43,524 bases of DNA. Source: Deltaproteobacteria bacterium (lineage in GTDB: Bacteria; Myxococcota_A; Polyangia; HGW-17; SLPX01). The notes beneath the pieces were generated by a model that was given only the letters and a program-made list of their open reading frames with translations, had not been told where the DNA came from and did not search any database. A program made the translations under genes and the position numbers. Numbering within the stretch: the first letter of the stretch is position 1; every line of letters starts with the position of its first letter. The DNA lies in contig JAGGXR010000004.1 in assembly GCA_021162935.1 (NCBI GenBank), positions 1-43,524 of the forward strand. The letters run 5' to 3'. This document shows, in pieces, positions 1 through 43,524 of this stretch.

Positions 1-1897
1 GGATGGCGGCCAGGATGCAACGCTCGGTGCCTCGGCTGTGCAGGCTGGAACTCGCAATGGCGCTGCCCAGGACCCGGCCGCTGCGGTCGATGATGAATCG
101 AACCCTGACCCGGCCGCCAGCCTTCGGGTCGGCGGCTAGAGCCTGGGAGATGTAGCAGTAGCGAATCTCGGCGCGATGGCGACGGATGGCACGGCGGATG
201 GCCGACTTGGAGACACCGGCTTCACTGATGTGCACCTCACCGTACGGGCTGACGACGCTGGGCTTGTGGTGGCGCGGGACGTGGTAGCCGCCACGTGGTC
301 CGCCACCGTTGAACTGACCGCCACCGCCACCAAGGACTGGAGGGCCCCAGGTGCCCAGGCTGATGCCGGTTCCGCCCGAAGGGCCGCCCTGCCGGCCGTT
401 GCCCCACAGGCCCAGGCCTTCGAGGCCATTGTTGTCGCCCGATGTCTGGCCCACCAAGGCTCCGAGCGAGGATTCGGCATCACTACTCAGGGCCGAGTCG
501 CGTGAGAACACGGACGCGAGCGCCCTGCCGTTCATGCGGTTCAGCACACCCACCATGCCGGCGGCCGAGGGTCGTCCCAAGGATCGCGCACCCTGTCCTG
601 GTGCGGCCCTGCCGCCGCCCGTATTGGCGAGACGCTCGTCCGACTCTCCACGGACTTTCGAGTGGTTCTTGTCGCGCTTGTCCTTTGTGGGATGAGCCTG
701 CGATTCGACCTTCGGCTCTTTCGTCTTCGGCGTGGCGTGCATCCTGCGGGCCTCATGGAGCGCCAGGCGCTTGAACCGGCCACGCACCAGCACCGAATCG
801 GCCTCCATGCTGGAGGCTCCGGCCGGCCGGCCGAAGATGAAGAACAGGATCGCGGCGTGGGCGACGAATGAGCCGCCGTAGTACCACAACGCGCGCCGGT
901 CGTGACCCGAAGCACTGTGCGGAGGAAGCGGGGTCGGACGGTCCATGCGAAACTCGAACTCGTTCGGCCCGAGGGTCATCTCGACGCGCATGCCCGGGGC
1001 CAAAGACAGGACGCCGTCAGCGTCCACCAAGGCGCCAATGGGACGCTGCTCGTCCGTTCCATTCGACATGATTCCTTGCGAGACCGTTCCATTCGACATG
1101 ATTCCTTGCGAGACCGTTCCTTGCGAGACCGTTCCATTCGACATGATTCCTTGCGAGACCGTTCCTTGCGAGACCGTTCCTTGCGAGACCGTTCCTTCGG
1201 CTCCGGTGGGCACCAGGACCTGCCATCCAAGCGGACTCCATCGAAGCACCTGCTGGTTGCCGGACGGCACCCAACGCTCGTCCACGGGAAAATCGACGGC
1301 CGGGTCGCTGCCCACGGCAAAACCATGCGCCCTGCGACGGCGACGGCGACCGTCCCCACCGAGGACCACCAGAGCCAGGCCCATGGCGAACCCAGCCACG
1401 CCACCGACTTCCATGCTGCTATGAGACTGGATCTTGGGAACGAACTTTTCTGGAAGGCCCTTGCTCGTCAAAAAGGCGCGTACCTTCTCGCGATGCGCCT
1501 GCTGGCGCGAAACCTGGATGAGTTCACCGGCTACCAGGCCGATGCCAAGGACCACCAAAACCACGCCCACGGCGAGCAGCGCGGTGGCGCCACTTCCCGA
1601 CCCACCAAGCAGGGTCGTGGCGAGCCGCACCTGGCCGCGATACCGGGCCTTGACGTGGACCACATGTTTCCCTTCGCTCGATGGAACCGGCGGGCTGTCT
1701 GACGGCTCCCTGTCCGACGATTCGAGTCGGCTTGGCGGTTCGAATCCGCTTGACGGTTCGAATCCGCTGGACGATTCGAGTCGGCTGGACGGTTCGAGTC
1801 GGCTTGCTGCCGTCGGTCCTGTTTCCTTTCGTTGTTCCGGCCCTCTTCGTTGCTCCGGCCCTTGTGACTGATCGGACGGTTCTGGTCGCTTCCACAT
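1..1897 (-). CDS. AgmX/PglI-type TonB-like membrane protein (3' end outside window)
   Basis: The frame is open from an ATG at 1897 to the window edge, giving 632 residues of a longer protein. GGAGG lies six bases before the ATG. Visible parts: a hydrophilic N-terminus with 6-residue repeats (about 33-62), hydrophobic segments at about 102-127, 163-181 and 337-356, a run of 5-residue repeats (235-279), a Lys-rich then Gly-rich linker (385-545), and a C-terminal domain from about 553 with paired cysteines C581 (RYCY) and C627 (ERCI) and a GRVRVRFIID strand. That cysteine pair and strand pattern match the AgmX/PglI C-terminal domain, a TonB-C relative found in myxobacterial envelope and motility proteins. 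It is probably an inner-membrane protein reaching across the periplasm. The partner and exact role are unknown. The last part of the domain is cut off by the window. Confidence 0.85.
   Translation of the reverse strand, partial: MWKRPEPSDQSQGPEQRRGPEQRKETGPTAASRLEPSSRLESSSGFEPSSGFEPPSRLESSDREPSDSPPVPSSEGKHVVHVKARYRGQVRLATTLLGGSGSGATALLAVGVVLVVLGIGLVAGELIQVSRQQAHREKVRAFLTSKGLPEKFVPKIQSHSSMEVGGVAGFAMGLALVVLGGDGRRRRRRAHGFAVGSDPAVDFPVDERWVPSGNQQVLRWSPLGWQVLVPTGAEGTVSQGTVSQGTVSQGIMSNGTVSQGTVSQGIMSNGTVSQGIMSNGTDEQRPIGALVDADGVLSLAPGMRVEMTLGPNEFEFRMDRPTPLPPHSASGHDRRALWYYGGSFVAHAAILFFIFGRPAGASSMEADSVLVRGRFKRLALHEARRMHATPKTKEPKVESQAHPTKDKRDKNHSKVRGESDERLANTGGGRAAPGQGARSLGRPSAAGMVGVLNRMNGRALASVFSRDSALSSDAESSLGALVGQTSGDNNGLEGLGLWGNGRQGGPSGGTGISLGTWGPPVLGGGGGQFNGGGPRGGYHVPRHHKPSVVSPYGEVHISEAGVSKSAIRRAIRRHRAEIRYCYISQALAADPKAGGRVRVRFIIDRSGRVLGSAIASSSLHSRGTERCILAAI
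1059..1193 (-). repeat. 15-bp coding tandem repeat, two alternating units
   Basis: Nine contiguous 15-bp units of two kinds. Read on the plus strand the order is A B, A B B, A B B B (A = CCATTCGACATGATT, B = CCTTGCGAGACCGTT). On the coding minus strand B reads GTVSQ and A reads GIMSN, so the array makes a 45-residue pentapeptide-repeat linker (residues 235-279) in the AgmX-like protein. Confidence 0.97.
1718..1807 (-). repeat. 18-bp coding tandem repeat
   Basis: Five 18-bp units, variants of cggttcgaatccgcttga. They encode a 6-residue repeat of the type RLEPSS/GFEPSS near the N-terminus of the AgmX-like protein. The unit length keeps the frame open. Confidence 0.93.
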
Positions 1898-1914
1898 GAC
1901 ACACCTCCATCGGG

Positions 1915-2026
1915 CGACCGGGATCGGTCGCATGCCGCCTCGTTCTCGTGCATTCGATACCCGGCCGGCGGTCCGGATCCGCCGTTGGGCTCCTTGCGTG
2001 CATTCTTACCGACAGCTCATGTCGGT
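1915..2026 (-). promoter_or_regulatory. Structured leader with three hairpins upstream of the AgmX-like gene
   Basis: Three perfect stem-loops sit within 112 bases upstream of the Shine-Dalgarno: 1915-1930 (CGACCG/CGGTCG, 4-base loop), 1966-1984 (CGGCGG/CCGCCG, 7-base loop) and 2008-2026 (ACCGACA/TGTCGGT, 5-base loop). The word CGTGCATTC occurs at 1947-1955 and again at 1997-2005, exactly 50 bases apart, each time shortly before a hairpin. This could be a structured 5' UTR or a set of protein-binding palindromes. It matches no riboswitch I recognise. Confidence 0.4.
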
Positions 2027-2168
2027 GGGAGTTCCGAAAAAGTTGGACAGCCTGGCAAAGGAAGGGTCGCATCTCAGCCGAGACAGGGATCGACACAGGG
2101 GTCTGCACAGCAATGTTCACCGTCAGGTGCACACAGATATGATGCGATGGAGAAAGGAAAGGAACCCT

Positions 2169-2335
2169 TTGGCTGGCCAAACAGACCTTGGCTGGTCAAA
2201 CAGACCTTTGCTGGTCAAACAGACCTTGGCTGGTCACACAGACCTTGGTTGGTCAAAGAGACCTTGGCTGGTCAAACAGACCTTGGCTGGCCAAACAGAC
2301 CTTGGCTGGCCAAACAGACCTTGGCTGGTCAGGCG
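2169..2335. repeat. 19-bp non-coding tandem repeat, about nine copies
   Basis: Units of TTGGCTGGTCAAACAGACC start at 2169, 2188, 2207, 2226, 2245, 2264, 2283, 2302 and 2321, differing mainly by GGCC/GGTC. The array begins two bases after the stop codon of the SHMT-GcvT gene, in the gap before the AgmX-like gene. The 19-bp period cannot keep a reading frame, so it is a true intergenic minisatellite. No function is evident. Confidence 0.97.
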
Positions 2336-2336
2336 G

Positions 2337-5300
2337 CTACTTGATGACCTTTTTCCTGGTTTCGCGGGGACGCATGAAACGACGCAGGACCTGGACCTCG
2401 ATGGGCAGGCCGGTGCGCTCGCCTGGTTCCAGGTCGGTGGGCGCCTTGCCGGCTAGTTTGCCCTGTCCGGGATAGATGAGCAGATGGTCGCCCACACGCA
2501 CCTTCTTGCGATCCACGAGGGCAAGGCCGATCTGGTACTTGTCCACGGAGACGCAGGAGGTCACCGTGCCGATGCATTCGCCTCGCCGTGATTCTACCAC
2601 CGGTGCAGGCGGACGGATGGGCTTGCCACCCGTTTCTCTCGCCTGGAACCGGATAATGCGACGCCTGCGATTGTGGTACGCGTCCAGCATGGCGTCCCGC
2701 CCTACGAAAAACGGCTTGTGCAGCCGCACGAAGGGCGCGTAACCAGCCTCCAACGGGTTGATGCCGAGCGGTCCGGCCAGTTCGTGTCCATGCAGGGGCA
2801 AGCCGGCTTCGGCGCGCGTCGAGTCCCTGGCGCCAAGGCCGGCTGGGATCACACCCTGGTCCTTGCCAGCGTCCAGAATCAGGTTCCACAATTCGGGCGC
2901 CTTGTCGGGCTGCGGGAACAACTCATAGGCAATGCTTTCGCCCGTGTAGCCAGTGCGGGCCACCCACATGTCCATGCCGCCGATACGACAGACCATCATG
3001 TGGAAACGCTCCATCTCGGCGAAGCGTCGCTTCTGGTCCTCGTCGGACATGAGGCTCAAAAGAACGGGCAGGGAGGCGGGCCCCTGGAACGCAACGTCGG
3101 CGCGCCGGTCCGCCCCTTGAGATTCGTCCAGCTTCAGATTGAGCAGCTCGACCTTGCCCTCCAGCTTGGTGAGCGGATGCCGTGGGTCGATCGGCACCCG
3201 ACCTTCGTTGACGGCGCGCAGCCAGACCTCATCCACCTCGGCATTGGATGCGTTGACCACCACCATGAATCGGTCGCGCGTCTCGCGGTACACGATGATG
3301 TCGTCGATGACCCCGCCGTTGGGGTCGAGGAGGTACGAATAATGGCACTGGCCCGGGTTCAGCCAGGGCACGTAGTTGCTCGTGAGCAGGTCCAGGAAAC
3401 GCTCGGCATAGGGGCCACGAACCGCGAGCACACCCATGTGGGACACATCGAACAGGCCGGCGGCCTGACGCACGGCCTGGTGCTCCAGGGCGATCCCTGA
3501 GTACCAGACCGGCATGGTCCAACCAGCAAAGGGAATCAGGTTCTTCTTGGGGGTGAGCTTGAGGTGCTCGTCGTACAAACAGGACCTGCGGTCCGGCAGG
3601 GGCTCCAGGTCCAGGGCCTTCTTCCAGGCGTCGTCGCCCAGTGGCTCGAAAGCTGCGGCCAGTTCCTTGTCGCTGGACGCGGCGCTGGTCGCAGCGCTGG
3701 ACGCGGCGCCGATCGCCTTGACCACCAGAGCCTTGCGGCCTACGAAGAATGGCTTGTGGGCCGCCGTATCTGCGAGGGTGACGCGAACCGAAGACACGAC
3801 ATGGTCGTACGCCTTGCGCCCACAAGGGCTCGCGCCCGCTTCGATGAGCCGGGACCAGACCTGGGCCACTCGATCGGCGGGAAGGAACAGGTCCACGCGA
3901 TCGAGGCTGTTCTTCGACCCTGTTGGCCTGCAGGCGTATCCACCTTCGAACGCCGTCGCCGCTCCCACATCGAGCGCCTTGGAACCCATCTTGCCCCAGA
4001 CGTCTGCCGCTTTGGGGCCCACCACGGATAGGGCGTACAGGTCCTGGTCACCGCGACGAGCCTTGCCAAGCGCCGCCGGCCCCTCGGCCTTCAAATAGAT
4101 GTCCTCGTCGTAGTACAGGTACCCGTCACTCAACGCGCGCAGCCATTCGAGGGTGTCGGCCGCGTCCTTGCCGGGACCGACCCGAAGCAGGAAGTGGTCC
4201 TTCCAAAAACGTCGGTCGTCGGGGCTGTCCAGCCGAGTCACCGACGCCTCGGCCAATACGGTTCCATCCTGGTCGAGCACGTGCCCCGACTGGGCCCGCC
4301 ACGCCTCAAGGCCGATGATGTCCGCGTCCAGGGCGGAATGCAGGAACAGGCCCACGCGACGCCCTGTCGCATCGACCACCTGGCAATCTCCCAGGTCCAC
4401 CAAACCGGCCGACTTGGACAGATTTGCCGCTTCGGCCGCCTCGTCTCCGTACGCGGCAACGACTTTCCTGCCCGAGGCGTCCATGAGGGCCGCCGATCCA
4501 CCCGCCGTCTCGGCGATGACCGTAGCACCCTGCTCTGCCACCGGACCAGGCAGATAATGCGGATACTGTTCGATGTCGCGTTCCACTGCCTCGGTCTGGC
4601 CGGCCACCGCCGTGATCCTGTCCACCTCGGCCCGGACCTCCTTGAGCAGACCCCACTCGACCTTGCCGCGGCCCACTGAACCACCGGCATACAGATACTG
4701 ATATGAATGCAGGCCTTCGAGGACGCGAACCACCAGGTCGGCGACCTGGTCCAATTCCTTGGGGCCCAACCCACGCTGGGTCGCCCAGGTTGTGCCGAAC
4801 CGCAACCCGGACGGATGCAGGACGCGCTTGTCTCCCGAAATGGTGTTCTTGTTGCAGGTGATGCCGCACAGGTCCAGCACGCGCGAGGCAATCTCGCCGG
4901 TGAGCTTTTTGCCCGAGGCCGTCTTGACCTCGCGTAGATCGAGCAGAAACAGATGCGTATTCGTGCCGCCGTAGGCCAGGGTCATGCCGCGCTTGCGGAA
5001 GCTCTCGGCCATGGAGGCCGCATTCTTGGCCACGTTCGCCATCAGCGTTCGAAACGAATCCGTGGCCGCCTCCTTGAACGCCGCAGCCTTCGAGGCGATC
5101 TGATGCATGTGGGGACCGCCCTGCTCTCCAGGGAAAACCCCCATGTCCACCTTCTTGGCCAGGGCACGGTCCGTCGTCAAAATGACGGCTCCGCGTGGAC
5201 CGCATATCGTCTTGTGCGTCGTAAACGTGATCACGTCCGCCAATCCGACCGGACTTGCGAGCACGCCAGTTGCCACCAGTCCTGCTGTGTGCGAAATGTC

Positions 5301-6065
5301 GGCCATGAGCAGAGAGCCAGCCCCGTCAGCAGCCTGACGCAGCGCCTGCCAATCAATGTCCCAGGGATAGGCGCTGAAACCGGCCACGATGATCTTCGGC
5401 CGAAACTCCTTGGCCTGCTTGGCAATGGCATCGTAGTCCAGTTTCCCGTCCAAACCCACGTTGTAATGTGCGACCTGGTACATGCGGCCGGACCGGTTCA
5501 CCGGGCTGCCGTGGGTCAGGTGCCCGCCGGACACGAGGGACATGCCGAGGATCTTGTCGCCAGACTTGAGAAAACCCTGGTACACCGAATTATTCGCCGC
5601 AGCGCCCGACAAGGGCTGCACGTTCGCGTAGATGCTGTCCGCCGACACCCGATCGTTCGCAAACAACTCGGCGGCCCTCCGCCGAGCGAGCGACTCGATC
5701 AGGTTCATGTAGTCGGTTCCTTTATAGTACCGTCGGTCCGAATAGCGTTTAAACTGGGCGACCGGATCGTCCAGGCCCAAAAGCTCCTCCTCGTCGAGCG
5801 ACTTCATCCTGGGGGATGGGTACCCTTCCGCATAGATGTGCCCGAGGTTCGACGCCAGGGGCATCCTCACCGAAATGGGACAGATGCTCTCCGAAGCAAT
5901 GAAGATGAGCTTGCGGGTCTGCCTGGCCCCCTCGGCCTGAATCAACTCCCACAGAAACGGGTCTGTCTCACGCAGCCGATCCATGCCCACGTCGAGGCTG
6001 TCGACCGGTCCCGTTCCATTGGTTTGCCCTTCTGTTCCCTGCAGATTCTTCCGTTCGGTTCCCAT
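2337..6065 (-). CDS. glyA-gcvT: Fused serine hydroxymethyltransferase / GcvT-like / aminomethyltransferase
   Basis: A 1242-residue protein; AAGGAG lies five bases before the ATG. Residues about 25-495 are a full SHMT: D256 and H259 in MADISHTAG, and the PLP lysine K285 in TTHKTICGPRG. SHMT interconverts serine and glycine with methylene-tetrahydrofolate. Residues about 830-1242 are a full GcvT (T-protein of glycine cleavage): FDVSHMG, NGGVIDD with the folate-site Asp at 921/922, and ARDSTRAEAGLPLHGHEL. Between them (about 500-790) lies a divergent GcvT-like module ending in HKPFFVGRKAL, a motif repeated near the end of the real GcvT (LHKPFFVGRDAM). It lacks the other GcvT signatures and is probably non-catalytic. 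An Ala/Ser-rich linker (785-800) separates the modules. The two active domains share the same folate carrier, so channelling is a reasonable inference. No gcvH or gcvP is in the window. Confidence 0.93.
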   Translation of the reverse strand: MGTERKNLQGTEGQTNGTGPVDSLDVGMDRLRETDPFLWELIQAEGARQTRKLIFIASESICPISVRMPLASNLGHIYAEGYPSPRMKSLDEEELLGLDDPVAQFKRYSDRRYYKGTDYMNLIESLARRRAAELFANDRVSADSIYANVQPLSGAAANNSVYQGFLKSGDKILGMSLVSGGHLTHGSPVNRSGRMYQVAHYNVGLDGKLDYDAIAKQAKEFRPKIIVAGFSAYPWDIDWQALRQAADGAGSLLMADISHTAGLVATGVLASPVGLADVITFTTHKTICGPRGAVILTTDRALAKKVDMGVFPGEQGGPHMHQIASKAAAFKEAATDSFRTLMANVAKNAASMAESFRKRGMTLAYGGTNTHLFLLDLREVKTASGKKLTGEIASRVLDLCGITCNKNTISGDKRVLHPSGLRFGTTWATQRGLGPKELDQVADLVVRVLEGLHSYQYLYAGGSVGRGKVEWGLLKEVRAEVDRITAVAGQTEAVERDIEQYPHYLPGPVAEQGATVIAETAGGSAALMDASGRKVVAAYGDEAAEAANLSKSAGLVDLGDCQVVDATGRRVGLFLHSALDADIIGLEAWRAQSGHVLDQDGTVLAEASVTRLDSPDDRRFWKDHFLLRVGPGKDAADTLEWLRALSDGYLYYDEDIYLKAEGPAALGKARRGDQDLYALSVVGPKAADVWGKMGSKALDVGAATAFEGGYACRPTGSKNSLDRVDLFLPADRVAQVWSRLIEAGASPCGRKAYDHVVSSVRVTLADTAAHKPFFVGRKALVVKAIGAASSAATSAASSDKELAAAFEPLGDDAWKKALDLEPLPDRRSCLYDEHLKLTPKKNLIPFAGWTMPVWYSGIALEHQAVRQAAGLFDVSHMGVLAVRGPYAERFLDLLTSNYVPWLNPGQCHYSYLLDPNGGVIDDIIVYRETRDRFMVVVNASNAEVDEVWLRAVNEGRVPIDPRHPLTKLEGKVELLNLKLDESQGADRRADVAFQGPASLPVLLSLMSDEDQKRRFAEMERFHMMVCRIGGMDMWVARTGYTGESIAYELFPQPDKAPELWNLILDAGKDQGVIPAGLGARDSTRAEAGLPLHGHELAGPLGINPLEAGYAPFVRLHKPFFVGRDAMLDAYHNRRRRIIRFQARETGGKPIRPPAPVVESRRGECIGTVTSCVSVDKYQIGLALVDRKKVRVGDHLLIYPGQGKLAGKAPTDLEPGERTGLPIEVQVLRRFMRPRETRKKVIK

Positions 6066-6151
6066 GGTTCTCCTTCCTCTCGCGAGAAGTTTCCCGTTCG
6101 AAAACCAGGCCGGTCGCAGGACCTGCTGCGGCGGTCATCACGTCTGGTCTG

Positions 6152-6180
6152 CTTGTAGGAACAAGCGCGCAGCCTGTCAA
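6152..6180 (-). promoter_or_regulatory. Sigma-70-type promoter for the SHMT-GcvT gene
   Basis: On the minus strand TTGACA (6180-6175), a 17-base spacer and TACAAG (6157-6152). A transcript would start about 80 bases before the ATG at 6065. The -35 is a perfect consensus and the -10 matches at four of six positions. Confidence 0.6.
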
Positions 6181-6231
6181 CCACCGAGTCCGCCCTGGCC
6201 GTTCAAAAAAGCAGACAGGACCGAGCCACCC

Positions 6232-6345
6232 ACGCCCAGCGACCGCTCAGCCATCACTGTGCCCCCACGCGCAGCGACCGTTTAGCCATCACTGTGCCCC
6301 CACGCGCAGCGACCGTTTAGCCATCACTGTGCCACCACGCGCCCA
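6232..6345. repeat. 35-bp tandem repeat, three copies plus a partial
   Basis: Units at 6232-6266, 6267-6301 and 6302-6336, then a partial copy to 6345; core agcgaccgtttagccatcac. It lies in the 380-base gap between the SHMT-GcvT promoter and the end of the metallo-hydrolase gene. The 35-bp period is not a multiple of three and no gene overlaps it. Apart from this array and the promoter I see nothing else in 6066-6445. Confidence 0.95.
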
Positions 6346-6445
6346 GGCCCTCGCCTCCCCGTGCCACTCACGGACGGGCTGGACGCCGACACGCCCAAGC
6401 CCGCGGTCCTTGGCCAGATCCACGGCACATCCTGCACACGACGGG

Positions 6446-7132
6446 TCACTCCAGGATGATGGTCTGCCCGGGTTCGAGCACCTTTGGTTTGGCCGACGTC
6501 TCTCGTTCCACTGCAGCAGCCCATTCATTCGGATCCTGTTCGATCACATCGAATGTGTTGTAATGCATGGGCGCCACCATCTTGGGCCGCAGGAGCGACA
6601 CGGCCTTGACCGCGTCGTCCGGACCCATGGTGAAGTTGTCCCCGATGGGGATCATGGCGAGATCGATCCTGGCGTCACCAATGAGCTTCATGTCATAGAA
6701 CAGGCCCGTGTCGCCGGCGTGATAGATGGTCGTTCCACCAAGGTTCAGGAGCACACCGGCGGCCACGCCACCGTAGCCACCATCGGGCAACGACGAACCG
6801 TGCATCGCCATGGTCAGCTTGACACGCCCCCAAGAAAAGCTCTTGCCCCCGCCGATGTGGAGTGGATGGAGCTTTTCCAGGCCCTGCTTCTGCAGGTAGG
6901 TCACGATCTCGAAATTGGAAACCACGAGGGCGCCGGTCCTACGGGCCAGCAGCACCGTGTCTCCAAGGTGGTCGCTGTGGCCGTGGGTCACAACGATCAC
7001 GTCGGCGCCCACGTCTGCTGCGGTCACGGGAGCCATGGAGTTTCCGGAAAAGAACGGATCGATCAGGATGCTGACCATCTCGGTCGAAACCTGCACTGCT
7101 GAATGTCCATACCACGTTACTTTGGTCGTCAT
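6446..7132 (-). CDS. UPF0173-family metal-dependent hydrolase (metallo-beta-lactamase fold)
   Basis: A 228-residue protein; AGGAGGT lies six bases before the ATG. The start MTTKVTWYGHSAV, the metal-binding motif THGHSDHLGD, the IYHAGDTG strand with its metal-bridging Asp, and PMHYNTF near the C-terminus are the landmarks of the UPF0173 (YtkL-like) branch of the metallo-beta-lactamase superfamily. These are cytosolic hydrolases of about 225-230 residues with two metal ions; the natural substrate of the family is not known. All predicted metal ligands are present, so the enzyme should be active. It is transcribed away from the TPR gene at 7434. Confidence 0.92.
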   Translation of the reverse strand: MTTKVTWYGHSAVQVSTEMVSILIDPFFSGNSMAPVTAADVGADVIVVTHGHSDHLGDTVLLARRTGALVVSNFEIVTYLQKQGLEKLHPLHIGGGKSFSWGRVKLTMAMHGSSLPDGGYGGVAAGVLLNLGGTTIYHAGDTGLFYDMKLIGDARIDLAMIPIGDNFTMGPDDAVKAVSLLRPKMVAPMHYNTFDVIEQDPNEWAAAVERETSAKPKVLEPGQTIILE

Positions 7133-7280
7133 CGTCTCACCTCCTCATGCGATACAACGACCCCACTTGTACCACCAGGACCACGAATGCTTCCAGTGGT
7201 TCATGACTAAGTCTGATCAACCTCCTTACTGAACCCTGCCAAAATCCTGGGCAACCGGAATAGGTCCCTCCTGCCGCTGG

Positions 7281-7309
7281 TTGACAAGGATTCCGGGTCG
7301 TCGTACCCA
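7281..7309 (+). promoter_or_regulatory. Possible sigma-70 promoter for the zinc-ribbon/TPR gene
   Basis: TTGACA (7281-7286), 17 bases, TACCCA (7304-7309). The -35 is perfect but the -10 is weak. It lies about 125 bases before the ATG at 7434 in the 300-base divergent gap 7133-7433, in which I see nothing else. Confidence 0.35.
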
Positions 7310-7433
7310 GTCTCTGAGCCGATCCGCCGGCTCGGGGTGGCAACGCCCCCTGGACCTGCGCAGGGCTTTGGCGGTACCGGGCCGCGCAAAGGCCCTGAAC
7401 GCTCGATGGTGACATTTTCGGAGGAACGAACAC

Positions 7434-9122
7434 ATGAAGTACGTCTGCACGCATTGCGGGTCGGTGGTCGAGGCCGACGAGGCTCCCGCCCGTTGCCCCA
7501 CCTGTCTGAGAAAACATGGGCTGATCCCTGAAGACGATCGAGACAAGGCGAAGCAGGCCAACAAGGCTGCCGGTCCCGCATCGTCGAACAAACGTCTCAT
7601 CATCATTGCCGCTGCGGCTTCACTGCTCCTCGGCGCCGGACTCGGCGTCTGGCTCATTTCGCGCCATTCGAAGAACCACGGATCGTCGAACACGACCAGG
7701 GTGCTCGGACGCATGTCCGCTGCCAGGCTCGTGGCCGCCCTCAAAAAAGAAGGCACGCCCGACCACACCCTGCCCTTCGATCCGGACCAGGCCATTGCCA
7801 AGTGGGCGGCGCCACTCAAAAAAGGCGCGATTCGAGACACGGCCACGGCCCTGTTGCAGGCCACACGGAAGATGATGGACCCAGACGGATCCATCAAAGC
7901 AGCAGAAGCGGACCATCCCGGCAGTCTGCTCACCGCAAAACAGGTGCTGGCTGCTGGAAAAGGCGACGACGAGGCGTCTGCACAGAGCTACGCCATGGCC
8001 GCCTTCGTGCTGGCAGCGGCCCGCAGCCTCGGGCTTCGAGCCACCATGATCGAGATATACGCCGAACCCGGCCACAAAGGCCCACTGGACGACACGGGGC
8101 GACTGGGACGATTCGGCGTGGCCCTGTTTGCACAATCATTTTCACAGAAGAAACCCGACGCAGTCATTGACCCGCTCCTGCCCAAGTTGGATCAGCCCAC
8201 CCAGTACGCGCTGCTCGATGACCTGTCCGCCCTGGGCGCCTATCTCAATCTGAAGGCCCAACAGACTTTGATGACGAACCAGGATCCAACCACCACCGCC
8301 ATGCTCGCCCGGGCAGCGGCCCATCTGGCTCCCACCTCGCCATCGGTCCAATGCGGGCGCAGCACCATGCTCCTGGCCGTGGGTGGCTTGCAACCAGGCC
8401 TATCCGCGGCGCACAAGGCCCTGGGCCTGCATGACGACCCACCAAGGCACATGTGTCTCGCACAGGCCTACCTGGCCACCGGTCGGCCCGACCAGGCTCT
8501 GACGGAACTGCGTACCGCCACGACCAACGACCCGAACTACGCCATCGCCTGGGTGGAACAGGCGCGCATCATGATGTCCACGGGCCAGGCGGCCAAGATA
8601 CAGGAACTCCTCGACCGGGCGGACCAGGCCCATCCGGGCCTTTGGGATGCCAAGGTCCTTCGCGCCATGCTCCCCGCCATCCAGGGAAATCCAGCCAAAT
8701 CCGCTCAGCAGCTCAGCGCGCTGCTTTCCCAGCGGCCCACGGACCTGCGCGTCTTCTTCTACCTCTGGCAGCTCTACGAAACCACGGGCAACGAGGACCA
8801 AGCGGATGCGCTCACCAAGACCTTCACCGCCAACCTCCCTGCTGCCCAACGCCCCGCCGTGTTGGCACGCATCCAACAGGCCAAACAGGCGCTGGCCAAA
8901 ATGAAGGCCCAGGCAGCCAAGGCAGCAAGCGCCTCGGGGGCAGGCGCAGCGCCGGGCGGACCCGCAGGCCCAGGAATTCCAGGCGCGGCTCCAAGCCTAC
9001 CCACCAGCCCGGGAGCCACGCCGCCACCGCCTCCCAAAATGGACTTCAAGCTGAAGGCCCCCAGTGGCCCGGTCATGGGCCCAGGCCCAGGCGCCTCGGA
9101 TCGGTACAAGCTCAACTACTGA
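7434..9122 (+). CDS. Zinc-ribbon, single-TM, TPR-repeat protein
   Basis: A 562-residue protein; GGAGG precedes the ATG. The N-terminus has a four-cysteine zinc ribbon (C5, C8, C21, C24; CTHC and CPTC). A charged linker leads to one transmembrane segment at about 54-76. A long helical region follows, with TPR-like units clearest between about 280 and 470 (for example APTSPSVQCGRSTMLLAVGG, then ARIMMSTGQAAKIQELLDRA). It ends in an Ala/Pro/Gly-rich tail (about 500-555). The expected topology is zinc ribbon in the cytoplasm and TPR region in the periplasm. The pairing recalls zinc-ribbon membrane proteins of myxobacterial envelope complexes, but I cannot assign a pathway. The gene converges on the TonB-like gene ending at 9279. 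Confidence 0.8.
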   Translation: MKYVCTHCGSVVEADEAPARCPTCLRKHGLIPEDDRDKAKQANKAAGPASSNKRLIIIAAAASLLLGAGLGVWLISRHSKNHGSSNTTRVLGRMSAARLVAALKKEGTPDHTLPFDPDQAIAKWAAPLKKGAIRDTATALLQATRKMMDPDGSIKAAEADHPGSLLTAKQVLAAGKGDDEASAQSYAMAAFVLAAARSLGLRATMIEIYAEPGHKGPLDDTGRLGRFGVALFAQSFSQKKPDAVIDPLLPKLDQPTQYALLDDLSALGAYLNLKAQQTLMTNQDPTTTAMLARAAAHLAPTSPSVQCGRSTMLLAVGGLQPGLSAAHKALGLHDDPPRHMCLAQAYLATGRPDQALTELRTATTNDPNYAIAWVEQARIMMSTGQAAKIQELLDRADQAHPGLWDAKVLRAMLPAIQGNPAKSAQQLSALLSQRPTDLRVFFYLWQLYETTGNEDQADALTKTFTANLPAAQRPAVLARIQQAKQALAKMKAQAAKAASASGAGAAPGGPAGPGIPGAAPSLPTSPGATPPPPPKMDFKLKAPSGPVMGPGPGASDRYKLNY

Positions 9123-9281
9123 TACGGATAGGGACGATGGGCCGTGTCACGCACGATCGCGTCATGCACAATCGCCTCACGTTCGGCCGATCCGTGGATA
9201 GAGACGAGGGGACCGGATGCGACTGGGCCGACTTCGGACAAACACGAGGCCGACTTCGGACGAGCATGAGGCCGACTTCTA
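9123..9281. repeat. Short tandem repeats between convergent genes (15-bp x2, 22-bp x3)
   Basis: Two 15-bp copies (GTCACGCACGATCGC, GTCATGCACAATCGC) are followed by three 22-bp units starting GCCGACTTCGGAC at 9227, 9249 and 9271, the last truncated. They fill most of the 156-base gap between converging genes, and the last copy runs into the stop codon of the TonB-like gene. No clear terminator hairpin is present. Confidence 0.85.
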
Positions 9282-10205
9282 CCGATCCAGCTTAAATTGA
9301 ACGGGCACGCGAACCGTACCTTGATATCGAGGCAGGGGCTCGGACCGATGGACGGCCTCGATAGCGGCTCGGTTCAGGATACCGCCGGCAGAAGCAACGA
9401 TCCGGATCGACTGCGCCCGTCCCGATCGAATCCGAAACAGGAGCACGACCCGACCCTCGATGCCCATGCGCCTCGCCCGTAGGGGATAGACGATCCTGCG
9501 CTGCACGAGGGCATGGATCCGCGCGGCCACGGCTGCGCCGTCCGGTTCACGTCGGTCGGAACCATGCGGGCGGGCTGCCCCTGTTCGGGATCGAGCCCCA
9601 TGGCCATCGATGGCTCCCTTCGATGCACGTGCCGACAGGGCGACTCGATCAGAAATTTTGGAGGGATCGCGAAGATGGACCACGGCACGCCGATCCAAAG
9701 GGGACGCCTTCTGCTGGGAGTCTGCTGCTGCATGCTTTCGCCGACCATGAACCGAACCAACAGGATTGACACCGGCGGTCCTGCGGACAGGCCTGTGCCG
9801 TGGATGCACGGCCCTGCCGGACGCATGGTGCGCCATGGGTCGCCCCGATGGACGTTGGAGGCAACGAGGGTCGCAGCGAGGCTCGCGTGGAAGCGCGTCT
9901 TGATCATGCAAAGTCGGCATCGCCGGCCGTGCAGCGGCCGACGAGAACGAATCGGAGCCCCGCTGCCGAGAGACAGCCGCCAGCTCCACGGGCAGGACAT
10001 GCTCGACCGGCGCGCGTTGCGCTCGGGCTCGGTGCCGAGCCACGACGGCGTCGTGATTCCAGGTTCGATAGGCAGTGACGCCGAGGCTCAGCAAAGCCAC
10101 GTGTACGGCCACGGATCCGCCCACCCAGACCAGTGCAGTGCCCAGCCCATGAGGCGCATGAGATGATGCGTTCGTGGTCACAGACGACCTGGACCGAATG
10201 GACAC
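9279..10205 (-). CDS. TonB-family energy-transducer-like protein
   Basis: A 308-residue protein with a GTG start at 10205, 19 bases after the gltX stop. AAAGGGGG precedes the start and overlaps the end of gltX, which suggests a translationally linked operon. An N-terminal membrane anchor lies at about 21-46 (ALVWVGG to SLGVTAY). A long Arg/Pro/His-rich middle region follows, and then a C-terminal TonB-like domain (about 230-308: RRIVYPLRARRMGIEGRVV, IRIVASAGG, PVQFKLDR). The YP after the first helix and the GxVxLxFxI strand are typical of TonB C-terminal domains. An in-frame GTG eight codons downstream is another possible start. Its partner receptor is not evident; it is separate from the complete TonB system at 18-23 kb. 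Confidence 0.72.
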   Translation of the reverse strand: MSIRSRSSVTTNASSHAPHGLGTALVWVGGSVAVHVALLSLGVTAYRTWNHDAVVARHRARAQRAPVEHVLPVELAAVSRQRGSDSFSSAAARPAMPTLHDQDALPREPRCDPRCLQRPSGRPMAHHASGRAVHPRHRPVRRTAGVNPVGSVHGRRKHAAADSQQKASPLDRRAVVHLRDPSKISDRVALSARASKGAIDGHGARSRTGAARPHGSDRREPDGAAVAARIHALVQRRIVYPLRARRMGIEGRVVLLFRIRSGRAQSIRIVASAGGILNRAAIEAVHRSEPLPRYQGTVRVPVQFKLDR

Positions 10206-10224
10206 GCTGGCCCCCTTTCCAGGT

Positions 10225-11709
10225 TCACCCGGCCGACACCATGACAGCGGCCTTTTCGAGACGGCTGATCACCCGCTCCTTGCCGAGCGTCAGGAGCACC
10301 TCGAACAGACTCGGGCCCACGGTCTGGCCGGTCACGGCGGCGCGGACGCCGTTGATGAGCAGCCCGGCCTTGATCCCCAGGTCGTCGGACAGAACCCGCA
10401 GGGTCGATTCCACGTTCTCCAGGCTGAATCCGTCGAGGGCCGCATAGGCCTGAGACAGACGCTTGAATCCTTGTTCGAGCACAGGATCCTTTCGGATGTT
10501 CTTGGCCGCCTTGGGGACGATGGGGTACTCGTCGAAAAAGTAGGCCCGCCCCAATTCCGTAAAGTCTTCCAAGGTGTGGTACCTGCTCCGAATGAGGTCC
10601 ACCGTGCTGGCGAACCACTGCCGATCCGCCCCGTCCCAGTCATCTTTCCACAGGCCCTGACGAACGAACCAGTCCTTGACGTATGGCAACAACTCGTCGA
10701 TGGGAAGCTGCCGAAGATGGGCCGCGTTGACTGCAAGTGCCTTGGGGTCGGTGATGAACTTCGGATCGTTCTTTCGATAGTTGAAAACCGAATTCGCCTT
10801 GGATACGTGGTCCAGACTGAACCGATCGATCATCTCTTCCCGATTCAAGAAAATCTCCTGGTCATCGCCGGACGACCAGCCGAGCAGCGCCATGAAATTG
10901 CAGAAGGCCCAAGGCAAAAAACCATGTTCCTGATAGAATTCCACAGTGACCACTTCTCCGTGACGCCGCTTCGAAATCTTCGCCTTGGACGGGTCCAGGG
11001 TCAACGCCATATGGGCGAAAACGGGGGTCTCCCATCCAAGCGCCTCGTAGATCAGAACCTGTTTGGGCGTGTTCGCCAGACCATCGGCGCCACGCATGAC
11101 ATGGGTGATCCGGTCACGATGGTCGTCCACCACGTTCGCCAGATTATACAGGGGTAGACCGTTGGAACGCACGATCACGAAGTCCCCGATCTCCTTGATC
11201 CCCACTTCGATGTGACCGAAGACGCGATCGTCGAAGGACACGGTTTCCTGTCGGTTGTCGGGCACACGAAACCGAATCACGTAGGGATCGCCGCGGTCGG
11301 CGCGCGCCTGGGATTCCTCGGCGCTCAGGGCGAGGCACTTACGGTTGTACTTGAAGGCGACCTTGTTCGCCCGGGCCTCTGCGCGCTGTTGGTCCAGTTC
11401 CTCCTTGGTGCAGAAACACCGGTAGGCAGCCCCCAGACGCAGCAGCTCCTGGGCGGCATCCTTGTGTTCCTGGAGGTACTCCGACTGGTAGAAGGGCCCT
11501 TCGTCCCAATCAATCCCCATCCACTTCATGCCATCGAGGATCCCGGCCGTGGACTCATCGGTGGATCGCTCCGCGTCCGTATCCTCGATCCGGAGCACGA
11601 AAGCGCCGCCGTTCTTGCGGGCGAAAAGCCAATTGTAGAGCGCCGTCCTCGCCCCTCCAATGTGCAAAAATCCTGTGGGTGATGGTGCAAACCTCACGCG
11701 TACGGTCAT
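10225..11709 (-). CDS. gltX: Glutamyl-tRNA synthetase
   Basis: A 494-residue class I aminoacyl-tRNA synthetase that charges tRNA with glutamate; GGAG lies nine bases before the ATG. It starts MTVRVRFAPSPTG with the HIGH-type motif HIGG at 16-19 and the KMSKS-type motif KISKR at 244-248. The length and the helical anticodon-binding C-terminus are normal for bacterial GluRS. One oddity: the usual RGEDH/RAEEW stretch before NTP or STP reads RGADGLANTP (206-215), placing Gly where Trp or His is usual near the glutamate pocket. It could be discriminating or simply lineage-specific. It lies between the OmpA-family gene upstream (109-base gap) and the TonB-like gene downstream. Confidence 0.96.
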   Translation of the reverse strand: MTVRVRFAPSPTGFLHIGGARTALYNWLFARKNGGAFVLRIEDTDAERSTDESTAGILDGMKWMGIDWDEGPFYQSEYLQEHKDAAQELLRLGAAYRCFCTKEELDQQRAEARANKVAFKYNRKCLALSAEESQARADRGDPYVIRFRVPDNRQETVSFDDRVFGHIEVGIKEIGDFVIVRSNGLPLYNLANVVDDHRDRITHVMRGADGLANTPKQVLIYEALGWETPVFAHMALTLDPSKAKISKRRHGEVVTVEFYQEHGFLPWAFCNFMALLGWSSGDDQEIFLNREEMIDRFSLDHVSKANSVFNYRKNDPKFITDPKALAVNAAHLRQLPIDELLPYVKDWFVRQGLWKDDWDGADRQWFASTVDLIRSRYHTLEDFTELGRAYFFDEYPIVPKAAKNIRKDPVLEQGFKRLSQAYAALDGFSLENVESTLRVLSDDLGIKAGLLINGVRAAVTGQTVGPSLFEVLLTLGKERVISRLEKAAVMVSAG

Positions 11710-11818
11710 GGATTTCTCTCCGGACAGGCCACAGATGGTCCGAGCAGAACGACCTGTCGATGATGGGCGCCCGCCGGTCGCGACGGACGAACCCGAGGCT
11801 GGGGAATCGAAATGGATG

Positions 11819-13885
11819 CTACTTGCGTTTCATGATCCTAAATTCGACCCGGCGATTCCGTCGTCGATTCCGGGCCGAGAAGTTCGGCGCTACTGGCCGG
11901 GTGGGGCCATACCCCTTGGCTTCGAGACGAGCCGGATCCACGCCCTGGGCAATCAGATAGTCCCGTACGGATTCGGCCCGTCGCTGGGACAATCGCATGT
12001 TGTAGGCGCGGCGGCCGCGGTTGTCCGTGTGCCCCTCGACCCGAATCAAGAGGATCTCCGAATGCTCGTTGAGGACCGCCGCAATCTGATTCAACAACTC
12101 CTCGGAATCAGGCCTGATGCTCGCCTTCCCCGTGGCAAAATGGACCCTGCGACGGATCCGCAACTTCCGCTTCGTTACCACGACCAACATGCGCCGAGGC
12201 CTGCGGATCATCTTCAATTCGAGCAGCGCCTTCTGTCCCGCCTCGACCACCAGGGACTTCACCCGCATGAAGTATTTGGGCGCCTTGGCCTCGATCCGAT
12301 AGGTGCCGGGCTTCACCGGACCGGTGAACGAGCCATTGGTCACGTCGAAGTGCTTCTGCTCCCGACCGATCATTTCCACGGTCCCAGAAAGCGGTGCCCC
12401 CTTCTCCGACACGAGGGTGCCCACGACCGTACCGACCTTGGGAGGCTCGGGAATCAGGTCCACGTCGAGGGTCGCTGTCTTGGCGGGCTGCACGTCCACC
12501 TCTCCACTCCAGGGCTTGTAGCCGTCCTTGCGCACCTCGATACGCACCTTGCCCGCCTTGAACGGGAAAGACATGTAGGACCCGTCTTCGGCCGTGGCCA
12601 CGTCCGAAACCGCCTGGCCGGCGAAGGTAATGATCGCCTGGGCGATGGGGGTCTTGGTTTTGGAATCGCGCACCAGGCCGCGCACCGTACCCTTGGTTGG
12701 CTTGGTCGCCTTCTCGATGTACTTGACCACCTCTTTGAGCTTCACCACGGTCTTGGTCACGGAGCGACCGTGCGGCGCAAACGTGTACCCTGCCTGGAAA
12801 AAAAAGTTCCACGGCGCCTGGGCAGGTCCCATGGCGAATCCCATCTGGCTGAGCGCCACGTCCACGCCAAAGTCGAGCAGCAGACCGTCGACCGGCTTGA
12901 ACCGCAGACCAGCCGTCAACCGAGTCGCCAGCCGACCGTTGATGTTGTAGTCGCCGCCGTTGAACTCCGCCCACTGCTGAATATCCTTGTCGGCAGCCCC
13001 GACTCCGATGTCCATCCCGATCTCGGTGATGATGTCCGGGAAATACCGCAGGTATCCGGCGTTCTTGAGTGCCACCGCCAGATGCGGCAAGGGAACCTCG
13101 ACGCCCAGGCTCCAACGAACCCGACTGCGGTTCATTCCGAGGGCGAATTGCTGCACCAAAAAATAATGGTGGTACTCGGAACTCGCCCCTGAATCCTTGT
13201 ACATGTCATTGTCCACCAGCGTGGAGGACCGGTCATAAAGGTATCCAATGTTGAGATGGAGCCTCAAGGGAACCTTGTTGTTGATCTTCGCAAAGTCCGT
13301 GCTCAATACCGCGTCGAACCCGACGTTCGTGGCCCCGAAATCCGGCTTCGTGTTCCCCTGGGAGGTCAAAAACTTCACGTCAGCATTGAGGCCCACCGAC
13401 ATGTACTTGGTGACCGGATAGGCGCCCTTGACCCCGAGAAGAAAGTCTCCAAGAGCCATCTGCAGAGGGGTCTCGTTCGGGTTCCGTTCACCGGCCCCAA
13501 GGGGCTGGTGGTGCCGGTCGTTCGTGTTCGAAGAAGAATAGAGGGCCGAAAAGACCTCCAGGTACTTCCAGGGCGTAAACCCGGCGGTCACAGCACCCTG
13601 CACGCGCGTGTTCGCCTCGTTGGGACAGCTCGTGCCGCAGCCCGACCAGTTGTCCACGATGAACCGTTTCTGGCGGAAATACTCGAAATGGAGACCGACC
13701 CGCACGTCGAACGTGCGGCCTGGATAGGCGGACAGCGTTCTGAACAAGCCAGTGCCTCCGTTCAGGGTCGGACTGGCAAAATCCGTGGGATCCTTGTTGG
13801 CATCGTCGTGGCCCCCGGCCCAAACCTGCCCAGCCACCAACATCAACAGGCCCACCATCAACGGTACGTGTCTTTGTGCTCTCAT
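11819..13885 (-). CDS. OmpA-family outer-membrane protein with carboxypeptidase-regulatory-like repeats
   Basis: A 688-residue protein. I chose the ATG at 13885 because GAGGGG precedes it and a clean signal peptide follows (MRAQRHVP, a hydrophobic core, then QVWA). Residues about 25-370 look like a beta-barrel of alternating aromatic/hydrophobic strands ending PWNFFFQAGYTFAP. Two Ig-like, carboxypeptidase-regulatory/PEGA-type modules follow (about 405-480 TVRGLVRDSKTKTPI, and 485-560 GTVVGTLVSEKGAPL). The C-terminal OmpA domain (about 575-688) binds peptidoglycan: VEGHTDNRG, NMRLSQRRAESVRDYL, GYGPTRPV, NRRVEFRI. It probably tethers the outer membrane to the cell wall. A longer in-frame start would disrupt the signal peptide. 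Confidence 0.9.
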   Translation of the reverse strand: MRAQRHVPLMVGLLMLVAGQVWAGGHDDANKDPTDFASPTLNGGTGLFRTLSAYPGRTFDVRVGLHFEYFRQKRFIVDNWSGCGTSCPNEANTRVQGAVTAGFTPWKYLEVFSALYSSSNTNDRHHQPLGAGERNPNETPLQMALGDFLLGVKGAYPVTKYMSVGLNADVKFLTSQGNTKPDFGATNVGFDAVLSTDFAKINNKVPLRLHLNIGYLYDRSSTLVDNDMYKDSGASSEYHHYFLVQQFALGMNRSRVRWSLGVEVPLPHLAVALKNAGYLRYFPDIITEIGMDIGVGAADKDIQQWAEFNGGDYNINGRLATRLTAGLRFKPVDGLLLDFGVDVALSQMGFAMGPAQAPWNFFFQAGYTFAPHGRSVTKTVVKLKEVVKYIEKATKPTKGTVRGLVRDSKTKTPIAQAIITFAGQAVSDVATAEDGSYMSFPFKAGKVRIEVRKDGYKPWSGEVDVQPAKTATLDVDLIPEPPKVGTVVGTLVSEKGAPLSGTVEMIGREQKHFDVTNGSFTGPVKPGTYRIEAKAPKYFMRVKSLVVEAGQKALLELKMIRRPRRMLVVVTKRKLRIRRRVHFATGKASIRPDSEELLNQIAAVLNEHSEILLIRVEGHTDNRGRRAYNMRLSQRRAESVRDYLIAQGVDPARLEAKGYGPTRPVAPNFSARNRRRNRRVEFRIMKRK

Positions 13886-14060
13886 GGAACCACCCCTCTG
13901 CCTCGAACGGCCATGGCCAAAACTGGTCGAGTCCATCATCATCGCATTCCCAAGGCGCCTGCCCGATTGTCGCCCCATACCATGGGGTATCCGGTCCACT
14001 CACCCATCAGGACATCACCTGAGTCACGAAATCACTATGAAACAAATCAATTTGTACCGC

Positions 14061-14089
14061 ATAGTAGCGACAGGGCCCCCTGCGGTCAA
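14061..14089 (-). promoter_or_regulatory. Sigma-70-type promoter for the OmpA-family gene
   Basis: On the minus strand TTGACC (14089-14084), 17 bases, TACTAT (14066-14061), in a locally AT-rich stretch. The start would be about 170 bases before the ATG at 13885. Confidence 0.6.
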
Positions 14090-14508
14090 CTAATCAGATG
14101 GACGAATTTGGCCCGCCAGGAAAACGGCCCAATCAGGAATTCAGCAGTGCTGGCACCGTTGTGAAGGGCTGGCATCGTTGTGAGGCTGGGTCACACCGTC
14201 ATGGTGAAGGCGAGGCTGAGGCGACGGGTCAGGTTCTGCGACAGAGCCAATCCAGTTTCGAAGTTCGTGCAGCCGCTGCCCGTTGCCAAATGGGATGCGT
14301 CGTGGTTCGAATCGCCGGTAGGCACGTCACCCCTGCCAGGAGCGCTCATCTGCGTCGCCTACCAAAGGCCAAGGGTGCACTGCACCGTTCCCTTGGGCAA
14401 GGCATCATTGGCCGGTCTTGGCCACCGATGATCGGGTCATTGTACAGTCCTGGGATCTGAATACCGGGAGTGTCTCCTGTGTGAGGCAATTGTGTTGGTT
14501 CCCTTCGA
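14090..14508. other. Intergenic region without a recognisable gene
   Basis: This holds a 19-bp direct repeat (starting GCTGGCA at 14149 and 14168; core TGGCAYCGTTGTGA) and a palindrome around 14370 (GGTGCACTGCACC). I see no convincing coding region, terminator with a T-run, or RNA gene. Confidence 0.5.
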
Positions 14509-15870
14509 CTATGCATCCTCGGGCCGATCCCGATCCAGGTCGTATCTTTTGACATAGTGGCTGAAAGCGCGCTGGCTCAGGCCGAGTCGGGCGGCAGCCT
14601 CTTTTTTCTTCCAGCCGGTGTGCTGGAGCGCATCGATGAGCAGGCGTCGCTTGAACTGGTCCACATGTCCATGAAAGTCGTGTGCAGAGTGACCCGAGCC
14701 GAGTGTCAACAGCTCTTCGGGCAAATGTACCGGGGCGATGGGACCGTCGGCAGACAACACAATGGCCCGTTCCAGGACGTTGCGTAGCTCCCGGACGTTT
14801 CCGGGCCAGTCGTACCTGAGCAGGACGTCAATGGTTTCGGAGAGGATAGGTCGTTTTTTGAGCCCGAATTCTTTTTGGAGATGTGCCAGAAGGTGCTCCG
14901 CCAGGTCCGGGATGTCTTCTCTGCGTGACCGCAGCGGTGGGATGGAGATGGGAAACACGTTGAGTCTGTAGAAAAGGTCGTCTCGGAATCGTCCTTGACC
15001 AACGAGTTCTTTGATATCGCGGTTCGTCGCTGCCACCAGACGGGCTTTCATGGGAATTTCCGATGTGCCGCCCACCGGCGTAAAACTTCTTGCCTCGATG
15101 ACCTGGAGGAGCTTGGCCTGGAGATCGAGGGGGATCTCACTGATTTCGTCGAGAAACAGAGTGCCCTCTCCGGCCAACTCGAACTTTCCTTTCCTCGATT
15201 CATAGGCACCGGTAAAGGCCCCCTTGATGTGCCCGAAGAGTTCCGACTCGAACAGTTGGGAAGGAATCGCAGGACAGTTGACCCGAATGAGAGGCTGGAG
15301 CCTTCTGGCGGAGGCTGCGTGGATCACCTTGGCCACCACTTCTTTTCCTGTGCCGCTCTCACCGAGGATGAACACGTTGGACCTGGTGGATGCCACACGG
15401 GTGACCAAATCCCGGACCTGGGTCATGGCTGCAGACTGACCCACGATCTGGACCTGGTGTTCACCCTCCATGATTTGGTCGAGCAGGTAGGTGTGTTCGG
15501 CCCGGATTTTATCCTGTTCGAGCGCCTTGTCCACGACGATGGCCGTGGCCTCCAGTTCGAACGGCTTTTGGAGATACTCCAAAGCTCCCAGTCGCATGGC
15601 CCTGACGGCGTCGGTCACGTTGCCGTAAGCCGTGACCACGATGACTGGCAACCCCGGTTGGTTTTCGTGGGCCTGTTCGAGCAGGTCCAAGCCGCTTCCA
15701 TCCGGCAGCCGGACGTCGGTAATCATGAGATCGAAGAGTTCACCACCCAACAGACGCCGGGCCTGTTCCAGGTTGGCGGCCTGTGCCACGGTGTGGCCTT
15801 TGTCTTCGAGGACCAACGATAGGAGACGGACGCTCTTGGGTTCGTCTTCCACAATCAGAATGCGGCTCAT
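14509..15870 (-). CDS. NtrC-family sigma-54 response regulator
   Basis: A 453-residue protein. The N-terminal receiver domain has its phospho-acceptor at D52 ([12 protein letters not shown]) and the conserved lysine in QKPFE. The central AAA+ domain has Walker A GESGTGKE at 170-177, the sigma-54-contacting loop GAFTGA at 217-222, Walker B TLFLDEI, and the sensor region [12 protein letters not shown]. The C-terminal Fis-type HTH ends [24 protein letters not shown]. All motifs are intact, so it should activate RNA polymerase carrying RpoN. Its start overlaps the end of the kinase gene by four bases (ATGA), showing a co-translated pair. Sigma-54 sites before the kinase, the receptor and exbB are its likely targets. 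Confidence 0.95.
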
Positions 15871-17495
15871 GGTCGGTCCTCGCTTCCAGCGCGTGAGTCA
15901 GTCGTCTGTTTCGGATCTTGTGCATTTTTGCCCTTGTCTGCCAGGGATGTCCAGGACCCGGAGGGGGGCTGTGGAGGCTGGGGTATGATGAGCCGAGCCT
16001 CGGTTCCATCCTGCCATGGTTCGAGTTTTGCCGAACCACCATGCAGGGTTGCGACTTTGTTGACGATGGCCAGTCCCAGGCCGATGCCTTCCTGTTTCAT
16101 GGTAAAGAAGGGCTCGAAGGCCCGCTCGGCAGCTTCGGGGGTGAGCCCTCGGCCGTGGTCCCGGACCGAAAACAGGATGCCTTTTTCTGTGACGGCGGCC
16201 TCCAGATAAACCGCCTTTCCCCGTGGTGTCACTTCCATGGCATTGTCGAGGTAGTTTACGAGCGCCTGTTTCAGCAGGAATGGATCGCCCAGGATCTTCA
16301 GACCCGGTGGAGCAACGATGTCGACGGCATGATCTTGGGATGCCGATGGGTGCCTTCGTGCCTTCGTCGCCGTGGCCGCCACGTCTTCGAAAAACTGCTG
16401 TACGGAAAATTCTTCGATCTTCGGTTCGGTGGGACGGCTCAGATCGAACAACTCCCGGATGAGATGCTCGACTCTGTCCACCTCATCCATGATGTCGCGG
16501 GCCAAGGGGCGGGCGGCTTCCACACGCCTGGCCAAGACTTCGGCCGTACCGCGGATGATGTGGAGGGGATTGCGCACCTCGTGGGCCAGGATTCCCGTCA
16601 ACTCGGCCTGGGCACTTTGGCGTTCGAGCCGGACGATGCGGGCGTGTGCCGAGGTCAGTTCCGTGCGCACCCGTTCCACTTCGTCAGCCAAGGATGCCTT
16701 GAGCCGCTGGACTTCCGACAGGAGCCGGTCCTTTTCCGAGATGGTCTGACGCAGGTCCTCGGTGGCCTTGATGATTCGGTCCATCATCCGAGACAGGGCA
16801 GTATCGAGTTGTGTGACCTCGTCCCCTGAGCGGGGCATGTCCTCTTCGTGGCTCCACTCCGTCCCGGCGACCCGATCGAGCATCCGGTCGAGGCGGCGGA
16901 TGACGAAAAAGTAGACCAGGGCGTTGACCGCCAGGGCGATGACCACGAAAATGATGACGGAAAAAAGAATGTCTCTACGAATCTGGGCCCGCATGGCACG
17001 TTCGACCAGGTCGAGCCTCCGGGCGATGTGGATGGCGTAGATGGGGCGCCCCGAGGAGTCGAACACTCCTATCGTAGTATCGAAGGCCCTGTGCCCCTCG
17101 TGCATGTGGCTGGCCGTTTTCCAGATGACCTTGACGCGTCCTTCGAGCACGGCCTGGATGTCCGATTCGAACCAGCGTTTTCCGGTCCTGTTTCGGTAGG
17201 TTGCAGCCAAGACTTTGAAGTCCCGGCCGATGACCATGATATCCAGGTTGTCCTGCTCCGCTGCGAGTTGGTCCAGCGACTTCTGGATTTGAGCCATGCT
17301 GGTCTTGCCCTGTACGGTTTGTTGCACGGCAGTCCGCAGCCCCAGACCGAGCTGTTTGATGGCCTGGACTTCAGCCTGGATGTGGTGCGCTTCGAGGCTT
17401 TTGAGGTTCCAGTAGGCAAAGCCGACCCATACGACCAATACCACCAGGTTGAGGGGCAGGAGGAACTTGAGTGCCAGGTTGAAACGTATTTTCAT
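15867..17495 (-). CDS. Membrane sensor histidine kinase, partner of the NtrC-type regulator
   Basis: A 542-residue protein. TM1 is at about 9-28, a periplasmic sensor domain at about 30-173, and TM2 at about 176-199. A HAMP-like linker (200-250) and a coiled coil (250-295) follow. The H-box is GILAHEVRNPLH with phospho-acceptor H305, and the N-box is NYLDNAME (N418). The nucleotide-binding lid reads RDHGRGL, FEPFFTMKQEGIGLGLAIV. The layout is that of NtrB/ZraS-type kinases that feed sigma-54 activators. The periplasmic domain is not one I can name, so the signal is unknown; as the neighbour is a TonB uptake system, the imported substrate is a candidate. No strong Shine-Dalgarno precedes the ATG. 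The Pro/Asp/Lys-rich tail after residue 510 is non-catalytic. Confidence 0.94.
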   Translation of the reverse strand: MKIRFNLALKFLLPLNLVVLVVWVGFAYWNLKSLEAHHIQAEVQAIKQLGLGLRTAVQQTVQGKTSMAQIQKSLDQLAAEQDNLDIMVIGRDFKVLAATYRNRTGKRWFESDIQAVLEGRVKVIWKTASHMHEGHRAFDTTIGVFDSSGRPIYAIHIARRLDLVERAMRAQIRRDILFSVIIFVVIALAVNALVYFFVIRRLDRMLDRVAGTEWSHEEDMPRSGDEVTQLDTALSRMMDRIIKATEDLRQTISEKDRLLSEVQRLKASLADEVERVRTELTSAHARIVRLERQSAQAELTGILAHEVRNPLHIIRGTAEVLARRVEAARPLARDIMDEVDRVEHLIRELFDLSRPTEPKIEEFSVQQFFEDVAATATKARRHPSASQDHAVDIVAPPGLKILGDPFLLKQALVNYLDNAMEVTPRGKAVYLEAAVTEKGILFSVRDHGRGLTPEAAERAFEPFFTMKQEGIGLGLAIVNKVATLHGGSAKLEPWQDGTEARLIIPQPPQPPSGSWTSLADKGKNAQDPKQTTDSRAGSEDRP

Positions 17496-17543
17496 AGACT
17501 GTTCGCTTGGTAATCAGGTTTTTTTCGGGCCTTGCCCACTCCC

Positions 17544-17560
17544 TTGCAATGTCGGTGCCG
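17544..17560 (-). promoter_or_regulatory. Sigma-54 (-24/-12) promoter for the two-component operon
   Basis: The minus strand reads CGGCAC-CGACA-TTGCA. GG and GC are exactly ten bases apart, with a single mismatch (first base) to TGGCAC-N5-TTGCW. Transcription would begin about 40 bases before the kinase ATG at 17495, implying that the regulator activates its own operon. Confidence 0.65.
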
Positions 17561-17750
17561 CCTGGTTGCAGCACAAGAGGCTGCGCTGTTCAGGGACCAA
17601 AGGAGGGTACGTTGCGCTCTCTTGGGCGTCAACCACGATGAGACAGGGAAAACACCGGGGAATGGACCCGGACGTTTACGCAGCGTCTCTGGGCAGGATG
17701 CGTGGGGATGAGTCATCGGTCTGTCTCGTGTATTGCCTGTTGTCGAAAAG

Positions 17751-17780
17751 GGTCCTTACCAATAGGGTTCTTACCAATAA
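17751..17780. promoter_or_regulatory. 15-bp tandem repeat, candidate enhancer (UAS) for the NtrC-type regulator
   Basis: Two adjacent 15-bp copies with core CTTACCAATA (TATTGGTAAG on the other strand). It sits about 155 bases upstream of the receptor's -24/-12 site and about 190 bases upstream of the kinase operon's site, the usual distance for enhancers of sigma-54 activators. A CGGT-N5-ACCG palindrome follows at about 17801. The rest of the 546-base gap 17496-18041 shows no gene. Confidence 0.4.
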
Positions 17781-17935
17781 CGTAAATAAGGGGACGCATT
17801 CGGTAATGAACCGTTGAGAGGTTCCTCCTCCGGGGGTGCTGGCCTTGCCAGGACGATACATGGTCTGCCCCGCAATGCGGCCTTGTGCAAAGATAAGCGA
17901 CAACGTTCTTCCAAGGTGTCCAGGATCCATGTTTG

Positions 17936-17951
17936 TGGCACGCGAATTGCT
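17936..17951 (+). promoter_or_regulatory. Sigma-54 (-24/-12) promoter for the TonB-dependent receptor
   Basis: TGGCAC-GCGAA-TTGCT, an exact match to TGGCAC-N5-TTGCW. The transcript would start near 17963, about 80 bases before the receptor ATG at 18042. It is in the divergent gap opposite an NtrC-type two-component operon. Confidence 0.8.
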
Positions 17952-18041
17952 GTTCGCCCCCGCGAGTTCTGGAACAGTATCTCTCTTTCGGTCCTGGTGG
18001 ATGGAGTCATGGACCCGCAATGACGATGAGGAGGTCTTGTC

Positions 18042-20588
18042 ATGGTGCGTCGCCCCGTTCGATGTTGGAGCAGGCAGGCAGTCTTTTCCGTCTTTCTTGG
18101 TTGTCTCATGGCCGTGGCCGCTGCTGCCAGGGCTGATACCGCTGACGCTACGGACAATGCGGGTCGGTCAGGTTCTTCTCCTTCGGGAGGTGAAGCCGGA
18201 GCAGGCGAGGCTGGTTCTGGCGCACAGGAAGGACAGAGCGGGGAGGGCCAGGCTCGACCTGGCCAAGGCTCTGGGGGGAAAGGCGGGAACGCGGCGGCTC
18301 CGAATGCATCGGGGAAGGCAGCGGCAGGCAAGGGAAAGACCGGGGCAAACAAGGGGAAGGCTGGCGGGGCCAAGGGGAAGGCAGGCGCAGACAACAACAA
18401 GAATGGGAGCGCTCAGGGGACGACAGGCAGTGCTGCAAGCAGGCCGGTGGCGGGAAAGACCCAAATGAGGCAAGGAGGGGCTGGCGCGCATGGGCCCCGA
18501 CAGGGACGACAGGGGGCTAGGCCACGGAGCACTCGTTCCGTTCGAAAGACTGGAGTGAAGTCGAGGGCACATCCCGGGACCCGAGCCGACGGACCAGGGG
18601 AACTGGAGGCTTTCGAGGCCGGAGAGGTCGTGGTCACCGGTACCAGGACGGAGAGACGGGTCAAAGATGTACCGGTCAAGACGGAAGTGGTCCCGCAAAA
18701 ACGGATCGAGGCGAAGGGTGCCGTGAACCTGGCCCAGGCGCTCAAGGGTGAGGTGGGCATCAAGGTCGACAACCAATGCAGCCTGTGCAACACCACGAGT
18801 GTTCGCCTGTCCGGAATGCCGGGCCGCTACACGTTGCTGCTCATCGACGGCATCCCCATGTTCAGCAGTTTGGGCACGACCTATGGGTTTGTGTTCATGG
18901 ATGCGGCAGACGTCAAGCGTCTCGAGATCGTCAAGGGGGCTGCATCGGTGCTCTATGGGACGGACGCCATGGGAGGGGTCATCAACGTCATCACGCAGGA
19001 GCCATCCCGCCGGGGCAAGGCCGAACTCAGGGTGGAAGGGGGCATGTACGGCTATTACAATCTGGCGGGCCGGACATCCATCCGTCGTGGGCGGATCGGC
19101 TTGTCTCTCGTCGCCAGTCACACGGGTGAAGACAAGATCGATGCGGACGGCGACGGCATCAGCGAATTCGCTGCCTACACGAGAACAGCGGCTGCCATGT
19201 CCGCGCGCTACAAGTTTCCCTGTGGGGCCAAGCTCATGTTCCGTCTGGCCGGGCTCCAGGAACAACGGCAGGGCGGGGGGCTGGGTGGCTTTTTGTCCGT
19301 GTTGGACGACTGGAAGCCCCATGCAGTGCCCCTGGTGCAGTCGGGCAGCAGGGCCTTGTCCGAATCTATTTTGACCAGACGCGTGGAGAGTGCCCTGAGG
19401 TTTCGGATCAAGCTCCCCCACCACATGTGGTCTGAGTCGGCGGCGAGTCTCGTGTACCATCTCCAGGATTCGGATTACGAGGGCACGGTGTACCGCGGAA
19501 CGCAATATATGGGATATGTCTCTGAGGTCGTGGGCTGGAAAGCCCATCGTACCTACGATTTGCTTGGTGGGGTCAGCTATCGGGTCGAATCCCTCGACGA
19601 GAACGTGGCGGTCGGCGAGTACGTGTATCACATGCCCGGTGTCTTCGTTCAGGGGGATTGGAAGTTTGCCAAGTGGGGCGAGTTCGTGCACGGCTTGCGC
19701 TACGATTGGCACAACAAGTTCGGAAACGTGTTCACGCCCAAGGCGACCTTCAAGTTCGTGCCGCACCGAATCGTCACCATCCGGACGGGAGTGGGCACCG
19801 GCTTTCGAGCCCCCACGACTTTTTTCGAGTATGAGCACGGCGTTCGACCCCAAGGATACCATATTTTGATGGATGCGGACAAGGCCGAGACTGCAGTCAA
19901 CGCGAACTTGTCCGTTACGGCCAGCTGGAAACGCTGGATCAAAGCCACCGTGGAGCAGTCCTTCACACAGGTGCGCAATCCCATCAGCGTGGCTATCACC
20001 GACAATGGGGACATGCAGGTCTACAACGTCCAAGATCCCCTTTATGTCTGGGCCACGGAATTGCAGCTTCGGTCGCACCCTTGGCGGTATCTGGACCTGG
20101 ATGTCGGGTATGGATTTTATCACTACGAGGACAAAGGCGGCGCCATGGTTTCGGCCCCTCCCGTGCATCAATTTACCTGGACTTTCACCTTCGACTACAG
20201 ACCATCGGGCACCAAGGCCGTTGTCACGGGGGAAGTCTACAGCCCGATGGAACTGCGCAAGGTCTATGGATTCGGGTATGCGGCCAAGCCGGGGACCAGG
20301 GGAACGGAGTATCTCGACAGCGCCAACGCAGATACCACCCATCCCATGCCCGAGCGCTCTCCTTGGTGGGGGATGGTCAACGTGCGTATCGAGCAGGCCG
20401 TGTTCAAACATTTGGTCCTGTATCTTGGGGTGGACAACCTGCTCGACTACAAGCAGGTCGACCACCAGTCCCCACTTTTCTATCCTGCGGCGGGGCCTGG
20501 GGCCGCTCCAGGTCCTCTCAATGTGGTCTATATCTGGGGGCCGTTGCGGGGACGTTTCATATACGGCGGTCTGAAGGTAAAACTGTAG
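18042..20588 (+). CDS. TonB-dependent outer-membrane receptor
   Basis: An 848-residue protein; GAGGAGG lies seven bases before the ATG. A signal peptide (1 to about 32, ending ARA) is followed by an unusual low-complexity, Gly/Ala/Lys/Arg-rich stretch (about 33-190), then EVVVTGTRTE (about 194-203, TonB-box-like), the plug domain and a 22-strand-type barrel. The plug has a CxxC (C246, C249: NQCSLCNTTSVRLSG) followed by YTLLLIDGIPMFSS, VKRLEIVKGAASVLYGTDAMGGVINVIT. Typical C-terminal barrel motifs are LYLGVDNLLDYKQ and FIYGGLKVKL; the final residue is Leu, not the common Phe. It imports a substrate across the outer membrane using ExbB-ExbD-TonB, encoded next. The CxxC plug occurs in a TonB-receptor subgroup of uncertain substrate, so I do not name one. 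Confidence 0.93.
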   Translation: MVRRPVRCWSRQAVFSVFLGCLMAVAAAARADTADATDNAGRSGSSPSGGEAGAGEAGSGAQEGQSGEGQARPGQGSGGKGGNAAAPNASGKAAAGKGKTGANKGKAGGAKGKAGADNNKNGSAQGTTGSAASRPVAGKTQMRQGGAGAHGPRQGRQGARPRSTRSVRKTGVKSRAHPGTRADGPGELEAFEAGEVVVTGTRTERRVKDVPVKTEVVPQKRIEAKGAVNLAQALKGEVGIKVDNQCSLCNTTSVRLSGMPGRYTLLLIDGIPMFSSLGTTYGFVFMDAADVKRLEIVKGAASVLYGTDAMGGVINVITQEPSRRGKAELRVEGGMYGYYNLAGRTSIRRGRIGLSLVASHTGEDKIDADGDGISEFAAYTRTAAAMSARYKFPCGAKLMFRLAGLQEQRQGGGLGGFLSVLDDWKPHAVPLVQSGSRALSESILTRRVESALRFRIKLPHHMWSESAASLVYHLQDSDYEGTVYRGTQYMGYVSEVVGWKAHRTYDLLGGVSYRVESLDENVAVGEYVYHMPGVFVQGDWKFAKWGEFVHGLRYDWHNKFGNVFTPKATFKFVPHRIVTIRTGVGTGFRAPTTFFEYEHGVRPQGYHILMDADKAETAVNANLSVTASWKRWIKATVEQSFTQVRNPISVAITDNGDMQVYNVQDPLYVWATELQLRSHPWRYLDLDVGYGFYHYEDKGGAMVSAPPVHQFTWTFTFDYRPSGTKAVVTGEVYSPMELRKVYGFGYAAKPGTRGTEYLDSANADTTHPMPERSPWWGMVNVRIEQAVFKHLVLYLGVDNLLDYKQVDHQSPLFYPAAGPGAAPGPLNVVYIWGPLRGRFIYGGLKVKL

Positions 20589-20713
20589 GGCCGGGCGGAT
20601 TCTTGTTCATTGAAATTTGTATTACGAATCTTGAAAGTTTCCGGCATGAATACCGGGGCGGGCAAAAGAATGGAAACTGGTGTCCCTGGCTGAGTTGACG
20701 GATGTTTCGTCTT

Positions 20714-20729
20714 TGGCATCAGACTTGCT
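20714..20729 (+). promoter_or_regulatory. Sigma-54 (-24/-12) promoter upstream of exbB
   Basis: TGGCAT-CAGAC-TTGCT, one mismatch to TGGCAC-N5-TTGCW, with GG and GC ten bases apart. It lies in the 286-base gap between the receptor and exbB; transcription would start near 20741. This favours the exbB start at 20875 over the upstream in-frame ATG at 20680. A CCGG-N8-CCGG palindrome lies upstream at about 20641. Confidence 0.6.
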
Positions 20730-20874
20730 AGAAGGCCAAGGGCGACAGTCCTTGGGCTCTCAGCCGTTCGGACAAGGTCGGAGGGCTCATCGAGGGGGGG
20801 AAGCCGGAACCAAGGGGCGATGGAGGCAATGGTGGCCGAAGGTTGGCTGCCCAGATCGAGAGGAGAACGAAGAA

Positions 20875-21645
20875 ATGGTCGAATCTTTTATGTCGATGGT
20901 CCAAGTAGGCGTCGATTGGGTGCTTTACCTGCTCATCGTTACGAGCGTGGTCAGCATCGTGTTATTCGTGGAAAGAGCCTGGCGGTACCACAAGGCTTCG
21001 GGGAACCTCGACGAGTTGCGCAACAAAATCTTGGGTGCCCTGCGTGCCGGAGAGAAGAAAAGGAGCAGCCTGGCCGAAGAGTTGGCACAGTCGGACATGG
21101 TGCCGGCTCGGATCGGGGCGGTGGCACTCAATGAAATGACCAGGACTCCCGAGGCGGCCCAGGAGGTCGTCGAGTCCCGCATGCTCGAAGAAAAGCGGGC
21201 GCTGGAACGGGGGCTCAACTTCCTGGGAACCGTTGGGTCGAACGCTCCATTCGTGGGGCTTTTTGGTACGGTTTTGGGCATCGTCAAGGCTTTTGCGGAT
21301 TTGGGCCACACCAAGGCGGCGGGGCCCCAGGTCGTGATGGCCGGCATTTCGGAAGCGTTGGTGGCAACGGCTGTGGGCCTGCTGGTAGCCATCCCCGCGG
21401 TTGTCGCCTACAACGCCTTCAAGGGGAAAGTGAAGACCATCTTGACGGATTCGCAGATTCTGGTCCACCTCGTCAGTTCGTACCATCTCGATGAGTTCAT
21501 TGCAGCTCATGGGCTGACACGTCCAGAGGAAGAGATGCCCTCGGGCGAGGACGACTCGGACGGGAAAGAAAAGCTCGAACCTGCTTTGGAGGCGGTTCGG
21601 GGTGGTGCCAAGGGCAGCACAGTCCAGGTCAGACCAACGGCGTAG
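20875..21645 (+). CDS. exbB: ExbB/TolQ/MotA-family proton-channel subunit
   Basis: A 256-residue inner-membrane protein. The ATG at 20875 has AGAGGAG upstream and directly precedes the first membrane segment (VDWVLYLLIVTSVVSIVLFVE, about 14-34). A large cytoplasmic loop follows, then a second (GSNAPFVGLFGTVLGIVKAF) and third TM (LVATAVGLLVAIPAVVAYN), the ExbB/TolQ signature. A Glu/Asp-rich tail is extra. With ExbD it forms the proton-driven motor that energises TonB. An in-frame ATG at 20680 would add 65 residues unlike any ExbB and would lie upstream of the sigma-54 promoter. The next gene follows after 35 bases. Confidence 0.92.
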   Translation: MVESFMSMVQVGVDWVLYLLIVTSVVSIVLFVERAWRYHKASGNLDELRNKILGALRAGEKKRSSLAEELAQSDMVPARIGAVALNEMTRTPEAAQEVVESRMLEEKRALERGLNFLGTVGSNAPFVGLFGTVLGIVKAFADLGHTKAAGPQVVMAGISEALVATAVGLLVAIPAVVAYNAFKGKVKTILTDSQILVHLVSSYHLDEFIAAHGLTRPEEEMPSGEDDSDGKEKLEPALEAVRGGAKGSTVQVRPTA

Positions 21646-21680
21646 CATTCGTCGCAGGGATTGGGAGAGGAGAACGAATC

Positions 21681-22094
21681 ATGGCCGTCAGCATCAAAGA
21701 CGACGATGACATCATGGCCGGTATCAACGTGACGCCCCTGGTGGACATCACGCTGGTCTTGCTCATCATTTTTATGGTCACAGCCACATTCATGAAGGAC
21801 CCCGTGGTGCCCATCGAGTTGCCCAGGGCCGCCACGGCCCAAGAGGCGCAGGTCAAAAATTTTGCCCTGGTGCTGGATGCCAAGGGCAAACTTTATGTGA
21901 ACGGACATCCGAGCAGTCTTGCGGACGCAGCCAAGAAGCTGAAGGCTGCTCATCGTGCCGATCCGTCGGTGCAGGCCATCATTGCCGCGGACGGTGAGGT
22001 CCGGCACAAGCAGGTCATTCGAGTGATTGATCTCGTGCGCAGGTGCGGAATCGTCAAGTTCGCGGTCAATGTCCAGCCGGAGGCACAACCGTGA
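21681..22094 (+). CDS. exbD: ExbD/TolR-family motor subunit
   Basis: A 137-residue protein with one N-terminal membrane segment; GAGGAG precedes the ATG. The segment INVTPLVDITLVLLIIFMVT carries the conserved proton-binding Asp (D24 in PLVD). The periplasmic domain has the normal ExbD layout (VPIELPRA, FALVLDAKGKLYVNG, IIAADGEVRHKQVIRVIDLVR). The size is typical. Its stop codon overlaps the GTG start of tonB (GTGA), so the two are translationally coupled. Confidence 0.94.
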   Translation: MAVSIKDDDDIMAGINVTPLVDITLVLLIIFMVTATFMKDPVVPIELPRAATAQEAQVKNFALVLDAKGKLYVNGHPSSLADAAKKLKAAHRADPSVQAIIAADGEVRHKQVIRVIDLVRRCGIVKFAVNVQPEAQP

Positions 22095-23005
22095 GACGCA
22101 CATTGGCATACCGAAAGCAGGTGCCCTACCATAGAGCGCCCAGGCCGAGTCCGACACTCGGCCTGCCCAGGGCCGGCGGGGGATGGGGCCTGTTGGCAGT
22201 CGCGGCAGTCGTGTCGTTTGGCCTGCACGGGATCGTTGCTGCTGCCATGGGCCGTGGCCCGGCTTACCGCAATGCCCCGAAGCGGATCCTGGTACCGGTG
22301 GTGTCCAGGCCGGCGTCCAGAAAGGGCGAAACGGCTGAGCCTCGGCCTCGGCCAGTCGTCCGTCGCCTGAGGCCGGTGGACCCGGCCCAACCGCGTCCTC
22401 AGACCCGCCCGAGACCCGTTGTCCACACTCATAGGACCGTTCATGCCCCAGCGATGCCTGATGCCCCGCCTCCTCAGAGGGTGTTCGGTCTCGACAAGAA
22501 CAGTTTGGCTCAGGGGAATGGGGCTGGATTGGCGATTCGGGTGGGCAACGACCTGATGAAGGAACAGGAAAAGGAATACACGCCTCCGAAGAAGGTCCAG
22601 CCCCTGCCTGAAGAGCCTCCGGCCCAGGTGGCTCCGGCCGCCCAGGTGGCTCCACCGCCGCCTCCTCCTCGTCCCAGACCCAGACCGAGACCCAGACCGA
22701 GACCCCGGCCGAAAACCTATGACCTGCGCAGCGTGACGGTCAACCCCCATTTTCTCAGGCGGGTTGCTCCCAGGTACACGGATGCGGCCCAGGACAACGA
22801 GGTTGAAGGAGTGGTCAAGATCGAAGTCGTTTTGGACAAAAAGGGGCGGCCCATGCGCCTCAGGATCGTCAAATCACTGGGCCACGGGCTCGATCAGGCG
22901 GTGATCAGGGCGGTCAAGGCCTCCCGGTTTTCTCCTGCCAAGATGGGTGGCAGTCCTGTTCGCTGTCGTCTCATCATTCCCTATCGTTTTCGTCTCGCGG
23001 ATTGA
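22091..23005 (+). CDS. tonB: TonB energy transducer
   Basis: A 304-residue protein. The GTG at 22091 overlaps the exbD stop, and GGAGG lies seven bases upstream, which decides this start. A Pro/Arg-rich cytoplasmic N-terminus precedes a TM segment at about 33-52 (GLLAVAAVVSFGLHGIVAAA). A long Pro/Arg-rich periplasmic spacer follows, including a PPPPPP stretch and a run of RP dipeptides (about 190-215). The C-terminal TonB domain (about 220-304) has VTVNPHFLRRVAPRYTD, VEGVVKIEVVLDKKGRP, AVKASRFSPAKMGG and VRCRLIIPYRFRL. It links the ExbB-ExbD motor to the receptor encoded at 18042. Confidence 0.93.
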   Translation: MRRTLAYRKQVPYHRAPRPSPTLGLPRAGGGWGLLAVAAVVSFGLHGIVAAAMGRGPAYRNAPKRILVPVVSRPASRKGETAEPRPRPVVRRLRPVDPAQPRPQTRPRPVVHTHRTVHAPAMPDAPPPQRVFGLDKNSLAQGNGAGLAIRVGNDLMKEQEKEYTPPKKVQPLPEEPPAQVAPAAQVAPPPPPPRPRPRPRPRPRPRPKTYDLRSVTVNPHFLRRVAPRYTDAAQDNEVEGVVKIEVVLDKKGRPMRLRIVKSLGHGLDQAVIRAVKASRFSPAKMGGSPVRCRLIIPYRFRLAD

Positions 23006-23066
23006 CCGGGTCCACATCCTCGGAGGGTCCAGTTTCTTTGAGTGCGGATCTTTTAGCCCGACGGAA

Positions 23067-23127
23067 ATTTGAATTATTTTCGATTTATTTTGTAATTCCC
23101 AATAGTTCCCACTTCTGAGAAGAAAAC
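23067..23127. repeat. Left copy of a 61-bp imperfect direct repeat flanking an AT-rich island
   Basis: 50 of 61 positions are identical, without gaps, to 24006-24066, in the same orientation. The shared core includes TTCGATTT and CCCACTTCTG. Weaker similarity (TTTTAGCCC / TTTTGGCCC) extends about 15 bases further left. It ends at the stop codon of the TauE/SafE gene. Confidence 0.85.
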
Positions 23128-23495
23128 TAGCTTAGTCCTGCCCAGCCAGAAAATATAAATTTTGTCCCCATCAACAAAAGCATTATTCCCAAGAAAATCT
23201 TTAACATGTTGCTTGGTAAATGAACAGCAATGTGAGCTCCAAGGAAACTAAAAAGGAGAAAACTGAGCATCACTATAAAACCAGCTTTAATGTCAACGAA
23301 ATCTTGTTTATAGTAACGCATTGCTGCCAATAGACTAATCGGTGCAGCAACTATAAACAAGGTTGTCCCCTGTGCAATTTTCTGAGGAAACTTGGCAAAC
23401 ACTGATAGACAAAAAATGATGATTGCTCCACCTCCAACACCAACGGCTCCCATAACGAAACCAGCTATTGCACCAATCAGAATTAATAATGTCAT
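23127..23495 (-). CDS. Short TauE/SafE-family membrane permease, probably acquired
   Basis: A 122-residue hydrophobic protein with about four membrane segments; AAGGAT precedes the ATG. The N-terminus (IAGFVMGAVGVGGGAIII) is the glycine-rich motif of TauE/SafE (DUF81) exporters of sulfite or other organosulfur compounds, which are usually about 250 residues with two such halves. Here only one half is present: either a naturally short subunit that dimerises, or a truncation, since the stop falls exactly at the edge of the 61-bp repeat. The gene is strikingly AT-rich and its codon use is unlike the rest of the window, indicating horizontal transfer. Immediately upstream is an attC-like half-site, so it may have arrived as an integron gene cassette. 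Confidence 0.75.
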   Translation of the reverse strand: MTLLILIGAIAGFVMGAVGVGGGAIIIFCLSVFAKFPQKIAQGTTLFIVAAPISLLAAMRYYKQDFVDIKAGFIVMLSFLLFSFLGAHIAVHLPSNMLKIFLGIMLLLMGTKFIFSGWAGLS

Positions 23496-23511
23496 TTTAT
23501 ATCCTTTTTCA

Positions 23512-23540
23512 AGCTAACGATTGGGTTCAGCCGCGCCGCC
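23512..23540 (-). other. Half of an attC-like integron recombination site
   Basis: On the minus strand GGCGGCGCGGCTGAAC, six bases, then GTTAGCT, twenty bases before the ATG of the AT-rich TauE/SafE gene. This resembles the right half (L' and R', consensus GTTRRRY) of a cassette attC site, placed as at the start of a cassette. The complementary left half is not found, so the site is partial or degenerate. Confidence 0.4.
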
Positions 23541-23925
23541 ACTCCGTTGACCTAGCCAGCACTCTGTGACGGATCTCCGCCGCCAACAACAGGCGCGATA
23601 AGCCATGCAATCTGGTGATATTAAAGGCATATGTGCTATGAGCGGAATTTTTTTTTACTGTGTACACGCGCTTGTCGCGAAGGAAGCACGGACGGGAGAT
23701 TGATGTCAACTTGGACTCGCGCGTTTTCGCCATCTGCTCGGCGGTCATCATGCCCTCGCGGCCTGCCTCCGGGTCTTCGAGTCCTCGGACCAGGTCGGCG
23801 TAGACCATGTCGCCGATCTCGGGGTGCTCGGCCAGGACCTTTCGGATCTGGGCCAGCTCTTTTGAGTGCTCGTGATCGATTGCGGGCTCGACCATTGGCA
23901 GTTGTTGGCGTATCTTTTTTCTCAT
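23527..23925 (-). pseudogene. Truncated transposase N-terminus fused to unrelated sequence
   Basis: A 132-codon frame starting MRKKIRQQLPMVEPAIDHEH. Its first 67 or so residues (through HPEIGDMVYADLV, PEAGREGMMTAEQMAK) resemble, from memory, the N-terminus of ISNCY-type transposases of about 450 residues. After AEQMAK the similarity stops and a 65-residue tail rich in Arg and Ser follows, ending ARSTEWRRG inside the attC-like half-site. No DDE catalytic core is present, so it cannot transpose. A CGCGG-CGTT-CCGCG hairpin at about 23950 lies just upstream of the start. I read it as an insertion-sequence remnant joined to cassette debris. Confidence 0.5.
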
Positions 23926-24005
23926 CGGGGCTCGCTCTTCCTTTGTTTGCGCGGCGTTCCGCGTTTTTGTTTGTTACAAGGTAGAACGTTTTGGCCCCGG
24001 TTTTT

Positions 24006-24066
24006 ATTCGAATTTACTTCGATTTCTTTTGTGATTTCCAATGCTTCCCACTTCTGGGATGAAAAC
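24006..24066. repeat. Right copy of the 61-bp imperfect direct repeat
   Basis: 50 of 61 bases match 23067-23127 in direct orientation; the copies start 939 bases apart. It lies about 80 bases upstream of the truncated transposase start on the minus strand. The two copies are direct, not inverted, so they are not the two ends of one insertion sequence. I see nothing clear in 24067-24203 beyond it. Confidence 0.85.
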
Positions 24067-24203
24067 GAACGAACCTTCGACAACCTGTCAAGGCCATGCG
24101 CGATCCTTCCCGAGTCCTTTCGAAAGCACCTGGCCGCGCCAAACCGTGGTTTGGTTCGACTTGAGGATTGACTTGTCGCGTCCCTTGAGCAAAGTAGCAG
24201 GCC

Positions 24204-24905
24204 ATGGATCGAGATGAGGCGAACAAACAGGCCCGATGGTATGCCCGCCCGGCGGCTCTCGTGGTCTGGGGTGTGGGATTCCGGTATCTCTGCCTGTCCG
24301 TGATGATCCTGATGACCCTCGTGGCGGAACGAAGGCCAGCGCCGACCCTGCCCGACGCCATCCTGTCCTGGATCCCGAGGATTCCTTGGATCGATCGCTA
24401 CAACTATCAGATCTGGCTCGTCGGCTACGTGCCCCTCGCCATCGTACTCGGATTCCGACATTTCAAGCCGTTTCTGCGCTTCTTGGTGGCAGGCGGCATC
24501 CTGTCGATCCTGCGTGGTCTGTCCATCCTGGCAACAGGCCTCGGGCCGGTCCATGGCCCCGACCTGAACGCCAACATGAGCTGGCATCAGGTGTTTGCGG
24601 CATGGGAGGATCTCGTCAACCCATTCAGCACACTCATGGGACATGGAGCGCAAATCAGCCTCACCAAGGACCTGTTCTTCTCAGGCCACACAGCGACGAC
24701 CTTTCTCCTCCTCCTGTACTGCTGGCGCGATCCAGTGCTGCGTTGGTGGGCGCTTGCCGCCCACACCATCGTGGTAGCCGTGGTGTTCCTGGCGCACCTG
24801 CATTATACCATCGACGTGATCGGCGCGTACGCAGTGACCTTTTCCCTGTACGTCCTGTTCGAATGGTGGCCCGAGCAACGGCGGCAGCAGGCAATACGGA
24901 ACTGA
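24204..24905 (+). CDS. PAP2-like / sphingomyelin-synthase-like membrane enzyme
   Basis: A 233-residue protein with about six membrane segments. DLFFSGHTATTF (about 152-163) and HLHYTIDVIGAY (about 199-210) form the His-His-Asp triad of the PAP2_C / sphingomyelin-synthase-like branch of the PAP2 superfamily. Family enzymes transfer or remove phospho-head-groups of lipids such as phosphatidate, ceramide or inositol lipids. All three catalytic residues are present. The Shine-Dalgarno is weak (AGCAGG two bases before the ATG). The exact substrate is unknown. It stands alone, next to the AT-rich island and convergent with the giant TPR gene. Confidence 0.82.
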   Translation: MDRDEANKQARWYARPAALVVWGVGFRYLCLSVMILMTLVAERRPAPTLPDAILSWIPRIPWIDRYNYQIWLVGYVPLAIVLGFRHFKPFLRFLVAGGILSILRGLSILATGLGPVHGPDLNANMSWHQVFAAWEDLVNPFSTLMGHGAQISLTKDLFFSGHTATTFLLLLYCWRDPVLRWWALAAHTIVVAVVFLAHLHYTIDVIGAYAVTFSLYVLFEWWPEQRRQQAIRN

Positions 24906-24951
24906 CAACCAGGGGCGGATGGTAGGCAACCGAGGAGCGACAAGCCAGGCG

Positions 24952-25098
24952 GGATGGACCGGCGTTCCACATGGATGGACCGGCGTTCCACATGGATGGA
25001 CCGGCGTTCCACATGGATGGATCGGCATTCCAGATGGATGGATCGGCGTTCCAGATGGATGGATCGGCGTTCCAGATGGATGGATCGGCATTCCACAT
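24952..25098. repeat. 21-bp tandem repeat, seven copies, between convergent genes
   Basis: Seven contiguous 21-bp units of GGATGGACCGGCGTTCCACA(T) with variants GGATCG and CCAGAT. The first three copies are identical and the later four drift. They fill most of the 218-base gap between the PAP2-like stop (24905) and the TPR stop (25124). I find no gene or clear terminator here. Confidence 0.97.
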
Positions 25099-25123
25099 GG
25101 CAGATGTATTCTGACCAGCCTCC

Positions 25124-28100
25124 TTACGACACGTCCTGGGGAACGACCGCCTGGCCGAGCCGCTTGCGCACCTGGAAGTAATCCTCGCAGACCGCGTAAG
25201 ACATCAAATCGCGGAGCTGCTCGCTCTCGTCCAAGTACGCGTCGAACTGCTCGGTGGTCCACTCCTCCGCCAGTTCGACGTCCAGATCCTTTTTGATCAC
25301 CACCCTGACGGCCGTCGCCAGGTCGGCGCAGGCCACCAGGCCCGCTCTGTTTCCGGTCTTCTGGACGGCAATCCGCCAGGCACCCGAATGGAATGCCACG
25401 TGGGCCTTTGCCTGGAACAGAGCCACGAGCTTTCGGCTCACTCGGTAAGGCAGGTCCTTTTTGAGTTGGATGGCCCTTGCGCCAATGGAATCGGACGGGT
25501 CTAACTTCCTGCGGCTGTGACGAGGATGAAATGCGCGCAGGACGGCCGCGAACAAGGCGGTAAACTCCTCGGGCGGCAGGCCCGACCCCAGGATGAACTC
25601 CGGCCTGGTCAGTTCCATGGCCCGGCCGAGCTCGAAACGCAAAACGGTGAGAGGCAGATGTTCCACATCGGAGCCCACAACCACCACCGGTGGCGCATGA
25701 CAGGCGATGTTGACACCGCTGTAATCGCCGGTCCATGAGGCATACAGGCCAGTCAGCCGATTACCCAACAGCCGAGCCGTCGTGCTGTAAACCCTGGCGA
25801 TATCCATGTCTGCCACGGGAGAAATGCGGTCCTGGGCCGACAGGCCGAGGCGCTCCAACCCACCACCGAAAAGTGCGGGGGCCCCCTCCCAGATGGTGGC
25901 AAACACCTCGCCCATGAGATTCGTGTCGGGATGGGCAATGAACGCCATGTGGTCTTCTTCGTTCAGGCTGCCGGGCCAGCGCTCGTCCACGGCCAAGTCG
26001 GCCGGCGCATACTGGGCCACGAACCCGAGGTCGTCGATGTCGGCACGGCCTTCCAGATCCAAAGCCTTCAAAACACACAGCGCCTTGTCCACCAAGTTCC
26101 GTCGCCGGTAAATCCGTCCCAGGTGGCGCAAGGAGTCGGGATGCCGGATATCGGCTGCCAAAAGAGCCTGGTGGTTGGAGAATGATCGCTCGTCGTACTC
26201 GGGATTGTCTCCACACAATTCCGCCAGCCGCTCCCGGCAGCTCACCCTGGTCGGGTCCAACTCAAGGGCTTTTTCCAGGGCCTCGATCGCCCGCAGTGGA
26301 TTTTCCAAGCCGTGTTGATGGAGCGCAGCCAACCGCTCGTAAAGCGCGGCCTGGCGGGACCAACCAGCCGAATCCTCGTACTCTTCCTGAATCTCCTGCA
26401 GAAACGAATCCAGCAACGACGCGGCGAGCCGATACTCGCCCTGCTGCCCATAGACATCCACGAGCATGGTGACGGCGGCCTCGTTGAGCGGATCGAGTTC
26501 CAACGCCTCCTTGAGGTATACCACCGCACGCTCCAGATCCGTCAGCGCCACGGCCGCGTCTGCCGCCTGCACGAGCCGAGGCGCCCGCAACTCCGGGTCC
26601 TCGGTGAATGCCAGGACGAATCCAATGACCCGAGAGGCATCCTCGTCTCGGCCCAGGGCGCGGCAAAGCGGAAAAACCTTCTCCAGGATGGACACGTGCT
26701 CCCGATCGATGGGCTTGGCGGCATCGAGCGCTGCCATGTAGCAGTCCAAGGCATCTTCGTCGCTTTCGAGCTGATCGTGGTACAGGTCGCCCAGCGAATC
26801 CCAAAGCTTGACCTTGGCCGATGCGTCCTCGATTGCTTCCGCCTGGGCACGTAGATACCTGGCCGCATCGTCCATCGCGCCACGATCCGTGTGGTACTTG
26901 ACCAAGGCGTTGATGGCATCGAGGTGATCCGGGGCGAACTTGAGCGCCATCTCGTACAACGGATAGGCCTTGGCCGGACGTCTCAGATTCATCTCCGACT
27001 CGGCCGCGAGACAGCAGGCCTGCGCAACCTCTTCGGGATACTCGAAGGCATCTGCATGGTCGGCGAGGGCCGACAGGTACTTGGCCGCCTCGCGCCATCG
27101 TCGAGACCGGAACCGATTCTCTCCCAAAGCCAGCTTGAGCAAAAGCTGATTCGGGTTGCGCCGATCCACGTCGCGCAGAAATTTGTACAGGTCGTCTTCC
27201 TCGCCGGATTCCTCGTACAACTTCGCAAGACGATAGCCCAGCCTTCCGGCCAACGCCGGCTGGCCGTCGAGGCGCGTCAGAGCCTCTTCGAGCAGGGCCT
27301 TGGCCTGAATGTTCTCGCCCTCGTCATAGAACAGATCGGCCAAGGCGATGACTGCTGGGACATGGTCGTCCTTGAGGTCTAACGCTTGATTCAACAGGGT
27401 CTTCGCCTCACCGGCCCTCTCTTCGATATGCCGGACGACCTGTGCCAACTCGGTCAGGAGTTCGACCTGCCGCTCCACGTCCTCTGCCGCCTGGGCACCC
27501 TCGATCTGGCGCCCGAGCAGACGAGCCGTCTCTTCCCAATCGCCCCGATTCTTGGCCAAGTCACTGAGCGCTTTGAGCGCCGATGCATTCCCGTCATCCA
27601 GGGGCAGGACCTTGGTGAAGTATTCGACTGCCTTGTCCGGGCTCTCCAATCGATCCCGATACACGGCCCCTGCTTCGAGATACGCCGTGATCGAGGCCTC
27701 CACATCGTCACTCGCCTCGGCCTCCCGTACCCGAGCCTCGGCGTACGCCGGCCAATCTTCCTCGTCACGATGCAGTCGGGCGAGTTCGCCCAGGGCCGAA
27801 GGATAGTCGGGCACTAACTCCAACGCCTTTTCGAGCAGCTCTCTGCTCCGTTCCAGGTCGCCAAATTCACGTCCCACCAGGTTCGCCTGCCGCACGAACA
27901 ACGCGGCGATCGCCCCGGCGGACAGGCCCTTTTTCTTGACGTATTCGAGACGCTCTTCGAGCAGGGCCAAGGCGTCTTCCGCCCGCCCCAACTCGCGGAG
28001 CAATCGGACCGCATTTTCCCAGTAGTCGGAGTCATCCGGCCTGGCGCCTCGCAAGGAATCATAGCACTCGGCCGCGCCCTCTAGATCCTCGAGGCGCTCT

Positions 28101-31100
28101 TCGAGAATCTTGGCTCTGCGGACCAAGAGTTCCTCCCAGTCCTTTCCGTCGTCAGCCAACCTGGCTCGTACCGCCAGCACCTGCTCCAGTTCACGCCAGG
28201 ACTCATGGGTCTCGTAGAGGTCATCCAGATTTTCGAGCGCTTCCTGATCGTCCGGGTGCAGGTTCAGAATCCCCTGGTAGGCATTGATCGCCCGATCGGC
28301 CAGCTCCAGCTCGGTCTTATAGATCCTGCCCATCTGGCGTCGCGTGGCGACGATGTCGTCCTCGTCGTCCTGCAGCTCCTCCACGTGGGACAGGGCATCG
28401 ACCGACTTGGACCAGGACCCGGTCGTCTCCGCCAGCCGGGCGATGCTCTGATACGCCTCCAAATCGTCGGGCGTCATGGCAAGGACCTTGTTCCAGGCCT
28501 CCATCGCTTCGTAGGGCTGATCCAACTTGTCCGCATAGAGCCTGGCAAGCTCGCGCAGCTTTTCTTCCCGTTCCGGCCCGGCAGGGAGCTGGTCCAACAG
28601 GTCTTCCATCTGCCGTTCTTCGAGCGCGGCAAGGTCCTTCCATCGCTCCTGCGTCCGATAGATCTCCTTGAGGCTGTCGAAGGCCGGCCTGAAATCGGGC
28701 TTGATGGACAAAATGCTCCGATAGTGGGTCTCGGCCCGTTCCAGATTGTCCAGTTCCTTGAAGATACGGGCAATCTCACTATGGAGAAAAACGAGGCGAT
28801 CCACACCATGGGACTGGGCGAGAATGTTCACGAGCACCTCGGCCATGTCCTCGAGCATGCCAGCTTCACGCGCCACGTCTTCGAGAGCGTCCCGACTCCT
28901 CGCATCCATGACGTCGAGTTCCACCGCCCAACGCAAGGCCTCGAAGGCCTTTTCGAGATCGCTGGCTCCATCCCGCCAGATCTCGGCAATCCGATGGTAA
29001 TGCTCCCGCTTCGTCTCGTCGTCTCTGGCAGGCAGGAGAGCATAGGCCCGGGCGAATTCTTCCCAGGTACTTCGGGCGGGAGGCAGGTCCGGACCGCCAA
29101 GCGACGTCACGTCGTGGACGCCCGTCGCATCCTCTTCTATGTATCGATCCGCAACCTCACGGGCACCATCGACTCGGTGGAGGAGCTGGAAATTCTCGTC
29201 CACGTCCACCAGCGACACCTCGCCGGTCCTGGCGGCCTCGATCTCCATGACATCGCCCAGTCCGACCTGCATCGTCGGGTCGGTGTGCGGTACGCGATCC
29301 CCCCCCTCGTCGTCCACGAATTCGAGGTCCGTCAGGTCCAATTCCTGGGTGACGTCCAGCCGACTCAGCGCTCCGCTGCCGGGTCCGCCGTCCACGGAAA
29401 CAGCCCCACCAGCCAACTCGGACGGCCGAATCCGTCCCTTCTTCGCTTCAGGTTGCCCGGCTCGCTTTCGCGCCGCGGCCACCCGCTTCGTCTGGTGGAG
29501 GTCCTGCTCGATCATCTCCTCGGAGTATTCTCCGACGGCCGTGGCGAGACGCCACAGATTCTCGACGATGCCATCGTCTTCCGGGTCCACGAGGAAGCCG
29601 TGCAGATAGGCCCGGAACGCCTTGACCTGGTCGCCGACTTTTTCCTCCACGACCGTGGCGCTGCGCCGGATAATCTCGAGGCGTTCTTCCATCCCGGCGG
29701 CAAGCGAATACTGAGCCGCATACACGGCGAGCAGGTCGTCCCAGCTCTCCAAGGTCTCGGCGAGGGCGGTCATCCGGTCCAGCGTGGTCAAGTCGGTGTG
29801 GTCCAGATCGAAGGCACGACGGACCCGGTCGAGCGATCCTTTCTGGTCATCGAGTTCATCTTCCAGAATCGAGGCGCATCGATGCAGCAGCTCCACCTTC
29901 CGCTTGCTGGAACGCTGGTGGCGAAGCACCTTTTCATAGATTTCCACCAGGTCGTCCCACCGCGTCATGTCGGCGCCCAGACGCTCCAACTCCGGCAAAA
30001 ATTCGTCCCCGGACAGGTCCACCACCAAAGCCCCACGAAGCACGTCGAAGGCCCGTGCCGGCTCGGACAGTTCCTGCTCATACACCTGGGCGATCCTGGA
30101 GGCTGCCTCCAGATGATCGGAAGGATGCTGCGCCCTGGCCCGCACCTGCTCGTACACCTCGATGAGTGGCTCCCAAAGCTCGTGCTCGGCCGCCGCCCGT
30201 TCCAGACTCGTCAAAGTCCCCCGGTCGTCGGGGTACAACTCGAAGGCACGACGGTACCAATCGAATGCCTCCTTGGCTTCATCGAGTCGTTCCTCGTAGA
30301 CCTCGGCAATCTGGTAGATCAAACGCAACCGATCCCGATCGTTATCCGCGAAATCGAACAGGAGCTGATTCGCCTCGATGAGCTTCTCCCAACGCCCTGT
30401 CCTGGTGTAAAGCACCACGAGCGCCGACAGGGCCTCACGGCAGGTGGGATCCTCTTTGAGGACCCGCTCGTACGCAGTGACGGCCTCCTCGTCATCCCCC
30501 ACCTCGTCGCGCCAGGCAGCGGCCACCTCCAGGGCGACCCGCACCCACGGTGGACCCGGCTCGACCATCTCCAGCTCTTTTTCCGCAATCCGAACCGCTT
30601 TGGCCGGCTCACCGACCACCACGTATAGGCGACGCAACTGACCCATGACGTCCGGGTCGTCCGGATCCACGTCCCGCAAAACCGCTTCGAGCACCTCCAC
30701 TGCCTCGTCGGGCCTTTCGACATGCTCGTCGAGGATATTCGCCAGGCGCAGGGACAGGCCCACTTTCTTCGCCGGGTCTTCACTGAGGGGAATCTGCCGT
30801 TCGATCACGTCGCAAAGGCCCTGCCAGTCTTCCTGCTCGTAGCAGAGACGGGCCAACGCTCCAAGCGCTTCCTTGTCATCGGGCATCATCTCCGACACGG
30901 CCTGCCAGGCTTCGAGTGCCCGATCCGGGTCACCCAGGCGCATGTCCGCAACGCGGGCGAGGCGCCTCATGAATCCCTGGTAGGCCTCTTCGTCTTCGCC
31001 GGACAAGACCTTTGCCCGACGCTCCAGCACGTCCGCCAGGTCTTCCCAACGACCAAGCTTCTCATAGAGCGACGTCAGCACGGACAACGCATCCGGGTCG

Positions 31101-33292
31101 TCCGGTTCAAGGTCCATGATCTTTTCCCAGGCCTCGGCGGCGAGCACGTCGTCTTCGAGCTTATCGGTGGCCACCCGCGCCATGCGCCGCAGCACGTCGA
31201 GGCGCTCCCCGGTGGACCCGGTCGCCTTGGCATGATACCGCAGGGTCTTGATGAGCCTTGGCCAGTCCTCCATCTCTTCGAGGACCGTGCAAAGCAGCGT
31301 GATGGCATCAGCGTCGCCTGGCACCAGTTCCAGAATCTTCGTGCAGGCCCACCCTGCATCGGAAAGCTGCTTGAGTTCCTTGTACGAAACCGTTGCCAGC
31401 TCCCGCAGTAAATTGACACGCTCCACCTTGTTCGTGACCGCATCGAGTTGGAGCTTGATGGAATTCACCAGCCCCTCGTTGTCAGCCTCCCGGCGGTACA
31501 GCTCGGTCAGCAGCCCCAAGGCCGTCACGTTCGTGGCGTCATACCCCAAAACCTCGTTGAGAATCTCGATGTTGCGCTGCGGGGCGATCTGCTTGTCCCA
31601 ATAGGCCTGGGCCATGCGCAGCAGGGCATTGATCCGCTCGGGAATGCTTTGGGCGTTGCGAACGTCCTGCTCCAAAGCCTGCAGGGTCGAGGCCCACAAC
31701 CGGAGCTTGCGATCGATCCGCCGCATCTGATCCGCCGCACGCTCGTGCTGTGGATTCAACGCCAACACCTGCTCCCAGGCCTGCATGGCCCATTCCGGGT
31801 CGCCCAGACGACGCTCGGCGATGTCGGCCAACTCTTCGAGTTTGTCCAGCATATCGTCGGGATCGCCGCCGGACTCCGCCGCCCCATCGACCGCAAAGGC
31901 CAGCAAATCCGCCAGGCCGCGGTAGTCGCCCTTGTCGCGGAAATGCTCCTGATAATATTCGAGGGCAATGGCGTTCGCCGGATCCACCTCCAGAATGGAA
32001 TGGAGAAACACGGCCGCTCGATCCTGGTCTCCGAGTTGGTCCCGATAGATGACGGCCAGTTCCATCATCAAGTCGATGCGCGCCCGCGTGTCATCGGTCC
32101 CTTCGAGTTGCTGTTCGAGAAGTAACGCAAGCTTGTCGTACTCGCCGTTCTCCTGGTACACCTCACGAAGAAAATCTGCTGCCGCCCCGCTGGGCCCCTC
32201 CTGCTCCAGAACAATCTCGTAGCACCTGCGAGCTTCGTCCCGGTCTCCAATCTGTTCAATGAGCACCTGGGCACGCCGCATGAGCAGTTCCATGACCGCA
32301 GGGCCCTTGGTGCGCTGAATCTGTTGCTGAAGAAGCTGATCGAGATCTTCATAGCGCCCCAAGGATTCGTACACCTCGACCAGGGCCGACGCCACATGGG
32401 ACAGGCTCGGATCGCTGGCCAGGGCTCGTTGCAAATACGAGATCGCTTCTTCCTGCTCACCTTGGGACAGATGCTGACGCGCTACCTGATAGAACATCTG
32501 GGCCGCCTGGGCCAACCCTCCGGGTTCACCCCAGTCCGGGCTCGAAAACACCTCGGCCAGAATCTCGATCGCCCCAGGGTAGCCGGGCTTGCTCGCCAAA
32601 ACGTCCTGGAGGGCCTTGGCCGCCCCCTTGAGGTCATGCAGCCTCTCAGCGAGCACTTCTCCCAACTCGAACAGCAGTTCCACGCGCTTGCCCGGATGGG
32701 TCGTCACCCGAATCTCGGCCTTGAGGAGTCGGGCGACCATGGACCACTCGCCCATCTGCTTGTAGAGCCTTTTGGCAGCCGACAGAGCCTCGACGTTCTG
32801 GGCATCGATCCGGACCGCCTGCTGGTAATGGTACATGGCCTTGTCCTGCTGGCCGAAGTGTTCCTCCTGCAGGGTGCCGATTTCGAGATGGAGGGCCGAC
32901 GCTCGCCGCTGCCGGCCCGGATCCTCGGAGATCGTCTTCAGTTCCATCTCCAAAACTTCGAGGTATTCCTCCCAACGACTGGCCTCGCTCAAACGCTTCT
33001 TGAGCTGATGGGTCACCCGCCTCTGCCCAGGATCGCAGCGCATGGCGTTCATCAAGTTCTCGATGCCATGCTTCTCGTCTCCCAATTTCTGGAGGTACAC
33101 GTCGGCCGCGCGCATATACGCCTCGGCAGCCTTGCTCCCCCCGTCCATGTTCGCCGCCCGCGTCTCGAACAGCCAGGCAAGATCTTCATACCTGCCTTCC
33201 TGTCTGTAAATCCGACGCAGACTCGCAAAGGCATCCAGATGGGATGGATCGGTTTCGAACAGAGTCCTGTATTCTTCTTCTGTCCTAGCCAC
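25124..33292 (-). CDS. Giant cytoplasmic TPR-repeat protein
   Basis: A 2722-residue protein with a GTG start; AGAGGT lies six bases upstream. No signal peptide or membrane segment is seen, so it should be cytoplasmic. TPR-like helical repeats run from about 1 to 1275 and from 1405 to 2425, with recurring units such as WEDLADVLERRAKVL or AVEVLEAVLRDVDPDDPDV. They are separated by an acidic, Thr-rich non-repeat linker (about 1275-1405: VTQELDLTDLEFVDDE, EDATGVHDVTSL). A 300-residue non-TPR C-terminal domain (about 2425-2722, with LRFELGRAMELTRPE) looks globular and is not one I can name. Such proteins are scaffolds for large complexes; giant TPR proteins are known in myxobacteria, including the gliding motor. 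It is divergent from the kinase-sigma-54 fusion at 33703. The partner is unknown. Confidence 0.9.
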   Translation of the reverse strand: MARTEEEYRTLFETDPSHLDAFASLRRIYRQEGRYEDLAWLFETRAANMDGGSKAAEAYMRAADVYLQKLGDEKHGIENLMNAMRCDPGQRRVTHQLKKRLSEASRWEEYLEVLEMELKTISEDPGRQRRASALHLEIGTLQEEHFGQQDKAMYHYQQAVRIDAQNVEALSAAKRLYKQMGEWSMVARLLKAEIRVTTHPGKRVELLFELGEVLAERLHDLKGAAKALQDVLASKPGYPGAIEILAEVFSSPDWGEPGGLAQAAQMFYQVARQHLSQGEQEEAISYLQRALASDPSLSHVASALVEVYESLGRYEDLDQLLQQQIQRTKGPAVMELLMRRAQVLIEQIGDRDEARRCYEIVLEQEGPSGAAADFLREVYQENGEYDKLALLLEQQLEGTDDTRARIDLMMELAVIYRDQLGDQDRAAVFLHSILEVDPANAIALEYYQEHFRDKGDYRGLADLLAFAVDGAAESGGDPDDMLDKLEELADIAERRLGDPEWAMQAWEQVLALNPQHERAADQMRRIDRKLRLWASTLQALEQDVRNAQSIPERINALLRMAQAYWDKQIAPQRNIEILNEVLGYDATNVTALGLLTELYRREADNEGLVNSIKLQLDAVTNKVERVNLLRELATVSYKELKQLSDAGWACTKILELVPGDADAITLLCTVLEEMEDWPRLIKTLRYHAKATGSTGERLDVLRRMARVATDKLEDDVLAAEAWEKIMDLEPDDPDALSVLTSLYEKLGRWEDLADVLERRAKVLSGEDEEAYQGFMRRLARVADMRLGDPDRALEAWQAVSEMMPDDKEALGALARLCYEQEDWQGLCDVIERQIPLSEDPAKKVGLSLRLANILDEHVERPDEAVEVLEAVLRDVDPDDPDVMGQLRRLYVVVGEPAKAVRIAEKELEMVEPGPPWVRVALEVAAAWRDEVGDDEEAVTAYERVLKEDPTCREALSALVVLYTRTGRWEKLIEANQLLFDFADNDRDRLRLIYQIAEVYEERLDEAKEAFDWYRRAFELYPDDRGTLTSLERAAAEHELWEPLIEVYEQVRARAQHPSDHLEAASRIAQVYEQELSEPARAFDVLRGALVVDLSGDEFLPELERLGADMTRWDDLVEIYEKVLRHQRSSKRKVELLHRCASILEDELDDQKGSLDRVRRAFDLDHTDLTTLDRMTALAETLESWDDLLAVYAAQYSLAAGMEERLEIIRRSATVVEEKVGDQVKAFRAYLHGFLVDPEDDGIVENLWRLATAVGEYSEEMIEQDLHQTKRVAAARKRAGQPEAKKGRIRPSELAGGAVSVDGGPGSGALSRLDVTQELDLTDLEFVDDEGGDRVPHTDPTMQVGLGDVMEIEAARTGEVSLVDVDENFQLLHRVDGAREVADRYIEEDATGVHDVTSLGGPDLPPARSTWEEFARAYALLPARDDETKREHYHRIAEIWRDGASDLEKAFEALRWAVELDVMDARSRDALEDVAREAGMLEDMAEVLVNILAQSHGVDRLVFLHSEIARIFKELDNLERAETHYRSILSIKPDFRPAFDSLKEIYRTQERWKDLAALEERQMEDLLDQLPAGPEREEKLRELARLYADKLDQPYEAMEAWNKVLAMTPDDLEAYQSIARLAETTGSWSKSVDALSHVEELQDDEDDIVATRRQMGRIYKTELELADRAINAYQGILNLHPDDQEALENLDDLYETHESWRELEQVLAVRARLADDGKDWEELLVRRAKILEERLEDLEGAAECYDSLRGARPDDSDYWENAVRLLRELGRAEDALALLEERLEYVKKKGLSAGAIAALFVRQANLVGREFGDLERSRELLEKALELVPDYPSALGELARLHRDEEDWPAYAEARVREAEASDDVEASITAYLEAGAVYRDRLESPDKAVEYFTKVLPLDDGNASALKALSDLAKNRGDWEETARLLGRQIEGAQAAEDVERQVELLTELAQVVRHIEERAGEAKTLLNQALDLKDDHVPAVIALADLFYDEGENIQAKALLEEALTRLDGQPALAGRLGYRLAKLYEESGEEDDLYKFLRDVDRRNPNQLLLKLALGENRFRSRRWREAAKYLSALADHADAFEYPEEVAQACCLAAESEMNLRRPAKAYPLYEMALKFAPDHLDAINALVKYHTDRGAMDDAARYLRAQAEAIEDASAKVKLWDSLGDLYHDQLESDEDALDCYMAALDAAKPIDREHVSILEKVFPLCRALGRDEDASRVIGFVLAFTEDPELRAPRLVQAADAAVALTDLERAVVYLKEALELDPLNEAAVTMLVDVYGQQGEYRLAASLLDSFLQEIQEEYEDSAGWSRQAALYERLAALHQHGLENPLRAIEALEKALELDPTRVSCRERLAELCGDNPEYDERSFSNHQALLAADIRHPDSLRHLGRIYRRRNLVDKALCVLKALDLEGRADIDDLGFVAQYAPADLAVDERWPGSLNEEDHMAFIAHPDTNLMGEVFATIWEGAPALFGGGLERLGLSAQDRISPVADMDIARVYSTTARLLGNRLTGLYASWTGDYSGVNIACHAPPVVVVGSDVEHLPLTVLRFELGRAMELTRPEFILGSGLPPEEFTALFAAVLRAFHPRHSRRKLDPSDSIGARAIQLKKDLPYRVSRKLVALFQAKAHVAFHSGAWRIAVQKTGNRAGLVACADLATAVRVVIKKDLDVELAEEWTTEQFDAYLDESEQLRDLMSYAVCEDYFQVRKRLGQAVVPQDVS

Positions 33293-33475
33293 GGCCTACC
33301 TCTTCCCTTCAACGATCCGACAAAGATTGAGATTTCGAGGGACGCTCCGACCGACCGGCATGGAATCTGCTGTTGACCGCCCGATCACATCTGCCCGTCC
33401 ACGGAGAGATGATCGCTGCGACGGCACCGATGGCTGTTGGGCGAAGAGCCTCTCGGAGTCCAAATATTGGGCTGC

Positions 33476-33504
33476 ATCGTAACAGAGGCTTTCTCTTCTC
33501 GCAA
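33476..33504 (-). promoter_or_regulatory. Possible sigma-70 promoter for the giant TPR gene
   Basis: On the minus strand TTGCGA (33504-33499), 17 bases, TACGAT (33481-33476), about 180 bases before the GTG at 33292. The divergent gap 33293-33702 otherwise shows only a weak TTGATC-N16-TATTGT (33669-33696) facing the kinase gene. Confidence 0.4.
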
Positions 33505-33702
33505 GTGCACGTTCCCAATTTGGTGGAGGGCTCGCAACAACCGATTTCGCCCGTGGTTTCGTACGCATCGAACCAGCCGATCCCTCACGTCGACGGGACG
33601 AACCAAGTCTGCTTCTGCCATGCGCCGACCCATGTTGCAGCGATCCGACCGAGCCCAAATGATTCTGGTTGATCTCGATGACGGGAGGCATATTGTAGAA
33701 AT

Positions 33703-36700
33703 GTGACAACTTTATTGACACCACCTGTCAACAATAGATTCACCATTGTTGACACCTTGGGAATCGGAAGTCAGGCACAGGTCTACCTCGTTCGGGACGA
33801 GGCCCTGGCTGGCGCTCCCCGCAGGGCCCTCAAGCTCCTCAAAGACGCCTTCGGGCCGAAAGACCTGACGCGCCTTCGACTCGAATTCGCGCGACTGTCC
33901 GCCATGGTCCATCCCTGCCTGCCTGCCGTCCACGACCTCGACGTGGTGGAACGTGGGCCCGATGCGATTCCGCTCCATCGTCTCTTTCTCGTCTCCGACT
34001 TGGTCGAGGGTCGGCCCCTCGACCAGGGTCTGCCCGACTCCATGAACGAAGGCGATCGGATCGAGGCCCTCTGGTCCATCCTGTTCCAGGTCGGCAGCGT
34101 CCTGGACCTCCTCGCTGCCCACCGGATCGTCCACGGAGACATCTCACCCTCAAACCTCGTTCTGGACACCGAAGGCCGGGTCCGACTGCTGGACTTCGGT
34201 CTATCGACCCTCATCGGACGCTCCAATCGCCAACCCGACCTGCTGGCCGCCGCGGCCACGGCTGGCGAACCCAGCGTGTCTGTAGGTCCTGCCGGGACCA
34301 TTCCATTCATGGCGCCCGAGCAGATCACCGGCCGCCAGGATGCACGATCGGACCTCTACAGCCTCGGCGCGACCGTCTCCTGGCTGGCCACCGGGCGATT
34401 CGTCCGGGTGCCGCAAGGCGCCTCCATGACCGAAGCCCTGGCCTCGCTCCTATACGAGGACGCCGCGCCCATCCAGACTCTGGCCCCCTGGGTGCCTGAC
34501 GAGCTGGCCGAAATCGTGGACAGACTCGTCGCCCGACAGCCGGACGAACGGTATCCATCGGCCGCCTCGCTGCTCACCCACGTGGAGCGCTTCTCGCGAT
34601 CGCGGCCCATCTGGCTTCCCGCCAGACGACGGGCCGAGGCCAGACTGCTGCGACCAGTCCTGTGCGGCCGAGACCGCGAACTAAAGGCCCTGTTCGACTT
34701 CATCGCAGCGGATCGCCCCATCGGTCCGGGCATCCTGTCGGTCACAGGACCTGCAGGATCCGGCCGACGACGGCTCATTCAAGAAGCCCTCACGCAACTA
34801 CGGCTCATCTCGGCTCGACCGACCGATGGACAGGTCGCCGACCGTGCCATCAGACCCACCGTCTTCGAAGGCACCTGGCAGGACCTCGTACGATTCGTCC
34901 AGGCCCGCCGAGGAAGCGCCGCGAAACGCATCGAAAATTTGTCTACCTCCGCCCTGTACGAATCCATGGTCCAATCCATCGAAGAGATGGCCTCCCATCG
35001 CCCCGTGGTCCTCGCCATCCGAGACGGCAATGAGGAGATGGTCGAGGGCTTCGGCAAACACATCGGCAGGGTGCCGACCCGCAGACTGGCTGGCGTGACC
35101 ATCATCGTGCGCCGAAAGGTGACGATGGGCCGACAGCAACGAAAATCGACCGGTCGGCCGCCGAACCAAACCGAGCCCGACAGTTCCGGGATCCGAGCAA
35201 ACATCCGACTCGGAGCCCTTTCGAAAAAACAGGCCGCCGCCCTGCTCCAATCCGCCATGGGCCGATCTCCGGGCAGGGCTTTTCTGGACCGAGTTCACAA
35301 AACCACCAAGGGCTGGCCCGGCCCCATGCTGGACCTGTGTCGGGCCGCCTGGACCGAAGTCCGTCATCGAGAAGCCATCGACCAGGTGCTCCTCAAGGAT
35401 CTGCCCCTCGACAACCTGTCCGGGCTCTTCCGATCCGGCATCAATGCCCTGAGTCGAAGTGCCAAAACCCTGCTGCGCGCCGTGGTGATCTGGGACGGAC
35501 GGGGCGATCTACCCAGGTTGGCGCGCACCCTTGGGCTGCAGCCCAAGACTTTTGCCCGGGCCCTGGATGAGCTCCTCCGATCGGACCTCATCGAACAACA
35601 CGGCGACGGCTTCGCCGTGGCCCATCCCGTGATCGGCGACGTCGCCATCGAAGAGGCGGCACCGAAAACGATCCAGGCCCTGCGGAACAAGGTGCTCAAA
35701 ATCTGCCGGGACGAAGCGACGCATCGCCCGAAATCCGACGGGCCAGCAGACCGGGATCTCCTCCTGTCGGCACGAGTCGCCGTTGCCTGCCACCAACCAA
35801 TCCTGGCCTGGCAGACAGCGACCCAGGCCGCCCGTGCCTGCCGGGCCCATCTCGATATCCCAAACACCATCCAGGCGACGGACCTCGCCCTATCCGTGGC
35901 GCCACAGGCTCCCCACGAGCAGCGGCGACCCTTCACGTTGTGGGCGGCAAATCTCGACGTCGAAATGGGTCGCTACGATCGAGCGCTCGACCTGGCCCGA
36001 TCCCTGACTGACGGAGAACCCGCGACGAAAGTCTGGGCAGGATCCGCCCAAAAACGCGTGCATGTCCAAGCCGGCAATGACGACCGGGATATCGGTCTTT
36101 CGGCCCAGCTCGTGATCGCCACCTGCCTCCGTCGCCAGGGACGATTCGAACAGGCTGCCCAGGCGGCGCAGACGGCGATGAACCAGGCCGCGCATCACAG
36201 CGTCCTGTGGCGCAAGGCGGCCGCCCTCCAGACGAGGGTGCTCATCGACATGGGCCGCATCGACGCAGCCATCGACGCAACCAAGGAGCAGAAAACGGTC
36301 CCTTCCGGCGCAGAACGCGTCTCGTCCGACGCACCGGACACATGGTCCAACGCATCGACGGGCCCACGGTCCGACGCACCGCGCCCATCATCCAACACAC
36401 GGGGCGAATGGTCCAACGCACAGGGGTCATGGTCCGAGACTGGGACGCTGGCCACCGATCAGGCCGAGGCTTGGGTCGAATGGCTCGAAGCAGCCGGTCT
36501 CGCCCGCCACTACCACGGCGACCAAGCATCCGCACTCCATCTGTTCCAGCAGGCCCAAGTCCTGGCCGAACCTCTGCCCCCCCATGTCCAGGCCCGGATC
36601 GTCGATCTCCAGGGGCTCGTGCTCCACAGCACGGGCCATTTAACCGCATCGGAACCCTGGTATCGCCGTGCCATCCACCTCGCCCACTTGGCAGGTGATG

Positions 36701-39441
36701 TCCATGCCCGCGCCCATTACCAGGCCAACCTGGGCGCCAATCTCTTCGACCAGGGAAAGCTCACCGCAGCGATCCCCCCCCTGACCTCGGCGGCAAGGAC
36801 CATGCGGCGCCTCGGACACACGGCCCAAATTCCAGGTATCCTGTACAATCTTGCAAACACCCTCCTCGGGCTCGGGGACCTGGCAGGTGCCTGCCGGGAG
36901 GCCGAGGTGACCCTCGGCGAAGCCACGACCGCATCGTCCGCCCTGTCGCAGGCCCACGCCCTGCTCCTTGCCGCGCACGTCACTGCCAAGGTCCTGGAAT
37001 CGGGCCGACAGGACGCACGGCGACTCCTGGCAACCCATGGTCTGGATCCAGACCCGGTGGCAGTCGCCGTCTCGGCCATCCAGGCCTTCGAACGGGCCCA
37101 GGGGGACCTCGAAAATGCCCAGGCGGCGCTCCTCATCGCCGTGGCGGCTGCAGCCGCGTCTTCGCAACCCAATCTCGCCGTGGCGGATTCAGGCGTATCT
37201 TTGCGACGTAGCATCGTCGCCAAAACGACGGCAACCCCCGTCCGTAAGCAACAAAATGGCGCTCTGACCCCATCCTTGCCGACAGCCGGCATGCCTCCCC
37301 ATGGCGACCAGGCCCTCGCAGCGATGATCCGATCGGCAGCCGCCGATCTGTGGAATGCCGTCCAGACCCACAACGATGCCACCAGCCGCGGCAGCGCCGC
37401 CCACGCACTCGCCACCTGGCTTGCGGCAGCCCTGAACGTCCCAGACACTCAGGGAGAAAGCCAGGCAGCCCCGGTAGCGATCCCGCCAACTCTGTCCGTG
37501 ACCCGCCTGGCGATCCTGGGGCTTGAAGCGACGCGGGGCCTCCTCGATTCCGGCTACCGGGAACAGGCATGGAGGCTGGCGACCCGCATCGCGGTGATCG
37601 CCCCGACAGCCCTTGGAACCGTGGCCACACACCTGGCCCACGAGACATGGTGGGCCATCCAAGAAGAGACCGATGAACCGTATCGGAAGCACCGTCGCCT
37701 GGATCCGGCGTCCAAGCTCCTGCTGGAACGGTTCGATTCGACAACGGCAAGCAATCACCCGATGGAAGGACGAACCATGTCACCACCATCCGATTCGTTT
37801 TCCAATCCCGAATTCCGAACCAACGAAGCCGGGCAACGCGGCGATCGAGAGACCGCCGGGGAGGCCTCGCGCCTGCACCGCATGCTGGAGATCAACAAAC
37901 GGCTTGCCTCCGAGCACCGCATCGAGCCCCTCCTGGATCTGATCCTGGACTCGGTCATCGACCTCACCGGAGCGGAGCGGGGCTTCGTCCTACTCGAAGA
38001 GACGGACGGACTGAAGGTCGAGACCCAGCGCAACATGAACGCGCAGAGCCAGGACGAACACATCAAATGGAGCCGGTCCATCGCCCGCCAGGCCATGGAG
38101 CACCTCGCCCCGGTCCTGACCGTGGACGCCTCATCCGACCGTCGCTTCTCGGACGCAGCCAGTGTCATGGACCTCAAACTCCGGTCCGTGCTGGCCGTGC
38201 CGCTCATCCTGCGAGGCGAAGCCGTGGGTACCCTTTACGTGGACAACCGGATGCGCCGCGGCGCGTTTCGCCAGGCAGACGCCGAGCTGGCCATGGACTT
38301 CGCCGACCAGGCGGCCGTGGCCATCGACAACGCAAGGCTCGTCACCGAAGCCCACGCGCGGCAGGAGGAGATCGAGCGCCTCAACCACCGACTCCGTCGT
38401 GAACTGGACCAGCAGGAAGCCGCCGTGGCGGAGATGAAATCAGAGATCGCGTCCAGCCGTCGCGCCATGCAGGTCCGATTCGACTATTCCAACATCGTGG
38501 GCACGAGCCCGGCCATGATGCGGATCTTCCACCTGCTGGATCGCATCACGGACACCGACCTTCCCGTGGTCATCCTGGGCGAGAGCGGCACGGGCAAGGA
38601 ACTCGTGGCACGGGCCATCCACTTCAACGGACCTCGGGCCGCTGGGCCCTTTGCCACGGAAAACTGCGGGGCCGTAACCGAGACCCTCCTCGAAAGCCTC
38701 CTGTTCGGACACGAACGCGGCGCCTTCACTGGAGCGACGCGTCTCCAAAAGGGTCTGTTCGAAATCGCCGACGGAGGCACCCTCCTGCTCGACGAGGTGG
38801 GGGAAATGAGCCCGGCCATGCAGGTCAAGTTGCTGCGCGCCCTCCAGGAAGGGGAATTTCGTCGTGTTGGCGGCTCCCATCCCATCAAGGTCGACGTGCG
38901 GGTCCTGGCCTCCTCGAACCAGAACCTGGCGAAACTCCTCGAAGAGGGAAGGTTCCGCCAGGATCTGTTCTACCGTCTTAATGTGGTCACCATCACCCTC
39001 CCTCCCCTTCGGGATCGCCGAGAAGACGTGGTGGCCCTCGTGGAGCACTTCTGCCGCAAGTATGAACCGCCTGGTCGCACGGTTCGGATGTCGCCCGAGG
39101 CCATGCAGATCCTGACCGCCTGTCCATGGCCGGGCAACGTACGGCAGCTCGAAAATGAGATCATGCGAGCAGCGGTCCTCTGTGACGGCGTCATCCTGCC
39201 CTCGGACCTGTCCGTCCAGGTCACCGCCGCCGAAACCACTGCAGATCCCACGACGGATGATCTCAATCTGAAACGCAGGGTACCGAAACTCGAACGTACC
39301 CTGATCCGCGCCGCTCTCGATCGAACCAACGGCAACCACACCAAGGCAGCCGAACTGCTGGGGCTAAGCCGGTACGGCCTGATCAAAAAAATGAAGCGGC
39401 TCGATATCGGCAAGGCCGCACCGGATCGTCAACCGCGTTGA
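33703..39441 (+). CDS. Ser/Thr kinase - AAA - TPR - GAF - sigma-54 activator fusion
   Basis: A 1912-residue single chain. Residues about 12-300 are a Hanks-type kinase: LGIGSQAQVYLV, RALKLLK, catalytic HGDISPSN at 144-151 (HGD instead of HRD), DFG at 164-166 and APEQ. About 320-640 is an AAA/STAND-type ATPase whose P-loop reads GPAGSGRRR (349-357), lacking the Walker lysine, so it is probably inactive. About 680-1340 is TPR-like, with a 7-residue repeat linker (874-912). A GAF domain lies at about 1388-1535, a coiled coil at 1545-1590, and a sigma-54 AAA+ domain with Walker A GESGTGKE (1626) and GAFTGA (1673), all intact. A Fis-type HTH ends it (NHTKAAELLGLSRYGLIKKMK). It would sense a signal, phosphorylate targets and activate RpoN promoters in one protein. 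The start is a GTG with GGGAGG fourteen bases upstream, a long spacing; no in-frame ATG is available. Confidence 0.92.
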   Translation: MTTLLTPPVNNRFTIVDTLGIGSQAQVYLVRDEALAGAPRRALKLLKDAFGPKDLTRLRLEFARLSAMVHPCLPAVHDLDVVERGPDAIPLHRLFLVSDLVEGRPLDQGLPDSMNEGDRIEALWSILFQVGSVLDLLAAHRIVHGDISPSNLVLDTEGRVRLLDFGLSTLIGRSNRQPDLLAAAATAGEPSVSVGPAGTIPFMAPEQITGRQDARSDLYSLGATVSWLATGRFVRVPQGASMTEALASLLYEDAAPIQTLAPWVPDELAEIVDRLVARQPDERYPSAASLLTHVERFSRSRPIWLPARRRAEARLLRPVLCGRDRELKALFDFIAADRPIGPGILSVTGPAGSGRRRLIQEALTQLRLISARPTDGQVADRAIRPTVFEGTWQDLVRFVQARRGSAAKRIENLSTSALYESMVQSIEEMASHRPVVLAIRDGNEEMVEGFGKHIGRVPTRRLAGVTIIVRRKVTMGRQQRKSTGRPPNQTEPDSSGIRANIRLGALSKKQAAALLQSAMGRSPGRAFLDRVHKTTKGWPGPMLDLCRAAWTEVRHREAIDQVLLKDLPLDNLSGLFRSGINALSRSAKTLLRAVVIWDGRGDLPRLARTLGLQPKTFARALDELLRSDLIEQHGDGFAVAHPVIGDVAIEEAAPKTIQALRNKVLKICRDEATHRPKSDGPADRDLLLSARVAVACHQPILAWQTATQAARACRAHLDIPNTIQATDLALSVAPQAPHEQRRPFTLWAANLDVEMGRYDRALDLARSLTDGEPATKVWAGSAQKRVHVQAGNDDRDIGLSAQLVIATCLRRQGRFEQAAQAAQTAMNQAAHHSVLWRKAAALQTRVLIDMGRIDAAIDATKEQKTVPSGAERVSSDAPDTWSNASTGPRSDAPRPSSNTRGEWSNAQGSWSETGTLATDQAEAWVEWLEAAGLARHYHGDQASALHLFQQAQVLAEPLPPHVQARIVDLQGLVLHSTGHLTASEPWYRRAIHLAHLAGDVHARAHYQANLGANLFDQGKLTAAIPPLTSAARTMRRLGHTAQIPGILYNLANTLLGLGDLAGACREAEVTLGEATTASSALSQAHALLLAAHVTAKVLESGRQDARRLLATHGLDPDPVAVAVSAIQAFERAQGDLENAQAALLIAVAAAAASSQPNLAVADSGVSLRRSIVAKTTATPVRKQQNGALTPSLPTAGMPPHGDQALAAMIRSAAADLWNAVQTHNDATSRGSAAHALATWLAAALNVPDTQGESQAAPVAIPPTLSVTRLAILGLEATRGLLDSGYREQAWRLATRIAVIAPTALGTVATHLAHETWWAIQEETDEPYRKHRRLDPASKLLLERFDSTTASNHPMEGRTMSPPSDSFSNPEFRTNEAGQRGDRETAGEASRLHRMLEINKRLASEHRIEPLLDLILDSVIDLTGAERGFVLLEETDGLKVETQRNMNAQSQDEHIKWSRSIARQAMEHLAPVLTVDASSDRRFSDAASVMDLKLRSVLAVPLILRGEAVGTLYVDNRMRRGAFRQADAELAMDFADQAAVAIDNARLVTEAHARQEEIERLNHRLRRELDQQEAAVAEMKSEIASSRRAMQVRFDYSNIVGTSPAMMRIFHLLDRITDTDLPVVILGESGTGKELVARAIHFNGPRAAGPFATENCGAVTETLLESLLFGHERGAFTGATRLQKGLFEIADGGTLLLDEVGEMSPAMQVKLLRALQEGEFRRVGGSHPIKVDVRVLASSNQNLAKLLEEGRFRQDLFYRLNVVTITLPPLRDRREDVVALVEHFCRKYEPPGRTVRMSPEAMQILTACPWPGNVRQLENEIMRAAVLCDGVILPSDLSVQVTAAETTADPTTDDLNLKRRVPKLERTLIRAALDRTNGNHTKAAELLGLSRYGLIKKMKRLDIGKAAPDRQPR
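36324..36441 (+). repeat. 21-bp coding tandem repeat in the kinase-sigma-54 protein
   Basis: About six degenerate units with core GTCCAACGCA start at 36324, 36345, 36369, 36390, 36411 and 36432, mostly 21 bases apart with one 24-base step. They encode a 7-residue Ser/Asn/Trp-rich repeat (types SDAPDTW, SNAQGSW) in the TPR region. All steps are multiples of three. Confidence 0.8.
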
Positions 39442-39511
39442 CGGATCCCTCCCCACGTCTATATTCCCGGATCCGCGCTCAGCTCCTTCAAGAGCGCCCA
39501 TGCCAGGTTCA

Positions 39512-39540
39512 TTGCCCGACGGCACTCTTCTTGCTACACT
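39512..39540 (+). promoter_or_regulatory. Sigma-70-type promoter for the small exported protein
   Basis: TTGCCC (39512-39517), 17 bases, TACACT (39535-39540), preceded by TGC at the extended -10. Transcription would start near 39547, 32 bases before the ATG at 39579. Upstream, CGGATCC / GGATCCG (39445-39476) could form the stem of a terminator for the preceding gene. Confidence 0.5.
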
Positions 39541-39578
39541 GAAAGAATAGGGCAAAAATCGAAGCCGAGGCGCAACCC

Positions 39579-40112
39579 ATGCAGAACGACCGAAGGACAG
39601 CAAGAAACGAGCATGCCACCCCTTCCGATGCCGCCGCTCCTGCTGTCGTCTCCAAACGGTGGAAAGTAAGCACGCAGCGTCGAATCGTGATGCGGCATCC
39701 AGTCGTCACGCGACATCGACTCGCCATGCCGCGTCGGCTCGTCCTGGTCGGCGGCCTGGTCGGTGTCCTGGCGACCTTGCTGACGATCTGGGCCTGCAAG
39801 GCACCCTCATTCCCCCTGCCACCGCCCGATCCGAATCAGCTTCAGGTCCAGCCCTACTCGTCCGACGGATTCATGGTCATCACCGGGTCGCCAGCCGTCG
39901 TGGAACCCAACAGTGAAGTGCACATGTTCAACGAATCCAAAGGCTTTGGCTACTATTTCTACGCGGGAGCCGACGGCGCCTTCACGAGCCCGCCCATGTC
40001 GGCGGACGAGGGCGACCGGATCCAGTTCTTCTATCTCTCGAACGGCGACTCGTCGCGGCCCCTGTGCTTCCTCGTGGACTACAGTCAGAACCCGCCTCCC
40101 GAGTGTCAGTAG
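39579..40112 (+). CDS. Probable lipoprotein of unknown function
   Basis: A 177-residue protein. From the ATG at 39579 (GAGG eight bases upstream) there is a 49-residue basic N-terminal extension. From an internal Met at residue 50 it reads MPRRLVLVGG, a hydrophobic stretch and TIWACKAP, a good lipoprotein signal with the lipidated Cys at residue 73. The better start for export is therefore the ATG at 39726, although its Shine-Dalgarno is poor. The mature part (about 105 residues) begins with a Pro-rich stretch and then a beta-rich domain (GFMVITGSPAVVEPNSEV, YFYAGADGAF, DRIQFFYLSNGD) resembling small Ig-like or carboxypeptidase-regulatory folds. It is convergent with the barrel genes. I do not recognise the family. 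Confidence 0.62.
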   Translation: MQNDRRTARNEHATPSDAAAPAVVSKRWKVSTQRRIVMRHPVVTRHRLAMPRRLVLVGGLVGVLATLLTIWACKAPSFPLPPPDPNQLQVQPYSSDGFMVITGSPAVVEPNSEVHMFNESKGFGYYFYAGADGAFTSPPMSADEGDRIQFFYLSNGDSSRPLCFLVDYSQNPPPECQ

Positions 40113-40150
40113 ACGTCGGTCTACCCTAGCCCTTTTCGATTGGGAAAAAG
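40109..40150. terminator. Probable bidirectional terminator between convergent genes
   Basis: A perfect hairpin GTAGAC-GTCG-GTCTAC (40109-40124) is followed by CCTTTTC and GAAAAAG (40131-40150), which pair with each other to give A- and T-runs on both strands. It lies exactly between the lipoprotein stop and the barrel gene stop. Confidence 0.4.
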
Positions 40151-40157
40151 AAAGAGA

Positions 40158-41021
40158 CTATCGACTGATCTTGGCGTTGGCAGGCAGGAAGAAGGACACG
40201 CCCAGGGTGATGTACATGATGTTCTCGGACACGCGGTCGTGGGAATCGATAACGATCTGCCCCTGCTGATTCAGGGAGCCGTTCTTGTCGAAACCTGCCG
40301 AGTTACGCCCCTGACCTGATTTCGCGGACAGGTAGATGTCCCTGAAGGCAATGTGCACCGCGAGCCACTTCAAAATGTAGAATCTCGCGCCAAACCCAAA
40401 GGACGGCCCCAACCTGAGACCACCGTTCTTGTCTTTCACATCCAAATTGAGAATGTCGGCGTACTTGCCGATATTGCCCGCCTTGAAATAGGCCATACCC
40501 AAGCCGATCATGGCATAGAAATCGAAATCGAAGAACACCTGGCCGAAGAGGCTCAATTTGCCCAGCCAAGGCGTATAGGCGATGTACGGCGCAGTCACCA
40601 AGAAAGTAACATGGCTGACCGCATCCTCGAGGGCCTGTTTCGTCGGGGCCGGGTTGATCTCGGGCTGATCGAAGTGGGTGCCCAGGGTGTCTTTGATCTC
40701 GCCCATCAGCTCCGTGTCCCAATCCACGGCGTTGTAATGGAAGCTCGCGCCCACCGACAGGCAGTCCCGGTACGTCTTCGAGCCGAAGCACCAAGGGATG
40801 TGGTACTCGAACTTGGCCCCAACCAAAAAGGCATGCTTGAAATCCTGCAGGAAGGTCATGCCGATCGAAGGGGTTAATTCCACACGATTCGGCAAGTACA
40901 GCACGCGCTTGCGCACGGCCGGCTGACCGTCGAGCGGATTCTTGCGCTGGGCGAACGCCGACGAGGAAACAAGCGTCGAAAGAGCCAGCACCGCGATGAC
41001 AAGATTTCTCTGCTTCATCAC
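40158..41021 (-). CDS. Outer-membrane beta-barrel protein, myxobacterial type (second of pair)
   Basis: A 287-residue protein with a signal peptide (MMKQRNLVIAVLALS to SSAFA); GGAGGT lies eight bases before the ATG and overlaps the end of the upstream gene. The mature part is made of alternating strands (VELTPSIGMTFLQDFKHAFLV, SVGASFHYNAV, LFGQVFFDFDFYAMIGLG, FGFGARFYILKWLAVHIAFRD) and ends ITLGVSFFLPANAKISR. That ending and the ..KWLAV.. strand are shared with the neighbour, so the two are paralogues. They resemble the roughly 250-residue outer-membrane barrels common in Myxococcales, a group that includes gliding-complex barrels. The two stops are about 45 bases apart in convergence with the lipoprotein gene. 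The role is unknown. Confidence 0.8.
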   Translation of the reverse strand: MMKQRNLVIAVLALSTLVSSSAFAQRKNPLDGQPAVRKRVLYLPNRVELTPSIGMTFLQDFKHAFLVGAKFEYHIPWCFGSKTYRDCLSVGASFHYNAVDWDTELMGEIKDTLGTHFDQPEINPAPTKQALEDAVSHVTFLVTAPYIAYTPWLGKLSLFGQVFFDFDFYAMIGLGMAYFKAGNIGKYADILNLDVKDKNGGLRLGPSFGFGARFYILKWLAVHIAFRDIYLSAKSGQGRNSAGFDKNGSLNQQGQIVIDSHDRVSENIMYITLGVSFFLPANAKISR

Positions 41022-41037
41022 TTATACCTCCGCACGA

Positions 41038-42000
41038 CTACCTGAAGGTGGTGTACTTGAAACTCGGCGGCAGGAAGAAGCTCACCCCGAGATTGAACAC
41101 CAGGTTAGGGATCCACCGATGCGCGGCGTGGTCCTTGGGGTTGTAGTTGGCCGGCAAATTCGGATCGTCGTCCGCCAGACGATTCGAGGCCTCGAAATTG
41201 TCCCGCATGATGTAGAGGCGAATCCCCAGATTCAGGGTCAGCCACTTCGAAATGAACATCCGGAGTCCAAACGCGGGAAACAAGATGGTAAAGTTGTAGT
41301 TGTTCCAGGAAGAATCACCGGCACGGCGGGGAATGACGGCGGTCATGGTCAGTCCAACGCCGGCGCCCACGTAACCGCCGAACTGCTGGATGAACTTGTT
41401 GTGCAAGGCGAACTTTCCGTACATCCAATTGTAGTTGAAGTTCGCTGTGGTGGTAAAATAGTACTTATTCAACGTGGGCAACACCCGCTGCTGCAGGCCC
41501 ATCAAGTACGCCCGCTGGGTGATCTCCGGCAGGTAATAATGCCCCCCGATACCCACGCTCATGGCATCGCTGAGAAAGTAGTTGAGTTCGGCCCCGAGAA
41601 ACCAATGCCGAATCAAGTTGTCATTCAGCGTTACGCCCATGGGATACAGGAAAAGCTCGACTCGTTGCTGCTTCAAAATGAGCTTTCGAGAAACGACCTT
41701 GATGTCTTTCCAGTACTGTTTCTCTCCCCGAGCGGACTTGGTGCCTTGCGAGGCGGCGGCCGCGCCTGTCCCGCCGCCCCCGGAACTCCCAACCTGCCCA
41801 GGGGTCACAGGGCCGCTGCCCGGCATGGCAGGACCGGACCCAGGGATCACGGGACCTGCTTCGTCAGGGGTCACTGGTTGGGTCGCCTCGGGAGTCTCTG
41901 GCGAGCCGGCGCCTGCAGGCGCCGGCTGAGCCCAGGCCGACGACTCGACCCAAATCCAACCCAGAATCGAAACAGAGAACAATAGGGCAGCCTTCCTCAT
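41038..42000 (-). CDS. Outer-membrane beta-barrel protein with Pro/Gly linker (first of pair)
   Basis: A 320-residue protein. The ATG at 42000 is chosen because GGAG lies eight bases upstream and a signal peptide follows directly (MRKAALLFSVSILGW to SSAWA); an in-frame start 11 codons earlier lacks both. After cleavage comes a Pro/Gly/Ala-rich linker with PGSGP repeats (about 24-80), then a barrel (VELFLYPMGVTLNDN, FLGAELNYFLSDAMSVGIGG, LRMFISKWLTLNLGIRLYIMRD) ending LVFNLGVSFFLPPSFKYTTFR. The last strands match those of the next gene, 16 bases downstream, so the two form an operon of paralogous barrels. The linker could span to peptidoglycan or a periplasmic partner. Confidence 0.8.
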   Translation of the reverse strand: MRKAALLFSVSILGWIWVESSAWAQPAPAGAGSPETPEATQPVTPDEAGPVIPGSGPAMPGSGPVTPGQVGSSGGGGTGAAAASQGTKSARGEKQYWKDIKVVSRKLILKQQRVELFLYPMGVTLNDNLIRHWFLGAELNYFLSDAMSVGIGGHYYLPEITQRAYLMGLQQRVLPTLNKYYFTTTANFNYNWMYGKFALHNKFIQQFGGYVGAGVGLTMTAVIPRRAGDSSWNNYNFTILFPAFGLRMFISKWLTLNLGIRLYIMRDNFEASNRLADDDPNLPANYNPKDHAAHRWIPNLVFNLGVSFFLPPSFKYTTFR

Positions 42001-42071
42001 GTTGCGTCTCCAATCTCGCTGTTTGTGTCGCATTTGGCTTGCCGGTCTCCTAAAAAGCCCTTTGATTTCAA

Positions 42072-42133
42072 ATAATTAACAAAATCAAATTCAAATTTGC
42101 GCTACTATAGCACAGGGGTGGATTTTGCATCAA
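42072..42133 (-). promoter_or_regulatory. Promoter and palindromic operator of the barrel operon
   Basis: On the minus strand TTGATG (42133-42128), 18 bases, TATAGT (42109-42104) with TGC before the -10 (extended -10). Just downstream are CAAATT-TG-AATTTG and a GATTT...AAATC inverted repeat in AT-rich DNA (about 42072-42100), a plausible repressor site. The leader to the ATG at 42000 is about 100 bases. Confidence 0.55.
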
Positions 42134-42158
42134 CTTCTTTTTTTGAGTCCATTTACCA

Positions 42159-42227
42159 CCCATCTTTTCACGCCTATCAACTGGCCCATCTTTTCACGCC
42201 TATCAACTGGTCACGCCTATCAACTGG
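42159..42227. repeat. 26-bp tandem repeat, two copies plus a 17-bp partial
   Basis: Units 42159-42184 and 42185-42210 are identical (ending TCACGCCTATCAACTGG), followed by the last 17 bases again at 42211-42227. It lies in the 290-base gap between ftsY and the barrel operon. The period is not a multiple of three. The remaining stretch 42228-42290 has a CGCATC...GATGCG inverted repeat that might end ftsY transcription. Confidence 0.93.
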
Positions 42228-42290
42228 CGCATCCCGTCCGTTTCTGCCCCGCATCAGCCACGTTGGGCGATGCGCCATCCGAACTTCCCC

Positions 42291-43524
42291 TCACTCGGCC
42301 TCACTGAACAAAGCGTCCACAAAAGCGTCCGCGGAGAAGTCCCTGAGATCTTCGGTGCGCTCGCCAATCCCGATAAATCGGACCGGGACGTTCAGCTCAT
42401 CGCACACACCCAAAATGACGCCGCCCTTCGCCGTGCCATCCAGCTTGGTCAGCACGATTCCGGAAAACGACACCGCTTCTTTGAACAGGAGTGCCTGCTG
42501 AATCGCGTTCTGGCCCGTGGTCGCATCGAGCACGAGTAGCGTCTCGTGGGGAGCCCCCTCCTGAGCCTTCCCCATGACGCGATGCACTTTCTTCAGCTCG
42601 TCCATGAGGCCGACTTTGGTGTGGAGTCGGCCCGCCGTGTCCGCAATCACCACGTCGATGTTCTCGTCTCTGGCCTTCTTGATAGCGTCGAAGATCACCG
42701 CCGAAGGATCCGTCTTGGCCTTGCCCTGGACCACCTCGACTCCGACCCGCTGACCCCATACCTGGAGCTGTTCCACTGCTGCCGCACGGAACGTATCCCC
42801 GGCGGCCAGGAGCACCGACTTGCCCTGCTGATGAAACTTTGCCGCCAACTTCCCTATGGTGGTCGTCTTGCCCACGCCATTGACGCCAATGGTCAGGATG
42901 ACGAAAGGACGGGCTGCATCGAGATCGAGTGCCGACGCATCCACCATCAAAATCTGGGACGCCCTCGTCTTGAGGAAGCGCCAGATGGATTCCTGGTCCT
43001 GCAACGACTTCCGATCCAAAGCATCCTTGAGTTCCTCGAACAACTTCTGCGACGTCTTCACCCCGATATCGGCGGTCAAGAGCACCTCTTCTATCTCTTC
43101 GAGGAGATTGGGATCCAACTCCTTTTTGCCGCGAAACAGACGGCCCAATCGAGCCACAAAGCCCTTCCGGGTCTTACTCAACCCCTTGGTCAGTCGAACC
43201 CGCTCGTCCTCGCGCGCCAGCTTCGGCTCAGGACCCCGAGGCTTGGCCACCGGCTCCACGACCACTGCCGTGGCGGGCTCAGGCTTTGCCTTCGCAGCCT
43301 TCTCTTCGACCGCAGGCTGAGGCTTTGCCTTCGCAGCCTTCGCTTCGACCGCGGGCTCAGGCTTTGCCTTCGCAGCCTTCGCTTCGACCGCGGGCTCAGG
43401 CTTTGCCTTCGCAGCCTTCTCTTCGACCGCAGGCTGAGGCTTTGCCTTCGCAGCCTCCTCTTCGACCGCGGGCTCAGGCTTTGCCTTCGCAGCCTCCTCT
43501 TCGACCGCGGGCTCAGGCTTTGCC
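42291..43524 (-). CDS. ftsY: Signal recognition particle receptor FtsY (5' end outside window)
   Basis: The frame is open from the window edge, so the N-terminus is missing; 410 residues are visible. The NG domain is complete: an N-domain helix bundle, then G1 [18 protein letters not shown]3 DTAGR, G4 [10 protein letters not shown] and a closing GIGER. FtsY docks SRP-bound ribosomes at the membrane for co-translational insertion; it is essential and cytosolic or membrane-associated. Before the NG domain is an Ala/Lys/Pro/Glu-rich region made of a 13-residue tandem repeat, replacing the usual acidic A-domain. The window end falls inside this array, so its full length is unknown. A GTG at 43265 begins an open stretch but is internal, since the same frame continues upstream with the repeats. 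Confidence 0.95.
43277..43524 (-). repeat. 39-bp coding tandem repeat in ftsY
   Basis: Copies with core GGCTTTGCCTTCGCAGCC start at 43282, 43321, 43360, 43399, 43438, 43477 and 43516, exactly 39 bases apart and running off the window. They encode a 13-residue repeat of type [13 protein letters not shown], with E/Q and K/E variation between copies. Confidence 0.97.

Follow-up and report, generated by a model that had tools for sequence, protein, structure and literature searches.

A TauE/SafE-family gene in a Polyangia genome is a probable integron cassette remnant stranded among insertion sequence ends

A short TauE/SafE-family gene in the genome of a deltaproteobacterium (Myxococcota_A, Polyangia; assembly GCA_021162935.1) is best read as an integron cassette that came from outside the phylum, formerly stood in an array behind another cassette, and is now immobilised among insertion sequence (IS) ends. 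We put the probability of this reading at roughly 85%. It draws on the edges of the cassette, its foreign origin, the attI-like context of its relative, and the IS identity of both flanking repeats and of an outer end. The genome is a 5.1-Mb draft assembly of 168 contigs, designated below by C-numbers. From this point on, the window refers to the whole 43,524-nt stretch that was analysed (contig JAGGXR010000004.1).

The gene lies in an island flanked by tonB (22043-23005) on one side and a PAP2-family gene (24204-24905) on the other. Between 24066 and 23040, in minus-strand order, the island comprises an ISNCY-type left end that carries the beginning of a transposase gene (24066-23734), a repeated sequence (23706-23569), an attC-like 3' half (23545-23512), TauE and its leader (23517-23127), a second ISNCY-type left end, of 61 nt (23127-23067), and an ISKra4-type end of 26 nt (23065-23040). 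Its features are as follows.

23040-23065, plus strand: ISKra4-type terminal end, 26 bp; the element's interior, formerly to the right, is gone
23067-23127, minus strand: left 61-bp repeat, an ISNCY-type left end within the cassette's inverse core (87% to C76, 82% to the right copy)
23128-23132, minus strand: AGCTA, what remains of the attC inverse core of the cassette (by alignment; the relative L044 reads AGCTAAC)
23127-23495, minus strand: the cassette gene, encoding a half-size TauE/SafE family protein of 122 aa (PF01925; L044 alignment)
23496-23517, minus strand: cassette leader, crossover point to start codon, conserved with L044
23512-23545, minus strand: attC-like 3' half, core GTTAGCT at 23518-23512 (29/38 nt as in the aadA1 attC of L068)
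23569-23706, minus strand: repeated sequence, also present twice in contig C78 (85% identity, over 138 nt and over 91 nt)
23734-24066, minus strand: truncated ISNCY-type left end with N-terminal transposase part, start codon at 23925 (79% over 333 nt to C76:13-345)

That the island is AT-rich, as a preliminary description made from the sequence alone had claimed, is borne out by GC fractions of 0.28 and 0.36 for the two 61-bp repeats and 0.38 for the cassette, against 0.52-0.68 in the rest of the window, where the only 500-nt step outside that range is 23001-23500 (0.39). A search for RNA families across 22900-24300 returned one match only, under its gathering score. The PAP2 neighbour was found in one of 13 genomes of the order, namely this one. 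Downstream of it, a tandem array at 24952-25100 comprises seven units of 21 nt (ATGGACCGGCGTTCCACATGG-like).

The open reading frame at 23127-23495 (minus strand) encodes 122 amino acids and matches PF01925 (E = 1.1e-17) with 65 bits against a gathering score of 32.6; the match takes in profile positions 1-110 of 237, as befits a half-size protein. The predicted product, going by its family, is probably a small TSUP-type membrane transporter formed as an oligomer of half-size units. A scan of bacterial and archaeal genomes for protein relatives returned nine loci. The nearest relative found, L044, comes from a Candidatus Bipolaricaulota metagenome-assembled genome (MAG), a host name that rests on MAG binning, and shows 90% protein identity, with 110 of 122 amino acids and 334 of 366 nucleotides identical. 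The two copies differ by a dS of 0.27 and a dN of 0.048. Their dN/dS of 0.18 indicates that TauE was under purifying selection during the time separating them, and so was functional while travelling.

At the DNA level, homology between the window and L044 extends over 395 nt at 90.9%, and its limits are those of a cassette, the core site and inverse core being taken as defined in passages of PMC12901181 and PMC3053210. A core site of the form GTTRRRY, with the crossover between G and TT, is present as GTTAGCT at 23518-23512, and the homology begins there, its upstream edge lying 3 nt before the G^TT of G^TTAGCTT (..CAATC|GTTAGCTTGAAAAAGGATATAAAATG in the window and ..TCATT|GTTAGCTTAAAAGGAGTATAAAATG in L044). 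The downstream edge falls inside the inverse core, at AGCTA(AC), where AGCTA|GTTTTC in the window, its latter part belonging to the IS end, stands opposite AGCTAACAAGGCG in L044, which begins in the manner of an attC. No inverse core RYYYAAC follows the gene within 22951-23140, the window passing from AGCTA into the IS; the homologue has AGCTAAC. The TauE stop codon takes its last base from the first position of the IS end (TAG for TAA). The complete palindromic attC expected after TauE is gone from the window and is broken in L044 as well, where the remnant folds no better than shuffled sequences (z 0.33). We class TauE as a cassette remnant rather than a complete cassette.

The surroundings of the relative also resemble those of an integron. 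In L044, an 89-nt attI-like stretch ending in GTT precedes TauE, and a 93%-alike stretch precedes an HNH endonuclease gene (Pfam HNH, E = 9.9e-5). Two further genes of the Bipolaricaulota MAG are preceded by a closely similar stretch, in one case with ATT for GTT, which brings the total to four cassettes. Beside the attI-like stretch, on the opposite strand, are fragments of an integron-integrase start. One of three repeats holds a divergent intI N-terminus fragment (TIGR02249, E = 3.3e-5; PF13495, E = 1e-7), and the two other intI-side frames of the three tested have no NCBIfam match. The L044 genome yielded no integron integrase above the cut-off, its intI fragments being sub-threshold. By these features, the context of L044 would be an attI arrangement, but in multiple and truncated copies. 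Across L044 2159-4734, L077 and L078, a truncated intI with an attI-like segment stands before four different cassettes, and three of the repeats start at the same GGGGTCAGACC; these repeated segments resemble duplicated attI units.

On the upstream side of the cassette, the minus strand reads GGCGGCGCGGCTGAACCCAATC|GTTAGCT, confirming the half-site, with its core at 23518-23512, that had been noticed from the sequence alone. A 75-nt query around it matched 42 plasmid records, weakly (best E = 0.04). In all three matches inspected (H6, H14, H23), the immediately preceding gene is aadA1, within a resistance cassette array, and intI1 is in view in two of the three. Some other records are clearly chance, such as Rhizobium transglycosylase genes. 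In direct comparison, 29 of 38 nt are identical to the aadA1 attC of L068. Like that site, which belongs to class 1 integron arrays (L068-L070), the window site has the 3' half CGGCGCGGCT(T/G)AAC....CGTTAGC; unlike it, the window site is without a 5' half, and its host and environment are unrelated. The 5' half is gone, as evidenced by the absence of RYYYAAC in the 200 nt upstream. An ungapped search for a 5' arm reached 9/16 at best, a little informative test given that the aadA1 control itself reached 10/16. Genome-wide, the half-site pattern has one match, that at 23512-23545, against one in a reversed control, which is not significant alone. The weight of the half-site comes from its position at the cassette edge.

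An integron integrase, which the preliminary description had proposed to look for, did not turn up in this genome over the curated TIGR02249 cut-off (0/1; best 87.9 bits versus 265). Because there is no such integrase and both flanking attC sites are broken, the cassette is no longer mobile. Single-attC remnants without an integrase are known, according to a passage of PMC9024848, where CALINs are described as attC sites that lack an integrase and, under the 2022 default, number at least two. The TauE remnant resembles these in its single gene with a core site, inverse-core remnant and upstream attC-type half in a genome without an integrase over the cut-off. It differs in having one half-site and a stub only, which makes it a remnant and not a CALIN by the definition in that passage (PMC9024848).

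The 61-nt direct repeats at 23067-23127 and 24006-24066 are 82% identical (50/61, spacing 939), as previously described, and their match has an E-value of 1.8e-10 within the 5.1-Mb genome and is therefore not due to chance. The right copy falls inside the ISNCY-type fragment at 23734-24066, and the left copy begins with the G at 23127 immediately after AGCTA. Further copies, sought on the advice of the preliminary description, occur in C76, in C22 and, less well matched, in C52. The C76 copy is followed by the transposase start that also stands at 23925. The C22 copy leads into an ISNCY C-terminus (NF033593, E = 3.8e-16), and there an inverted version of the end (17/20) closes the element. The repeat is absent from L044, where the only strong match, at query 580-973, corresponds to the cassette. 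Judged from sequence, then, the 61-bp repeats do not belong to the cassette and represent left ends of ISNCY-type insertion sequences of this genome. The likeness to the ISNCY family lies in the left end common to the window copies and the C22 copy with its ISNCY C-terminus and inverted ends; the difference is that both window copies are truncated.

The transposase remnant reported earlier is likewise borne out: the frame at 23527-23925 (minus strand) matches ISNCY with E = 0.023 alone, and the assignment becomes firmer through the other genomic copies. A longer ISNCY part in C23 scores 247 bits (E = 4e-73), under the cut-off of 325. No terminal inverted repeats were found at this C23 part, the window copies have one end each, and no intact ISNCY member was seen in the assembly. 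Pairwise identities among the two window copies, C76 and C22 range from 80 to 87%, the left window copy being closest to C76. Since the window pair (82%) is no more alike than the other pairs (80-87%), the two window repeats look like separate, independent insertions rather than the product of a duplication around the cassette, although 61 nt are suggestive and not proof.

Two further elements of the island were missed in the preliminary description. Just outside the left 61-bp repeat, 23040-23065 reads GAGTGCGGATCTTTTAGCCCGACGGA, an ISKra4-type start that recurs over 22-28 nt at seven other places in the genome (C92, C129, C96, C29, C115, C5 and C13), with unrelated left flanks. In C13 (L036), the copy is followed by an ISKra4 transposase scoring 315 bits against a cut-off of 205. 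In the window, only 26 bp are kept and everything beyond has been replaced. Elsewhere, these ends come in two forms, with and without some 160 nt after the first 28 nt (L020 and L023 versus L036), and in L023 a coding-like repeated sequence with a period near 96 nt (2548-3931) adjoins the ISKra4-type end. The second element, the repeat at 23569-23706, supplies the C-terminal part of the "transposase" frame 23527-23925. It has no NCBIfam match under 0.02, and the C78 frame has no Pfam match. We considered it as the 3' end of the same ISNCY copy and dropped this assignment, as it has no family match and C22 shows a different ISNCY 3' end. A 102-nt repeat, 96% alike at L014 2401-2502 and 4622-4723 with different left flanks, is also represented in the window at 23569-23706.

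TauE could have been brought in as one unit by a pair of related, directly oriented ISNCY ends, since 61-bp ends of one IS family do flank the gene and composite elements are a known kind. We hold such a composite transposon to be improbable. Neither side is a complete IS, the left being 61 nt and the right some 333 nt with the 3' part missing; foreign sequences (the attC half and the repeat at 23569-23706) intervene between the right end and the gene; and in L044 the cassette stands free of both ends. The left end, moreover, lies within the inverse core, a position that fits an IS arriving after the cassette.

Slighter still is the chance that TauE is an ordinary horizontally acquired gene, its core-site and half-site matches being coincidental. 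The half-site pattern occurs at the chance level of about one per genome and no integrase over the cut-off exists here, both of which would suit this explanation, but both edges of the L044 homology coincide with the core and inverse core, and the attI-like site repeated before four different genes stands before the L044 TauE. An assembly chimera, in which the AT-rich stretch was misjoined to the contig at repeated IS ends, is about equally hard to credit. The assembly is indeed a draft of 168 contigs with related IS copies at contig edges (C76, C23), but the IS fragments are 79-87% identical to their best other copies, and so not collapsed repeats, and the junctions lie inside the contig between complete flanking genes.

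With the cassette reading preferred, its source can be sought. In the phylum, 7 of 377 genomes match TauE at 1e-10, this genome included, and the best other reaches 33%, so that vertical inheritance in relatives, which the preliminary description had named as a refutation, was not seen among those searched. TauE looks foreign to this phylum, as far as these matches tell. Relatives of about 70% identity in Desulfuromusa and kin stand directly after dxs, recognised by eye, in the four loci read (L046, L047, L049 and L050), which suggests a vertically kept source in that group. No match was found in viral contigs, and the three plasmid records are all under 43% identity. Cassette exchange across phyla, and even domains, is reported in a passage of PMC9668308.

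We propose that the TauE gene would have been captured as an integron cassette, in an array behind a cassette whose attC survives here as a 3' half. One of the genome's ISNCY-type elements would then have inserted into the cassette's own inverse core, and further insertions (ISNCY, ISKra4 and the repeat at 23569-23706), together with deletions, may have removed the rest of the array. The outcome would be one cassette and several element ends left between tonB and the PAP2 gene. Of the history first suggested, the cassette stands, through its core and inverse-core edges, the half-site and the attI-like neighbour in L044, as does the transposase remnant. The arrival of the repeats together with the island does not, given the repeat-free L044 cassette and the ISNCY-type left ends in C76 and C22; nor is the repeat a common chromosomal intergenic element, the other possibility raised at the time, being an IS end.

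Insertion sequences of the IS1111-attC group target attC sites, and the IS end within the attC box of the window is similar to these. The transposase fragment beside it is of a different family, with one instance only. A preference of the ISNCY-type element for attC inverse cores, by which it would land on and freeze cassette arrays, is most doubtful.

At the level of search results, literature naming integron, gene cassette and TauE together contained no report of such a TauE cassette. The known picture of integrons is unchanged. The remnant is of an ordinary kind, and its cross-phylum relative is well documented. The case places one cassette gene in two different phyla, with its vertical source plausibly visible, and illustrates a cassette turning into a fixed chromosomal gene after IS insertions destroy its recombination sites.
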